DNA from: Imbricaverruca yamaguchii
Lineage: Eukaryota > Arthropoda > Thecostraca > Neoverrucidae
Reading direction: 5' to 3'
NCBI GenBank assembly: GCA_034440575.1
Contig: JAOTOL010001369.1
Span: 1 to 64,000 of the forward strand
DNA: 64,000 bases
In this document: positions 1 to 64,000 of the stretch, piece by piece
Layout of the letters: every line of letters starts with the position of its first letter
Position numbering within the stretch: the stretch's first letter is position 1
The notes under the pieces: model-generated
The model's database searches: none
Told to the model about the DNA's origin: nothing
The model's input: only the letters and a program-made list of their open reading frames with translations
Position numbers and translations under genes: made by a program

Positions 1-60
1 TATTTTTTTTATTCGGCTAACCTCCCCATATCTCGTCTCAAGCAATAGCCATGATGCACC

Positions 61-119
61 TTAGCCCGTCCCGTCTCGAGGGGGGGGGGGGTCTTCAACC
101 GCTCCCGCTCCTTCAACCG
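61..119 (+). mobile_element. Internally deleted remnant of an F1 TTAA element
   Basis: The first 320-bp unit carries about 60 bp that begin TTAGCCCGTCCCGTCTCGAG and continue with a G run and 'tcttcaaccg'. This matches the left end of the F1 element that sits at the homologous point of the second unit (384). The rest of the element is missing. Confidence 0.5.
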
Positions 120-383
120 AATAACATTTTGAAAGAGAGATATGTCAATGTCAAACCTCAAGATCAAAGGTTAGTTTGATATTTTTCGAAGTCCTCGCGT
201 TTCCTCACTCTGGTTGAATTTGCACCGAGAGAGTGTCATTCGACGTGCTTTGTGCTGTATTAGAGGCTACCAAATATATTTAATTTCTAACGTCAAAGAC
301 CAACAATATTTTTTGGTAGTCTGGCATTTTTTTCTTCGCATAACCTACCCATATCTTGTAGCAAGCAATAGCCATGATGCACC

Positions 384-1215
384 TTAACCCGTCCCGTCTC
401 GCGGGCGGGGTCCTCAACCGCCACCCCCCTCAGGTTTTTCGCGGATAGTGGACGAACGGCGCGCCGCGCCCAAATTGGGCATATCTTTTCCCACATCAAT
501 TTAGCATGCTGTTTCAAAATTTTGAAGTCAGATCATCTAGGGTCAACTGGTTAGTCAGGGTTAAGTGAGGCCACCTCCAAGAAAGTTCAACCAGTCGTCA
601 CGCTTTAACGGATACATATATTGTAATGAAGCTTTCAGCGTTTCCTTATCTTTATGGATGCAACAAAACGTATAGTGGAATCTTTTTTTCGTTGTCGACT
701 ACGTATAAATTTTGCGTATTTGCCAAATTGCAGTTCAAATCGAGGAGTCTGGCTAAAGTAAGTATTTTTATTAGGGCAAGTTAACTTCCAACAACGTTTC
801 TCGGTCTGCTCTACCCATTGAAAAAGGAAAGGTAAAGAAAACTTGGAAACGCAACATTTTGAAATTCTCCCCCCCCCTAAAAAAATGGGGGAGGGGGAAA
901 ATTAATGCCCTTGTCGATTTCGCGGTCCTTTTGTCATTCTGAATAAAAATTTAATGTATCACCAAAATGAACTCCCCAGAACCAAAAATATAACGTATGT
1001 CGTGAAAAGTCGAGAATCTAGCCCCCTGAGATCGTCACTTGTGGGGAAAAAATGTTTTTAGGTGGGGGGAGGATCCGGACCCTACTCATCGAGCGCTTTT
1101 CGATGATACTTCTTTCGTTTTCGTGCGACGTATAGTTTGGATTTTAGAGGGGGCTGCTAACCGCCCCCCCCAAGATGGGGTGTGAGGATCTGACCGGAAA
1201 GATGGCGTGGGTTAA
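384..1215 (+). mobile_element. F1 non-autonomous TTAA-flanked DNA element (MITE), copy A
   Basis: It begins TTAACCCGTCCCGTCTCG and ends with GGTTAA preceded by 'ggaaagatggcgtg'. The termini of better copies are inverted (TTAACCCG-S-CCGTCT against AGACGG-S-GCGGGTTAA). Each end carries a G-run/TCTTCAACC/C-run hairpin, here degraded on the right. The interior has no transposase-like frame. TTAA on both edges is the target preference of piggyBac-type transposases, so a piggyBac-like non-autonomous family is inferred. Copies B to E lie at 6610, 18017, 25587 and 50464. Confidence 0.72.
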
Positions 1216-1660
1216 GTAACTTTTCAAACCGAGATACGCAAATGTCAAACCACAAGACCGAAGGCTAGGTTACCTTGTTCGAAGTCCTCGCGCCTCGTCT
1301 CGATGTCTTCAATTTCCATCCAGTGGAGTCATTCGACATGCCGTGTGATACTCTCTCAAACTGTTCAGAAAGCACGCTAATTTTTAATGTCAAAGGTCGA
1401 ACTCATTTCTTCGGCTTTCCTGCGATTCTCCGTTGTCTCCTAAAGCTATCCATGCATGGCATCAAGGGAATGCTTGTGGGCAAAACCTGGAGTAACATTT
1501 CATCCCGGGACATGTCTGATCAAACCTGAATGCCAAAGATTAGCTTAATTTTATGAGTCCTCCCATTCCCTACCTATGGTTTCAAGTTGCATAATGTGGA
1601 TTGTCTTCCACTTGGCTTTAAGTACGGCATCAAAATGTTGAGACATCGAAAAAAATTCAA

Positions 1661-2892
1661 AGTTGCCGTATGTCCGGCGGGTGCACAATGAATGAGTGCA
1701 ATATGAATAAGGAGGGCAAACTTTGTTTGTTCGACATGTTCAGATTGTTGGAGCATTGTTGTGACTATTCCGTGTTCCATACCATTAACCCTAGAACGGA
1801 GTACACGTCTGTTTACTTAGTATAGTTATGTGGCCTTTCCTCAGTTTTCTTCATTGTCTGATGTTTATCTGACCGTTTTAAATCTGGTTCGAGCAAGTAA
1901 TCACAATGTGTATCTGTTATGCACGCCCTCTTTCTCCGTATTGAAGCATTTGCGCTAACGTCGAAATATGTCCGTGTTCCGCGCTTTCTTCCCCATATCT
2001 ACTGAAATATAAATAATTTTCAAAGAGTTTGTTTCTATTGGTAACATTCATTCTTACATTCAGTTTTGCAGTTTTGTATTGTATTCAGTGTTCAATTTTG
2101 ACATTCACGTACATATTATGACTAGACGCTGTCTGAACTAGACAAGCGGCTACCTGAAAGCGAGCCCTTGAACTAGAAGTTTGACCATGATATGCATGCA
2201 TTATCAATGTTGCAGGATGGTTCACAACAGGCTATTTTCTGCCACCAGATTTGCGAAGGTTCGGGTGAAAGCGAAAAAGAGAGGCGACCGAAGAAGCCGG
2301 TTTGTTTTGAACCATGTCCGTTAAAGTGGTAATGCTAGACATATGTAGTTCACTCTAGTGTGTTTGTTCAATGCAAGCGTATGTGGTAGATGACGATCAT
2401 AAACACGACTCTGAATGCCGATTTCAATACAAATACGACTCTGGCGAATTCGTCGCTGAATGCGAATACGAATAGGACGTTAACTTCATGTGCGTGCTTA
2501 AGGCTGCCCATGACTTCCCTAAATTGTCTTGAAGATACCCAAGGACGCCGCATTTGTTCAAGATATATCGATGCATGAGCAGGGGAACGCAGTAAAAGAA
2601 GTATAAAACCTTGCGATAATGCGAATTTGTCGCCTAACAGAGCACAATTTCCACCCAAGCGACACACAGAAGCTGGTCCTGGTTCATGATATTCAAGAAT
2701 GGCCTAAAAGCAGGAATTTCTAACGTTTGCTGATTTACCATTCGGAGACTTTGGAACGGCAGATCGCCTGAGAAGCTCGTTAATTGGCTACATGGGCTTT
2801 TAGTGGCGATTATCTTGCATATATATTGCATGACATGGAGGCGATGGACGAGCCCCCAATCATCGATTGCCTCTATCCCATTCTTCCCTTCA
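1661..2892. other. No recognised feature
   Basis: I see no exon with good splice sites, no repeat shared with the rest of the window and no RNA gene. Short open frames on both strands look like chance. Confidence 0.5.
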
Positions 2893-3078
2893 ATGATTTT
2901 CAGTTTCAGAAATTAATGTCCCAGACCCATGTACACCTAGGTAATCCCCTGTGAATATAGCCGTTGGAGCATTTTAGAGTGCGTACGTTTGCACAAGGAT
3001 CGACTTCCGTGAATATCGAAGCAAGCGTATATCACGCATACGTAGATTTACACAGGAATCACCTGTGTGTATGGACGT

Positions 3079-3135
<57 letters not shown>

Positions 3136-3325
3136 CCAATTATTTCTTAGAATTATTATTTTTCAGTTTCAAAATTTACGTCTCTGACGCATGTACACCT
3201 AGATAATCCCCTGTGCATATAGCTGTTGGATGATTTTAGAGTGCGTAGGTTTGCCCAGGGATCGGTTTCCGTGAATATCGACGAAAGCGCATGTCACGCG
3301 TACGTAAAATTTCACAGGCATTGAA
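2893..3325 (+). repeat. Tandem duplication of about 170 bp separated by an AT microsatellite
   Basis: The segment about 2893-3063 (with 'catgtacacctag', 'taatcccctgtg' and 'ttttagagtgcgta') recurs at about 3156-3325 with scattered substitutions. An (AT)n tract of about 50 bp (3083-3133) lies between the copies and a second AT tract follows the second copy. The arrangement suggests a repeat unit that carries a microsatellite at its end. Confidence 0.7.
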
Positions 3326-3330
3326 CATAC

Positions 3331-3337
3331 ATATATA

Positions 3338-3396
<59 letters not shown>

Positions 3397-3505
3397 TAAA
3401 TATACATATATATATACACATATACACATATATATATATATATACATATATAGACATGCATATTTTTTTTTCTATGTATGTGTGCGTCTGTGTATGTGTG
3501 TGTGT
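3331..3505. repeat. Compound AT / TG microsatellite
   Basis: Almost uninterrupted (AT)n with interspersed 'acatat' units, then a short TG-rich stretch ending at 'gtgtgtgtt'. It immediately precedes repeat R1 copy 1. Confidence 0.9.
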
Positions 3506-3893
3506 TACTCGACTTCTGGAAATCGATGATGCGTCATTCCTGGTAGTGAACGCGATGGTTGACGTTCCATACACCGCCAGTGTGCACTCGGTGCCCTGTG
3601 GAAACTAAGGAGGCATTTATCATGGCATCGTATTCCCTCGAAATTTTCCTCGATCAAACAGAGCATGAGAAATTAAAAAAAAAACATTCCGGAGACAGTT
3701 GCTTATCTAAAGGAATCGAGCGTTGTCTGTGGAGGTTTGCTTTTACACTAAGAGTGTTGACTTTGCCGTTCCGATAGCATGCTTGTTGAAATATTATTTT
3801 TACGTAAGTGTGAATTGTCCACCAGACGTATTGGGAGGCGGCGCAGCTTACTCGCTCCCTTACATGCACACCTCATAAGGGTGCAATTTGTTT
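3506..3893 (+). repeat. Dispersed repeat R1, copy 1 (microsatellite at its 5' end)
   Basis: About 390 bp that recur at 7794-8175 at high identity. Shared blocks include 'aacgcgatggttgacgttcc', 'ccgccagtgtgcac', 'cattccggagacagttgctt' and 'aagggtgcaatttg'. Both copies start directly after an AT tract. There is no long open frame. Mobile elements with a microsatellite at one end are known in several invertebrate non-autonomous families, but I cannot assign this one. Confidence 0.75.
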
Positions 3894-4268
3894 CTCTGTA
3901 AACTTTTGACGGTATCGTATGCACTGTCAGTGCTCCAAGTAATGAGATCTCGAGACTTGAGCCTTCGCTGTAATAAAAGTAGCATTTGCATTAGGCTACT
4001 TTTTAGCACCATCGGGTGGACTTGTTTTTGTTTTTCCGACATCTGCTTTGGTATTGGACGGCATTTATCACTTCACAGATATGTGATGAATAATACCTGT
4101 GAAACACTTGATGGCCTGCCACATCAGGAAACATTCATCCAGCTGATATCGAAATGCTGCTGAAATCTGAAATTGTTGTATTCGAATAGCAACAGTTTTC
4201 TCCATTCAATTTTCGCAATGCACGGAACAGGAGAGAGAAAAAGCCATACAGTCGAAGAGGAACTGCAG
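3894..4268. other. No recognised feature
   Basis: Sequence between repeat R1 and the 3' end of the minus-strand secreted-protein gene. No exon or repeat is seen. Confidence 0.5.
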
Positions 4269-4274
4269 TTTAAT
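4269..4274 (-). promoter_or_regulatory. Candidate poly(A) signal of the secreted-protein gene
   Basis: ATTAAA, the commonest variant signal, lies on the minus strand about 54 bases beyond the stop codon at 4328-4330. That is a reasonable position for a short 3' UTR. No AATAAA is closer. Confidence 0.45.
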
Positions 4275-4327
4275 TTCTGAACACGTAGCCGAGTCCTTGT
4301 ACCAAATCGCCAACAGTTGTCTTCAGT

Positions 4328-4468
4328 TTATCCAAGGAAACCCGGCTGAGTGTTCTGCAGCGACAGAGCGTTGGTGTTGGCGGAGTTGAAGCCACCGAAG
4401 ATGCCGTTACCTAATTGTTGGTTAGCCGAAGCCGCGTTCAAGCTGGAGCCACCATTAAAGGCCGAACC
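4328..4468 (-). CDS. Small secreted Gly/Asn/Ser-rich protein, terminal exon
   Basis: The minus-strand exon opens after a good acceptor ('tctgttgtacag', AG at 4470-4469). It encodes 46 residues, beginning GSAFNGGSSL and ending QNTQPGFLG before TAA. It is exactly 47 codons and phase 0, which fits the phase-0 donor of the upstream exon at 5129. Composition (Gly, Asn, Ala, Ser, Gln; repeated SLNAAS / NTNALS) matches the upstream exon, which repeats SSLNANAA. An open frame continues upstream through the acceptor, but composition changes sharply there, so that part is intron. I know no family for this protein. Low-complexity secreted proteins like this occur among arthropod cuticle, cement and haemolymph proteins, which is only a compositional comparison. 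Confidence 0.72.
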   Translation of the reverse strand, partial: GSAFNGGSSLNAASANQQLGNGIFGGFNSANTNALSLQNTQPGFLG

Positions 4469-5128
4469 CTGTACAACAGATGACGTCAGAGTATGACCGT
4501 GGTTGTTACTTTGTAGCCTTTGGGGGGCGAGCACCACCTCAATGTTGGCATTCCCCATCAAAATAGTTACGACGTTCATCATTGGACCATAAGGGGTGAG
4601 CCATATAATCCATTTGGACATCCACAAGGATACGTCAATCCCACAGTCAACTTTGCCGACGCGTCTGGAGACAGAGGCAATGCGAACCCTAGCAGAATTT
4701 TGCCTCTGGCATGCATCGCACGTACGGAAAAGAACAGAAAACATGAGCAAATATACTGAGATAGTTTCCAAACAGAAAACCAGAATTCTGCTTCACTAAT
4801 ACTCACTAATACTCACTAAATTATTCGCTAAAATAGAACTCCTAGTTAGACAACCAATTCACTGCTGGGCGACAAAATCCCAGAGGTATATTCTTGCACA
4901 AGTTATAACATATGTACCTTACATGCTGTAACGATACACGGCATATGTAACTTCAGGACGACATTGCATATGAGTTGGTATACGATTATCATGGAGTACC
5001 CTATAGGCATTCAATTATGCAGGCTGGCAAAATTCACTCACACACAGTGGGTAAAGCACAGCTGAGTACAGGCAACACGTGCTATCTCAGCCAATGTCAT
5101 CTGTCAAGAAATGCATGGAACTACTCAC

Positions 5129-5329
5129 CGCAGCATTTGCGTTCAGGGAGGAAATCTGGGAGTTGCCCAAATACCCTCCCTGACTTCCCGACACAGCGTT
5201 GGCGTTGGCCTGGCCCGTGGCGGAGCCGCCAAGTGACCCAAGGTACGGCTGCGAGTACGGCCGCCCGTACAGCTGCGGGGTGGCAGTGGCGGCAGCGCAG
5301 AGCGCGAGCAGAACAGCGACACACTTCAT
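5129..5329 (-). CDS. Small secreted Gly/Asn/Ala-rich protein, signal-peptide exon
   Basis: The minus-strand ATG at 5329 starts 67 codons, ending in phase 0 at a strong donor (GCTGCG|gtgagtag, exon end 5129). Residues 1-17 (MKCVAVLLALCAAATAT) are a clear signal peptide with cleavage probably near residue 17. The mature part begins PQLYGRPYSQPYLGSLGG and is rich in Gly, Ser, Asn and Ala with no cysteine. The start is supported by an acceptor just upstream (tgtcctcag|ATCACCATG, exon start 5335), by the signal peptide and by the TATA-driven non-coding exon at 6269. Joined to 4468-4328, the protein is 113 residues, about 96 after cleavage. The function is not recognised. It could be a cuticle, cement or other extracellular matrix component. 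Confidence 0.78.
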
Positions 5330-5840
5330 GGTGATCTGAGGACATTGGTCAAAAGTGCGGCAGGTTGCAGTGACAGCTCATGGTGATCTGAGGTCAAGGG
5401 AAGGACAGACGGCAGTGACACATCATGGTGATATGAGATCACGGAAACGGCAGGTCACAGTAACAGCTCATGTTTCTCACGAAATTCCGCAATGATGGCG
5501 AAGCAGTGTGGGCGACGTCATTATCCGTGAATGTGTGCAAAGCGTGCCGTGAATCACCCAATACAAAAATTATGGTGATCCGAGATCATGGAAACGACAG
5601 GTAACAGGTACGGGAGGTCACAGCGGCACAGTTGGTGCCGATCTAATGTCACATGTACTGCAGATCACAGGGACACTAGGTGACTACCTAGGTCGGTTAC
5701 AGGTACGGCAGGTCAGTGACACTTCGTGGTCACTCGAGGTTTTGTAGTGCCGGTCAAAGTTATACGTCATAGCGTTCGAATGTAACAGGATCTATATCGT
5801 AGGAACACGGTGACACTTCATGGTGATCGGATGTGACTGG
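5330..5840 (-). repeat. Degenerate tandem repeat in intron 1, carrying copies of the splice acceptor and start context
   Basis: The plus-strand motif 'catggtgatctgagg' at the real exon start (5327) recurs with changes near 5379, 5425, 5572 and 5820, together with 'cggcaggt' and 'cagtgaca' blocks. Read on the gene's strand, each unit resembles CAG|ATCACCATG, that is, the acceptor and initiation codon of the signal-peptide exon. The array is interrupted by a SINE fragment at 5482-5569. Confidence 0.6.
5482..5569 (+). mobile_element. SINE S1 tail fragment
   Basis: Contains 'gcagtgtgggcgacgtcatt', 'ccgtgaatgtg' and 'cgtgaatcacccaata', which matches the 3' part of the S1 SINEs at 33552, 48876 and 54091. 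The tRNA-like head is missing. It lies inside intron 1 of the secreted-protein gene. Confidence 0.7.
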
Positions 5841-5949
5841 GTATTCATGAAACGCACGGTAGATTTCAGTGGCGTGCTGAATTGAACGTTCAGACCAACC
5901 CACCAGCACATTAACGATCTGACGTGTGGAACATAAGCATCAGCAGTGA

Positions 5950-6255
5950 TGCATTCAATACCGTCAGACGTATTCTCAGACGAACATACACGGCCGTCAA
6001 GCGTACTGTCACCTGGACATACACGCCGGCCAGATGTACTGCCAGCTGGGCTTGCACTTCACGGTCATCAGACATGACATGTCAGCTTAACATACACGAC
6101 CATCAGACGTACTCTCAGGTCAGCATACACACCGTCAGACATACTTTTAGATGAGCATACACTGCCGTGAGACATGCTGTGAGACGAACATCTGCACTGT
6201 CCTACACACTCAACATCCACGGTCGTCACACTTACCGCCAGCTGGACAAGCGCGC
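5950..6255. repeat. Degenerate minisatellite, about 30-36 bp unit
   Basis: Repeated blocks of the type 'cgtcagacgtact' followed by 'catacac' recur about nine times with many changes. It fills the 5' part of intron 1 of the minus-strand gene. Confidence 0.55.
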
Positions 6256-6268
6256 TCATAAGACTTAC

Positions 6269-6321
6269 CTGCAGACGGTGACGGTGGATGCTGTGTCAGC
6301 TGCGAATACCTGACTGTGTGT
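6269..6321 (-). other. Non-coding first exon of the secreted-protein gene
   Basis: About 50 bases of 5' UTR, inferred from a TATA box 25-30 bases upstream and a perfect donor (CTGCAG|gtaagtct, exon end 6269). The exon has no ATG. Splicing to 5335 gives a short leader that places the ATG 6 bases after the junction. The exact start site is uncertain by several bases; a TCA trinucleotide lies at the expected place. Confidence 0.6.
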
Positions 6322-6344
6322 GATGAACTCTGGCCGGCTTACTG

Positions 6345-6351
6345 TTTTATA
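6345..6351 (-). promoter_or_regulatory. TATA box of the secreted-protein gene
   Basis: TATAAAA on the minus strand, 75-80 bases upstream of a strong splice donor and in GC-balanced sequence rather than an AT tract. TATA promoters with a short non-coding first exon are common for highly expressed secreted arthropod proteins. Confidence 0.6.
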
Positions 6352-6609
6352 GGCGACACGGGAGCCTAAGAACGCCAAAGACGAAGACAAAGGCGTATAT
6401 TCCCGACGTGCACAATATACTCGTGTCTAGTAGAACCTATTGTTCAACCTGTTGCTCGCCGGAGTGTGCAAATCGGGTAGCTTTCTGTTTAACCCGCACC
6501 TACTTCATTTTCCATGTTCTGAAAATCCGTAATGTCAGACAAATGAGTCTAAAAGAGTCTGTGCTGCGCTCGTCAGTCAGTTTGGTGATGTGATTGCACT
6601 TGCTTAGAA

Positions 6610-7454
6610 TTAACCCGCGCCGTCTTTCCGGTCAGATCCTCACATCCCTTCTCGGAATGGGGGGGGGGGGCGGAGGGGGTAGTAACTCCCTCTAAAATCA
6701 AAGCTAAGCGTCGCACGAAAACGAAAAAGGTGTCGACGAGTAGAGTCTGGATCCAAAACAATTTCCCCTCAAAAGTGACGTTTCTATGGGGGCTAGATTT
6801 TCATAACTTTCGACGACTTACATTATGTGTTTGGCTATGGGGAGTTTATTTTGAGGGATATTTGAAGAATACAAAAATTGTTTGGAATCAGAAAATGGCA
6901 GCGAAATTGACCAGCGCCATGAAGAAAAGAACGTTGTCCCTGCTAAGAAAAAATATTCTTTTGTAATTTCAAAATTTTGAGTTTCAGGTTTCTTTACTTT
7001 CCCTCTTCTAGTGGGTAGAGGAGATCGGAAACGTTGTTCGAAGTCAACTTTCCCTAATATAAAATGTCAACTTGAGCCAGAATTTTCGATTTGAACTGCA
7101 ATAGGCAAAGATGGATAATTCATATGTAGTGAAAAATAGAAAAAAGGAAAAGAAATACTCCTCCCGTATATTTTATTCCATCCCTAAAGATAAGCAAACG
7201 CTGAAAGTTTCAAGAAAATATATGTATGTGTTAAAGCGTGATGACTGATTAAACTCTTTCAGAGGTGACCTCACTTGACCTTGACTAACTCTTTGACTCT
7301 AGGTGACTTGACTTAAATATTTTGACACGACATGCCAAATTGATGTGGGAAAAGGAACACCAAATTTTGGCGCTCTGCCGCGAGCCATTCGTTCGCTATC
7401 CGCCAAAAACCTGAGGGGGGGGCGGTTGAAGACCCCCGAGACTGGACCGGTTAG
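6610..7454 (-). mobile_element. F1 TTAA element (MITE), copy B
   Basis: In reverse orientation: the plus strand opens TTAACCCGCGCCGTCTTTCC and closes with 'ggttgaagacccccgagac' and a TTAG where TTAA is expected. The G-run hairpins are present at both ends. The interior matches copies A, C and D (for example 'gttaaagcgtgatgactg', 'gaaacgttgttcgaagtcaa'). No transposase frame is present. Confidence 0.78.
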
Positions 7455-7461
7455 GCAGCCA

Positions 7462-7626
7462 GAAATGTTGAGGTTTTGTGCTGCAGGTACGGATCGTCCC
7501 AGGTTCAGAACTCACACCGCCGCTCAGGAAATTCCCACAATCACGCGCCCCGACGGTGAAACAGTGTGGGCGACGTCGTTACCCGTGAATGCGCACAAAG
7601 CGTCCCGTGAGTTACCCAAGAAATAA
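7462..7626 (+). mobile_element. SINE S1, degraded copy
   Basis: Begins with a worn tRNA-like head ('ggtacggatcgtcccaggtt') and continues into the typical S1 body ('gtgaaacagtgtgggcgac', 'cccgtgaatgcgcacaaag'), ending near 'aagaaataaa'. It directly abuts F1 copy B. Confidence 0.65.
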
Positions 7627-7647
7627 ATTCCCCGGTACTGACAACTT

Positions 7648-8175
<528 letters not shown>

Positions 8176-8700
8176 GCTTGGGTTTTATCGGGACAATCTC
8201 GCCCCCCCTCGATTCGCCCTCGAGTTTGACGTAGTCCTGGAGGCTGAGGCTTGCCTGGTCCCCCCTTGCAGGGCACAGTAAGAATTTTATGCTCCAACTC
8301 TTCCACTTTTATCCATTTGTCTATTATAAGACACTGACATGACATTGTACATCAAGCGCCACTCAATGAAACTGTCGAGTCTCATAACATTTGTCCATGA
8401 CCTCCAGGAAAACAAGCTTTCACCTGACTACGGTTTCGTAGAGAGGAAATTAATTAATTCCGAAGGATGTGTTCACTGATGCCGTGACACGCGTTGCAGT
8501 GCTACCCATTGTCCACAACAACGCCTGCTTGAGTCAACCAACACTGCGTATCACACTTCGGGAGGTTTTCCCTGGAGTGCCTTTTAGTCATTAACCTCTA
8601 ACAAATTGCTCCGTGTATCCTTTCCAGTTAATGTGTTCCAAACCATGGAACTTCCCGACTTCCTGGTGAAACTTCTTCTAGCATTATTGCTTTTCGGCAT

Positions 8701-8885
8701 TTTAAAACACGCCCTGAAGGCGTCTGAAAAATACGCGCGCTGGAAGGGGATGGGCGGATTTCGCACCTTCTCCTGAGATCTTGGCTCCTTTTGAAGCTGG
8801 GACAACGAAATTAACAGGATGGATTGGCACGGTTGTTAGCTCTATTGGGTATTAATTGCATGGACTTAGGTTAATATGTTCAAGG
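8701..8885 (+). mobile_element. F3 TTAA element, left-end fragment
   Basis: Starts TTAAAACACGCCCTGAAGG and matches the first 185 bases of the full F3 element at 8886 (shared 'cgcgctggaaggggatgggcgg'-type block and 'acaacgaaatt'). It stops where the next copy begins. Confidence 0.6.
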
Positions 8886-9858
8886 TTAACACGCGCCCTG
8901 GAGGGCCTCTGAAAATTACGCGCACTGGAGGGGGCTGTGGCGGATTCCGCCCATCCTACAATCTCGGCTCTTGTTAAGGCTAGAACAAGAAATTCGCAGA
9001 GTAGATGGGCACAATAGTGAAGTATATTGTGTGCAAATTTTGTGACATTAGGTCGATATCTTCAAGGTCAAATGAGGTCAAAATATCAAGATGCTCTGGT
9101 TTTGCGCGGCTTGGCTTGTCATTGTTATGGATGTGTGTTTAAATGCTCCAAAAGTAGCATTAATGATGTTTCGAACATTACTAATGATGCAATACAGATT
9201 TCAGACTCTTCATTTGACCTCAGGTCACCTATATAGGAGCACTTTATCAGGTCATTACCTGCCCTAGTTACCGGAACCGGGCTGCCCACCAGACTGCTCC
9301 GTTGGGCGGTTCGGCACAATCGGCTTCGCAAAGAAAGGAGTGAAATACATGAATAAAGTATGGAAACGCTTAGGCACACAATGAGAAACAGTAGATTTCC
9401 GCATGTGCAGGGAGTAACATGGAAAGCGACATCAATCGCATGACAGTCATTTGCATTTATGGCAACATTCCGGTTGAACAAGTTTGGTTCCATTAGCCTG
9501 TCATGCACTTGACCTGACTTAACCTCGGCGACCTGACATGACTTTGAAACAATATAGCATAACAATATACATCAAACAAGTCGCCAAGAGTGTTGCCAAG
9601 AACACTTCCTTTTTGCCAATATACGGGAAGCGCATCAGCGCTTATATTTTTGGTCGGGCGCTGGTAGTTTGTTTTAATTTAACGACCCATAACTTGAAAA
9701 GGTTTCGGTCGATTTTCGGTTTTGCTACTTTGAACAACGCGCCGGTCATTTCTAAGCAGGTACTCAAACAATGGCGTATATCTGCCGGTAATATCTGGAG
9801 TTACCTACGAAACATCGGAGGAGTGGGCGGATTTCGCCCCCCTCCAGGGTGCTGTTAA
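8886..9858 (+). mobile_element. F3 TTAA-flanked DNA element, full copy
   Basis: Starts TTAACACGCGCCCTGGAGGG. The family right end (best preserved at 10627-10646) is CCCTCCAGGGCGCGTGTTAA, an exact inverse; in this copy the right end is CCCTCCAGGGTGCTGTTAA. Each end has a GGCGGATTYCGCC hairpin. The element is about 970 bp and has no coding potential. Inverted termini plus TTAA on both sides again suggest a piggyBac-like non-autonomous element. Confidence 0.7.
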
Positions 9859-10646
9859 ATGAGGTCAAAATTTCCCAATTTTCTGGTTTTGCGTGGCTTG
9901 GCTTGCTATTATTATGCATAGCTGTGATTACGTTTAAGTGTCAAAGTGGGCATCAATGATGTTTTGGACATTACTAATGATACGGATGCTAGACCCGGGA
10001 TTTGAGCTCAGGTCACCTATATCGGAGCACTTTATCAGGTCATTTCCTGCTCCAGTTCCCCGAACCGGACCGCCCGCCCGACTGCCCAGTTGGGCGGCGC
10101 GGCGCAATCGGCATCGCAAAGAAAAGAGTCAAGCACATGAATGAAGTATGAAAAGGCTTAGGTACACAATGACAAACAGTAGTTCGCATGATGGCTAGAG
10201 AGTAGCATGCAAAGTAACATCAATTGCATGACAGTCATTTGCATGTATGGCAACAATCCAGATGACCAGGTGTGGTTCGATTAACCTATCATGAACTTAC
10301 CTGACTTGACCTCGGCTACCTAACGTAACTTTAGAGCTACATAGCATAACAATATACATCAACCACCTCGCTAGTGTGGCTAAGAACACTTACCTGTTGC
10401 CAATGAACGGGAAGCGAATCAACGCCGATTTTTGTAGTCCGACGCTGCGAAATACGTGGATTTTAGCGGCCCCTAACTTGAAAAGCTTCTGTCGAATTCC
10501 ATTTGTCTTGCTTTATGCTATGCGCCGTTCATTTCGAAGCAGGTGCACAATAAGTAGTGCATATCTACCTGCAAAATCTGGAGTTATGTACGAAAATCAC
10601 AGAGGGGTGGGCGAATTTTGCCCCTGCCCTCCAGGGCGCGTGTTAA
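9855..10646 (+). mobile_element. F3 element, second tandem copy lacking its left end
   Basis: Immediately follows the first copy, sharing its TTAA. It matches it from 'aatgaggtcaaaat' onward (9064 against 9858), including 'ggagcactttatcaggtcat', and ends at the perfect terminus CCAGGGCGCGTGTTAA. The left 180 bases are absent. Confidence 0.68.
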
Positions 10647-10829
10647 CGCTCACAAAACGTTGTGGGGATGCGACCATATCAATACCGGTGGTCGCTACCT
10701 GGAACATCATTACAATCATTAACATAATGCTCTTCGTTTTAACTACATACACACGAACACACAGCTCTACATCCCCGGGGAAGCACTTCTACCTTAGACC
10801 TCAGCCTGATGAGCTCACAGCTAACTGAA

Positions 10830-12129
10830 TGCCTCCAGTTGACGGTGGATTCCGATGCATTGGGCAGTGACCATTTTCCAATTTGGCTTAGTTCCCTCGA
10901 AGCCACAGTTCTAGACCCGCGCCCATAGCGATTTAATTTTAAGAAAGCAGACTTTTCCAGATTTCAGGAGAACACTGAGGCCGCTTTTTACTCAGAACGA
11001 AGGTCTCTGCCGCTACCAGTTACCGAAATTACTGCACTTTTATGGGAATGCGCTTCCTCAAGTATCCCCAGGACCTCTGCATTCACCCGACGCATCCCTG
11101 TACCGTGGTGGACGCCTGATTACCGATACCTTGCCGATGTAGCCAACGACGATTTGTCTTGTTCTGGTCTACATGATACAAATTCTTCATGAGAATATGT
11201 TCTTAGCGGAGTCCCCCAAGGGTCAGTACTGGGGCCACCACGGTTCATAATATTTGTAAATTACATTGGAAGTGGCCAAGCAATAAAGTTTAAAAAATTT
11301 CTGATGATTTGAAGGTCCTTACGGCAATAACAGGTCACAATGAGGATATCTCGCAGCAGAAAGACTTAGGCGAACTTGTGAAGTGGTCCGAAGAATGGGA
11401 AATTAAATTTAATTGTGATAAGTACAAAAGCATGCATGTAGGTAGGCAGCTATGAAGGCTCCATGCTTGATGGTTGGCAAAGTATGATCAGTTGCTCAGC
11501 ACGAGAAAGTCTTAGGTGTTATTTTGAACGGAAAATTGTGAGCGCCGAAGCAGACCAAAGAAACCAGGAAGAAGGCACTGAGAATGCTTGGGGCAATACA
11601 TAGGAATGTATCATACAGTAGTGAGGAAGTCATCAGGAATCTTTACTGTGTAGATATGAGGCCACATTTGGAATAATGCGCCCAAGCTCGGTCTCCGAGT
11701 TATTAAAAGTATATTGTTGGCTTTAAGAGAGAGTACAAGTGACTGCTACAAAATGGTTCATGGCATAAGCAGCCTGGCATATCGGGAAAAATCGGAGAAA
11801 TTGGGCATGTTTTCATTTAGGATCAGTTTAGATGGCTGAGAGTAGATCTCACCAAGGCCTTCAAATTTGTCAATGGTCAAAAGAAGAGACATCTCAGGGA
11901 AATCTTTGAATTTAACAGAAATGATGCAAGTAGAGGTCACCAATTCAAACTGAAATGTAACCACAGCAGGCCAATGTTAAGAAAGTCTTTTTTCACCAAC
12001 ATGGAAATAGAACACTGGAAACAGCTGCCAAAAACCACTGTCAGTAGCAGCACATTAAACATCCTTAAAAACAGCATAGACTATCATAAAAATAGAGGGC
12101 TTGCTTTTCGGTATTCCTGGGAGGCCTGA
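10830..12129 (+). mobile_element. Decayed non-LTR retrotransposon (CR1/Jockey-like LINE), internally deleted
   Basis: Pieces of a LINE polyprotein can be read with stops and frameshifts. From about 10840 there is an endonuclease C-terminal motif (DSDALGSDHFPIWL). A linker near 11105 contains PWWTPDYR. Near 11211 is the reverse-transcriptase motif GVPQGSVLGPPRF, then the catalytic DD region (SDDLKV, about 11300) in another frame. A thumb-like WSEEWEIKFNCDK follows near 11385. The typical C-terminal block (RGHQFKL, LRKSFFTN, WKQLP) runs to a stop at 12127-12129. The fingers region is missing between about 11150 and 11190. It is inactive. Confidence 0.85.
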
Positions 12130-12228
12130 TCAACGGATTTGGTCGGCAACTGGTTGAATGTCCTGAGTGCAACCAAGAAGGGCCCTTGTGGCTCATATAT
12201 GCACTTATCTTTTATATATGTACATACA

Positions 12229-13636
<1,408 letters not shown>

Positions 13637-13857
13637 GATCATTCACCTGTCGGTCAGTGACGGGTCAAGGTGAGAATAGTTACCTGTCGGTCAGTGACGG
13701 GTCAAGGTGACAATAGTCACCTGTCGGTCAGTGACGGGTTAAGATGACAATAGTCACCTGTCGGTCAGTGACGGGTCAAGGTGACAATAGTCACCTGTCG
13801 GTCAGTGACGGGTTAAGATGACAATAGTCACCTGTCGGCCAGTGACGGGTCAAGGTG
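13637..13857. repeat. Minisatellite, 37-bp unit, six copies
   Basis: Unit 'cacctgtcggtcagtgacgg' plus 'gtcaaggtgacaatagt'. Units alternate between GTCAAGGTGACAAT and GTTAAGATGACAAT, giving a higher-order pair. CACCTGTC and GTGAC elements make each unit partly self-complementary. Confidence 0.93.
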
Positions 13858-14039
13858 AGGACAGGCACTCAGCAGAGCAATGATAGTCAGTGAACAGTGC
13901 AGCACGAGCTGTGGCGCTACTCTCAGACGGCCACCTGGTATGCCTGCACGGTGCACAGTGACACGCAGCTCGCCGCAGTTAGTGGTACACTCGCCTTCAG
14001 TGAAATGTTCCAGGGGACCCTTAACCATGGCTGGCCGCT

Positions 14040-14192
14040 AGGAACGTAGGCTGTGCCGCTTCATGCCAATAATTACTGGTAGGCTGTGCCGCTTCATGCC
14101 AATAATTACTGGTAGGTGCGCCGCTTCATGAATAATTACTGGTAGGCTGTGCCGCTTCATGCCAATAATTACTGGTAGGCTGCGCCGCTTCA
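14040..14192. repeat. Minisatellite, about 33-bp unit, 4.5 copies
   Basis: Unit 'taggctgtgccgcttcatgc' plus 'caataattactgg', with one shortened unit near 14115. Confidence 0.93.
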
Positions 14193-14569
14193 CGGCTACG
14201 CGTTGCGTGACAGTCTACAAGATTCACCACTGGCATGTCGTAGGTGTTCGCTTGTGCGGTCGTCACGTAGTTATTTTCCCTGCAACCATGACGTGAGAAA
14301 CACGTGTCTACCCTGTTTTCGCATTGCATTCCTCTGTCGGCCAAACAACATGGGCAGTTCAGCAAGTGGTCCACCATAGGGGCCCTGTAGACAAGCAGCA
14401 TTTGTTCGCTGTGGATTTTGGACTTCGGCAACACAGAATGAGCTGGAAGTGTTAGAATGAGTTCGATGGAAAATTATGTGAAATAAGATGACATGTTTAT
14501 GATGTCATCGGAGCATTCTTTTACCCAAAAATAATAATACTATTTTAACATTTACACTTTTTAGAAATC

Positions 14570-14665
14570 TAGTCCGAATTCTTGCTGGGGTAGCTGTATA
14601 AACCATGATCAAATTGCTAAGTAAACCTTGTTGCGTGAACCCTGGCCCTATCACTCGATCCATGC
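14570..14665 (-). mobile_element. SINE S4 tail fragment
   Basis: The reverse complement contains 'gccagggttcacgcaacaag' and 'cttagcaattt', matching the 3' half of the S4 element at 22941. Confidence 0.6.
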
Positions 14666-16817
14666 ATTGCAGTTCTACATAAAAAATGGCAAAACTCTTC
14701 ACGTGCCGCTAGTGCATTCCCACGGCCACCCCGGTAGCTCACTTTCGACATTATCGTGCCAGTTGCCATCTAACCCCCAGACTAAGAGCCAGCATGTGCC
14801 TAGCATCTAAGAGCCAGCATGTGAAGCGGCTCGAACTCCGTCTTGCCGGGACAGGGGAGGCCAACACAGTCCATCTGAGCCACCGGGGCGCCAAATACCT
14901 AGGTGTCATTTGTTTGCTTAAATCAGATTCACTGGCAAATCGAGTAATAACGATTACAATACACCCGTTTCATTAATAATCATACATTTTTTAGCTTACG
15001 GCATATGTTTTGTGATAGATAACCCTGCTTTATGTATACATTATGCGCTGTTTTGGAATGAACATATTCAGATTTCTACGCGGACAAAATATTACTTCAA
15101 GCAGATACCACCCAACTATTTTACAATACAAATGGTTTAACTTATATTGCTTCAGCACGAAATGCAACCGGGCCATCCATCATTCTTTGTGTGCCGCTTA
15201 ACAGTTAGGCGTCACGTGGCAGGCTACCAGATTCACCATGGATGTAAATTTTCCTCTTCGATGGTCAAGTGACCATTTGCTCTGCAACCTTTAAGAGGAC
15301 ATGCAGGCCACTAATGTTGCTGCATTTGAGCCACAGTCATACAGACAGCATCGGATCGTTTATAACACAGACATGGGCTACCACTTATATTCTTTTTGAA
15401 GAGTAAAAACTAATTAACTTCAAGGAGTTATTATTCAGAAACAGTGAATGCGACAGAAGTATAAGGAGCGCACAGACGGTGGCGATGTGGTGGTACCGCT
15501 ATCAGGCCGAAGGCGAGTCGCGTGCGAAGACAAGGGACGAGTCTGGCCGGAAGCAAACAACCACTCCAGAGGAAGATGCTGCAATTGTTAATGTGAGTAT
15601 TTATTTCAGCTGGTATCACCTTGCAAGCATAATTGACAGATGACATTCAAATGCATGCAATAAGCTTAGTAACATTACTGGCTCTTCGCAGCTAGGACAT
15701 CCTCAGGATTTCAATGCTTATCTGCTCATTATCGTACTTTGTGCAGTCTGAGTCTTTCTAAGGAACCGTGGCGTGTGATAATACTGTGTAGAATTACGTT
15801 TCGGATCAGTACCCCGTGGAAGCATCGGCAATTTTCTTTTCTTTTCAATTACAACAGTAGCGTCCTATGCACAGGTTGAGATGCTGAAAAAAATTGTTGG
15901 ATGTGAACGATTGGTTCAAATGCGTTTTGAAGTAATTCTTTCCAGACAATGCACATAGGCGCCATGCGAAAGCTCAGCGAAGTGTGTAATTCACAGATTA
16001 CAGTTTCTTTGAAAACATGCAACTTGGTGACTGAATGCGTAAATGAAGTGCTTTGGAGACCGTGGGAAACGATGCGAACGAATAAGATGGCACTTGGCAT
16101 ACTAGTTGATATGATGATGTTGCTTCCGCTGAACCCTCCTCGGGTGCTATTGAACGAGGTAGACTGGAGACCGGAGTTTTGCCTAAGAATTTTCTCAAGT
16201 TGGATTGCTGCCAGTGATTGACTCAGCTCCTGCAAACCACATCGCTTTTCATAGGCTAAAAATTCGTAATTATTAAGGATGGAACAATGCAGCGTTCTCA
16301 ACATCATCATCATAACAGAATCTAACAGGTCATGGGAAGGAGGATTCGATTTCTTATACGCATCCAGCGCTTATCATATGACCCGGCGAGGGTGGGCTGG
16401 TAACAGACCAAGGAGGTTCATGGTTAGTCGGACTACAATATCGAGGCATTGATGAATCGCTAAGTTTGGGTCGCAAGTAACATTTTAACCTGGATTTGCA
16501 CGATTGGGTTAATATTATCATAGCCTACTATGATAGTTAGGTTATCAGAGCCTAGCTCAGTTGGCTCCAACGCGAATCACAAAATACGCGACTTAAAAGC
16601 GCTGAACTGAGAAAAAAACGTTTCCTCCTAGTGTGGAATATTTGTTGAAGTGCTGACTTCCCGTCGTGTCGCAGAAAACTTCCAGAAAGTACCATTTTTT
16701 AATGAATCAAAGGTCAAGTTTGTCGAACGTCGAAGCCATACTTCATCGTTATCAGGATTGATCAATATCATGCTATATGGAGCATGGAAAGCATAGAAAA
16801 CAGAAAGTGGTTCAATG

Positions 16818-16819
<2 letters not shown>
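14666..16819. other. No recognised gene or repeat
   Basis: About 2.1 kb of mixed-composition sequence. Open frames of up to about 150 codons on the minus strand near 15.85-16.3 kb show no motif and overlap frames on the other strand, so they are not called. Confidence 0.45.
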
Positions 16820-17150
<331 letters not shown>

Positions 17151-18016
17151 ACATCGTTGAAGCCGTCTAATCTGGTAAACGATTCAGCTTGCTGCAAATT
17201 AACTTGTCCTTGTTCCAACATTTTCCAAAGGCACCATGGAAAGTGTCCATCTATACTGGAAAGCGTATTGCACTGGCTCCATGGGGCATTATTGATGCTC
17301 CTCATGCTGCTATTCAGCACACAACTATGACATTAGTACCTGCTCCATCATTAAATAATTACGGTGGTTCCACGCGGCGAGTGACTGATGGCCCGGTTAC
17401 ATGTCGTGCTTTAGCAGTATAATAAAACACATTGATGGTAAAATAGTTGTATGGTATCCGCATGAAGAATTATTTCATCCCCATAGTAATCTGAGTATGC
17501 ATCTTGCAATACAGGGTACAACATGTACAATTTGCTAATATATCATACAACATGCACTTAACGCCCAACAACTTGTGACCTTGAATGAAATATGCGCAAT
17601 TTAATGGATGAACTAAGATAAATTCTGACATTTTCATACATTATTTTAAATTATAACAATGAGTAAATTATTCAATTATTCAATTCTGTACATCATTCAT
17701 TATTTTCCAATCAAGTATCAATCAAGGCTCTGTATCGAGAGAAGAGTCATACATGGAATTATCTTTTCGAAAGCCATATTAATCAGAAAATAGATGGTCT
17801 GATGTGAAATGCTCGAAGAGCTTGTTGTGGATTGCTCTTTATAATACTTGCGACATATATGTAGAAATGCGATTTCGTCTGTAGTTACCGAATGTTGCTG
17901 GGTCACGTTTTTTTGCAGATGGGATTTTCAACGGCAATTTTAAATGGTTTGGGGAAGATCCCTATTCCCTATGTTCTGACATAATTTTAGTATATGACGG
18001 GCTAAGAAAGAAAATA
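17151..18016. other. No recognised feature
   Basis: AT-rich unique sequence without exon-like content. Confidence 0.5.
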
Positions 18017-18832
18017 TTGACCCGTCCCGTCTCGGGGAGGGGGGGATCTTCAACCCCCCTCAGGTTTTTCGCGGATAGCGGACAAACGGCGCGCGGCAGC
18101 ACGCCCAAATTTGGCATACCTTTTCCCACATGAATTTGACATGCTGGTTCAACATTTGTAGGTCAGGTCATCTAGGGTAGCGAGTTAGTCAAGGTCAAGT
18201 GGGGTCACCTCCAAAAACGTTCAATCAGTCGTCACGCTTTAACAGATACAGATATTTTAATGGAACTTTCACCGTTTGCTTATCATTAAGGATGCAACAA
18301 AACGTACAAGTTGATTTTTTTTTTACTACATAAATTTTGCGTATTTGCCAAATTGCAGTTCAAATAGAGGATTCTGGCTAAAGTACTCATTTTTCCTTCG
18401 GGGAAGTTGACCTCCAACAACGTTTCTCGGTCTGCTCTACCCATTGGAAAAGCAAATTAAAGAAAACTTGAAAACTCAAAATATGGAAGGAAAAATTTTC
18501 TTCAGGTGCCAATTTTTTAAGCCCTAATCGATTTCTCTGTCCTTTTCGCATTACAAATAAATTTTGTTTTTCATATATCCCCAAAATAAACTCCCCAGAG
18601 TTAAAAACATAAGGTAAGCCGTGAAAAGTCGCGAAAATCTAGCCACCCTGGTGACGTGATTTTTTGGGGGAAATTGTTTTGGAGGGTTGACCCGGACCCT
18701 ACTCGTCGATCGCTTTCCGATGACATCTCTTTCGTTTTCGTGCGATGCTTAGTTTGGATTTTAGAGGGGGTCTTCAACCGCCCCCCCCGAGACGAGGTGT
18801 GAGGATGTGACCGGAAAGACGGCGCGGGTTAA
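18017..18832 (+). mobile_element. F1 TTAA element (MITE), copy C
   Basis: Starts TTGACCCGTCCCGTCTCGGG (TTAA mutated to TTGA) and ends GAAAGACGGCGCGGGTTAA. Both terminal G/C hairpins with the TCTTCAACC loop are present. The interior matches copies A, B and D throughout. Confidence 0.8.
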
Positions 18833-19083
18833 CATACATGATTGCATAGATATCCTGGAATTGATTCCCCCAATGCCTGACCAATCGTGCCTTGCATCAG
18901 TGGGTTGCCATTTCGTTGAATCTTCAAATTGTCATATTCATTTCCAAGAGAGTACGCACCCTCGATGGTCCATGGATGATGAAATATCTTCAAACGTTTC
19001 GTCAGGCTTTCCTGACATTTTAAAGACTGCCAGGTACACGGTCGCATGTCAAGCAAATCAATAGTCGAAGCTCGGGCTACATG

Positions 19084-20103
19084 TTAACCCGCGCACGTCC
19101 GGGGGGGGGGGGCAGACATCTGCCCCCCTCCGGTTTTTCCTCATTTGCCGCCAAACTAATGGGGTTAGCAAGGCCAAACCTCGCATAGCTGTTCATTGGT
19201 CTTTTCCGCATATCTTCATACATTTCTAATCCTGGGTTATCTCAGTTCAGGTCACCAGTTCAGGCGAAGTGACCCAACTACACTCGGAGTTCTAGGTGGA
19301 ATAACTTCAACAATAATTGGGCGATTGATTTCAAACTTATACATGTCATGATCTCATCAGGGGCCACAATATGTATATCGTTTTTTTATCGTAGCATTGA
19401 CCTTAGGTCAGGTCGCTGCCATGGCTTCCCCATTATAGGGCTATGGTAAAATATACAAATGTTTCCTAGTCACATATTTGCGCTCGGAATGATCTCACAA
19501 CGGTTGTGGCATGTAGATGGAAGCTATGCTCAATGTTGCCGCTGACATTTTTGCTCAGTGACCTCACCAAGGTCTCTGAGGTCACCTGAGATCACTACCC
19601 TATGTGCATTGCATCGCACTGCATTGAGCTAGAAGGCTGAAATTACCGTCATTGTGGTTGTATCGTCAAGACGTGTCGATTGATACCTTACATGACCCAC
19701 CTAGGCCTTGACCTGAAGTCATGACTTCATGACCTTGACGTGAGTTTCGGTTGACCTGACCTTAAGTTACACCGCCTATTGTCGGGTGCGCACTTCAAGG
19801 ACTGTCGAATAGCGTTCGCCATTTGTTTCTATCTGTTACATGTCCTGATATATGTGTCAATATCTGAGTCCCACCTGATCTGGTCTAATTTGACCTATGA
19901 TGGCCCAGTGACCTGAATGTTGACCTGAGCAAAAAAATTACCGACACACTTTCGATAGGACCCGTCACCAGTTACCCAACGCCGTTTTCCGCTTGTCGCT
20001 AGCTAGTATAGTTCCAGAGATCTTGGGGGGGGGCAGACATCTGCCTCCCCCCCACCCCCGGACATGCGAAGCTGGCGCGGACCACCGGACGTGCGAGTGT
20101 TAA
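19084..20103. mobile_element. F2 TTAA-flanked DNA element (MITE), 1,020 bp
   Basis: Left end TTAACCCGCGCACGTCCGG; right end CCGGACGTGCGAGTGTTAA, the inverse at 17 of 19 positions. Both ends carry a G-run/CAGACATCTG/C-run hairpin (about 19100-19128 and 20023-20052). The interior is rich in short 'gacctga' and 'aggtca' motifs and has no coding frame. The architecture is the same as F1 and F3 with a different interior. It is the only copy in the window. Confidence 0.75.
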
Positions 20104-20223
20104 GAATTCTACCAATGCTGGACGGCTACCAACATTTTACCAAATAGTTATTGTCATAGCAACATACACGATTCTGCACCTCATTGCCATTTGGTAGCAT
20201 CTGCTACTGCCAGTTGCACCATC

Positions 20224-20312
20224 TTGACTACGGTCCCCAGTCCGACTGGCCTGCGCAGTCGACAGAGTACTCGATCGACCGTCGAACTGTTTCCCGGAAC
20301 GGCGTGCCGGCG
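20224..20312 (+). repeat. Left arm of a long-range inverted repeat
   Basis: About 90 bases matching the reverse complement of 24146-24241 at roughly 80%. Shared blocks are 'cccagtccgact', 'gcctgcgcagtc', 'cgatcgaccgtcg' and 'ttcccgga-cggcgt'. The two arms enclose 3.8 kb. Confidence 0.72.
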
Positions 20313-20339
20313 GTCGGCGGCAGGTGGCCGTCACACGGG

Positions 20340-22236
20340 GTCCGGAGCCAGAGTGTAACGGTCGCCACCCCAGCTGTCCCCGTCACAAGAAGCCTGAGTG
20401 TTACGGTCGCCACCCCAGCTGTCCCCGTCACAAGGAGCTGGAGTGTCGCGGTCGCCACCCCAGCTGTCCCCGTCACAAGGTGGGAGCAGGAGTGTAACGG
20501 ACGCCACCCCGGCTGTTCCCGTCACAAGGAGCCGGAGTGTAACGGTCGCCACCCCAGCTGTCCCCGTCACAAGGAGCCGGAGTGTCACGGTCGCCACCCC
20601 AGCTGTCCCCGTCACAAGGAGCCGGAGTGTCGCGGTCGCCACCCCAGCTGTCCCCGTCACAAGGTGGGAGCAGGAGTGTAACGGACGCCACCCCAGCTGT
20701 TCCCGTCACAAGGAGCCGGAGTGTCACGGTCGCCACCCCAGCTGTCCCCGTCACAAGGTGGGAGCAGGAGTGTCACGGTCGCCACCCCAGCTGTCCCCGT
20801 CACAAGGAGCCGGAGTGTCACGGTCGCCACCCCAGCTGTCCCCGTCACAATGGGAGCAGGAGCCGTGTTACGGACGCCACCCCAGCTGTCCCCGTCACAA
20901 GGTGGGAGCAGGAGTGTCACGGTCGCCACCCCAGCTGTCCCCGTCACAAGGGGCAGGAGGGCACGGTCGCCACCCCAGCTGTCCCCGTCACAAGGGAGCC
21001 TGGGTGCGGTCGCCACCCCAGCTGTCCCCGTCACAAGGTGGGAGCAGGAGTGTCACGGTCGCCACCCCAGCTGTCCCCCACAGCTGTCCCCGTCACAAGG
21101 GAGCCGGAGTGTCACGGTCGCCACCCCAGCTGTCCCCGTTACAAGGTGGGAGCAGAGTGTCGCGGTCGCCACCCCAGCTGTCCCCGTCACAAGGAGCCGG
21201 AGTGTCACAGTCGCCACCCCAGCTGTCCCCGTCACAAGGAGCCGGAGTGTCACGGTCGCCACCCCAGCTGTCCCCGTCACAAGGTGGGAGCAGGAGTGTC
21301 ACGGTCGCCACCCCAGCTGTCCCCGTCACAAGGAGCCGGAGTGTCACGGTCGCCACCCCAGCTGTCCCCGTCACAAGGTGGGAGCCGGAGTGTCACGGTC
21401 GCCACCCCAGCTGTCCCCGTCACAAGGAGCCGGTGTGTCACAGTCGCCACCCCAGCTGTCCCCGTCACAAGGTGGGAGCAGGAGTGTCACGGTCGCCACC
21501 ACAGCTGTCCCCGTCACAAGAAGCCTGAGTGTTACGGACGCCACCCCAGCTGTCCCCGTCACAAGGAGTGTCACGGTCGCCACCCCAGCTGTCCCCGTCA
21601 CAAGGAGCCGGAGTGTCACGGTCGCCACCCCAGCTGTCCCCGTCACAAGGTGGGAGCAACAGCATCCCGCCCCCCACCCAGCTGTCCCCGTCACAAGGTG
21701 GGAGCAGGAGTGTCACGGTCGCCACCCCAGCTGTCCCCGTCACAAGAAGCCTGAGTGTTACGGACGCCACCCCAGCTGTCCCCGTCACAAGGTGGGAGCA
21801 GAGTGTCGCGGTCGCCACCCCAGCTGTTCCCGTCACAAGGAGCCGGTGTGTCACAGTCGCCACCCCAGCTGTCCCCGTCACAAGGAGCCGGAGTGTCACG
21901 GTCGCCACCCCAGCTGTCCCCGTCACAAGGTGGGAGCCGGAGTGTCACGGTCGCCACCCCAGCTGTCCCCGTCACAAGGAGCCTGAGTGTTACGGTCCAC
22001 AGCTGTCCCCGTCACAAGGGAGCAACGGTCGCCACCCCAGCTGTCCCCGTCACAAGGAGCCGGTGTGTCACGGTCGCCACCCCAGCTGTCCCCGTCACAA
22101 GGAGCCGGAGTGTCACGGTCGCCACCCCAGCTGTCCCCGTCACAAGGAGCCGGTGTGTCACGGTCGCCACCCCAGCTGTCCCCGTCACAAGGAGCCGGAG
22201 TGTAACGGTCGCCACCCCAGCTGTCCCCGTCACACA
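20340..22236. repeat. 1.9-kb minisatellite, 45-bp and 49-bp units, about 40 copies
   Basis: The core 'gtcgccaccccagctgtccc' plus 'cgtcacaa' is nearly invariant. The spacer is either 'ggagccggagtgtcac' (45-bp unit) or 'ggtgggagcaggagtgtcac' (49-bp unit), with a few deleted forms. Because 45 is divisible by three and the core has no stop, very long frames (up to 421 codons) appear on both strands and in overlapping frames. The 49-bp units shift the frame each time, so no single peptide repeat is kept. One frame reads as a Cys/His-rich 15-mer (ECHGRHPSCPRHK core), but this is not evidence for a protein. Confidence 0.95.
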
Positions 22237-22940
22237 CTCGGGTGACTCGCGCCTCAGGCGGGGCAGGCTGGCACATCCGACGGACGGCTACGCATCGCCT
22301 CGTCCGTACTGTCGCAGAGGTGCGGAGGTGCCGACGATTGTAGTGGCGACAGGCTCAGTTCTGGACTGCAACCTAGTGCTGCAGCAACAGCTTGGCAAGA
22401 GTTAAACTAACAGAAGTAAGTAAGAATTCACTCTGGAACAGGAAGTCAAAGAAGCACAATGCTGACCGTCTCTGAAAGCTGAGTTACCAACAGCGAGAGG
22501 AACTCAAACACAAGAGGAATTCATCTGGAGTGCCCGCTAGTGAGAAGCTTTTATTGGCCATTAAAACGTGTTGGCAATGGACTACACGATGTCGCTACAC
22601 GATACTGTACAAGACGTGCGCTTCGAGAAGTCCGTGGCTCCTACCCAATCCAAGTCATCACGCCACTCGTCAGTCATCTCGTACTCGTCACGACTCAAGG
22701 TGAGCAACGCTCTTTCACTTCGTACGAATAGCAGACAGCACATTCTGATAATAACGGATAACTACGTGAGCCAAATGGTAAAAATATCCACGTAGGGTAA
22801 GGAAGCGCCCTGTCGCCCGCCATTGCTATCCGTACAGATCACTGGCAATGCACGAAGGGATACAAATATAGATCATTGTCAATCATGTTGGCACCGACAA
22901 GGCTTAACATGCTATACACGAGCGTCATGTAAAATTTTCC
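22237..22940. other. No recognised feature
   Basis: Unique sequence between the 45-bp minisatellite and SINE S4. No exon is seen. Confidence 0.5.
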
Positions 22941-23272
22941 GCCCCGGTAGCTCAGTTGGTTAGAGCGCTGGCCTGCCCTGGTCCCCCTGTCTTGGCAACG
23001 CAGGGTTCGAGTCGCTTCGCGCGCCCGCATTTAGACCCCGGCCGGAAGTGTCAGTTGGCAGTTGACCCGATAAGGCCGGGGACCAGCTACCGGGCGGCCG
23101 TGTCGGTGCATTGACGGCACGTGAAACTTTCGATCAAAATTCTGCAACTTAACAGGAATTCGTGGGTCGGGTGGTGGGGCCAGGGTTCACGGAACAAGCT
23201 CTGCTTAGCAATAGAACCCTGGTTCTTAAAGCCACCCAGCAACAACTCGGATCAAATTTATTTTATTTAAAA
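22941..23272 (+). mobile_element. SINE S4, tRNA-derived, full copy
   Basis: The head GCCCCGGTAGCTCAGTTGG-TTAGAGCGC has a good A box, and 'agggttcgagtc' is a B box, so it resembles an Ile/Val-class tRNA with a swollen anticodon region. The body includes 'gggtggtggggccagggttc' and 'gctctgcttagcaatag', and it ends in an A/T-rich tail. The tail region recurs at 14570 (minus) and 36043 (minus); the head alone recurs at 53700. Confidence 0.75.
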
Positions 23273-23940
23273 AAATAACTCATCACTCTCATCGGGCTGA
23301 TGGACACCGGTCGAAATTATTCTCAACGGTCGTGATCTGGTTGACGATTGGGTGCCTCGCAATCGCACAATCATAGCTCGGGACATGTTGGACATACTAG
23401 GCATCCATAAAGTACAACTCTATATGATATATTGCACGATTCGTGTGCCGTTACAGAACCAAAAAAGTGGTATTAATTTCTCGTTTTGCTTTCTTGCCTA
23501 GTGAAATAATGAATAGTACCAGGTATGCAAACTTCATAGTACATCATAGATCCTGTATTTTCATGACAATGTTCGTTTGATTTGCAACATATACAACAAT
23601 GCAAACATACGATATATTGCAACATACGAATTATATGCATGTCGAAGAATTCAGCCACCCAATAATACCTCCTAATTTCAAGATCATGAAATCGTGGTAG
23701 GCCAATTTCGAAGCAATATATCGTGCTTGTTACACTGGGTGTCTTAGGTTATAGATTGTGCTTGGGCAAAGGAAACAAATGGCAGAATGGAAATACATTT
23801 TCGTTTCTCTTGTGGCATTTGGTGCTCCTTGTACCGTGAGGTTTTGTGATATTTTCTTCTCCTTTTACCATTAGGTTTGTAATATTTCCACAAGTAATCC
23901 ATGGTCATTCTTCAAGCAATCTACATAATTCCATACGCAA
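23273..23940. other. No recognised feature
   Basis: AT-rich unique sequence lying inside the 20224-24241 inverted-repeat segment. Confidence 0.45.
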
Positions 23941-23945
23941 TTCAC

Positions 23946-24007
23946 GGCGTACCACAAATTTCACGGTACGAGATGTACACCTTGGACCGTGAAATTTGTG
24001 GTACGCC
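23946..24007. repeat. Perfect hairpin, 22-bp arms, 18-nt loop
   Basis: The left arm (23946-23967, starting GGCGTACCACAAATTTCACG) is the exact reverse complement of the right arm (23986-24007). Related 'ttgtaccatgaggc' and 'ttgtaccgtgagg' blocks lie on either side. It could be a foldback remnant or a small-RNA precursor; the sequence alone does not decide. Confidence 0.85.
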
Positions 24008-24145
24008 ATGCTCCTTGTACCATGAGGCTTGTGGTGTTCCGTGCCCGTTTCACCGTGATGTTTGCCTTTGTTTGAACTAGTACACGTGAGAACAAAATCG
24101 TAGCATGCAATATTCCTTTCATTCATTCTTATTTATAGCTACCTG

Positions 24146-24241
24146 ACGTCGATCGACGGGACGCCGGTCCGGGAACAACAGTGCGACGGTCGATCGTGCT
24201 TTCTGTTGACTGCGCAGGCTAGTCGGACTGGGAACCGTCTA
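24146..24241 (-). repeat. Right arm of the long-range inverted repeat
   Basis: Reverse-complement match to 20224-20312. The arms could be the ends of a 4-kb non-autonomous element; no obvious target duplication is visible. Confidence 0.72.
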
Positions 24242-24328
24242 ATTACCCTGGATAGCCCGCATGCAAATAACTATGTTGATAAATTATGCTTTGTGATATC
24301 GGGCAGCTCTCCCGGAACATGCACTTTC

Positions 24329-24475
24329 AAAATGTGTTCGGTCATATCTATTAGCTACTTGTCCTGCTGTTGGCTTCAAAATGTGTTCTGCCGTATATTG
24401 GTTACATGGACTTCTATTGGTTTCAAAATGTGTTCGGTCGTATATTCGGTATTTGCCTTGCTGTTGACTTCAAAG
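24329..24475. repeat. Degenerate tandem repeat, three copies of about 55 bp
   Basis: 'ttcaaaatgtgttc' recurs at about 24329, 24376 and 24420, each followed by 'gtat/catat' and 'cttgctgttg'-like blocks. Confidence 0.8.
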
Positions 24476-24829
24476 CTTCAGAAATACTTTTGCTTTGTTG
24501 AAGCCACTTACGCCATTATTTACAACACGTTATGCATTGCCTTGGCTGCTGAATACTCTCAGACAGCATCAATAGGGCCAAATTTCCTCTAGCACTGTGC
24601 CGATTAAAACATTGTTGATAATCCGATGATCCAAATCCAGCTTTTCTGAATACTTTCACCAGATTTTTTGTATCACATTTGGTCTGCTTATCAGTGTAGA
24701 TACAGTGCGATCAAGAAACTAGCACATTGAATCGTTGAAACCACTGGAACCTGGAGCAACATGCGGGTTGTCGTAGCAATGACACCATTCAAACGTGTTT
24801 CATGCGCAGCTAAATCCGAACAGCTCCCC

Positions 24830-25157
24830 TTCCATTTCGCCGCAACACGCGCTGCCCAACGATACCGAGAACCCCCGGCGGCGTTCCGGTCCCGGCCGGG
24901 CAGCCGGCCGTGGCCTCCTCCATGTTGACGAGCCGCGTACCGAGAAGGTGCGGCGGGCTGGCCGTCTGTTGTGGGCGGCACTGAGGCGTTGCTGTTGGCG
25001 ACGCCGGCAGCGCCGCTGGGTCGATGCGGAATGCCCTCGGTGTCGGCGGTTGCCCGGTTTGTGGCGCGCCGCCCCGGAGGCTCCGACTGGCCGCCGGCCG
25101 CACTGTGTGCGGCTCGGATGTCGGCTTCGGTCCGTCGGCGAGACCCGGCCCGGTTGA
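24830..25157 (+). promoter_or_regulatory. CpG-rich region upstream of ninjurin exon 1
   Basis: Strong rise in GC and CpG over about 500 bases immediately before the first ninjurin exon. No TATA box is seen. This is the likely promoter and 5' UTR region. The region is open in several frames on both strands because of its GC content. Confidence 0.45.
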
Positions 25158-25358
25158 CTAGCGCGGGGAGGCCAGCCGACCGCGATCACGTGGCGGAGCA
25201 GTGAAGAGGAGGGCTTGTCCCCTCCGACACGGCTGCCGCCGCTGCGCGGCCCGTCGCCGCTGCTGTCGCTCTCGCTGGAGGATCCCGACGAGGTCAAGGC
25301 CGAACACAGCGACACCATGCGCGGGTCCAATCGCGTCGGCGATGCGGAGTTCTACGGG
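25158..25358 (+). CDS. Ninjurin, first coding exon (5' boundary uncertain)
   Basis: The frame that ends DAEFYG in phase 0 at a strong donor (TACGGG|gtgagt, GT at 25359) joins in frame to the conserved ninjurin exon at 28297. The frame is open from 25158, after a stop at 25155-25157. The only in-frame ATG is at 25317 in a good context (GACACCATGC). It gives a 14-residue start (MRGSNRVGDAEFYG) and total isoform lengths of about 138-150 residues, close to vertebrate ninjurins (about 140-150). Upstream in-frame sequence (SLEDPDEVKAEHSDT, preceded by Pro/Ser/Glu-rich residues) looks like a plausible acidic cytosolic N-terminus. An upstream coding exon joined near 25202 is therefore possible, although no pyrimidine tract supports an acceptor there. 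Confidence 0.62.
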
Positions 25359-25586
25359 GTGAGTGCCAAGTGCTGATTCAAGTGCTAGCGTGATATGATG
25401 TAGCTTCAAGTGCTAGCTCATGTCATGTTAGTCAATTAGCAGCTGGCATGACCTGCTCATGCTAGCTTCAGATAATGCCTCGGACGGCCGGAGCACTAGG
25501 ACTTTTCGGATTGAAGATCTCATGGATTGTGTTGTTTACCAGTCCTGTTAAAGAGGTCAGCCTTTCAGGCTACCATTGACAAAATA

Positions 25587-26425
25587 TTAACCCGTCCCGT
25601 CTCGGGGGGGTCTTCAACCGTCCCCCTCTGGTTTTTCGCGGATAGCGGACGAACGGCGCGCGGTAGCGCGCAAAAATTTGGCATACCTTTTCCCACACCA
25701 ATTTGACATGCTGATTCAAAAATTTTAGATCAGATCATGGAGGGTCAACGAATTAGTCTAGGTCAAGTGAGGTCATCTCCAAAAAAGTTCAACCAGTCGT
25801 CACGCTTTAACGGATCCAGATATGTTAATGAAACTTTCAGTGTTTGCTTATATTTATGGATGCAATAAAACGTACTAGTATAATTTTTCCTTTGATCGTT
25901 TTTGACTACATATAATTTTTGTGTATTTGCCAAATTGCAGTTCAGATAGAAGATTCTGGCTAAAGTAAGCATTTCATTATTAGGGCAACATGACTTCCAA
26001 CAACATTTCTTGGTTTGCTTTTCCAATTGGAAAATGAAAATTAAAGAAAACTTGAAAACTAGAAATTATTAAATGAAAAAAGAGCTTTAATTCTGGGGGC
26101 CAAAAAATTGGTGCCCTGGTCGATTTCGCCGTCATTTTCTTATTCCAAATATTTTTTTTTTCTCTTCATATATCCCAAAAATTAACACCCCAGAGCCAAA
26201 AACATAATGCAAGTCGTGAAAATCTAGCCAATCTACCCCCCTGGTAACGTCCCTTTTGTGGAAATTGATTTGGGGGATGGATCCCTGACCCTACTCGTCG
26301 AGCGCTTTCCGATGACACTTCTTTCATTTTCGTGCGATGCTTAGTTTGGATTTTAGAGGGGGGTCTTCAACCCCCCCCCCTGAGACAGGGTATGAGGATT
26401 TGACCGGGAAGACGGCGCGGGTTAA
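25587..26425 (+). mobile_element. F1 TTAA element (MITE), copy D
   Basis: Perfect TTAA on both edges: starts TTAACCCGTCCCGTCTCGGG and ends GAAGACGGCGCGGGTTAA. About 839 bp, in ninjurin intron 1, same orientation as copy C. Both hairpins are present and there is no coding frame. Confidence 0.82.
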
Positions 26426-26507
26426 CTCCGCTGCGTTAGTTTGCGGACACATTTTGAATGACCTGCTGTATAGCCCCGCCTCAAGTGTTGCAGCTCGCAG
26501 GGTACTG

Positions 26508-26990
26508 GGCTGATGCAGTTAGTCGCCGGATTAACCTACGTATGTATTTGGTCGCCGAATTTGCCCGCTGATTAGTTGGTCGCCGGATTAGCATGTTTAC
26601 TTATTTAGTCGGTACGGGCGCTAAATGACCTCGTAGCCGTTGGTTGGTTGGTTATTGGTTTTGCGACACAGCGACTATTCAGTCATGTGGCATCTCCAAT
26701 CTCTCACGCCGATTGGTCGCGGGCGAAGAGTAGCGACAGGTGAGACTCGAACCCACAAACTTTTGACTGTGAGACGAGAAACTTACCCCTAGGCTACTCG
26801 CCCCCTGACCTCGTAGTCAGCGCGCCCTTAAGCCAAAATAATAAATCAATATTTGGTCGGTAGATTAGCCTGCTGATGTAGCTGGTGACCAAATTAACCT
26901 GTTGATCTGTTTGGTCGCTGAATTAGGCTGCTGACACATTTGGTCGTCAGATTGGCCTGCTGATGTCTTTAGTCGCCGGACTAGCCTGGC
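26508..26990. repeat. Degenerate minisatellite, about 28-30-bp unit, split by a SINE
   Basis: Units of the type 'ggtcgccggattagcctgct' plus 'gatgtattt' occur before 26620 and after 26850. A SINE S2 insertion sits between them. Confidence 0.75.
26637..26805 (-). mobile_element. SINE S2, full copy with 11-bp target duplication
   Basis: The reverse complement begins GGGGGCGAGTAGCCTAGGGG (A box) with 'gtgggttcgagtctcacc' (B box), then the central domain 'gcgaccaatcggcgtgagag', ending in a TAACCAACC-type tail. It is flanked by TGACCTCGTAG at 26626-26636 and 26806-26816. It has interrupted a minisatellite. Confidence 0.88.
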
Positions 26991-26999
26991 AGTGCGTAA

Positions 27000-27855
27000 T
27001 TGCTGTTGCTTAACAACTCACCCACTATTATCATAAGCAGGGTCAGGCATAATCAGTGGGCAAGCACCATCCTTATTTCGCCATGTTGCTGTCTTCATGC
27101 GGAAAATTTGCGTGCGAGAAAACAAATATATTTCTTCCTGAGCCGGGTTCAGTTCATCTCACTGAACGAACACGTAATTCCATCTTGTCTTTCAATTTAC
27201 GCCGATTTCTGGTCAATCCAATGGAAGGTGCATAACTCTAAACTCCAACGAACTCTAACAAACCAGGCGATAACTGTAACTCTCACCAACTCTAACGAAC
27301 CAGGCGCTAGGCCGAAGCGATCACGTGACATTAGTTACGTAACCGGCGCGTGTCCACTGTGTGTGCGCCTTTGCTGATCGCGTGCAAGTACAAAATGTTG
27401 GGAACAACACCAGGCATGGGATGTTGTGTCGTTTCTGGAACATCGCCCTGGTAGCCGTGTTTAAGACTCCTGTTCCTGGACGAGTATGTCGATGTTTGTT
27501 TTTATTATATTTCAAGCAAAACGCAGCTTTGATTCCATATCGAAGATGCATTCTTCTTACATATAGTATGGTGGTAGGCGCACGATGAAAAACTGATTTT
27601 AGACTTCGAGCAAGTGAACGCTACTACTGAATTTTAACACAGCGCACAGAGTTGCAGCGACGTAACCCCGAACACCGGCTCTGCCAACATCTCACACTTC
27701 AGGCTGCATGGAAGCATCCCAGGTCAGTGGGCTCACTACAGCTCTTCAGCAAAACCCTGCATGCCTCTTGTGTCGGAGGTATCACCGAGCTACTCCCTTA
27801 AAGCCACGCGTCAGGTTATTTCCTGATGTCCAGTGCCAGAGGAGTGGCGTTGGCC
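27000..27855. other. No recognised feature (ninjurin intron 1)
   Basis: Unique sequence. A small 'aactctaac' tandem lies at about 27232-27300. No exon-like reading frame with splice sites is seen. Confidence 0.45.
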
Positions 27856-27879
27856 GTGGCTTGCTACACAGATGGCGGT

Positions 27880-28296
27880 GCCGCAGCCCGGCTGTAGCTG
27901 GGTCACGGCGTATGCCGCCCGTACTAAGTAGTGCCGTAGCCCGGTTGTATAGCTGGGTCACGGCGTGCACCGCCCGTAATGAGTGGTGCCGCCCGTAATG
28001 AGTGGTGCCGCCCGTAATGAGTGGTGCCGCCCGTAATGAGTGGTGCCGCCCGTAATGAGTGGTGCCGCCCGTAATGAGTGGTGCCGCCAGTAATGAGTGG
28101 TGCCGCCCGTAATGAGTGGTGCTGCAGCCCGGCTGAAGCCAGGTCACGGCGTGCACCGCCCATAATGAGCGGTGCCGTAGCCAGGTTGTAGCTGGGTCAC
28201 GGCGTGTACCGCCTGTCCTGAGTGGTGCTGTAGCCCGGCCGTGCCTGGGCCGAGGGGTGTGTCACCTGTCCTGATCGGCGCGCCATCTGTCGGCAG
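27880..28296 (+). repeat. Minisatellite, 19-bp core in a longer unit, running up to a splice acceptor
   Basis: About eight copies of 'gtaatgagtggtgccgccc' at 27975-28130 lie inside larger units of the type 'tagctgggtcacggcgtgca' plus 'ccgcccgt'. The last degraded units ('cacctgtcctgatcggcgcg') continue to the acceptor of ninjurin exon 2 at 28295-28296. Confidence 0.88.
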
Positions 28297-28473
28297 CGGA
28301 ACCGCCTGGACGCCAATCGGTACGCGACCAAGAAGACAATCGCGCAGGGCATGCTGGACGTGGCCCTGCTGACGGCCAACGCCTCGCAGCTGCGCTATGT
28401 CCTGCACGTGGGCGAGCAGCACGAGTTCTACACGCTCATGGTGACCCTCATCTCGCTCAGCATCGCACTGCAG
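28297..28473 (+). CDS. Ninjurin, conserved shared exon (amphipathic helices and first membrane segment)
   Basis: The exon runs from acceptor 'ctgtcggcag' to donor CAG|gtgagt, 177 bp, phase 0 on both sides. It reads RNRLDANRYATKKTIAQG and then MLDVALLTANASQLRYVL, followed by a hydrophobic start (YTLMVTLISLSIALQ). This is the ninjurin family signature: N-terminal amphipathic helices before the first membrane segment. Ninjurins are cell-surface adhesion proteins, and NINJ1 oligomerises to rupture the plasma membrane during lytic cell death. The KK pair and the Asp of MLD, at positions reported to matter for human NINJ1 oligomerisation (Lys45, Asp53), are conserved. The exon ends inside the first membrane segment, so it needs a downstream exon. 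Confidence 0.95.
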
Positions 28474-29285
28474 GTGAGTGGCAGCAGCGCAACACGGAGG
28501 CGCGGGGATGCTCGCGTTTGCGGTGCCTGTGTGTGTGTGTGTGGGGCAGGGTGGGGGTGGGGGGTGTATGCGTGTAAACATATAGACCGCACTGCTATTG
28601 CACTATCTGGCACGTCGGTATGTATGTGCCTACATCTTCAGGGAGCGTGCATGTCGGTCTGTTGGTTCGCACGTTTGCGGGGAGAGTTTCAGCAGGTGGC
28701 CCGAGGAATCGTCACCGACATTGCCATCGCGCTGTGATTTGTTGCGCAGCACAGAAATAGACGGGCGTCGTGAAATATATGCACGGCATATGCCTCATTT
28801 ATTGACACCTTGGCAACAGCTTAGTGCACGCGCTCGCTTTCAGGTTCTGAGAGAGCACGTTAAGTACTCAGCAGGGATATGATGAATAGAAAGCCGCTTC
28901 GGTGACCTGAGGCGAGTTCGTGCCTTCGGGGCGTGCCGCCGGACGGAAGAACTCACGTGAAGGTCAAATATCCATCAGCCAGGTGCCAAGGGCGCTTGCT
29001 AGTCAGCATTAATCCCGTGGCGCTACGAACGCTACCCAGTTGCTGCTACCGACCGGGTAGCAGCCGGCCGAGGACAAGCATCTCCGAGGTCAGATCAGAG
29101 GTCAGACGAAAGGTCTCCCACACTAGAAGCAAACGCACTGACCAATTGCGCCATCAGGATTGTTATTCAGTGAGTTAGTTGGCTTTCATACGTTTCTCGA
29201 CGGGATTACTGTTTACGCACATGCAAGGAATTTGCTTGGGTGGCAGATCGAGCCAGCACGATTCTTTACAACACTCATACCTGCA
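28474..29285. other. No recognised feature (ninjurin intron 2)
   Basis: Contains a short TG tract (28530-28545) and GC-rich unique sequence. The tRNA-like minus-strand block near 29130-29160 is too weak to call. Confidence 0.4.
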
Positions 29286-29289
29286 TTAC

Positions 29290-29395
29290 ACTCACAAATA
29301 CACCACTTATACCCGATTACGACCCACACCTGCACCGCTTGTACCCGCTTACCATCCACACCTGCACCACTTATACCGGCTTACAGTAAACTACA
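29290..29395. repeat. Tandem repeat, about 36-bp unit, 2.5-3 copies
   Basis: 'acccacacctgcaccgcttg' plus 'tacccgcttacc' recurs with small changes. Confidence 0.85.
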
Positions 29396-29399
29396 ACGG

Positions 29400-30009
29400 T
29401 TCATCCTTTACAATACGGATCAATGAACGAAAGGTTCTTCAATAAGGCATGCTGGTTACTTCCTGAAAGGAATTTTTGACACCGGTTGATAGGGAATAAG
29501 CGTTTTTCACTAAAATTTACGGTAAGTATAGCATATGCTCTTCATACTAGAAAACGTAGCATCATGAAATACTTTCCTTTGAACGCATTCTAACCGGTGT
29601 CATGACTATTGCCAATGAAAACACAACGGAAGAAAATGACTGCCTTGATTCAACATAACCGCGACTGGACTGGCGCTAACTATAGCATGATCCAAACAAA
29701 ATGTATGTGGAATGATAAAAGGAACGCGAAATCAACCAGAACCGCAAAACGTTTGGCTTATATGACCCATGTTGGCCATTGGCGGTACCATCGGAGCAGA
29801 AACGATGACGCACTTGGTGACGCACTTGTAACTGAAACGTCAGTTATAATTGGCTAATCGGCTAATTGGATAAAACAAAAGGTTATCACAGGAGGGGGTG
29901 GCAGTCCCGTAGTTGAAGCTGATCGGCAATATTGCTCACAGCGGTAACCTGCTCGCAAAACTTGACAAATGAAGACAACTGAATCGGTGACGTGGGTAAA
30001 GGAGATAGC
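29400..30009. other. No recognised feature (ninjurin intron 2)
   Basis: Unique sequence with no exon-like signals. Confidence 0.45.
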
Positions 30010-30960
30010 CCTCCCCTGGATGACTGGAGAGTGCCTTCCAGGCGGCCATCGTGAGAGGCCCTCAAGGACACGCAAGGACCCCTCAAGACGTCTGCTCAGG
30101 GGGTTCGTAATACCCCTGGTCCGATGTGTAGGGCCCCTGGACCGACGAAAGGGGCCCCGGTCTGACGGGGAGGGTCTGAGGATGGTGAAGAGGGCCCCGA
30201 ATTAACAGAGTACCCTCATGAAAATGCTGAGGGCCATTGACTGGTGTAACGTGAAGGGCTTCCCAGATCGATGGAGGGGGCCACGGATAGTTGGAATGAA
30301 CCTCGAGCTGACGGAAGAGGGACTGGAGCCAATTGAAGGGTCCCTGGGCCGGACACGCAGAGCCCCTAGGTCGGTTTTGGTTCATGTTCATGGAGGACTC
30401 AGAGCTGACAGCGGACCTCGTGCCGATAAAGAGACCCCCGAGATAACGAGACGATTCGGACCGAAGTAGAGGGTTCCCGGTGCTACCTACAGTGTATCAA
30501 GCACGTGGATGGTCATCGCTGTAAAAAGCAGTGGCGTTTCCAAGGGGCGAAGGGGTACCCGCCCCCTGGCGAGTCTGATTGGACCATCAAAGCGACCGCC
30601 CTGTGAGGCAGATATATAACCGACGAAAACTGTGAACACATCTACCAGCTTGTATGGAGATGGCCCCTGAGACCTGAAGATGTCTACCCTGCAAGACCAC
30701 CAGACGTCAAGGGCCGTGACGACAAGAATGGGTCCGCCCAAGAGCTGGAACGCCCATGTCAGCTGAAAATAGCAGTCTCTGCTTGAGTGAGCCTCTAACA
30801 GCTGATGAATCAATAGCACGCCTGAAGGTCCTCAGGCATAAATAGGCCCCTGGGGGCCAGAGAGGGCTGGGATGCTCTTCAGGTTTGAAACGGCCCCTGA
30901 GGTATGAACAGGACGCCCAGCGGATGGAGAGGGCCCATCTCAGATCTGAAATCTACCGAG
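30010..30960. repeat. Degenerate minisatellite of about 30-bp units
   Basis: 'gggcccctggaccgacgaaa'-type units (a G/C-rich 'gggcccc' core, then 'tgacgga' or 'tgaaga') recur every 25-35 bases for nearly 1 kb with heavy divergence. Open frames here follow the repeat and are not genes. Confidence 0.6.
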
Positions 30961-31059
30961 ATGGGAGTTAGAGAGGACTGGTGAGGAACACAGGACCATT
31001 GAGGACCATTGAGAGCCATGCATGCTGCCAAGGACTGGAAATGTCACTCACCATCACCT

Positions 31060-31195
31060 CAGCGGCGGCGGTCGCTCCTGTGGCGGCGGCCTCCTGAACT
31101 GCCACAGCCGTCCTGGCGGTGACAATCGTCCAAGTGGCCACAGCTGTCCTAGCAGTGACGACCGTCCAAGCGGCCACAGCTGTCTTAGTTGCATG
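31060..31195. repeat. Tandem repeat, about 40-bp unit, three copies
   Basis: 'gccacagctgtcctagcagt' plus 'gacgaccgtccaagcg' recurs three times with changes. Confidence 0.8.
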
Positions 31196-31474
31196 ATCAC
31201 AGCTGATCCGACAGCTGCGTTCGTTCCAGCTATGGCCAGAAAGACGGCCCAGCGATGGCTGTGATGACGGCCGCCACAGCGGCGCCAGCTGCTTCGCCTT
31301 TGACCCGAGCGACAACAGTTAAGTAAAACGAAAGAAAGTTATAATCGGCAAGATCCTGTGTATTGTTGGGCACCGCTGGTTAATCATGTTGCCAGTCCTT
31401 CCCCTGTCCCCAAATATTGCACTCATTTTCCCCACTGGAGTATCAGCCTCATTTTCAGAAAGCATGACTGTATT

Positions 31475-31560
31475 GAAAAGGCGCAAGAGTTTCAGCAAAT
31501 CCGTAGAGTTTCGGAAAATACTAAAGTTTCAGAAAATCCGTAGTGTTTCGGAAACGTGGA
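31475..31560. repeat. Short tandem repeat, about 18-bp unit
   Basis: 'gtttcggaaaatccgta'-type units repeated about five times. Confidence 0.75.
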
Positions 31561-32119
31561 GGTCCCTCGGTAGGTAGGAAGCCATTTTTAGGCGTTCGCC
31601 CCACTCTCCTGGACCAAATTCTCGCTACGCCACTGCATCGAATTCGGCACACAGTTATTGCAATCTGGTTGACTTTCGGGAGTTAAGGTCGTGTGATCTG
31701 ACTCCCAGATTTCCAACTAAATGACGACCTGAGCGCAAATTTGGATGACCATTCTCAGAGCTTATGGATAGCCAAGCTGTTACTGGTCACAAAACTGGTT
31801 GTTTTAGGTTCGGTTTGTTTATGTATAGTCAACTTGGTCCTTCGTGCGATTTATACGCCACACGGTGGTGGACTGTACTTCTCAGATAAACGTAATTCAC
31901 ATGGCCCGACTCTACCATTGAAATGTCAAAAAGATTGCTTCCCGCTACTGCCTGTTGTGCAACTTCGAAAGTCGTGTTAGTGCAGTCACCTGAACACCGT
32001 GGCATCGGGTAATATCGGATCACTACCCACAGCAGGGGCTAGACAGACAGTTTGTCGACGGTGCTGCCGCCTGGCGGGGGAACTGCCCTGCCATCTAACG
32101 GCCACGTGGTGGTTCGCAG
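31561..32119. other. No recognised feature before ninjurin exon 3A
   Basis: Unique intronic sequence ending at the 3A acceptor (AG 32118-32119). Pyrimidine support for this acceptor is modest. Confidence 0.4.
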
Positions 32120-32317
32120 GTGGTGATCGGCCTGTTGTCGCTAAGTTTGAATTTGCTGCGCGACTGTCGGCTGGACCGGGACGAGTACGCGCGCTCGGCG
32201 GTGGCCATCAACTACACCTCGCTGGCCGTCGTGTTTGGCATCATCACCACCAACGTGCTGATGTCGGCCTTCGACGTGCGCGACCTTACCGAACTGCCCC
32301 CCGTCGACGTTCCGTGA
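32120..32317 (+). CDS. Ninjurin alternative terminal exon 3A
   Basis: After acceptor 'gtggttcgcag' the exon reads in phase 0 VVIGLLSLSLNLL, completing the first membrane segment that starts in exon 2. A charged loop follows (RDCRLDRDEYARS), then a second hydrophobic segment (AINYTSLAVVFGIITTNVLM), and SAFDV with a short tail to TGA at 32315-32317. It has 65 codons. With exons 1 and 2 it makes a full ninjurin of about 138 residues from the ATG at 25317. The Gly at the fourth position matches one of two closely spaced glycines reported as needed for packing in human NINJ1 (Gly95). Exons 3B and 3C encode the same region. Confidence 0.9.
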   Translation: MVIGLLSLSLNLLRDCRLDRDEYARSAVAINYTSLAVVFGIITTNVLMSAFDVRDLTELPPVDVP

Positions 32318-32394
32318 ACCCGCCTTAGCACGACCACTGCGGAGGTCGGCAAAATGGGCCTTCCTGTCGATCAAGCCCAGACTGTTCGCCAGCG

Positions 32395-32581
32395 GGGACG
32401 GGTTGGGTGGCCGAGTGGTCAAGATGCTGAGCTCTGGGTACCAAAGGTCCCGGGTTTGACATCCGCACCATTCAGGACGGTTTCCAATCAAACGGCCCGC
32501 CGGCGAGACAGTGCGGGAGGCGCCGTTATCCGTGAATGTGCATGAGGTGCGTCGTGAACCGCAATATACAACCAATCAAAC
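32395..32581 (+). mobile_element. SINE S1, older copy
   Basis: A Ser/Leu-type tRNA head ('tgggtggccgagtggtcaag', B box 'cccgggtttgacat') and the S1 body ('gccggcgagacagtgcggga', 'atccgtgaatgtgcatgag'). More diverged than the copies at 33552 and 48876, and no clear target duplication. Confidence 0.8.
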
Positions 32582-32776
32582 GTGAGTCTGTCAGGGGTCT
32601 GGCAGCTGGCGTAGACGTATCGACAACGATCAGAAAGCTGAGTCAGCAGGAAAAGAACGAAACACATGGCTGTCGTGGCTATCGGCACAACTTGGAATGA
32701 GGGCGATAGGCACGTCACTCTCCTCAAGCTTCGTGGACTTCAACACTACGCCTGTGGGCACCTGGGAAAATCTACG

Positions 32777-32945
32777 CTGGGGGCGAGTAGCCTAGGAGTA
32801 AGCTGCTCGTCTCGCAATCGAAAGGTTGTGGGTTCGAGTCTCACCTGTCGCTACTCTTCGCCCGCGACCAATCGGCGTGAGAGATTGGCGACGCTACATG
32901 ACTCAACGGTCCATGTGTCGTAAAACCAGTAACGAACTAACTAAC
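32777..32945 (+). mobile_element. SINE S2, full copy with 11-bp target duplication
   Basis: Head GGGGGCGAGTAGCCTAGGAG with B box 'tgggttcgagtctcacc', the central domain 'gcgaccaatcggcgtgagag', and tail 'gtaacgaactaactaac'. Flanked by GAAAATCTACG at 32766-32776 and 32946-32956, so the insertion is fairly recent. Confidence 0.9.
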
Positions 32946-33189
32946 GAAAATCTACGTAGAAACCCATTATCCATTCGCACCTCCATCGAAAACCGAGACG
33001 ACGCCAAGCCACTGCGCCGCCACCAAGCCTCGCTATGCCACTGCCCGTTCAGACGAATCAAGACGCTCTGCATTATCATTATACTTTGGGAACGGCTTCA
33101 TCTTAATATAATATTGGACAACCGCGCTGCTCTAGGAGAACATTGTCTGCCATGACCGGAGAAGTCATGCGGCTCGCTTAAACATACAA

Positions 33190-33195
33190 AATAAA
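33190..33195 (+). promoter_or_regulatory. Possible poly(A) signal downstream of exon 3A
   Basis: AATAAA about 870 bases after the 3A stop and after two SINEs. It is the first canonical signal I see on the plus strand after 3A, but its use is speculative. Confidence 0.2.
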
Positions 33196-33551
33196 TGCCA
33201 AGCGTTCTACAAAACATAATCAATGCGCAGCGTTACGACCAGGAATGCAGCCAGGAAACTTCTACGACAGGTGATAGGCGAATGCTGATGGCTGGGATAA
33301 CGGCTGGCGCCTGACAGCTTTCAAAGGAAAAAGCCAAAACAATTGGCCTCGTGGGAAGCAACCGCCTATGCACCACCCATTCCTGTGGCTGCGACCCACA
33401 GGACCCGTGCTCTTACTGACTACACCAGAAATGTCCAACCGATGTCCTGATGTTTATTATTTTTGACGGGAATACACACGCAATCAGTTATAGTTTCGGT
33501 ATCTGTGCTGTGTTTGTCAGCATCACACTCAGTACTTGAACTATGTGTAGA

Positions 33552-33733
33552 GGGGCGGGGATGGCCGAGTGGTTAAGGTGTCGGGCTATGGGTACCAAAG
33601 GTCCCGGGTTCGACTCTAGCGCCACTCAGGACATATCCCAATCCCGCGGACCACCGGCGAAACAGTGTGGGCGGCGCCATTAGCCGTGAATGTGCATAAA
33701 GTGTGTCGTGAACCAACCAATAAACAAACAAAC
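33552..33733 (+). mobile_element. SINE S1, 182 bp, with 14-bp target duplication
   Basis: The head GGGCGGGGATGGCCGAGTGG includes the A box; 'cccgggttcgactct' is the B box. The body is 'gaaacagtgtgggcggcgcc', and it ends in an (ACAA)n-like tail. Flanked by GAACTATGTGTAGA (33538-33551) and GAACTATGTGCAGA (33734-33747). Confidence 0.92.
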
Positions 33734-33749
33734 GAACTATGTGCAGAAA

Positions 33750-35500
33750 GAGCAGGCATCAAGTTTTATCGATAGCTAGGTCAATATAGAACGAATAACA
33801 TCCGCCACTTACCATCGACAGTCACCTGCAACATTTTGAGGAAGCTAACAATTAGTCATAAACAAATACAACTCGCTAAAACAACTAGAACAGTGGAACG
33901 GCAAACTTTTATGCGTATAGCGCACGGTAACTGGTACGGTGTTAAGGCTCCCTGGTACCTTCCAGATAGCTATTGCACGTCTCAAGCTGAGACGCACGCA
34001 CGTAGCATTTTGAACACCTACAGAAACTCGAATTCGAATTACTTTGTATGTAACAAACCCCTCGTTGTATCTACTTTAATCCTGTTTAAGACTTCCGTTC
34101 ATCTCCACGAACCTTTGAGCCACGATGCTAGCAGTAACATAACAACAGCAGTATATTGGTAGCTTTATGATTGTCAACACCGTGGATAAATTTCTCGTGA
34201 AGATGGGGAACTCTAGACCGGACTACGTTGAGCACAGCGAGCGGCTTGGTGCATCCAATGTAATTCTAGTTAGGGTTTCTGCCAAAGTTTGAACATGCTA
34301 CATGCATGTGTGCACCTCAGGTTCAAAAGTGCAATAGCTATCAGATGGTCGAAAAGTACGATATTTCACCATTACATACACATCCATATAAACATATCAG
34401 AGACATTTGACAGTAGCCATCAGGCACGTTTCGTTACGTTTTACTGCATATCAGGCATTGATTGCTTCTTTTTGTGTTTTCAAATTAACTCATCGTTTAC
34501 TTTGCGTTTTCATTCCGTGGGAAAATATAATGACCGATTAGTAATTTCCTACTTCGGTCCAATATCAAACATTGTCAACCCATACAATGAAAATTGTAGC
34601 GACATATCAAGATGCATATTTCTGCCCAGGGCCGTGAGAAGTAATGATGAACGCTGAGGTTGTTTTGAACTTAGGACCGAGGGTCGACTAGGCATGAGGT
34701 CCGGAATTCTAAACAACCAAGTTTTGTAAACATTACATTCGTGATTAGGGTTGGACGGTTTTTCCACCATATGGAGCCAAAGGTGTGTTGAATCTTGGCC
34801 TATGTTCTATCCGTTTACATGTAAGGTTACACGTATTATCGATTGCAATTTGTGTATCCTTCTTTAATTCATGATGGTTAATTCATGGCCTAGACTTTCC
34901 ACGGTCGATTTTCAGCGGTAACCGTCAGCTTACCCAAATTTGATAATTTTGGAAATTCATAACAAAAACAATTTGTGTCAAATACCTTGATGAGACTGTG
35001 GTGAACATGATTCAGTCTGAAGGAAGGATCAATTCCGATTCCATCCGTGCCATTAAACGCACCCAAATGTCTGATTAACTGTGGTTATTTATTCAATGAA
35101 ACTGGCTTAACTCCTACACTAGATCAGCTTACCTCACATGCTGGATCCGCCGACTACCAATGGGCTATAAGCATGGCTTTAAAATATGGAAACACACACA
35201 TCAGCAAACACCGGAAACTACGAACAATTTATCGGGTCCGTTACGAAGCCGGACTAGAATAGGACAGAACGCGCGGCTAATATACTAGGACAGAACCAGC
35301 TAACTGGGAACTGAGCTTCCATGAGACACGATGAAGCATGCGTTGGAATGCAGTCAGCTGCTGCATGGCTCTGCTGATTTATTATTTTGCTGCACCCTCT
35401 TCGATTGCCCTATCTTTATGCACCTGATTCCCTGCAACACTATTCTTACCTTATGTTTGTATAAGCCAGGTAAGACGTCGATGTGAAGAGAATAATCATA
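33750..35500. other. No recognised feature (ninjurin intron)
   Basis: About 1.7 kb of AT-rich unique sequence. I see no further ninjurin-like exon and no other gene. Confidence 0.45.
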
Positions 35501-35504
35501 GTCC

Positions 35505-36678
35505 TAATCCCACAGTCCGTCTGTCAGTGTTACCATCCTGACAGTCCGTCTGTCAGTGTTACCATCCTGACAGTCCGTCTGTCAGTGTTACCATCCTGAC
35601 AGTCCGTCTGTCAGTGCTACCATCCTGACAGTCCGTGTGTCAGTGTTACCATCCTGACAGTCCGTCTGTCAGTGTTACCATCCTGACAGCCCGTCTGTCG
35701 ATCAGTGTTGCCATCTTTACAGCCCGTCTGTAGATCACCGGTTGATAATATCCTGACAGTCCGTTTGCAGGCCAGTGTTACCACCCTCACAGCCCGTATA
35801 CAGTCAGGTGTTGCCATCCTCACAGCCCGTCTACAGTCAGGTGTTGCCATCCTCGAGGTCAATTTGATGGCTAGGTTGTCACCATCCCCACAGTCCGTCC
35901 TAGGTCAGAGTTTTACCATCCGTCAGTCTTTCGGTAGGCCAGAGTGCCACCATTCTCACAGCCCGTCTGTAGACCATAGTGTGCCCTTCTGCAGGCCAGA
36001 GTGCTACCATCCCCACATCCATTAAAACAAATTTAATCCCAGGTTGAGTGGTATTATGAACCAGTGACCTATTGCTAAGCAGAACTCGTTGCGTGAATCC
36101 TGACCCCACCACCCGATCCGTGACTTTTGGGCATTTCTAGGTCGGAGTGTCCGTTTGACCCTCCCTCCCTCGAAGTCCGTTTGACGGTCAGAGTTTTATC
36201 ATCAGCACAACCCCTTTGCAGGCTTCTCTCCCATGACCCTCCAGCATAGTCGGTCAGTGTGTTGTCATCGTCAGAGTCCTTCCGTCAGTCGCCATAGTAT
36301 TGTCATCCTCACAGCCTGTCTGTAGCCGATCTGTGGCCGACCTGTGGGCTTCCGTCCCATAGTCATTCCATCAGTCAGAATGTCACTATCCTCACAGTCT
36401 CGTCCGTCAGTGAGATAGCTACCATCCTTACAGTCCGTCCCCCAGTTAGTGTTGCCAGTCTCGCAGCCTGCTTGTATCTGTAGCCCGCCTGTAGGCTCCT
36501 GTCCCATGGCCCGTCCATCAGTCTAGCGTTACCTCCCTCACAGTCCGTTCCTCAGTCAGTGTTGTCAGCCTCACAGGCCGCCTGCAGCCCGTCTGTATGT
36601 TCCTGCCCCGTCAGAGCGTCACCTGCCTCGTTGCTCGTCTGTCGGTGTCGCCCTCCTCACCGTCCATCTGTCGGTCAG
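35505..36678 (+). repeat. Minisatellite of about 29-32-bp units ending exactly at the acceptor of ninjurin exon 3B
   Basis: The first eight units are nearly identical ('ctgacagtccgtctgtcagt' plus 'gttaccatc', 35515-35710). Later units diverge ('catcctcacagcccgtctgt'). The final unit 'ccgtccatctgtcggtcag' supplies the AG at 36677-36678 used by exon 3B. An S4 SINE tail interrupts the array at 36043-36125. Confidence 0.9.
36043..36125 (-). mobile_element. SINE S4 tail fragment
   Basis: The reverse complement has 'tcgggtggtggggtcaggat' and 'gttctgcttagcaatag', homologous to 23161-23260 of the full S4 copy. Confidence 0.7.
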
Positions 36679-36870
36679 AGTGTCGAGACCGTCATCAACA
36701 TCGTGCTGGCCGTGCTGGACGCACGCGACACGGACTACCTGCTCTGTCGGGTCCGCACCGCGCTCAACTACACCGCCCTGGCTCTGGCCTGGACCACTGT
36801 GTTCGTGAACACCGTCTGGACCGGCTTCGGCTACGACGTCACCGTCTCCGTAGCAGGCCCACAACGAGCT
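36679..36870 (+). CDS. Ninjurin alternative terminal exon 3B (3' end uncertain)
   Basis: Phase-0 exon after 'ctgtcggtcag'. It reads SVETVINIVLAVLDARDTDY, then a loop, then a second membrane segment (ALNYTALALAWTTVFVNTVW) and TGFGYDVTVSVAG. It resembles 3A most closely (AINYTSLA against ALNYTALA). It lacks the glycine found in 3A and 3C and has a Glu inside the first membrane half. The frame stays open to a stop at 37693-37695, running through a GGAGCC repeat that would add a long Ser-Arg-rich tail. The repeat has no stop in any frame, so this openness is not evidence of coding. The exon may end earlier through splicing. It could also be a decaying copy. Confidence 0.75.
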
Positions 36871-36879
36871 GAAGCCGTG

Positions 36880-37430
<551 letters not shown>

Positions 37431-37562
37431 TCGCAGCCGGGACAGAGTGAGGTGCCGCTCCTGTCTGGGATCGGCGGGGACTCAGCCTTCCCGTCTGCAA
37501 ATCGTGACCCACAAAGCAGCCGATGAACAGGAAGATAAAGCGCGGGGGATGTCATCTGCAAG

Positions 37563-37676
37563 GCAGTTGCAGAGTCGAGAGGGAGAGAGCTACGGTGAAC
37601 TTTGCCGTAGCCAGCGTGAGTTGCAGAGACGAGAGGGAGAGAGCTACGGTGAACTTTGCCGAAGCCAGCCAGCATA
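37563..37676 (+). repeat. 54-bp direct duplication
   Basis: 'gttgcagag' plus 'gagagggagagagctacggt' plus 'gaactttgccg' occurs twice. 54 is a multiple of three, and the copies read in the frame open from exon 3B (REGESYGELCRSQ twice). A GTGAGT donor-like site lies at 37616. Confidence 0.88.
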
Positions 37677-37869
37677 CCACGGCCGACGTGTCTGAGTATC
37701 GGCGACCATCACACCACACGGCAACGGCCGCTAGGCTCCGATGCACGCTCAGACCGTCAGCGGGACGGCAATGTGTGCACCGCTGCAGCACCATCGTCAG
37801 CTCACATATGCAGCTGCAGGGTGATTCGCCACGCTTGCCTCGCCGGTGGCCACTTCGATGCGTGCTCGG

Positions 37870-37950
37870 ATGAGTGTTACGCCTGTCGGAGTTTCAAGCC
37901 TGTCGGGCATCAGTTTTCGGAGTTTTAAGCCTGTCGGGCATCAGTTTTAT
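37870..37950. repeat. 33-bp direct duplication
   Basis: 'cggagtttcaagcctgtcgg' plus 'gcatcagttt' occurs twice in succession. Confidence 0.85.
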
Positions 37951-38205
37951 CCTCGTGCAGATCGTAGCAATGCGTGTTCACTGCCCAGGTTAAATGAACC
38001 CTGGTTGACAGCCCACGTGCAAGGATGTCGAATGGTGTGGGGGTGGGGGTGGGGGTGAATTAATGCACCAGGTGCCCAGTTTCACCTGTCGTACCCAGTT
38101 TCACCTGTCAGTGCAGCTAGACGCAAGGTTGCTGCAGCGATGTTCCCGAGAACTGTGCGACTAGTTCTGAGATGTTTCCTTGTGAAAGATGTCGTGTGAC
38201 TACAA

Positions 38206-38240
38206 ATGCAAATGCAAATGCAAATGCAGGCACAAATGCA
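38206..38240. repeat. AAATGC hexamer tandem with octamer motifs
   Basis: Four AAATGC units plus a variant. The overlaps create several ATGCAAAT octamers, the POU/Oct binding consensus. Confidence 0.85.
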
Positions 38241-39324
38241 ACATACATCCGTCGAACGTGTGCTACTGGCACACTATGGGTGACAACGGCTCTCATGCGA
38301 TATGCAATCTGCCAAATGCTATTTAGATTTTCGCGCCTGCATTTTGATATGTCTACTTTCTAATACAGAAGTGAAAAGGCGATGGACACAATCTTGAGGG
38401 GAGTTATCATAATAAGCAAGCCCGAACATGCTATCAGGTGCGAAATACATGACTTGTTAGCGTCAGGCCGTCGTTAGGAATGATAGCCCGACGCCGACAC
38501 GTTGAGAATGTTGACACCGATACAGCAGTGCTGGACTTGATCACCACAATCTTCAAATATGCTGGCCAACATGCTGTACCACATTTGATGGAAACTTCTG
38601 TCCGTTTTTTGCGACACAGCCCCATACAACCTTGAGCAATGCATAAACACAATCTCTTAGCTCAAGCATGAACTGCTAAGTGCTGTAACTACCAAACACA
38701 TATGAACGACCGCTCTGATTGCGCTTATATGACGTCTGGTGCTAAGAGAATGTAAGTAATGTACAAAAGTACCAAGAATCAAGTTGTGCATCAAGAAATG
38801 AACACGGTCTGACATATGTATGAGTGACATCATGCCATCAAGATAGTCCCGGAAGCAAGCAACGACTCGCTGAATTATCACGATGGACAATTGTGGCTGT
38901 GTTAGAACGTTCCAAGTATATTTTGTCTGTGATTCACACACTTTTCCATGCACACTCGCGGAACATGGGCACATTGGCATAAATGAGTAACATGCAGGTT
39001 TTCACCACTGCCGATATCGCATGAGGATACGCCACGCAATGCGATTGATCGGTGTTAATACCTGCGGCTTTGTCCCGCCAAATCATCATATAGAGCACAA
39101 GACCCCAGTCTCGATACGCTTCACCTTGCGCGGGTGCCAGCCTCGTACTAACCGTCCTTGCAGACCCTGTGCGATGGTGCATGCGTCTAGTCGCTGTCCA
39201 CCGGACGGCAATGTTGTCGACGGTCCGCAGTCGACGCCTCCTTGCGCGGGCTAGCTCTGCCTCCGGTCCTCGCCGCGGCTGTCCTGACGTCGGTCCGGCC
39301 TCACATCGGCACGTCCTGTTTCAG
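38241..39324. other. No recognised feature before ninjurin exon 3C
   Basis: Unique intronic sequence that becomes GC-rich over the last 150 bases and ends in a strong acceptor. Confidence 0.45.
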
Positions 39325-39558
39325 ATCCTGGTGGGCATCCTGCTGATGATACTCGGGGCGCTCAACATCAATGAATCGTCCCCGTCCCAGCAAGCCGCAG
39401 ACATCATCAACGATGTCAGCGTCGTGCTGGTCTTCGTGATAACGCTGCTCAATGTCGTGATCGCCGCCTTCGGTATCGAGAACACTCGGCTGCTGTCTGT
39501 GCCGCCCACCGCAGCCCCGCTGACGTCGGCGCAGCTGTACTGGAGGGACATCAAGTGA
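39325..39558 (+). CDS. Ninjurin alternative terminal exon 3C
   Basis: This is the best acceptor of the three (cacgtcctgtttcag). The phase-0 frame reads ILVGILLMILGALNINESSP, then a loop, then IINDVSVVLVFVITLLNVVI-AAFGIEN, a tail with PPTAAPLTSAQLYWRDIK, and TGA at 39556-39558. It has 77 codons. It is closest to vertebrate ninjurins: joining exon 2 gives LQ-ILVGILL (vertebrates LQIGVGVLL), and NVVIAAFGIEN parallels the conserved N-I-F-I-T-A-F-G stretch. Combined with exons 1 and 2 the protein would be about 150 residues. Probably the ancestral terminal exon, with 3A and 3B derived. Confidence 0.94.
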   Translation: MLVGILLMILGALNINESSPSQQAADIINDVSVVLVFVITLLNVVIAAFGIENTRLLSVPPTAAPLTSAQLYWRDIK

Positions 39559-40010
39559 CTCGGTGCTCGTGGGAAGGACGAGCGCAGTGGACGCGATGAG
39601 CTGACACGACATTTTTGTTGCCTGCAAAACGTAATGCCAGCTATGCGCCGTCAGTTTACGACATCGAACATCGGGCTCGGAGCAAATCGATGTGTTATTT
39701 AATCATAGTTGTTGTGACATACGATGCTGCTCGGTCCACATAAGAGCAGCACATTCGTTGACGGATCAATGATTCTGGTGGGCACTTGTCCTGCTAACGA
39801 TCTCGCATCAAATCTACTGACACGTTGAGCGAACATCAGCAGGACAGCCACTGGCCAGCCAAAACAAAACAAAGAAACCTCAGCGACACTTCAAATGCAT
39901 GATTCGTTTTCTCTTTCTCAATGTTGAGGGATTCCTTCCGAGGATGACCCCCTCCCATCCACTCTCCCCTTGCTGTCCCCCTGCACGTTTCTCACGCGAC
40001 CAGGCGTGCC
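39559..40010. other. Candidate 3' UTR of exon 3C, no further feature
   Basis: I see no AATAAA within about 1 kb of the stop, so the end of the transcript cannot be placed. Confidence 0.3.
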
Positions 40011-40024
40011 TCAACCCTCTACTG

Positions 40025-40575
40025 ACTCGCTGAGCTGACCTTAACAAGCCAGCTGACCAGCTGACCAGCTGACCAAGCGTGCCTCAACCCTCTACTGACT
40101 CGCTGAGCTGACCTTAACAAGCCAGCTGACCAGCTGACAGTTGACCAGCTGACCAAGCGTGCCTCAGCTCTCTACTGACTCGCTGAGCTGACCTCAACAA
40201 TCCAGCTGACCAGCTGACCTGCTGACAGCTGACCAGCTGACCAGCTGACCAGATGATCAGCTGACCAGCTGACCAGCTGACCAGCTGACCAGCTGACCAG
40301 CTGACAGTTGACCAGCTGACCAAGCGTGCCTCAGCTCTCTACTGACTCGCTGAGCTGACCTCAACAATCCAGCTGACCAGCTGACCTGCTGACAGCTGAC
40401 CAGCTGACCAGCTGACCAGCTGACCAGCTGACCAGCTGACCAGCTGACCAGCTGACCAGCTGACCTGCTGACAACTGACCAGCTGACCTGCTGACAGCTG
40501 ACCAGCTGACCAGCTGACGAGCTGACCAGCTGACCTGCTGACAGATGACCAGCTGACCAGCTGACTAAGCGTGCC
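40025..40575. repeat. (GACCAGCT)n minisatellite with higher-order units
   Basis: An 8-bp unit GACCAGCT, with TGACCTGC and TGACAGT variants, is organised in larger blocks that start 'caagcgtgcctca'. Nearly every unit junction creates CAGCTG, an E-box. Minus-strand frames read QLVSWSAG repeats and are not genes. Confidence 0.95.
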
Positions 40576-40732
40576 ACGGCTCTGCTGGCTCGGGTGTCGA
40601 TCTGTCAGTGTGGTGTCGGTCCAGATCGGGGCGGCCCGACGACTGCACACCAGCCAGGCACGGCCGGTCGGTCCCAGCCGGCTACTTTAGTGCCCCAGCA
40701 GCAATGAGTGCCCGTCTCAGAACACCAGTAAC

Positions 40733-40752
40733 GGCAGCAGCAGCAGCAGCGG
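40733..40752. repeat. (CAG)n short tract
   Basis: Six to seven CAG units after 'acgg'. A G run follows near 40865-40878. Confidence 0.85.
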
Positions 40753-40879
40753 TGCCGAACGGTGACCACCTATGACCTGGTGACCTCGATCGAGCCGATT
40801 AACGTGGCAAATGCTATTGATGGCATGAACATAATGAATATGGTTGGCGATCGGGTGTCGGGGAGGGGGGGGGGGGGCA

Positions 40880-43800
40880 ACGTGGTTCGATATAGGTTCG
40901 GTGATGTTCACCTCTGATGCAAGACTCCTGGAATTACTGCTGCTGCTGGGCTATTTCAAGTTCCCCTCGTATTCAAACCTGACGGAATTCTGAGCTAAGT
41001 GCCTCAGTTCTGTGGCTGTCCTGCTGTTATGAAGCACTTCTTGACCGTTGCTTTGAAACATTGATTCTTTCCATGCGTGGAGTGGATGAAATCACTTCAA
41101 AACGCATGCTAGGGGAGGGGGATGGATATCCCTCCCCAAAGTTGCTGAAACAAAAACGTCTTGCAAAATATAACTTTGGAAGCAGGTGCGAATCAGGGAA
41201 CTATCTAAGAAAGAGTTAATAATTCAACAGCCACACGTCATTGCAGGATAATTAGTGCCAGAATAGCACAGTTGACGTTTTTGGAGGTCTGGATCAACCA
41301 GACCTAGCATCAGTGTCCAGAAGAAGTTGAAATATGTTGCATCACTCCTTACTTCATAACAGTAATTTGCCTTGGACTTAGTGTTGTCATTTCACAAGCA
41401 ACGGCTACTATTAACAGCTACTATAACAAACTGAGAAGCTGGTATGATTTGAACCATCATTCGCGACTGTGAAGGTAGATAGCTCGGAGTTTCATTTCCC
41501 GATGACAAAAACACGCCATTAGATGCACAGTCACGATTAGGACAATTGAACGAAATGGCTGGAAACACCAGCACCGCCGCCAGACCTATGATTAACAGGA
41601 ACTGTGGTGTATTTTGCCTGTCTCTACAATACTCCTGTCATGTGAGCGAAACACTTGAGATTGCAGAGCCGTCGACGCCCTGGTGTTCCTCCCAGTGAAT
41701 ATAACTGGCCTTCTGTGAAACGATTAATCATTGTTTGTACGGTGTGGTGCCTTGGTCATTCGTACACGTGGTGCCTTCCTCATCAGGTGAATACACCTTG
41801 CTATGCCGGCAAAACGTTTCATTGCATGAGGCGATGGCGTCTCGTCCTCGCAGCCAGAATAAACCGCGAGACTGGCAACGACACCACCTGGTGGAGGGGC
41901 CAAATCATCGGGGAACACTTGGCTGATGCTTTGAGAGCCTGGAACACAGCCGTTCAAGCCGGGTGCTCTGCACTGATAAATGACGTCAAACAGATCCGCA
42001 GGAAACGCATTCTCACTGTTAAAGGCCAACACGCGGAATGCGGACACACCTGCGAGACAATGTATACGCGCGGATACAAATTGATGATTTATTTATTTGC
42101 ATTCTGCTCACCTTCACACCCAATGTCGGCTACTAGTGTACAGTACTGAGGATATGGGGTGTCATGATTGATATGGCACATGCCAGGAAGATAAATAGTT
42201 GCTGTAATTTGGTGCATCGCTGGGAAAGAAAATACCTCTAATTTACCATGTGATATGTAAATGGTATAATTATTGGAAACGTAGGTAGGGAATTTCAAGC
42301 TTATATGACATAACAAACTGGATTTGGTAGATAATAGACATACCGAGGCTTGGGCTAGTAAACGCATTTTAAAGATAAATTGCAGGACTATGAATTGACT
42401 CGCTACAGCAACATGATAATTGAGGGAAGGCAAGGATAGGAGGCGGAATGTTATTATGCACAAGTTCAACGACACGTCGACAAATGAAATGGCCAAAAAT
42501 AGCACCAACCGCCTTATATTTTGATGAAAATAATTATGTGGGGTTATATGATGAGCCGAATCCGGCTGTGAAATGTTTTAAAAGCTCAGATGAACGGTTA
42601 TGGAGTTATACCCTCGGGCATGTTTGAGATGTCACTAAGCAAGGGTCTCTTTGGAGGCCTTTAACTCAATGAAGAAAGGTTGAAATTGTAGAAGGCTACA
42701 TACCGTTGAGCTAACAATGACCCATTGCAACCATTGGCTTTCGTAATTTCAGTTTCCGGGCATTTTAAATCATGACATCGTAACCTAAGTTTACGTGACC
42801 TACTTTAACTTTCGGGATATTCACAATGAGACTTGAAAACAATGCAGAAATGAAGTTAAATATTTTTATTTCGAAGCACAAAATAAGCCGAACGTTTGAT
42901 TGACATGCTTGGATTTGCTGAGGGCGGGAGCGTTGTTCGGAACTTGGGTTTTAAAGCATGCATATGTACATACATCATTGCGCCAGGGCATTGCACCTAT
43001 TATCAAGTAAGATTTGCCTAAATAATATGTTGATACTAGAGGGCGTTGGGGCAAGTCCTTGGCTTTGCTGGGCTTCTGCGTGCCTTTGAATACGATTGGA
43101 AAGAAACTGGGTTGAGGCTTGCCGCATACTTATACCTGGCAAAAATATGGGATACCTTAAAGGTATACTTGAAAAACAGCCTCATTTGAGTCCGTCTATA
43201 AACATTGTAATGCACTTGCATAGATTGTACAAGCGATAAAGAGGTCAACTATATTTAATGGAACTTCTGAACGACATGTTATTCACAAGTTATGTTTAAA
43301 TAAATTATAAGCTATTCGATTCGCAATGCATTTGACAAAGGGCACCCAACTACACAGCACGGATATTCAATATTGATTGAAAACAAAATGCAACACACAA
43401 AGATCGGAAGTATCAATGTAGAGCCTACATAAATCAAGGTGGTCTGCGAAAAGGTTTCCGTTTGCTTGGATGCCAACATATGTACTATACCTGTTAGATT
43501 CTGGTCAAAATTTGGTTTAAACGTCATGGAAGCGGTATGCTGGACTGTTATGACACTATACCAAACTTGAACATACTTTTGTGTAGACGCCCTGATAAAA
43601 CCTACCACAACAAGGCTGAGGAGACATTTGCTAGGCCTCATTTTGTCTTCTTCCTGAAGCCAAGGGATCACCTACTTGCATTGTAGTGTTAAATTCCAAA
43701 TGGAGCAAAACTGGGCTCAAGGTTGTGGTGTGAATATGAGATCACTAAGCATTGTGAAGCTTAAGTGCCATACGTTCGGCATGCAATCACCTTTAGCACG

Positions 43801-43900
43801 CTGATGTTGAGCTAGCATAAACTAAAAACGAAGAGCACAATTACATCTCTTCTCAACGAAACAAATAAAGTTATGATTTGAACAAAAAGGTAGTGGTCAT
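40880..43900. other. Anonymous 3 kb; one unassigned open frame of 164 codons at 41655-42149 (+)
   Basis: The frame at 41655 has no recognisable motif, signal peptide or splice context, and the opposite strand is also open over most of it. I do not call it a gene. The rest is unique AT-rich sequence. Confidence 0.35.
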
Positions 43901-44269
43901 GTGTTCTAACACCTGAAATGAAAAATTGTGGAGGAGGATATTCACCTGGCGCACTCCACATTATTACCGCGCCCGAACTGCGCCATCCCAACCGTCTAAA
44001 CTCATCGTCAAATCGACCTACCTTTTCCAACATCTTTTCGTTCCGGTTGCATCTTCACGTATCAGCCTTTACAAGGCTCACTCCAAGTGTCAAGTTCTGT
44101 CAGCACGTCAAGTTATGCCCCACATCCCTGCTTTTCGCATCACAACCTATCAACAAAACACGCCATCTTCGCCCTTCTCACCTCCAGCCTACGACGCATC
44201 GCATAATCGAGAAACTGCCGATATCACCTGGTGGTAGACTGGAAAATCCTAATCTCCACCCACCCGCAC

Positions 44270-44571
44270 TCACTGCTGCGCAAAACCGTCCAGTCACTGT
44301 GAGTCGAAACAGACGCGCAGAACCGGCCAGAAGTCTGGGTCGGCCGTGCGTGCCCTCTGCCGGTGCTGGAGTCGGGAGGCAGGGCCGCAGCAGGCGGGGT
44401 CAGGCGGGGCCAGGCGGCGGCGCCAGCTCAGTATGCGGCGGACTCGGCGCCGAGCGTGACGTGCGACTCGGACCGGTGCGGAGCCGACCGCCGACCCACC
44501 CTGGCCGCAGACCAGTCGCCGGTCTTCGCAGCGCTACCCGGCTGCACACCACACGGCGTCCGGCTGCTCGG
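44270..44571 (+). other. CpG-rich block ending at a good donor: candidate 5' exon
   Basis: A sharp GC- and CpG-rich island in an AT-rich region. It ends with a strong donor (CTCGG|gtatgt, GT at 44572). It is open in several frames with Ala/Arg/Gly-rich translations, as expected of a GC-rich 5' UTR. It could be the first exon and promoter of the STEAP gene, whose first coding exon has an acceptor at 54314, but no sequence links them directly. Confidence 0.35.
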
Positions 44572-44759
44572 GTATGTTTGTGTTGCGTGACTCGCCTAGA
44601 TATGTGTGCAACTAATGACCTGTCACCCACATCGTGTGCCGGCAGCCACGTGCGCTGTGCCAACCATGAATTGTCGATGGTATTTGTTTGTGAGATGTAA
44701 TAATGAAAACCTTACATTTTAAGAACATGAAATTTCACTGGCACGCGGGTCACAATCGA

Positions 44760-44843
44760 AGGTATTTAAAAAAATTTTTTTAAAAAAAAAATTTAAAAAA
44801 ATTTTTAAATATATATAATATATCGATATGTTATATACATATG

Positions 44844-44915
<72 letters not shown>
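44760..44915. repeat. A/T-only tract and (TA)n microsatellite
   Basis: Alternating A and T homopolymer blocks (44766-44810), then (AT)n to about 44910. Confidence 0.95.
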
Positions 44916-44917
<2 letters not shown>

Positions 44918-47900
44918 ATATAAAAATACATATGTATGCTGCCAAATACATATACATATCCATTTTCATACAAAATATTTCAAAAAGTTAGGAATGGCCA
45001 GACACCATTTTGCATATTTCAAGGTTCGATAGTTATCCGATACATACCCCGTCACAAAGCATTGAACATATTGAGAATTATGGACATTACTTAGAACATT
45101 CTAGTCATTGAAGATCATTTCCATTTTTCAATTTAGTTAACAATGACCCCTCATATGATTCATCAGATATATCAACTACCTGCTTTTTGTGTCCTGTTGA
45201 TGACATGTGCGGTGTGCCTAATGTAGTGTTTCCAGTGCCGGGAGTCTTCTGCGGTAGTTACAGCGTGCACATGGTGCTGGATGTCGGGATGTGTCGTGTA
45301 GTGACCATGTTGTGGTGGTCCTGCCAGTGTTTTTTGGGGGGGAGGTGGGGGGTTGGGGGAGGGGCTCCTGCAAATGGATCGTCAGACGGCTGCAATCGAA
45401 GTTGCCGTCAAGCAGAAGCACATACCCCACGAGTTGCCGAATATCCGGATTTGCATTGAAGCCGATGAGCTATTATCAACATGCAAACGAAGTACCTAAC
45501 CAACTCACACTATGTGATTGGTGACTTTATGTTTGCACTATGTGATTGCACATGCGATTACACTATGTGATTGCACACTATGTTTGCTCCCTTTATGGTG
45601 TACATATAGTTAGACACAGATCCTTGTTTTCGAACTTCCCAAATGTTCCGAGAAATTAGCAACCATATGATTTTGAACGAAGTAGTCATCGCATGACCGA
45701 AGTAGCGTTCGAAATAGCTCAGCTAATTGACGCGAAATATCTGGAACATACCCAGCCCGTGTAAATACCGCAACATGGCTAGAACAACACAAATATCCAC
45801 TCAGGTGGATATCTAGGTCTACTCTGGTGCGGCTTGTTAATATAAGTTTAATAGCCTGGCGAAACCAGACGAAACCTGGCGAAACCTGGTGAAATACGAT
45901 GCAAGTGTTAAGAATGACCCATGCAAGATTTAACGCGAATACTAGCAGCCGTCAGAATCTGCTCAATACTTTCACTCTGCGATGAGAAAGTTGGTGTTGC
46001 AACCGGCGCTGTGACCTGACACGCTGTAAATGTTATAGATCGCGATGCTGAAGCAGCGGGTTAAGCATATGCATGCGTGATGCACATTACACACGTGATG
46101 AGGGGATAGCCATGGCAAATGTTGCAGTTGACTGCCGTGGAATTACCAATAAACCCATGAGAGATGCAATTATTCGCCGTCTGTGCATGGGGTATTACCT
46201 CATCACAGAGTGCAGACGGTACTGTACAAGTCCTGGGAAACATTGGTGTGCACGCTCTATCTGACATAAGCTATTCCCACCACCAATATACTTCGCTCGG
46301 ACTTCGATTGGCTTCGTGAAAATATCATACAAATGAAAAAATCATTCGACACTAGAGTAGATGCAGACGAGGCGGTGTCCGTGGGGGCGAGAGTCTAGGG
46401 GAAGTTTCCCCTCCCCCAATCAAAAGGGTGTGGGTTTGAGTCTCCCCTTTTTTCCTCTTTTCCCCCCCCCAAAAAACGGGGGGAAATGGAGAACGCCACT
46501 AAATAAATTAAATGATTTTTCATAAAAAAAACAGGTATTCGTCTTGGCCGCTACTACAGGCATTTCGGCATCCGTGATCTCATATCACCGAAAGGTGAGC
46601 GTCTTCGATTTGCAAATCAGTTTGTTTCTTTAAGACCCAACCCGAGGTTCGGCTACCTTAGTGGTGCGAAAAAAAATCCGGTTGGATTGTGAATATCCTG
46701 ACAACTTGCATTTGTTTCCAGCATCCAAAGCTCACCAGCTGTCAAACGAGCATGACCATGGACGGTAGGGAAGTGAGGTAGAAGCAGCATCACCATGTGC
46801 AGTAGGGAAGCTATCAAGCGAGGATGGCAATGGACAGTAGGGAAATAGGGCAGTTAGCAAGCGAGCATTGAAGGTTCATCAGGGAAGGAAAAAGTGAGGT
46901 TTTGACTTCACAAAACCAGAAATATTTGACTCGCCTTGCACGTCGAAAGAGGCCTCTGTTTCCAAGTTATGTTTTTTTTTTGGTATGGCTCTCCTTTAAG
47001 AAAATTCTGACTTCACAACTGCTCAGTTTAAGCATTCATATCGACCTGAGCATTGCTAAACTAATGGTTTTCGACCAACTGATCACCGTGAGCACAGCAG
47101 CCGACAGTGACGTACATAAACAATGCGCCTAATCTTGTTTCAACGTCACAGGACATCGAAGTCTCAGTACTGAACTTTGCGTGGGAACTTATATGCACGT
47201 AGTTCTCGATCTGCGGAGCGTCGTGAGTACAACGTCTAAGGGGCGATCATCATGGCAATAAGCAGATCGAGAGCTGCTTGCATAGCTGTCAGTAAACCTG
47301 AGCGGTCAGGCCTCCTAGCGTTTGGGTGCTGCTCCAGTGTTCTAACGACGACCAGGCGACGTTCCGTCAGGGAACGGTCTTCCAATCCTTGTCCCAGGAA
47401 TACCACGGATGTCATTCTGATTGTACGCCTGTGTCGTGGTTTCATGCGACTCGCGGTCTCACGCGTCCACTAGCGGGAGGTAATAGTCAAGACGTGTCAG
47501 TGGCGCGGTCAGGCCATGCTAATTACGCTGATCTGAAAGCTTTTTAAACGGAGATTGGACCAATTTATTTTATGAATAAACAACGAGAGTAGGTTTGGTT
47601 ACCTAATACGACACGTTTCTGGACCAATGACAGCGTGTTTATGCACAAACCCTTAATATGTACACGTACACCCGCGCCTGGGGCGTCATCTAGTCGGAAA
47701 TCTGGAAGTCAGACCAAGGGAGGCTGACTTCGGAGGTAAACTCCATGACAGCTATTTGTCGAATTCAGCAGTCTCCAAACGCCACGTTTTCCGAGCACTC
47801 GACCACTCCAATCAATATTCCCAGTCAGCTTCAACTGCGGTAAGTGACTGGCCCTGTATGATACCTATGACGAATTACAATCCATGTTTCAAAAGAATGA

Positions 47901-48249
47901 TGTCATCATTTGTGCTTTGATTGAAGCATTTACGGCTGAAACATATCAGGCAAGCCAACAAGCAAGTTTGTCTCCGATGTGCATATTTTGGACGTGCTGC
48001 GGTCCTTGGGGTGTTGTAAGCAATTCATTATTTGTTCTTTCTTGCGAGTATGTTATTCATAGACGAGGATCAGCTGACACCCACAGTAGGGGTTATTCAA
48101 GTATGAGTCCAGCGACATTTAAAAACGAAGCCTCGTATGGCGCGGTATAGTGGGCGCCATTACAGCCGTAATCAACCCGTTTGTAAAGTGAAGATAATTT
48201 AATATTTTCAGGAGCGCCAAGATGGCCTCGTAGCAACCAGACATTATGT
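44916..48249. other. No recognised gene
   Basis: 3.3 kb of unique sequence. A worn SINE S2 head is noted separately at 46384. A 73-codon frame near 47.3 kb is open in two frames but has no motif. Confidence 0.4.
46384..46465 (+). mobile_element. Degraded SINE S2 head
   Basis: 'gtgggggcgagagtctaggg' and 'ggtgtgggtttgagtctccc' match the S2 tRNA-like head with many changes. The central domain is not present. Confidence 0.5.
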
Positions 48250-48281
48250 ATTTCCAGTTCCATATTATTTCTTTCTCCCAT

Positions 48282-48575
<294 letters not shown>

Positions 48576-48875
48576 CGCTGGTCAGAGGTGTGAAATCTCC
48601 CCCGGTTCACGGTATAAGGGTGACGAGTGGCCATGTGGATAAATCCTTAATATTTCCCCCACAAATGTGTCCACAATGACACCATTTTCAGAAGAGTACT
48701 AACAGCTACCATCTCCATTCATGCATCTTTTATGGTTCGTAGGCTTCCTGCAAGCATATGCTACAAAGTCTGCGTCCGACGTGTGGATCAGCAGGTCAAG
48801 AAGCGGCAGCTTGGTGTTGACACTCTGCTGTGCTGCAGGGTTCAGCCATGAGATGTCGATCAGTTCTATACGGAG

Positions 48876-49057
48876 GGGCGGGGATGGCCGAGTGGTTAAG
48901 GTGTCGGGCTATGGGTACCAAAGGTCCCGGGTTCGACTCTAGCGCCACTCAGGACATTTCCCAATCCCGCGTCCCACCAGCGAAACAGTGTGGGCGGCGC
49001 CATTAGCCGTGAATGTGATAAAGTGTGTCGTGAACCAACCAATAAACAAAACAAACA
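48876..49057 (+). mobile_element. SINE S1, 182 bp, with 14-bp target duplication
   Basis: Almost identical to the copy at 33552. Flanked by AGTTCTATACGGAG (48862-48875) and AGTTCCAGACGGAG (49058-49071). The 3' tail is ACAA-rich. Confidence 0.93.
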
Positions 49058-49299
49058 AGTTCCAGACGGAGATATTAGAGTTTATCGTGACTGCACATGT
49101 CGATAAGAATATTGTCGCTGAATCCGCAGTACGTTCCAATTCTGATGGCATGCGTCATGAGCACCTACTTCTCGACATGATACATGCATCCTCGCGCGAA
49201 TAAAACATCGATGGGCGAACCCATGGCTACGCCCTCAACCTGTACGTGCACATTACTCTTATGCACCGCTAACCAGCTACCAATCACAAAGTACCTAGG

Positions 49300-49400
49300 C
49301 TCATCATATCCCAAAAATATGGCTCATCATATCCATTCCAAAAGTATGGCTCATCATGTCCCCCAAAATAGGGTTCATCATATCCAAAATACCAACTGCC
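49300..49400. repeat. Short tandem repeat, about 23-bp unit
   Basis: 'ggctcatcatatcc' and 'ggctcatcatgtcccccaaa'-type units recur about four times. Confidence 0.75.
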
Positions 49401-49619
49401 CCCCACCACGTTTCCCCACAAGCTTGGTTCTGTCATCACACCGTACCTGCCAACTGGCCACACCCTCCGCAGCACTGCCTGACTTGAGGACATCGTAAAG
49501 ACGATCAAACACAAGGGTTATATGGCTTCGCTTTCTTGTCATTGTGCAGCGCAGTATCGACAGCATGCCGCGCTATGCGCACCACTCTGAGCCTGCCGAC
49601 ACCGAAGTTACCACAGACT

Positions 49620-49663
49620 GGCATGAAGCACGTTCGCGGGGCATCGCGAACGTGCTTCATGCC
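49620..49663. repeat. Perfect hairpin, 19-bp arms, 6-nt loop
   Basis: The left arm GGCATGAAGCACGTTCGCG (49620-49638) is the exact inverse of 49645-49663, with loop GGGCAT. It is GC-balanced and not part of any repeat seen here. Confidence 0.88.
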
Positions 49664-49759
49664 TCCAACGCTCCACTCTGTCGTCCCGAAGGTAATTTGC
49701 GTTTGCATTGTAGCTTGCATTGTAGCTGTTCCTGGTAAGATTAATACTTTTACATAGCT

Positions 49760-50463
49760 CAGTGTCCGTGGTTACTGATGAGGCTGCATGATGAACGTAA
49801 CCTAAAAAAGACGTGGCTGCGTCGAAGGTTGCAGCACTTTAATGGATTCCTGGATGACCAAATGGGCAACTGAGAAAGATTGATGAGTCGCCATAGAGGA
49901 CGAAAGTCCCGTTTCACTTCAATCTAACCCTTTTATGCAGGCGAAACTGCACTCGCAGGAGATACGTGGTTTGTAAATCCAGTGCCAGTTATGCGACTCA
50001 CTGACCTTGGCTCTAAATGTACTGGCTGGCATTACTCTCTCACACTATAAGGCACTGGTTTAGGAGCCGTCATAAGTCTCAGTCTTCTATGCAGAAGTGT
50101 GGTGTGGGGCGCCCCTGCCCTGACCTATGACCTGCTGGTTGACCCTGGCCAGCCGCACGCGTCTGCAGAATCGAGCGGCACCGGCTTGACTTTCCTCACG
50201 GCTGCACCGTGGCGTGTCAGGTGGGCAGAGGTCACGGACGGGTCACTGATGCCGCCGACCACAGACAGGAGGTGGCGCAGTGTTTCCCGGCCAGTAATAC
50301 AAGGTCGGCGTCTGCCGTGATTGGTGAGATGGCACTGTGGGTGGTAGTTGAACTAGATCTTGATGCGTTGGAACGCTATTCAAATGCCCTTCGGCCACGA
50401 GAGTGTGTGAAAGGCAATGCACACACGTTGGTGGATCTAGCGATCTTCTCATGGGGTAAGATT
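49760..50463. other. No recognised feature
   Basis: A GC-rich patch at 50.1-50.3 kb has open frames but no splice-supported exon or motif. Confidence 0.4.
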
Positions 50464-50657
50464 TTGGAGGTTACCTCACTTGACCTTGAATAACTCGTTG
50501 ACCCTAGATGATCTGACCTAGAAATTGTGATTCAGCATGTCAAATTGATGTGGGAAAAGGTATGCCAAATTTGGGCGCGCTGCCTTGCGCCGTTCGTCCG
50601 CTATCCGCGAAAAACCTGAGGGGGAGGTTGAAGACCCCCCGAGACGGAACGGGTTAA
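50464..50657 (-). mobile_element. F1 TTAA element, truncated copy E
   Basis: Only the left 190 bases of F1 in reverse orientation, ending 'cccccgagacggaacgggttaa'-like at 50657. The rest is missing. Confidence 0.72.
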
Positions 50658-52110
50658 AAAGGAAAGGACATTCACTTCATGGTCCAGAAAGGGACCTAGC
50701 CATACTTTTGCAAGTAACATAAGTCCTGCATTGTAGCAAGTGTTCCACATGCTTCAATATTATAAGACATTATAGGTATTATATTAGGCAAGTCTTGTAG
50801 AAGACATAGAAGTATTAGAAGAAGACATAGAAGACAACGATTGAAAATAACATGCGACCAGGAAGTCAAACCATATGGTGCATGGCTTGCAGCTGGCTGA
50901 ATTGCAGCTAGGTTCTTATAAAGCACCCCTCAGACGAAGCGCAGCATAATATGCGACCTGGAGAGAGCTAATTGTGGCTTTAAACACAACATACTCAGTC
51001 ACAATATGCGATCTGTAGAGGGATAACGGTGCCTTTAAACACAATAAGCTCAGTCGCAATGTGCGCTCACTGATTGAAGGAAGATATGCCAAATGTGGAA
51101 GGAATGCTGTGAACGAATCGGGAGCTACCTCATGAAAATGGTTTGAGGTGAATGGTTGGGCTTACGCTGTTCTTCCTCGCTGTATACGTCGACGGCCCAA
51201 CTTTTATTTGTACGAAATCTCAAGACATGTGGCCATTCTGAACAAATCTGACGGTCTGGTTGGCAGCCTTTGGTACCAACTGATATTTTTTTTCGGATGT
51301 CGTCGTCAATGTCTGGAAGCGGACCCGATACAGGTTGAAATTCAAACGTGGGATTGTCTGGCTTCTTCGACAATTTTGCAGATCGGACCACTGAGCGCCT
51401 TCGGACGGTTTGTTGCACCGTTTATATCTTTTAAAAGCTACCATAGGTTGAGTTCATTGGGATGCAGCGGGCAAATAAACCAATGGACGGACATTCCGTG
51501 GGTGAGTTCATATGGTCGACACACGCACGTGTTTTATCGGTGCTAACAGCAGCACCATCTGCCCCACTAACCGCGACCACACCTCCAAACTCACGGGCTA
51601 CATACAGATTGTAATTCCAGAAATATAGCATGCGCCTTGCCAGATGCCGGGGCAGATGTACTACATACTCACCTGAATCGCCTCTTGGTTCTCAAACAAC
51701 TCCATGCTAAAACTTGTTGACTTTCGCCTCGTGACGAAAGCCTCGTAACGAAAGTTCGTGACCAAAGTTCGTTTGGGCAAGTGCGCTGTTTTGCCAGAAT
51801 ACGGCATGCGCAGCACCGATGTCACTAGCATTTGTCACTCGGATGTATGGAAATTACAGGTGCATCAACGTACATGGCCACGCTTTACTCTATAGCTTTT
51901 TGCAAGGCAATCTTCCAACCACACAAGTTATTTTGCCAAGGCGCTCGATCGAAAAAGCATTCAGGTATGCACGTGTTGGGCGAATACCCTGCGTAGTCGC
52001 GCGCTGCGGATGCGGAACGTTTATTTTATTGTCTTTTTAGTGATAAATAAAAAGCACAGATAAATGCGACATTATCTGTGCGTGACATTGTTGACGTGAC
52101 ATTGTTGAAT
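50658..52110. other. No recognised feature
   Basis: Unique sequence. A pair of 'caatatgcgayctg' blocks occurs near 50945 and 51002, indicating a small local duplication. Confidence 0.4.
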
Positions 52111-52117
52111 GATGCTG

Positions 52118-52275
52118 GTATGTTGCCAATGCGTGGAAGCAACAGCGTCTGGCACTGGTGGTGCGATCGTTGGCACGTTTCCAATGCATGAGTCCCTCTG
52201 TTCGCAGCCGTCACCAGCGGTGCGATTGTTGGCACGTTTCCAGTACGAGGGCCCCTTCGTTCGCAGTTGCTGCGG
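52118..52275. repeat. Tandem repeat, about 60-bp unit, two and a half copies
   Basis: 'ggtgcgatcgttggcacgtt' plus 'tccaatgcatgag' recurs as 'ggtgcgattgttggcacgtt' with 'tccagtacgagg'. Confidence 0.85.
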
Positions 52276-53699
52276 AAGTACACAGCTGATAGAGCTACAG
52301 CTTGGTTTAATATATACCGAACACAAGATGTGTCTCTCACTTGGAGAATGACGGTCACTGCCTGCACTACACCGATCTGTCACAGAACATTTGACACCTT
52401 TCTAGCTGGTTCTACCAACGATTACAGTTGTCTCCATTTAGCTATTTCATGCGCCGACTTCTGGTGTTCTAGCTAGTTACACTAATATGCAAGTGACCAG
52501 TTCGTACGGGGCCACTTGGTAATTAGTGGCTAACATCGCAAAAGTGTTGTTAATAATTTAAGAGGCTTTGTTAATAATGCAAGAGGCAAATGCATGAGGC
52601 ACTTCAGGATATACCACCTTGGCACCATACCAATCACGGTTACAATTAAATGCATCTTGCTTTGGCTCCCTTCTCATATTTACACCCAGTCATTGGAAGC
52701 CAGTCACTTTTGCAAAGTGTTCAATCAAAGTAATGCTTTGATTCCCACATCTGTGAAAAAGCAGCAGAATATATTGCAGCCTAGTTGCTTGTGAATTCCA
52801 GATAGACAACAAACTTGACGTGAACTTGAAGTAAAGATGGTACGCTTGTGTGGGTTCCCACTAAGCTACTTTTTCGGAAAGGATGCACCTGGCAGTATAG
52901 GTATCTTTTCTACCACGATGGCAAGGATGGACGGCTGCGGAATCGTCGAAATCTGCATGCTCTACTTCAGTTATTATTTCAGCTTCAATAATTTGTTTAT
53001 CGTCTGCATTGCATTCCATACGGAAATTATTCCAACACGAAATATTCCAAGTAATAGACATTCATAAAGCATAATCCCATACGGTGCATCGTCTCAAAGC
53101 ACTTGAACTTGAATATTTTGAGATCCAAATCTGTTGGCTAAACCGCTAGTTTTTGCTGCGTGCGAATAACACGAAATTGTTCTTGCGCAAATGGTGTTCA
53201 AATCAAGCTGAGTAGGAGAACGATCGTTAACTGTCATATTAACTTGGTACAATACATTCAGATTGCTCAATTATGGCACCACAATGTGCAATAATCATAT
53301 TCAAACCACATAATTCTGTAAAGCTTCAAGATGCTTCCAACGGTTCGATTAGACCATAAATATGCCCAAAGCGTAGATCCAGCTGGTTCATTTTCACGAA
53401 TTGATTTGAGGGAAGGGGTAGTGAATGGAGGTGATGGACGGGTTGAAATCGATTGAGGATTCATCGCATTAGATAACATGTTAAAAGTTTAAAATATGGA
53501 GAGCCCCAGCCAACGTGGGAAGGTGGTCAGGGCCCCAAAGGGACATACATTGACAATAATTGCAAAATGTTTTGACCAACCTACATACGCACTTAGCATG
53601 TGCACCTCTACATTTTATATGCAACATCCAGTAAACTTTATATTTTTGTGCAGTGAATCTGATTTTAAATGCTATTACAAATCAGTAATCATTTATTTG
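52276..53699. other. No recognised feature
   Basis: AT-rich unique sequence with no exon-like content. Confidence 0.45.
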
Positions 53700-53766
53700 C
53701 CGCCCCGGTAGCACAGTTGGTTAGTGACCGGTCTCCCCTGTACTGGCAACACAGGGTTCGGGTCAT
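53700..53766 (+). mobile_element. SINE S4 head fragment
   Basis: 'gccgccccggtagcacagtt' (A box) and 'cacagggttcgggtc' (B box) match the head of the S4 copy at 22941. The S4 body is absent. Confidence 0.65.
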
Positions 53767-54090
53767 TATATACATTGTACATTATACCCTGTACATTATA
53801 TAAAATAGCCGTACAGAACATTACTAGAATATATCTTAATGAAAATAACTCAGTCAGGTAATTACGCATGGAACGATATACTTTTCAGCGAACACATTTC
53901 CATGGTGTTATTTAAGCCGCTCGGGACACACCAAGTTCCGGGTTTTCTCGCGTGGTTCGCGTATGTACGGCCACAGCATGTGGTATCCGCCTCAGACACA
54001 CACACCTGTGTCATCCTTCACACCTGGCCACGTGTCCGCTGGTGAACTGGTGGTATGCCGCAGACACACGCAGTGCTGCTGTACGCGCCA

Positions 54091-54269
54091 GGGGCGGGGA
54101 TGGCCGAGTGGTTGAGGCGTTGGGCTCTGGGTACCAAAGGTCCCGGGTTCGACACCAGCGCCGCCCGGGACATTTCCCAATCCCGCGGCCCACCGACGAA
54201 ACAGTGTGGGCGGCGCCACTAGCCGTGAATGTGCATAAAGTTCGTCGTGAACCACCCAATAAACAATAC
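54091..54269 (+). mobile_element. SINE S1, 179 bp, with 8-bp target duplication
   Basis: Full A box (TGGCCGAGTGG), B box (GGGTTCGACACC), S1 body and 'ccaataaacaatac' tail. Flanked by ACGCGCCA at 54083-54090 and 54270-54277. It lies 45 bases upstream of the STEAP coding-exon acceptor. Confidence 0.88.
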
Positions 54270-54314
54270 ACGCGCCACCGATACAGCCCGTTCTCACGTC
54301 ACACATGCCCGCAG

Positions 54315-54555
54315 GACCTGAGCCGCAGCGGGGCGTCGCAGCGCGCGCCGCATGTCGCACACGAACGCCGCCTTCGACGGCGGCGACGGGGCGGGTCAGC
54401 ACGAGCCGGCCGGCCTGGAGATGACCCCGCCGGACGACCCAGCAGAAGCGGCTCTGTGTGCTCGGCACAGGCGACTTCGGGCGGGCCATCACGCGTCGGG
54501 CGGTAGCGGCCGGCTTCAGCGTCACACTGGGCACCAGGAGCAAGGAGAAGCAGAC
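54315..54555 (+). CDS. STEAP-family metalloreductase, first coding exon (frame disrupted)
   Basis: The exon lies between acceptor 'cacatgcccgcag' and donor CAGAC|gtgagt. The ATG at 54352 (GCCGCATGT context, in-frame stop upstream) opens an acidic N-terminus (MSHTNAAFDGGDGAGQHEP, then MTPPDDPAE). The following residues are in the next frame: KRLCVLGTGDFGRA, then VTLGTRSKEKQT. This is the NADPH-binding Rossmann start of STEAP proteins (GxGxFG motif and the basic residue after the second strand). Changing frame near 54433-54446 requires removing one base. There is no room for an ordinary intron, so a sequencing error, a real frameshift or an unusual acceptor (cccag|CAG) are the options. STEAPs reduce Fe3+/Cu2+ using NADPH, FAD and heme. 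The transmembrane exons lie beyond the window. Confidence 0.82.
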
Positions 54556-54586
54556 GTGAGTGCACGTCACCGGCGGCAGTGGGTGT

Positions 54587-54612
54587 GGGGGGGGGGGGGG
54601 GGGGGGGGGGGG
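54587..54612 (+). repeat. G26 homopolymer just inside the STEAP intron
   Basis: Twenty-six consecutive G, 32 bases after the donor, preceded by 'gtgggtgt'. It is a possible G-quadruplex and a likely source of sequencing error nearby. Confidence 0.95.
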
Positions 54613-54890
54613 CACGGGACGAAAGCCGCGTGCGGGAGGGGGGCTCACCTGTTCACCGTGCGGAACTCTAATGGTGGTAAGGCTATGCTCACGCTACGTG
54701 TGGCAAACTAGGTCATTTATCATGTCTAGTCATTTCCTCAAGCAGTCCGAGCCTTCTCGTTTTGCCTTCTTTGTCGTGCAAAGGACAATATAAGTGTGAT
54801 GAGAGTAAGAGCAAACCGCCAGCTATAGATGCAAACGCAATTATTTTTGTCAAAAAGTATGCCTATTAGCATACCAAGTGACAGTTCTAC

Positions 54891-54897
<7 letters not shown>

Positions 54898-54960
<63 letters not shown>
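54898..54960. repeat. (AT)n microsatellite
   Basis: About 60 bp of AT, followed by a short G run (54972-54979). Confidence 0.95.
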
Positions 54961-54961
<1 letters not shown>

Positions 54962-55099
54962 TATGTGTGTGGGGGGGGGAGGTCTACAGTTGCTGACTGT
55001 TAGAATTAAGAGTAGGAATTACAATGGGAAAACAGAAAAACAGATCCTCTGACGCGTGGATGGTGGGAAGGGAGACGTTTGTCATCGTTTAACATTACA

Positions 55100-55258
55100 A
55101 AATTCACGACCAGCAGACCTGTATATGCCACGAGGAGCAGACTTGTATATTCCACGGACAGTAGGACTGCGTATGCCACAATCAGCAGACCTAGATACGT
55201 CACAAGCAGCAAGCCAAGATATGTCACGAGCAGGACTAGATATGCCACGAACATTTTA
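55100..55258. repeat. Degenerate tandem repeat, about 24-bp unit, six to seven copies
   Basis: Units of the type 'cagcagacctagatatgcca' plus 'cgag'. On the minus strand this gives a repetitive hydrophobic reading (LLVAYLGL-type) that could be mistaken for membrane segments. Confidence 0.8.
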
Positions 55259-58066
55259 GTCAACGCCCTTATCCTCCTCATATATTTCAGGAAAGAGAAG
55301 CTGAGGAAAAGAAAGCTGGCTTTCGCTTCTTGGGAAAGAGAAACTGCCCTTTGTGCCAATCCCCCAGATTCACGTCTCGAATACGGTCTACAAACCACAC
55401 CGACGCCTTCCCGTCTGTATTGTTCGGACTCCTTTGTACACACCGACATTCGAAGACTTTTTTGCCAAGTGCCGCCAGATTCCCGCCGCCGCCAAGTTGG
55501 CGACAGCTGCGGCACGTGCGGCTCACACAGGTGGTACTGGCGGATGTCGGACCGCCCTCACCAGGCCGGCTATGCACGATAGTTTGCTCGTGTGTCGAGT
55601 CGTAAAACCACAGGCTTTTTGCGTGGCAGGATCCAAACCACAAAGTCAGAGGCGACCTCTCATCCCTTTCCCCCTGTTCAACAGCCAACCAAGGTCATTC
55701 ACTTCCCAACTGCTACATGAACACAGCGAACAGTTTTTATTGTTGTGCAATTAATGATCTGATAGTGGAGTGTGCGGATAGTGAATTGTGCACTGCAATT
55801 TGACCTAGTTTACATTAAGGGTACTAGTAGAGCTCGCGTCGATTCAGCGACAATCGTTCCTGACATAAATTTTGCCCAGTAATTACCAGATTAAACTGTG
55901 CAGGCAATGCTGCTTCTTACACATTTATGATAGTGCAGCCACGGCATGAAAAAAATACAACCAAAGAACAACAACAAAGGCAATTGGAACACAGTGGGGA
56001 CAGATAGCAATCCGAGAACTGGTGACTAGAAACATATATGTGATGACCTCTTAGGTGATATGTCGAAATCCGAAGTAAATTGGAGCGAATTATGATACAA
56101 AAATCTGACGATTTTTTTTTTTTTTGGGGGGGCTTGAGCAGTGGTGCCCTACCGCCATGCTTGCCGGCCATGGCATGCGACAGACAAGCATTTTTACTGC
56201 TGTCTATCGTGACAGATCGCTGTGGATGGAACGAGGATCCTGCTTGTTGATGACATCGCTAGAAATAAGGCAAACATTTCGCACATTCCATGGCACATTC
56301 CCATATACAAATTAAACACATGTCATGGACTTCACTACATTTTTCATTGTGTATACTCTAACACAATATTCCTCATAAAATATGACACAAATTATCAGTA
56401 AATATTGACATCCTCGTGGCTACAAAAACAGCATGAATTTCGCCGTTTTCATAATAAACTATCCGAAATTCGTAGATGTTACATTTCTTCAGGTAGTCCA
56501 GGTATCCTTCGTAAAATCCGCTGCCTCCTTAGACAACTCATAGCTACGCAACTGACTGAAATATCACTAGAAAACACAACTTATCTTCAACCAACACTGC
56601 ACCAAAGCACATCAAACCACTCGCACGACACCCCTGAACTGATGCCAACTTCTGGTTCAAAACACATCACGTCTCAAAATTACACTGGGATGCAGGACAC
56701 TAATACTCGTGTCATCCCTTGGCATCACATACCGACCACCTCACCACTATTAGTACCTTTGATGTGGTGGATACGCAAATCACCACATACCAACATTCGC
56801 GTAGGTGGGCCCAAACACATCGATGCACACAGCGAAATCCAACAGCTATTATTACAATTCATAGCACGACACCAAAATCTCTACATTATGTTCCCGAACG
56901 CGGTGGCCCCATCTCACACCCAAACAGGCAGACAGGAGCGGCAGTGGCACTGTTCAAAACATTTGACAACGATATAAATTATATGCGCAAGTCTACCAAA
57001 CACCACATCCATACACACGCACAAGAACTGTGCGCAATGCACACAAAACACAGCTAGCAATAGCTCAAACATACACATTCTATCGTAATATCGGATTTGA
57101 AATCATCAATTCAGATCATTGCACAATTTACAAATAAACGTCCCATCATCTTATAGCTAGTCAGCATACGTGAAAATAGATGCATAAATGTTCAACATGC
57201 TTGAAATGGAATGAAAAAAACGACTAAGTGAAGTTGAGCTAATAAGAATAAGCTAATAAGAGCTAATAAGCTAATAAGAACGAAAAACGCAGTTTGATAA
57301 CTTTGAAAAAAATGGAAAAGAAAAGACGACATTAAAGAGAAGAATGAAACGTTACACGTTGTGAAGCATTGTACATATGTGGTGATTTTGTTTAATGCAA
57401 TTAATAAACAAGGCAATGATGCTACCATCACTCCACAACTGGCACTGCCTGGTCCACGCCAACCGCTATTGCTTTTGCTCGAGCTACTTTTCTCTACTAA
57501 ATACATTCAAGCCTACAAATTTCACTTCACCTACTCTTCCTGTATTCAAGTCTGTCCTTGGGTATTTCTCCGGTTCTTTTGTGATCTCTTCTCTCGTTTC
57601 GTATCCCGAAAGGTGATGCCAGTATTGACGCACATTTCCACTGCCTTGAAAATAAATACCAAAAAGTGCTTGCTGTATGTGTGTACAAATGTATGCTATT
57701 CGCCACACCGTTTTACGGCCAGCGATGGAAGTGGAACAAATGGAGTGTGGATGAAACTATGGCATAACAGGGTTTAAACTGGCCGTTCATGCGCTAATTG
57801 TTATCCGGTATCTGCTCTGAAATAATCGCAACTTAAACGTTCGAGAGCTAGGTCCGAGTAGCGTGAAGTATAGCCGCAAGGCTAATGTCGAGTTAGTGCT
57901 ATTAACTGTAATATGATGTCTCTCTGATCACAGGTTTCGAGCACGCTATGAATTTGTTCACGGGCAGTTTACCTACTGAAATGGCCGCCCTGTGGAAGAA
58001 TGGACGATAAAGTGGCGGCGCCTGATAACAACACACCCCAGCTGCACGGGCAGCTGGGAGAGGGGG
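55259..58066. other. No recognised gene (STEAP intron)
   Basis: A 190-codon open frame at 56405-56977 (+) lies in CA-rich sequence poor in T-initial stops and has no motif. The frame at about 55353-55754 contains an exon-like stretch (PLYTPTFEDFFAKC) but no family is recognised. Confidence 0.35.
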
Positions 58067-58240
58067 TGGGGCGCGGTAGCGCAGTTGGTAGAGCGTCGGA
58101 CTCTTGACCGCAGGATTATGGGTTCCAAACGACCGACGACGTTTACCGAGTCCACCCGCGACCAACCGGCGTGAGAGGCTGGAGACGCTATGTAACCTGG
58201 CGGTTGAATGCGTCGTAAAAGAACCCAAGGTTCTTCCACG
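58067..58240 (+). mobile_element. SINE S2b: S2 central domain with a different tRNA head
   Basis: Head 'ggggcgcggtagcgcagttg' plus 'gtagagcg' (A box) with 'ttatgggttccaaac' (B box). The body 'gcgaccaaccggcgtgagag', 'gagacgctatgtaac' and 'tgcgtcgtaaaa' is shared with S2 at 32777 and 26637. Its head is unlike the S2 head. Confidence 0.78.
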
Positions 58241-58443
58241 GGGAGCTAGCCAAACCAAACGGCACACACTTTCTGACCGAAAACCGGACATCTGCTGGTC
58301 ACAGACTCGAGGTCGTGTCAAAGGTCAAGACGACCATTCCGACTCTGGAGAGTTATCGAACTGTTTCATCGTATTTATTTTTCATGAAACCTAACACGTG
58401 TGCTGCTATGTATGCTTTGGTGAAAATGATACAAACTAACGTT

Positions 58444-58467
58444 ATATATATATATATATATATATAT
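58444..58467. repeat. (AT)n microsatellite
   Basis: A short run of AT. Confidence 0.9.
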
Positions 58468-58469
58468 CA

Positions 58470-59477
58470 AATTACCCACGCATCCAAACAGTTATCACGT
58501 CACCTATGCAATTCAATTTCTCGGAAATCACTTGAAGTGCTATGTTATGAAGTCACGGTTATGTGCAGCATTCGCATGGATGTATGGGTGGCACGAATGC
58601 ATGCCGTGGAAGTATAGAAATGATTCATGGGTGTTGATGAAGAAGATATCAATGTGACGATGATGATCATGATCAAGTCCAGAGCAACAATTTCATATGA
58701 AAACTCTGTTGCGTGGCACATTCATCTCGACTTAGAAAAAAAAACACCGCATATGGGAACATGCGGTGGACATCTAAAAATATTGCACCTCTTTGCATTT
58801 TTGTTCCTGTTCCTCTTCGTGAGCCCGGCTGCTTTACTGTTTTTGGCCTTTGGTTCATGTAGTGGGCCGTTTCCTTCACTGTTTCCCTCCTTGCACATCA
58901 AACAGCTATGTGCAGCATTGTTGAGGAAATATTTACTTAATGTTATTTAAAACTGAGATCACTATGTGATTAGGTTCCGTGCAGGAGTTTTGTAGGGAAT
59001 TTTCCATAGCAAAGCCGACACTGTGGTCAACAGTTGTGCAGGGTCTTTGCCAAATGAGTTCGTAAAATATCTACGTCATGGAGGGTACGCCTACCGCACA
59101 ATATTCTCGCAAACAATCATCAAGAAACGGAAAAGGCCATGATAGTGCCACATTTTGACGCGAGTTACATTACACTCGAACATTCGTTAAAAGAACAGAA
59201 ATAAGACATTTCTCATTCCCTGCCTATAATTTTTTTTTTGTATAAAATATCCAGAATTGACGGATAAAATATACGTGAGGCTTCACTTTCGTAGACTTCA
59301 TAGATGTGTATTGGAAAATAATTGTCAGTCCCAACTTTCGGATCGCCATCAAAGACATCCATTGCAAGCTTTAGATAATCTATTTAAATGTCTATTGATA
59401 CGTTTGGCAAAAGCCGCTTTTCGCCAGATGGATGGCTTGTTTAATTCATTCGCCACCTCAACTGCCAAGTACCATTT
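58470..59477. other. No recognised feature
   Basis: AT-rich intronic sequence. Confidence 0.45.
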
Positions 59478-59929
59478 CCTGCATAATGTAATTGAGGTCA
59501 ACACATTTTCTTTACACTAATGTTCACTAAAGGTACTTCAATGTTCACTTTGTGGAGGCGTTCAAAATGAGACAGCTGGCTTAAAATTTCGCTCGAATGC
59601 AAGCTGCCTAGCGACGTATTTATATCTCGCAGAGCCTTACCTGCTACGAATGCAGTTAACAATGCTTTATCTTGCTACAGTGGCATACGTTATTGCGTTG
59701 TATCCTGCATAATGTAATTGAGGTCAACACATTTTCTTAACACTAATGTTCACTAAAGGTACTTCAATGTTCATTTTGCGGAGGCGTTCAGAATGAGAGA
59801 GCTGGCTTAAAATTTCGCTCCAATGCAATCTGCCTAGCGACGCATTTATGTCTCGCAGAGCCTGACCTGCTACGAATGCAGTTAACAATGCTTTATCTTG
59901 CTATGGTGGCATATGTTATTGCATTGTAT
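59478..59929. repeat. Recent tandem duplication of 226 bp
   Basis: The segment beginning 'cctgcataatgtaattgagg' at 59478 repeats from 59704 with only about ten differences, including 'aaaggtacttcaatgttcac'. Confidence 0.95.
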
Positions 59930-60079
59930 GCAAAGCATTGACGTCAGTAACATTCATGTTACCAACTTAGCGGCGGGAATCAGATTTACTGGCGAATTGC
60001 GATGAAACTCAGAACTGATAGTTGTGAAGCACGTAATCGGCATTCATAAGGAATGTCCAAACTTCTGTGGGAAGGACAT

Positions 60080-60360
60080 CGATTCAGTTTTCGATATGTG
60101 GCCAGTAGGGGTCCTACAGCCTTTGAACATTTGCATGCTTGAGGGCCTCCAGAAGTTCGTAGGTGTCCACAGACGTGTGTAAAGGCCTGCAGGCGTCTGC
60201 AGATATCCGTGGACCGTGGATATACACGCTCCTAATGGTCCGTAGACCATTACAGAGGCCAGTCATTGTTCGTGGTGGCCAGTAGACATTGACAAAGATC
60301 CTTAGAAGTGCATAATAATTCGTAGACGTTCCCAGATGCCCTGCAATATCCACCAAGGTG
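60080..60360. repeat. Degenerate tandem repeat of about 25-30 bp units
   Basis: Units built on 'ccgtagacc', 'cgtagacgt' and 'ccagtagacat' recur with heavy divergence. Confidence 0.55.
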
Positions 60361-60844
60361 ATACAAGTGCCCTTCTATCTTCACCATGGTGATCCCGTAG
60401 ACGACTATGTACGGGCCGAAGGTGGGAGCACCGCTCACACCCCCTTGACTATGTCCCTACTCTCGTCAGAAGTCTTTCCAAAAACTGTGATGTCACGTGT
60501 CGATCGGAATCGACAGGATTTGCTATTAGCAAGTTCATGGTTACGATGCTATGATAAACAGTTGGAAAAGTTACTAAAGGTGAATTGAGTTGTCTCTCAC
60601 TTAGGCTCCGATGGTTCGCCGAAACGTTTTTCATAGTGACCAGCAGACGCCTGGTCATACAGTAGTAGTGGAACCAATCAGGATTAGCAAGCGTTGTGAT
60701 GTGGAGAGCGTTCTCCACATCGCCACCGGTCCGCAGACATGCTAACTCGGCCTGCAGCAACTCGCCAGCCTTCAACACAACTCTCACACTCTCGTTTATT
60801 ACAACGATGAATGGCTCTTAAGTGCTCCTGGGTTTTAACATTGC

Positions 60845-61115
60845 GTGAGACGAATGTACGACCCTCAATATACAGGAGGTGCTGAGTTTACATCAAAGTA
60901 ACGTTAGGGATTATGCTGCATTACTCAACGTTACGGCCAGGGGCCATCGTCAGGAGTCCTGACGATTGATGACCAGGAGTCCTGATGAGTCCTGATCAGG
61001 AGTCCTGACGATGGTCCCTGGCCGAAACGTTGAGTAATATAGCATAATCCCTAACGTTACTTTTGATGTAAACTCAGCACCTCCTCGTATATTGAGGGTC
61101 GTACATTTCGTTTCA
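60845..61115. mobile_element. Foldback element, about 115-bp inverted arms
   Basis: The left arm (60845-60963, with 'gtacgaccctcaatatac', 'aacgttagggattatgct') is the near-perfect inverse of the right arm (61000-61115). A small centre contains three copies of the palindromic CAGGAGTCCTGA. This is typical of a foldback or hairpin-type MITE. No clear target duplication is seen. Confidence 0.88.
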
Positions 61116-61285
61116 CTCACACTCTCACCATGCGCACCAGAAGCAGTAGACATCAACACCTGGTGGCAGGCTGGAAAGCCCCCGTCCCTCCTCTCCCCAT
61201 GGTCGGGATTTCTGCGGTGTCATGACGCACTGGCTGGCCCGCATTGCATCCTCATGCGCCATCTGCGCCCGCTGCAGCGTCGAGA

Positions 61286-61650
61286 GGCTGTGACGTGGCC
61301 GTCAAGAGGTCGTGACGTCACCGTCAAGAGGTTGTGACGTGGCCGTCAAGAGGTCGTGACGTCACCGTCAAGAGGTTGTGACGTGGTCGTCAAGAGGTCG
61401 TGACGTCACCGTCAAGAGATTGTGACGTCACCGTCAAGAGGTCGTGACGTCGCCTTCGAGAGGTGACGTGTCCATCGAAAGGCCGCGGCATGGCCGTCAA
61501 AGGGTCGTGGCTTGTCCGTCGAGAGGTCGTGACGTGACCATCGAGAGGTCGTGACGTCATCGTTGAGAGGTCGTCACGTGGCAATCGGACGTCGTGACGT
61601 GGCAATCGAAAGGTCGAGACTTGACTGTCGGGAGGTTGTGACGTGACCGT
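61286..61650. repeat. 22-bp minisatellite rich in CRE palindromes, about 16 copies
   Basis: The unit 'gtgacgtcaccgtcaagagg' plus 'tt/tc' alternates with a 'gtgacgtggccgtcaagagg' form. Five units contain the full TGACGTCA CRE consensus and others keep a half site. Another TGACGTCA lies at about 61766. Confidence 0.93.
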
Positions 61651-61659
61651 GGCGGGGGG

Positions 61660-63566
61660 GGGGGTGACGTGTCCGTCACGGCGTTGAAAGGTCTACTCGT
61701 GTAACGCCACAGATCAGCTTGCTTTGGTTGCTATCGTTGCTGCGGTTCGCTGCGGTGAGCTCGAATGACGTCAAGTAAAGTGGAACAATTATACTTTTCG
61801 GCGGTCTGCCGGAGCGCTCTCCCTAGTCACAAGCAGGCACCTAGTCAGTAGACATGAGTGAAACCAACCAGAATACGTAAGTTTTAGTTAGTTCCAGTGG
61901 CCAGTGCAGGAAAACAAATCCTGACCCATTCTGATACCAGGGGCATACATGCAGTTGGGTAAGTACCAACCTACCTTTCGGCGGAGCCACGGAAGCTATA
62001 CAAGGGGACATGCTACTTTCTGGTCTATTCGTAACATTTCATGTTCATATACGTAATGCTAAAACTTCCGGACGTTTGGAGAGGACGTCCCCCGTGCCCA
62101 CCTTCGGCGCCGTTCATGGTGTCCAAGAGCATTGGTGCTGATATGCTTTGCAGTCTGCCTCGAAGGAAGGTATGCACAATGCACAGCTAGATGAATGGTA
62201 CCATATACTGAACAGTTTTGTTACTCGGGAACCTTACGAGATACCATAGTGATAGTTCCTGCGGCGTAGCGCAAGTCACTTTGGTCGGATTGCATAATGG
62301 ATTCATGCTTTACGCTCTCGTTGGTGATGTGTAATGCCGTAAAACATGAATTATCGTTTCGCCGGCAACTCTCAGTCGTGTTCGCCTGAGTGCGGGCCTG
62401 CCCACTCTGCGTTCGGTGCCCCGCCTGTCTCCGCTCATCTGCTGGGAAGGGCATGTGGTGTGGTATCCTGTACAGGTGTTATGTCCCGTGCTACATTCCG
62501 ATGCGATCTGATAACTGGCCCGGTCAGGCTGGCTGGGTACTGCAGGGCAGGCTGGGACATTCCACGACAGGTCCAGGGCCCGGCACCCATCCTCATCTCT
62601 CAGATCTGGACCAAACTTGTTTCATGGGGTTTTCCGATACTCTGAATTCACTTATACGCTTAGATCAGGTCAACGGTCCGGGAGTTATAGTTTCGGGGAT
62701 TCGTGTGATGTCTTGCACTTTCTGTGTTAAAAAAAAACTCGTTTTCATGACGTACATTGTACCATTTCTGACTGCAATTGTTCGCTTTTTATTGCTCTTG
62801 AAGACAGTATGACACAGAAATGTCGGCATTGCAATAAATATTCTCACCTTAATGCCAGAAAACTAATACATTTACAGTCCATCCTACCCTAATTTCTAAC
62901 TGTCTGCTATTGAAGATCTACATAGTTGCTATAAGGAATTGTCGCGAAATCTCATTTGTCTCCCGAAAACGATCAGCAAGCTACCGAGTTGACCGAGTAA
63001 CTGACAACGTCAAAACATAATCTATCCGACTCTTTTACCTCTTTGATTTCACCTAGAAATGCATCCAAAAGCTAACGAACAGCAAAAAGGGCTAGGGTGG
63101 CTCTTGAAATTCAATGGCATAGCTACGCTATTTTTGTGTGATATTTGTGTGTGAACTTGTCAATAAACAAATATAAAAATACAAGTTAGAGCGGGGTTCA
63201 ATATTGTAACGGTCTGACATTCAGAGGCATTATGCCGCACCACTACGGTTAATGTATTTCACTGCCTACTGAGCTGTATATGTCGAAATGTTGACGTGGC
63301 CATAACATCCAGGAGAATTATACCGCACTACGATGGTGAATGTGTCTCAATGCTTATTGCGCTGTATATGTCCGAATGAGTCTCACTGCTTACTGAGCTG
63401 TATATGTCCAAATGATGACCTGCCTGTCCGAAACATTTTTACATAAAACGCATAATTACATTTACAATTACATACACTTAAACCCATAATTACACACGAC
63501 GGTTAATGTGTCTCACCTAGCTGTTTATGTCCAAATGCTGACCCGACTGTGACGCTGCCTTCGCAG
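61660..63566. other. No recognised feature before STEAP exon 2
   Basis: Unique sequence. Near 63.2-63.5 kb, blocks with 'gagctgtatatgtc' recur four times (degenerate, about 60-70 bp spacing), up to about 35 bases before the acceptor. Confidence 0.45.
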
Positions 63567-63752
63567 CGAGCTGATGCGGCTGATCGACGCCACCGGCGCC
63601 ACCGTCGCAGCGCAGGCGGACGCCATCGCCTCGGCGGACCTGGTGGTGGTCGCCGTGCCCAGGCGCTTCTACCAGCAGCTGCCGCTGCCGCTGCTGGCCG
63701 ACAAGATACTGGTCGACGTCAGCAACCGGGACGACGCGCTGACGCACAAAAG
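63567..63752 (+). CDS. STEAP-family metalloreductase, second coding exon (3' end uncertain)
   Basis: The exon opens after a good acceptor (ctgccttcgcag). Its first base completes the ACC codon left in phase 2 by the donor at 54555, giving KEKQT-ELMRLIDATGATVA. The Rossmann domain continues with ADAIASADLVVVAVPRRFYQ and LLADKILVDVSN, matching the STEAP NADPH domain (a hydrophobic strand ending in AVP/AVF, then the ILVDVSN signature). Downstream the frame reaches a stop at 63775-63777, earlier than the family requires. A donor near 63753 (AAAAG|gtcggg) is weak but would avoid it. A frameshift is the alternative. GC-rich coding sequence resembles the ninjurin exons. Confidence 0.88.
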
Positions 63753-64000
63753 GTCGGGCCGCCAGCGGGTCTGCTGAGGCCAGGAGACCGGGGCGCGTCG
63801 CTCTGCGAACGTCGCCGGCGAACGGCCCTGCTGGGCATCCTCTTCGTAGCACTCGGTCACTCCCAGTGCTGAGCGCAGCTGACGCTATCCTGCAACCAGC
63901 CGGACATCGTCACCATCCAGGAGCCGACGCTCTGCAGATAATCGCTGCTGATGGCATACCTGATGGCGAATCCGTTGCTGGCCTCCAGACAACATTCTCA

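What the first reader, a model, noticed from the sequence alone, without database searches (positions are those of the whole stretch)
25317..39558. Ninjurin gene with three candidate alternative last exons that each replace half of the first membrane segment, the loop and the second membrane segment
One conserved 5' exon (28297-28473) ends in phase 0 inside the first transmembrane helix. Downstream, three separate exons (32120, 36679, 39325) begin in phase 0 and encode the same part of the domain with very different sequences. Only one copy of the upstream exon is present, so separate tandem genes are less likely than alternative last exons. In NINJ1 the first transmembrane helix packs the oligomer that breaks the membrane. 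Swapping its second half would tune or abolish rupture and adhesion. This is a domain-level splice switch in a death/adhesion protein.
Basis: partly seen in the sequence, partly recalled or inferred. Interest (0 to 1): 0.9.

Follow-up and report, generated by a model that had tools for sequence, protein, structure and literature searches.

The report
Ninjurin gene with three swappable tails
A barnacle-like gene for ninjurin, a membrane protein linked to cell bursting and cell adhesion, has one shared core exon followed by three alternative last exons, and relatives in other barnacles and in insects carry similar sets of tails, so splicing may choose between different versions of this protein.

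Summary
One ninjurin core exon (28297-28473) is followed by three phase-0 exons (32120, 36679, 39325), each encoding the second half of transmembrane helix 1, the loop and helix 2. Alternative last exons are the best reading: in two barnacles and many insects, database isoforms identical over the last 60 residues before the junction carry different tails. Among listed rows, 18 of 184 named species show all three tail types and 81 of 184 at least two. A and B tails each form one supported group holding barnacle and insect rows; C groups with human NINJ1/NINJ2. That barnacle B equals insect B is favoured, not proven. Of eight NINJ1 mutations reported to reduce both lysis and filament formation, four fall in the shared and four in the swapped exon. 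That the switch tunes membrane rupture is inference; residues 47 and 93 look unlike lytic NINJ1. Isoforms are annotated in databases, but no paper describing tail swapping was found in the searches listed. No RNA evidence from this genome was available.

The parts
22577..22699 (+). alternative first coding exon (41 codons, ends phase 0 at AAG|GTGAGC)
   Evidence: ATG-open frame to a GTGAGC donor; aligns to the N-terminus of Amphibalanus isoforms P0011/P0335 (12 of 34 identical; 0 of 5000 shuffles reach the score; tblastn only E 0.016)
25227..25358 (+). other upstream coding exon (5' end not determined; frame open from 25158; donor GGG|GTGAGT, phase 0)
Evidence: aligns to the N-terminus of Amphibalanus isoforms P0008/P0115 (16 of 43 identical).
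28297..28473 (+). common core exon: amphipathic helices 1-2 and first half of transmembrane helix 1, ending at the residue that aligns with NINJ1 Q91
   Evidence: Pfam Ninjurin 2.7e-26; 52 of 59 and 54 of 59 residues identical to Amphibalanus and Pollicipes; only copy in the window
32120..32317 (+). alternative last exon A (65 codons and stop)
   Evidence: 38 of 53 and 45 of 53 identical to A tails of Amphibalanus and Pollicipes; A group 99/91
36679..36837 (+). alternative last exon B, conserved 53-residue core; frame stays open to 37695
   Evidence: 22 of 53 and 24 of 53 identical to B tails of Amphibalanus and Pollicipes; B group 97/85; stop position
39325..39558 (+). alternative last exon C (77 codons and stop), the NINJ1/NINJ2-like tail
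   Evidence: Pfam 8.8e-8 alone; 35 of 52 identical to C tails of both barnacles; groups with human NINJ1/2 tails

Best explanation
One ninjurin gene of a thoracican-barnacle-like genome has at least two alternative upstream coding exons and is spliced through a single core exon to one of three alternative last exons. The shared part gives the amphipathic helices 1-2 (the polymerisation arm) and the first half of transmembrane helix 1; the last exon supplies the rest of helix 1, the cytosolic loop, helix 2 and the C-terminus. Shown: the exons, their phases, their homology, and, in database proteins of relatives, one 5' part paired with different tails. Inferred: that this genome uses all three tails; that choice is set by competition between splice sites and 3'-end formation; and that tail choice sets packing of the membrane hairpin, with C the canonical tail, A an alternative that keeps the packing pair G95/F127, and B a tail changed at those places that is likely non-lytic or interfering. 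Splicing part about 0.9; functional part about 0.4.
For: Pollicipes P0007 (A), P0341 (B) and P0127 (C) are identical over the last 60 residues before the junction; so are Amphibalanus P0008 (A) and P0115 (C), and P0011 (A) and P0335 (B), all four listed with the same longest-contig length 1491875. Six groups made only of unnamed-source proteins show the same for A and C; in one of them P0009 (A) and P0128 (C) come from contigs of 955 and 1620 bases, so probably cDNA, though their DNA was not seen. In all, 66 groups have identical last 60 residues and different tail class; some mix species, and a fused model counts as a class of its own. 18 of 184 named species show A, B and C and 81 of 184 at least two, among listed rows. 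Tails are more alike between species (A 72-85%, B 42-45%, C 67%) than within the window (22-31%). Of eight NINJ1 mutations reported to reduce both lysis and filament formation, K45Q, D53A, I84F and Q91A fall in the shared exon and G95L, T123L, I134F and A138L in the swapped one (PMC10307626 passages). B tails differ there: residue 133 is D in 95 of 100 and 136 is K in 96 of 100, while C keeps F127 and N133 in 114 of 114.
Against: No RNA reads for this genome. Many of the relatives' isoforms carry predicted-isoform names (isoform Xn). 3A has a weak pyrimidine tract; 3B has no AATAAA/ATTAAA between its stop and 3C and a very long C-terminal frame. The window's own B tail lacks the D133/K136 pair of insect B tails (N and W). 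Core residue 47 is isoleucine (by eye) and residue 93 is V, V and L; A47L made NINJ1 non-functional in HEK cells and NINJ2 has V at both (PMC10307626 passages), so lysis by any isoform is uncertain.
Confidence: 0.85

Rival explanations
1. Only tail C (and perhaps A) is used; 3B in this genome is a decaying relic exon.
For: 3B is the most divergent tail, its frame runs into a 6-base repeat, it lacks a canonical poly(A) hexamer before 3C, and its helix-2 residues differ from insect B tails.
Against: The 53-residue core is open in frame behind an acceptor with 0.65 pyrimidines and aligns at 42-45% to B tails of both other barnacles, where B isoforms are annotated. Of the two other frames over this stretch one has a stop and one is open, so openness alone is weak evidence.
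Confidence: 0.15
2. Tandem ninjurin genes, each with its own core exon, the extra core exons lying outside the window or lost from the assembly.
For: Amphibalanus has further ninjurin proteins with other N-termini and A-like tails (P0006, contig 1650444; P0012, contig 523513), so separate copies may exist in barnacles.
Against: One core exon in 64 kb on either strand; no N in the window; relatives show identical last 60 residues with different tails.
Confidence: 0.04
3. Barnacle B is not the same exon as insect B but an independent duplicate that diverged fast.
For: Order differs: A-B-C here and in the fused Amphibalanus model P0010, A-C-B read by eye in fused insect models. The barnacle B branch is long (2.51) and two of its rows have odd letter make-up; AU tests do not reject barnacle B with barnacle C (p 0.257) or with all A (p 0.129). 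The insect-B profile scores window 3C (34.3) above window 3B (18.2) (30.3 and 12.6 in the six-frame scan).
Against: The free tree puts barnacle B with insect B at 97/85; a duplicate of barnacle A is rejected (p 0.025); the insect-B profile is window 3B's best match (18.2 against 9.9 for A and 6.6 for C; best of 298 scored shuffles 5.0).
Confidence: 0.35

Closest known systems
NINJ1 / NINJ2 of vertebrates (PF04923; PDB 8CQR, 8SZA, 8SZB, 9BIA)
   Same: Same domain and helix plan; joined proteins score 102-133 bits to Pfam Ninjurin; the joined C form matches full NINJ2 and NINJ1 chains (4.3e-27 to 7.5e-24); models of an Amphibalanus A form and a Pollicipes B form find NINJ2/NINJ1 and NINJ1 structures first.
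   Different: Humans have two separate genes, NINJ1 and NINJ2 (PMC12547243 passages); here one gene offers three membrane hairpins on one arm. Vertebrate exon structure was not examined.
Insect and crustacean ninjurin genes annotated with several isoforms (e.g. 'ninjurin C isoform', 'ninjurin-1/2 isoform Xn')
   Same: The same tail classes on one core part; P0244 (B tail) carries a UniRef label GEO10808p1, Drosophila melanogaster, which I recall as a cDNA-clone name.
   Different: Insect order A-C-B, barnacle A-B-C (by eye); barnacle B very divergent; a cockroach model holds a further tail and Penaeus japonicus two A-like tails on one 5' part.
Alternative terminal exons that share features of mutually exclusive exons (discussed in PMC3228551, passages)
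   Same: Homologous terminal exons of similar length and the same phase.
   Different: That text does not name ninjurin; here the swap cuts through the middle of a transmembrane helix that builds a polymer.

Membership tests
Ninjurin family (PF04923) | Pfam Ninjurin match over the full profile | tested here: met
   Joined A 1-102, B 1-100, C 1-102 of 102, all above the 26-bit cut-off
Ninjurin family (PF04923) | Each tail on its own recognised as ninjurin | tested here: inconclusive
   C yes (32.4 bits), A below cut-off (14.3 bits), B no hit; all three recognised by tail profiles
NINJ1-type lytic ninjurin | Polymerisation salt bridge K45-D53 | tested here: met
   Both residues present in the common exon translation, read by eye against the alignment; role from PMC10307626 passages
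NINJ1-type lytic ninjurin | Small residues at 47 and 93 (named in PMC10307626 as possible reasons why NINJ2 is inactive) | tested here: not met
   I47 in the common exon (by eye); V, V, L at 93 in A, B, C
NINJ1-type lytic ninjurin | No Gln at the position of NINJ1 F117 (the Gln that distorts NINJ2 filaments, PMC12547243 passages) | tested here: met
   A, A, I in A, B, C (by eye on the alignment)
NINJ1-type lytic ninjurin | G95 and F127 packing pair | tested here: inconclusive
   Present in A and C; T and W in B
NINJ1-type lytic ninjurin | Causes plasma membrane rupture | not testable with these tools
   Needs a cell assay
Alternative-last-exon gene | Several terminal exons, each with acceptor, same phase and stop | tested here: met
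   the stop of B is far downstream
Alternative-last-exon gene | Transcripts joining one upstream exon to each | tested here: inconclusive
   Seen as database proteins in relatives; no reads for this genome
Alternative-last-exon gene | Poly(A) signal after each terminal exon | tested here: inconclusive
   AATAAA at 33190 after A and 41858 after C (2.3 kb away); none of the two canonical hexamers between B and C

The most novel reading that the evidence does not exclude
An ancient splice switch shared by crustaceans and insects makes one ninjurin gene produce subunits that share the polymerising arm but carry different membrane hairpins, so that isoforms co-assemble and the B tail (charged or altered at positions 95, 127, 133, 136 and 138) acts as a built-in poison subunit that keeps filaments from rupturing the membrane until splicing shifts to A or C.
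Probability: 0.2. Interest if true: 0.85.

Novelty: new variant of a known kind. Interest (0 to 1): 0.6.

Why it matters
NINJ1 actively breaks the plasma membrane in lytic death of mammalian cells, while the role of arthropod ninjurins is unsettled. A conserved choice between three membrane hairpins on one arm would mean that rupture, adhesion or another membrane function is selected by splicing, and it supplies natural chimeras that separate the roles of the arm and the hairpin. It can be tested in Drosophila: the listed Drosophila proteins include A, B and C tails.

Tried and rejected
Tandem genes: rejected on the single core exon. Chance open frames: rejected by matching tails in two barnacles. 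A further tail or second core copy elsewhere in the window: nothing convincing; a weak A-like stretch at 2610-2660 (11.7 bits; 44% over 18 residues) was left. Own-genome search for other ninjurin genes: not completed. Insect-B identity of barnacle B: favoured but not settled (the test of barnacle B with all C did not finish). Chelicerates, myriapods and non-arthropods: not reached; only the best 120 rows of each of three protein searches (of 901, 876 and 2600 hits; only the 7987 candidates sharing most words were scored) were listed. Papers: 'ninjurin' with 'alternative splicing' and 'isoform' (19 papers; titles and abstract starts seen, none on this); NijA/NijB/NijC (9 listed of 10); ninjurin with barnacle (0); ninjurin, splice, insect (9, listing); CG14394, which I recall as NijC (4, listing). 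Two further searches were uninformative because none of the 20 papers listed in each holds the word ninjurin (970 and 1,564 papers matched on other terms). Searches were for NINJ1/NINJ2 structure papers. PMC11664169, PMC3460944, PMC3228551, PMC10307626 and PMC12547243 were seen as passages only; no passage seen describes tail swapping in ninjurin.
Full report
What is there. The window is animal DNA (inferred from its spliced gene); its ninjurin exons are closest to proteins of thoracican barnacles (Amphibalanus amphitrite, Pollicipes pollicipes), so I call it barnacle-like; the species is not known. The core exon at 28297-28473 encodes 59 residues with a Pfam Ninjurin match to profile positions 1-54. 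It ends CTGCAG|GTGAGT, in phase 0, at the glutamine that aligns with NINJ1 Q91 (alignment; numbering counted by me). Three downstream exons begin in phase 0 after CAG: 3A 32120-32317, 3B from 36679, 3C 39325-39558.

Are the tails real. Joined to the core exon they raise the Pfam score from 92 bits to 115 (A), 102 (B) and 133 (C). 3A and 3C hit barnacle counterparts with E down to 2.8e-24 and 9.4e-25, 3B down to 4.8e-12. Each tail resembles its counterpart in another barnacle more than its neighbours in the window: A 38 and 45 of 53, B 22 and 24 of 53, C 35 and 35 of 52 identical, against 14 of 52 (A-B), 16 of 51 (A-C) and 11 of 50 (B-C) inside the window. That is what separately kept exons look like. 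Weak sides: the 3A acceptor is poor in pyrimidines; the 3B frame continues for 338 codons to 37695 through an AGCCGG-type repeat, and no AATAAA or ATTAAA lies between it and 3C.

One gene or several. A six-frame scan of both strands with a core-exon profile gives 124.9 bits at 28303-28473 and at most 5.2 elsewhere. In Pollicipes three database isoforms, P0007, P0341 and P0127, have identical last 60 residues before the junction and then tails A, B and C; in Amphibalanus the same is seen for P0008 (A) with P0115 (C), and for P0011 (A) with P0335 (B). Six groups made only of unnamed-source proteins show A and C tails on one 5' part. In one, P0009 and P0128 come from contigs of 955 and 1620 bases and are by eye identical over all 86 residues before the junction; with such short contigs they are probably cDNA, though I could not see their DNA. 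In all, 66 groups of proteins have identical last 60 residues and different tail class; some groups mix species, and fused models count as a class of their own.

The 5' side also varies. Amphibalanus isoforms of this kind begin in two ways. Both have counterparts here: 22577-22699 for P0011/P0335 (12 of 34 identical, 0 of 5000 shuffles as good; tblastn alone E 0.016) and an exon ending at 25358 for P0008/P0115 (16 of 43). A review (PMC12547243, passages) reports that exchanging the disordered N-terminus of NINJ2 for that of NINJ1 conferred rupture activity, so 5' choice may matter as well as tail choice.

How old. Tail profiles class listed proteins as A, B or C; 18 of 184 named species show all three, 81 of 184 at least two. 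Fused models are included, and a few calls inside them are crude (an A remnant read as B in P0110, a C remnant as A in P0112). The counts are limited by listing: each of three searches showed only its best 120 of 901, 876 and 2600 hits, and names are those of cluster representatives. The named species are insects, a springtail and crustaceans. An unrooted tree of 72 tails (66 database rows picked by me; 59 columns, few for so many rows) puts A on one side of a branch (99/91), B including the barnacle B tails (97/85), and C together with human NINJ1/NINJ2 and a cockroach piece (97/84). Profiles made without crustaceans assign window 3A to A (77.1 bits), 3B to B (18.2 against 9.9 and 6.6) and 3C to C (71.2). 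Against B identity: the barnacle B branch is long, constraint tests do not reject barnacle B with barnacle C (p 0.257) or with all A (p 0.129), though they do reject it with barnacle A (p 0.025), the insect B profile scores window 3C above window 3B, and exon order differs (A-B-C here and in P0010; by eye A-C-B in fused insect models P0095, P0110, P0111, P0112 and P0120). The array is not fixed: cockroach P0129 holds a further C-like tail, and Penaeus japonicus P0076 and P0118 carry two different A-like tails on one 5' part.

What the swap would do. In NINJ1 the helices are 44-55, 58-74, 79-103 and 114-138, and K45Q, D53A, I84F, Q91A, G95L, T123L, I134F and A138L reduced or abolished lysis and reduced filaments (PMC10307626, passages). 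The first four positions fall in the core exon, the last four in the swapped exon; F127-G95, the highest-scoring co-evolving pair, is wholly in the swapped exon. Across the tail rows (A 107, B 100, C 114): residue 95 is G in 97, 67 and 112; residue 127 is F in 93, 31 and 114; residue 133 is N in 104 (A) and 114 (C) but D in 95 of B; 136 is K in 96 of B. So insect B tails put an acidic and a basic residue into helix 2. The window's B tail has T95, W127, N133, W136 and G138 and no charged residue at 120-139, so it departs from NINJ1 in another way. Models of a Pollicipes B form and an Amphibalanus A form (mean pLDDT 67.9 and 69.0, so modest) are helical, and their first PDB matches are NINJ1 (9BIA, E 1.8e-3) and NINJ2/NINJ1 (8SZB 2.8e-5, 9BIA 3.4e-5). 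The arm with K45 and D53 is in the shared exon, so isoforms could in principle mix in one polymer; the same paper reports dominant-negative and gain effects of some mutants in mixtures.

Caution on function. The Nature paper suggests A47 and G93 as reasons why NINJ2, with V at both, cannot replace NINJ1. Here residue 47 is I (by eye) and 93 is V, V and L. On the other side, none of the tails carries the Gln at position 117 that distorts NINJ2 filaments (A, A and I by eye; for the claim). The human NINJ2 tail scores 41.7 and the NINJ1 tail 34.2 bits against the insect C profile. Lytic activity of this gene is therefore open. Drosophila NijA is reported to induce non-apoptotic death (title and passages of PMC3460944), but in nothing I saw was an isoform of this gene tested.

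Verdict. It is not a barnacle oddity: matching tail sets occur in many insects and some crustaceans, present in databases as isoform models, and I did not find them described in the searches listed under Tried and rejected. The functional switch is a good hypothesis, not a result.

Noticed in passing
22577-22699: Alternative first coding exon of the same gene, matching a second kind of N-terminus in Amphibalanus isoforms.
   Followed up: yes
26730-26805 and 32780-32880: By eye, two related tRNA-like stretches in opposite orientation between the coding exons, suggesting a tRNA-derived SINE; ARAGORN calls no tRNA in the window.
   Followed up: partly
36922-37415: AGCCGG-type repeat that stays in frame with exon 3B and would encode a long low-complexity tail.
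   Followed up: partly
39998-40565: Nested tandem repeats with CCAGCTGA units inside longer 73-167 base units just downstream of exon 3C.
   Followed up: no
2610-2660: Weak A-tail-like stretch (11.7 bits); probably chance.
   Followed up: partly
P0129 (Diploptera punctata): Fused gene model with C, B and a further C-like ninjurin tail, so arrays may hold other or more tails.
   Followed up: partly
   Followed up: no
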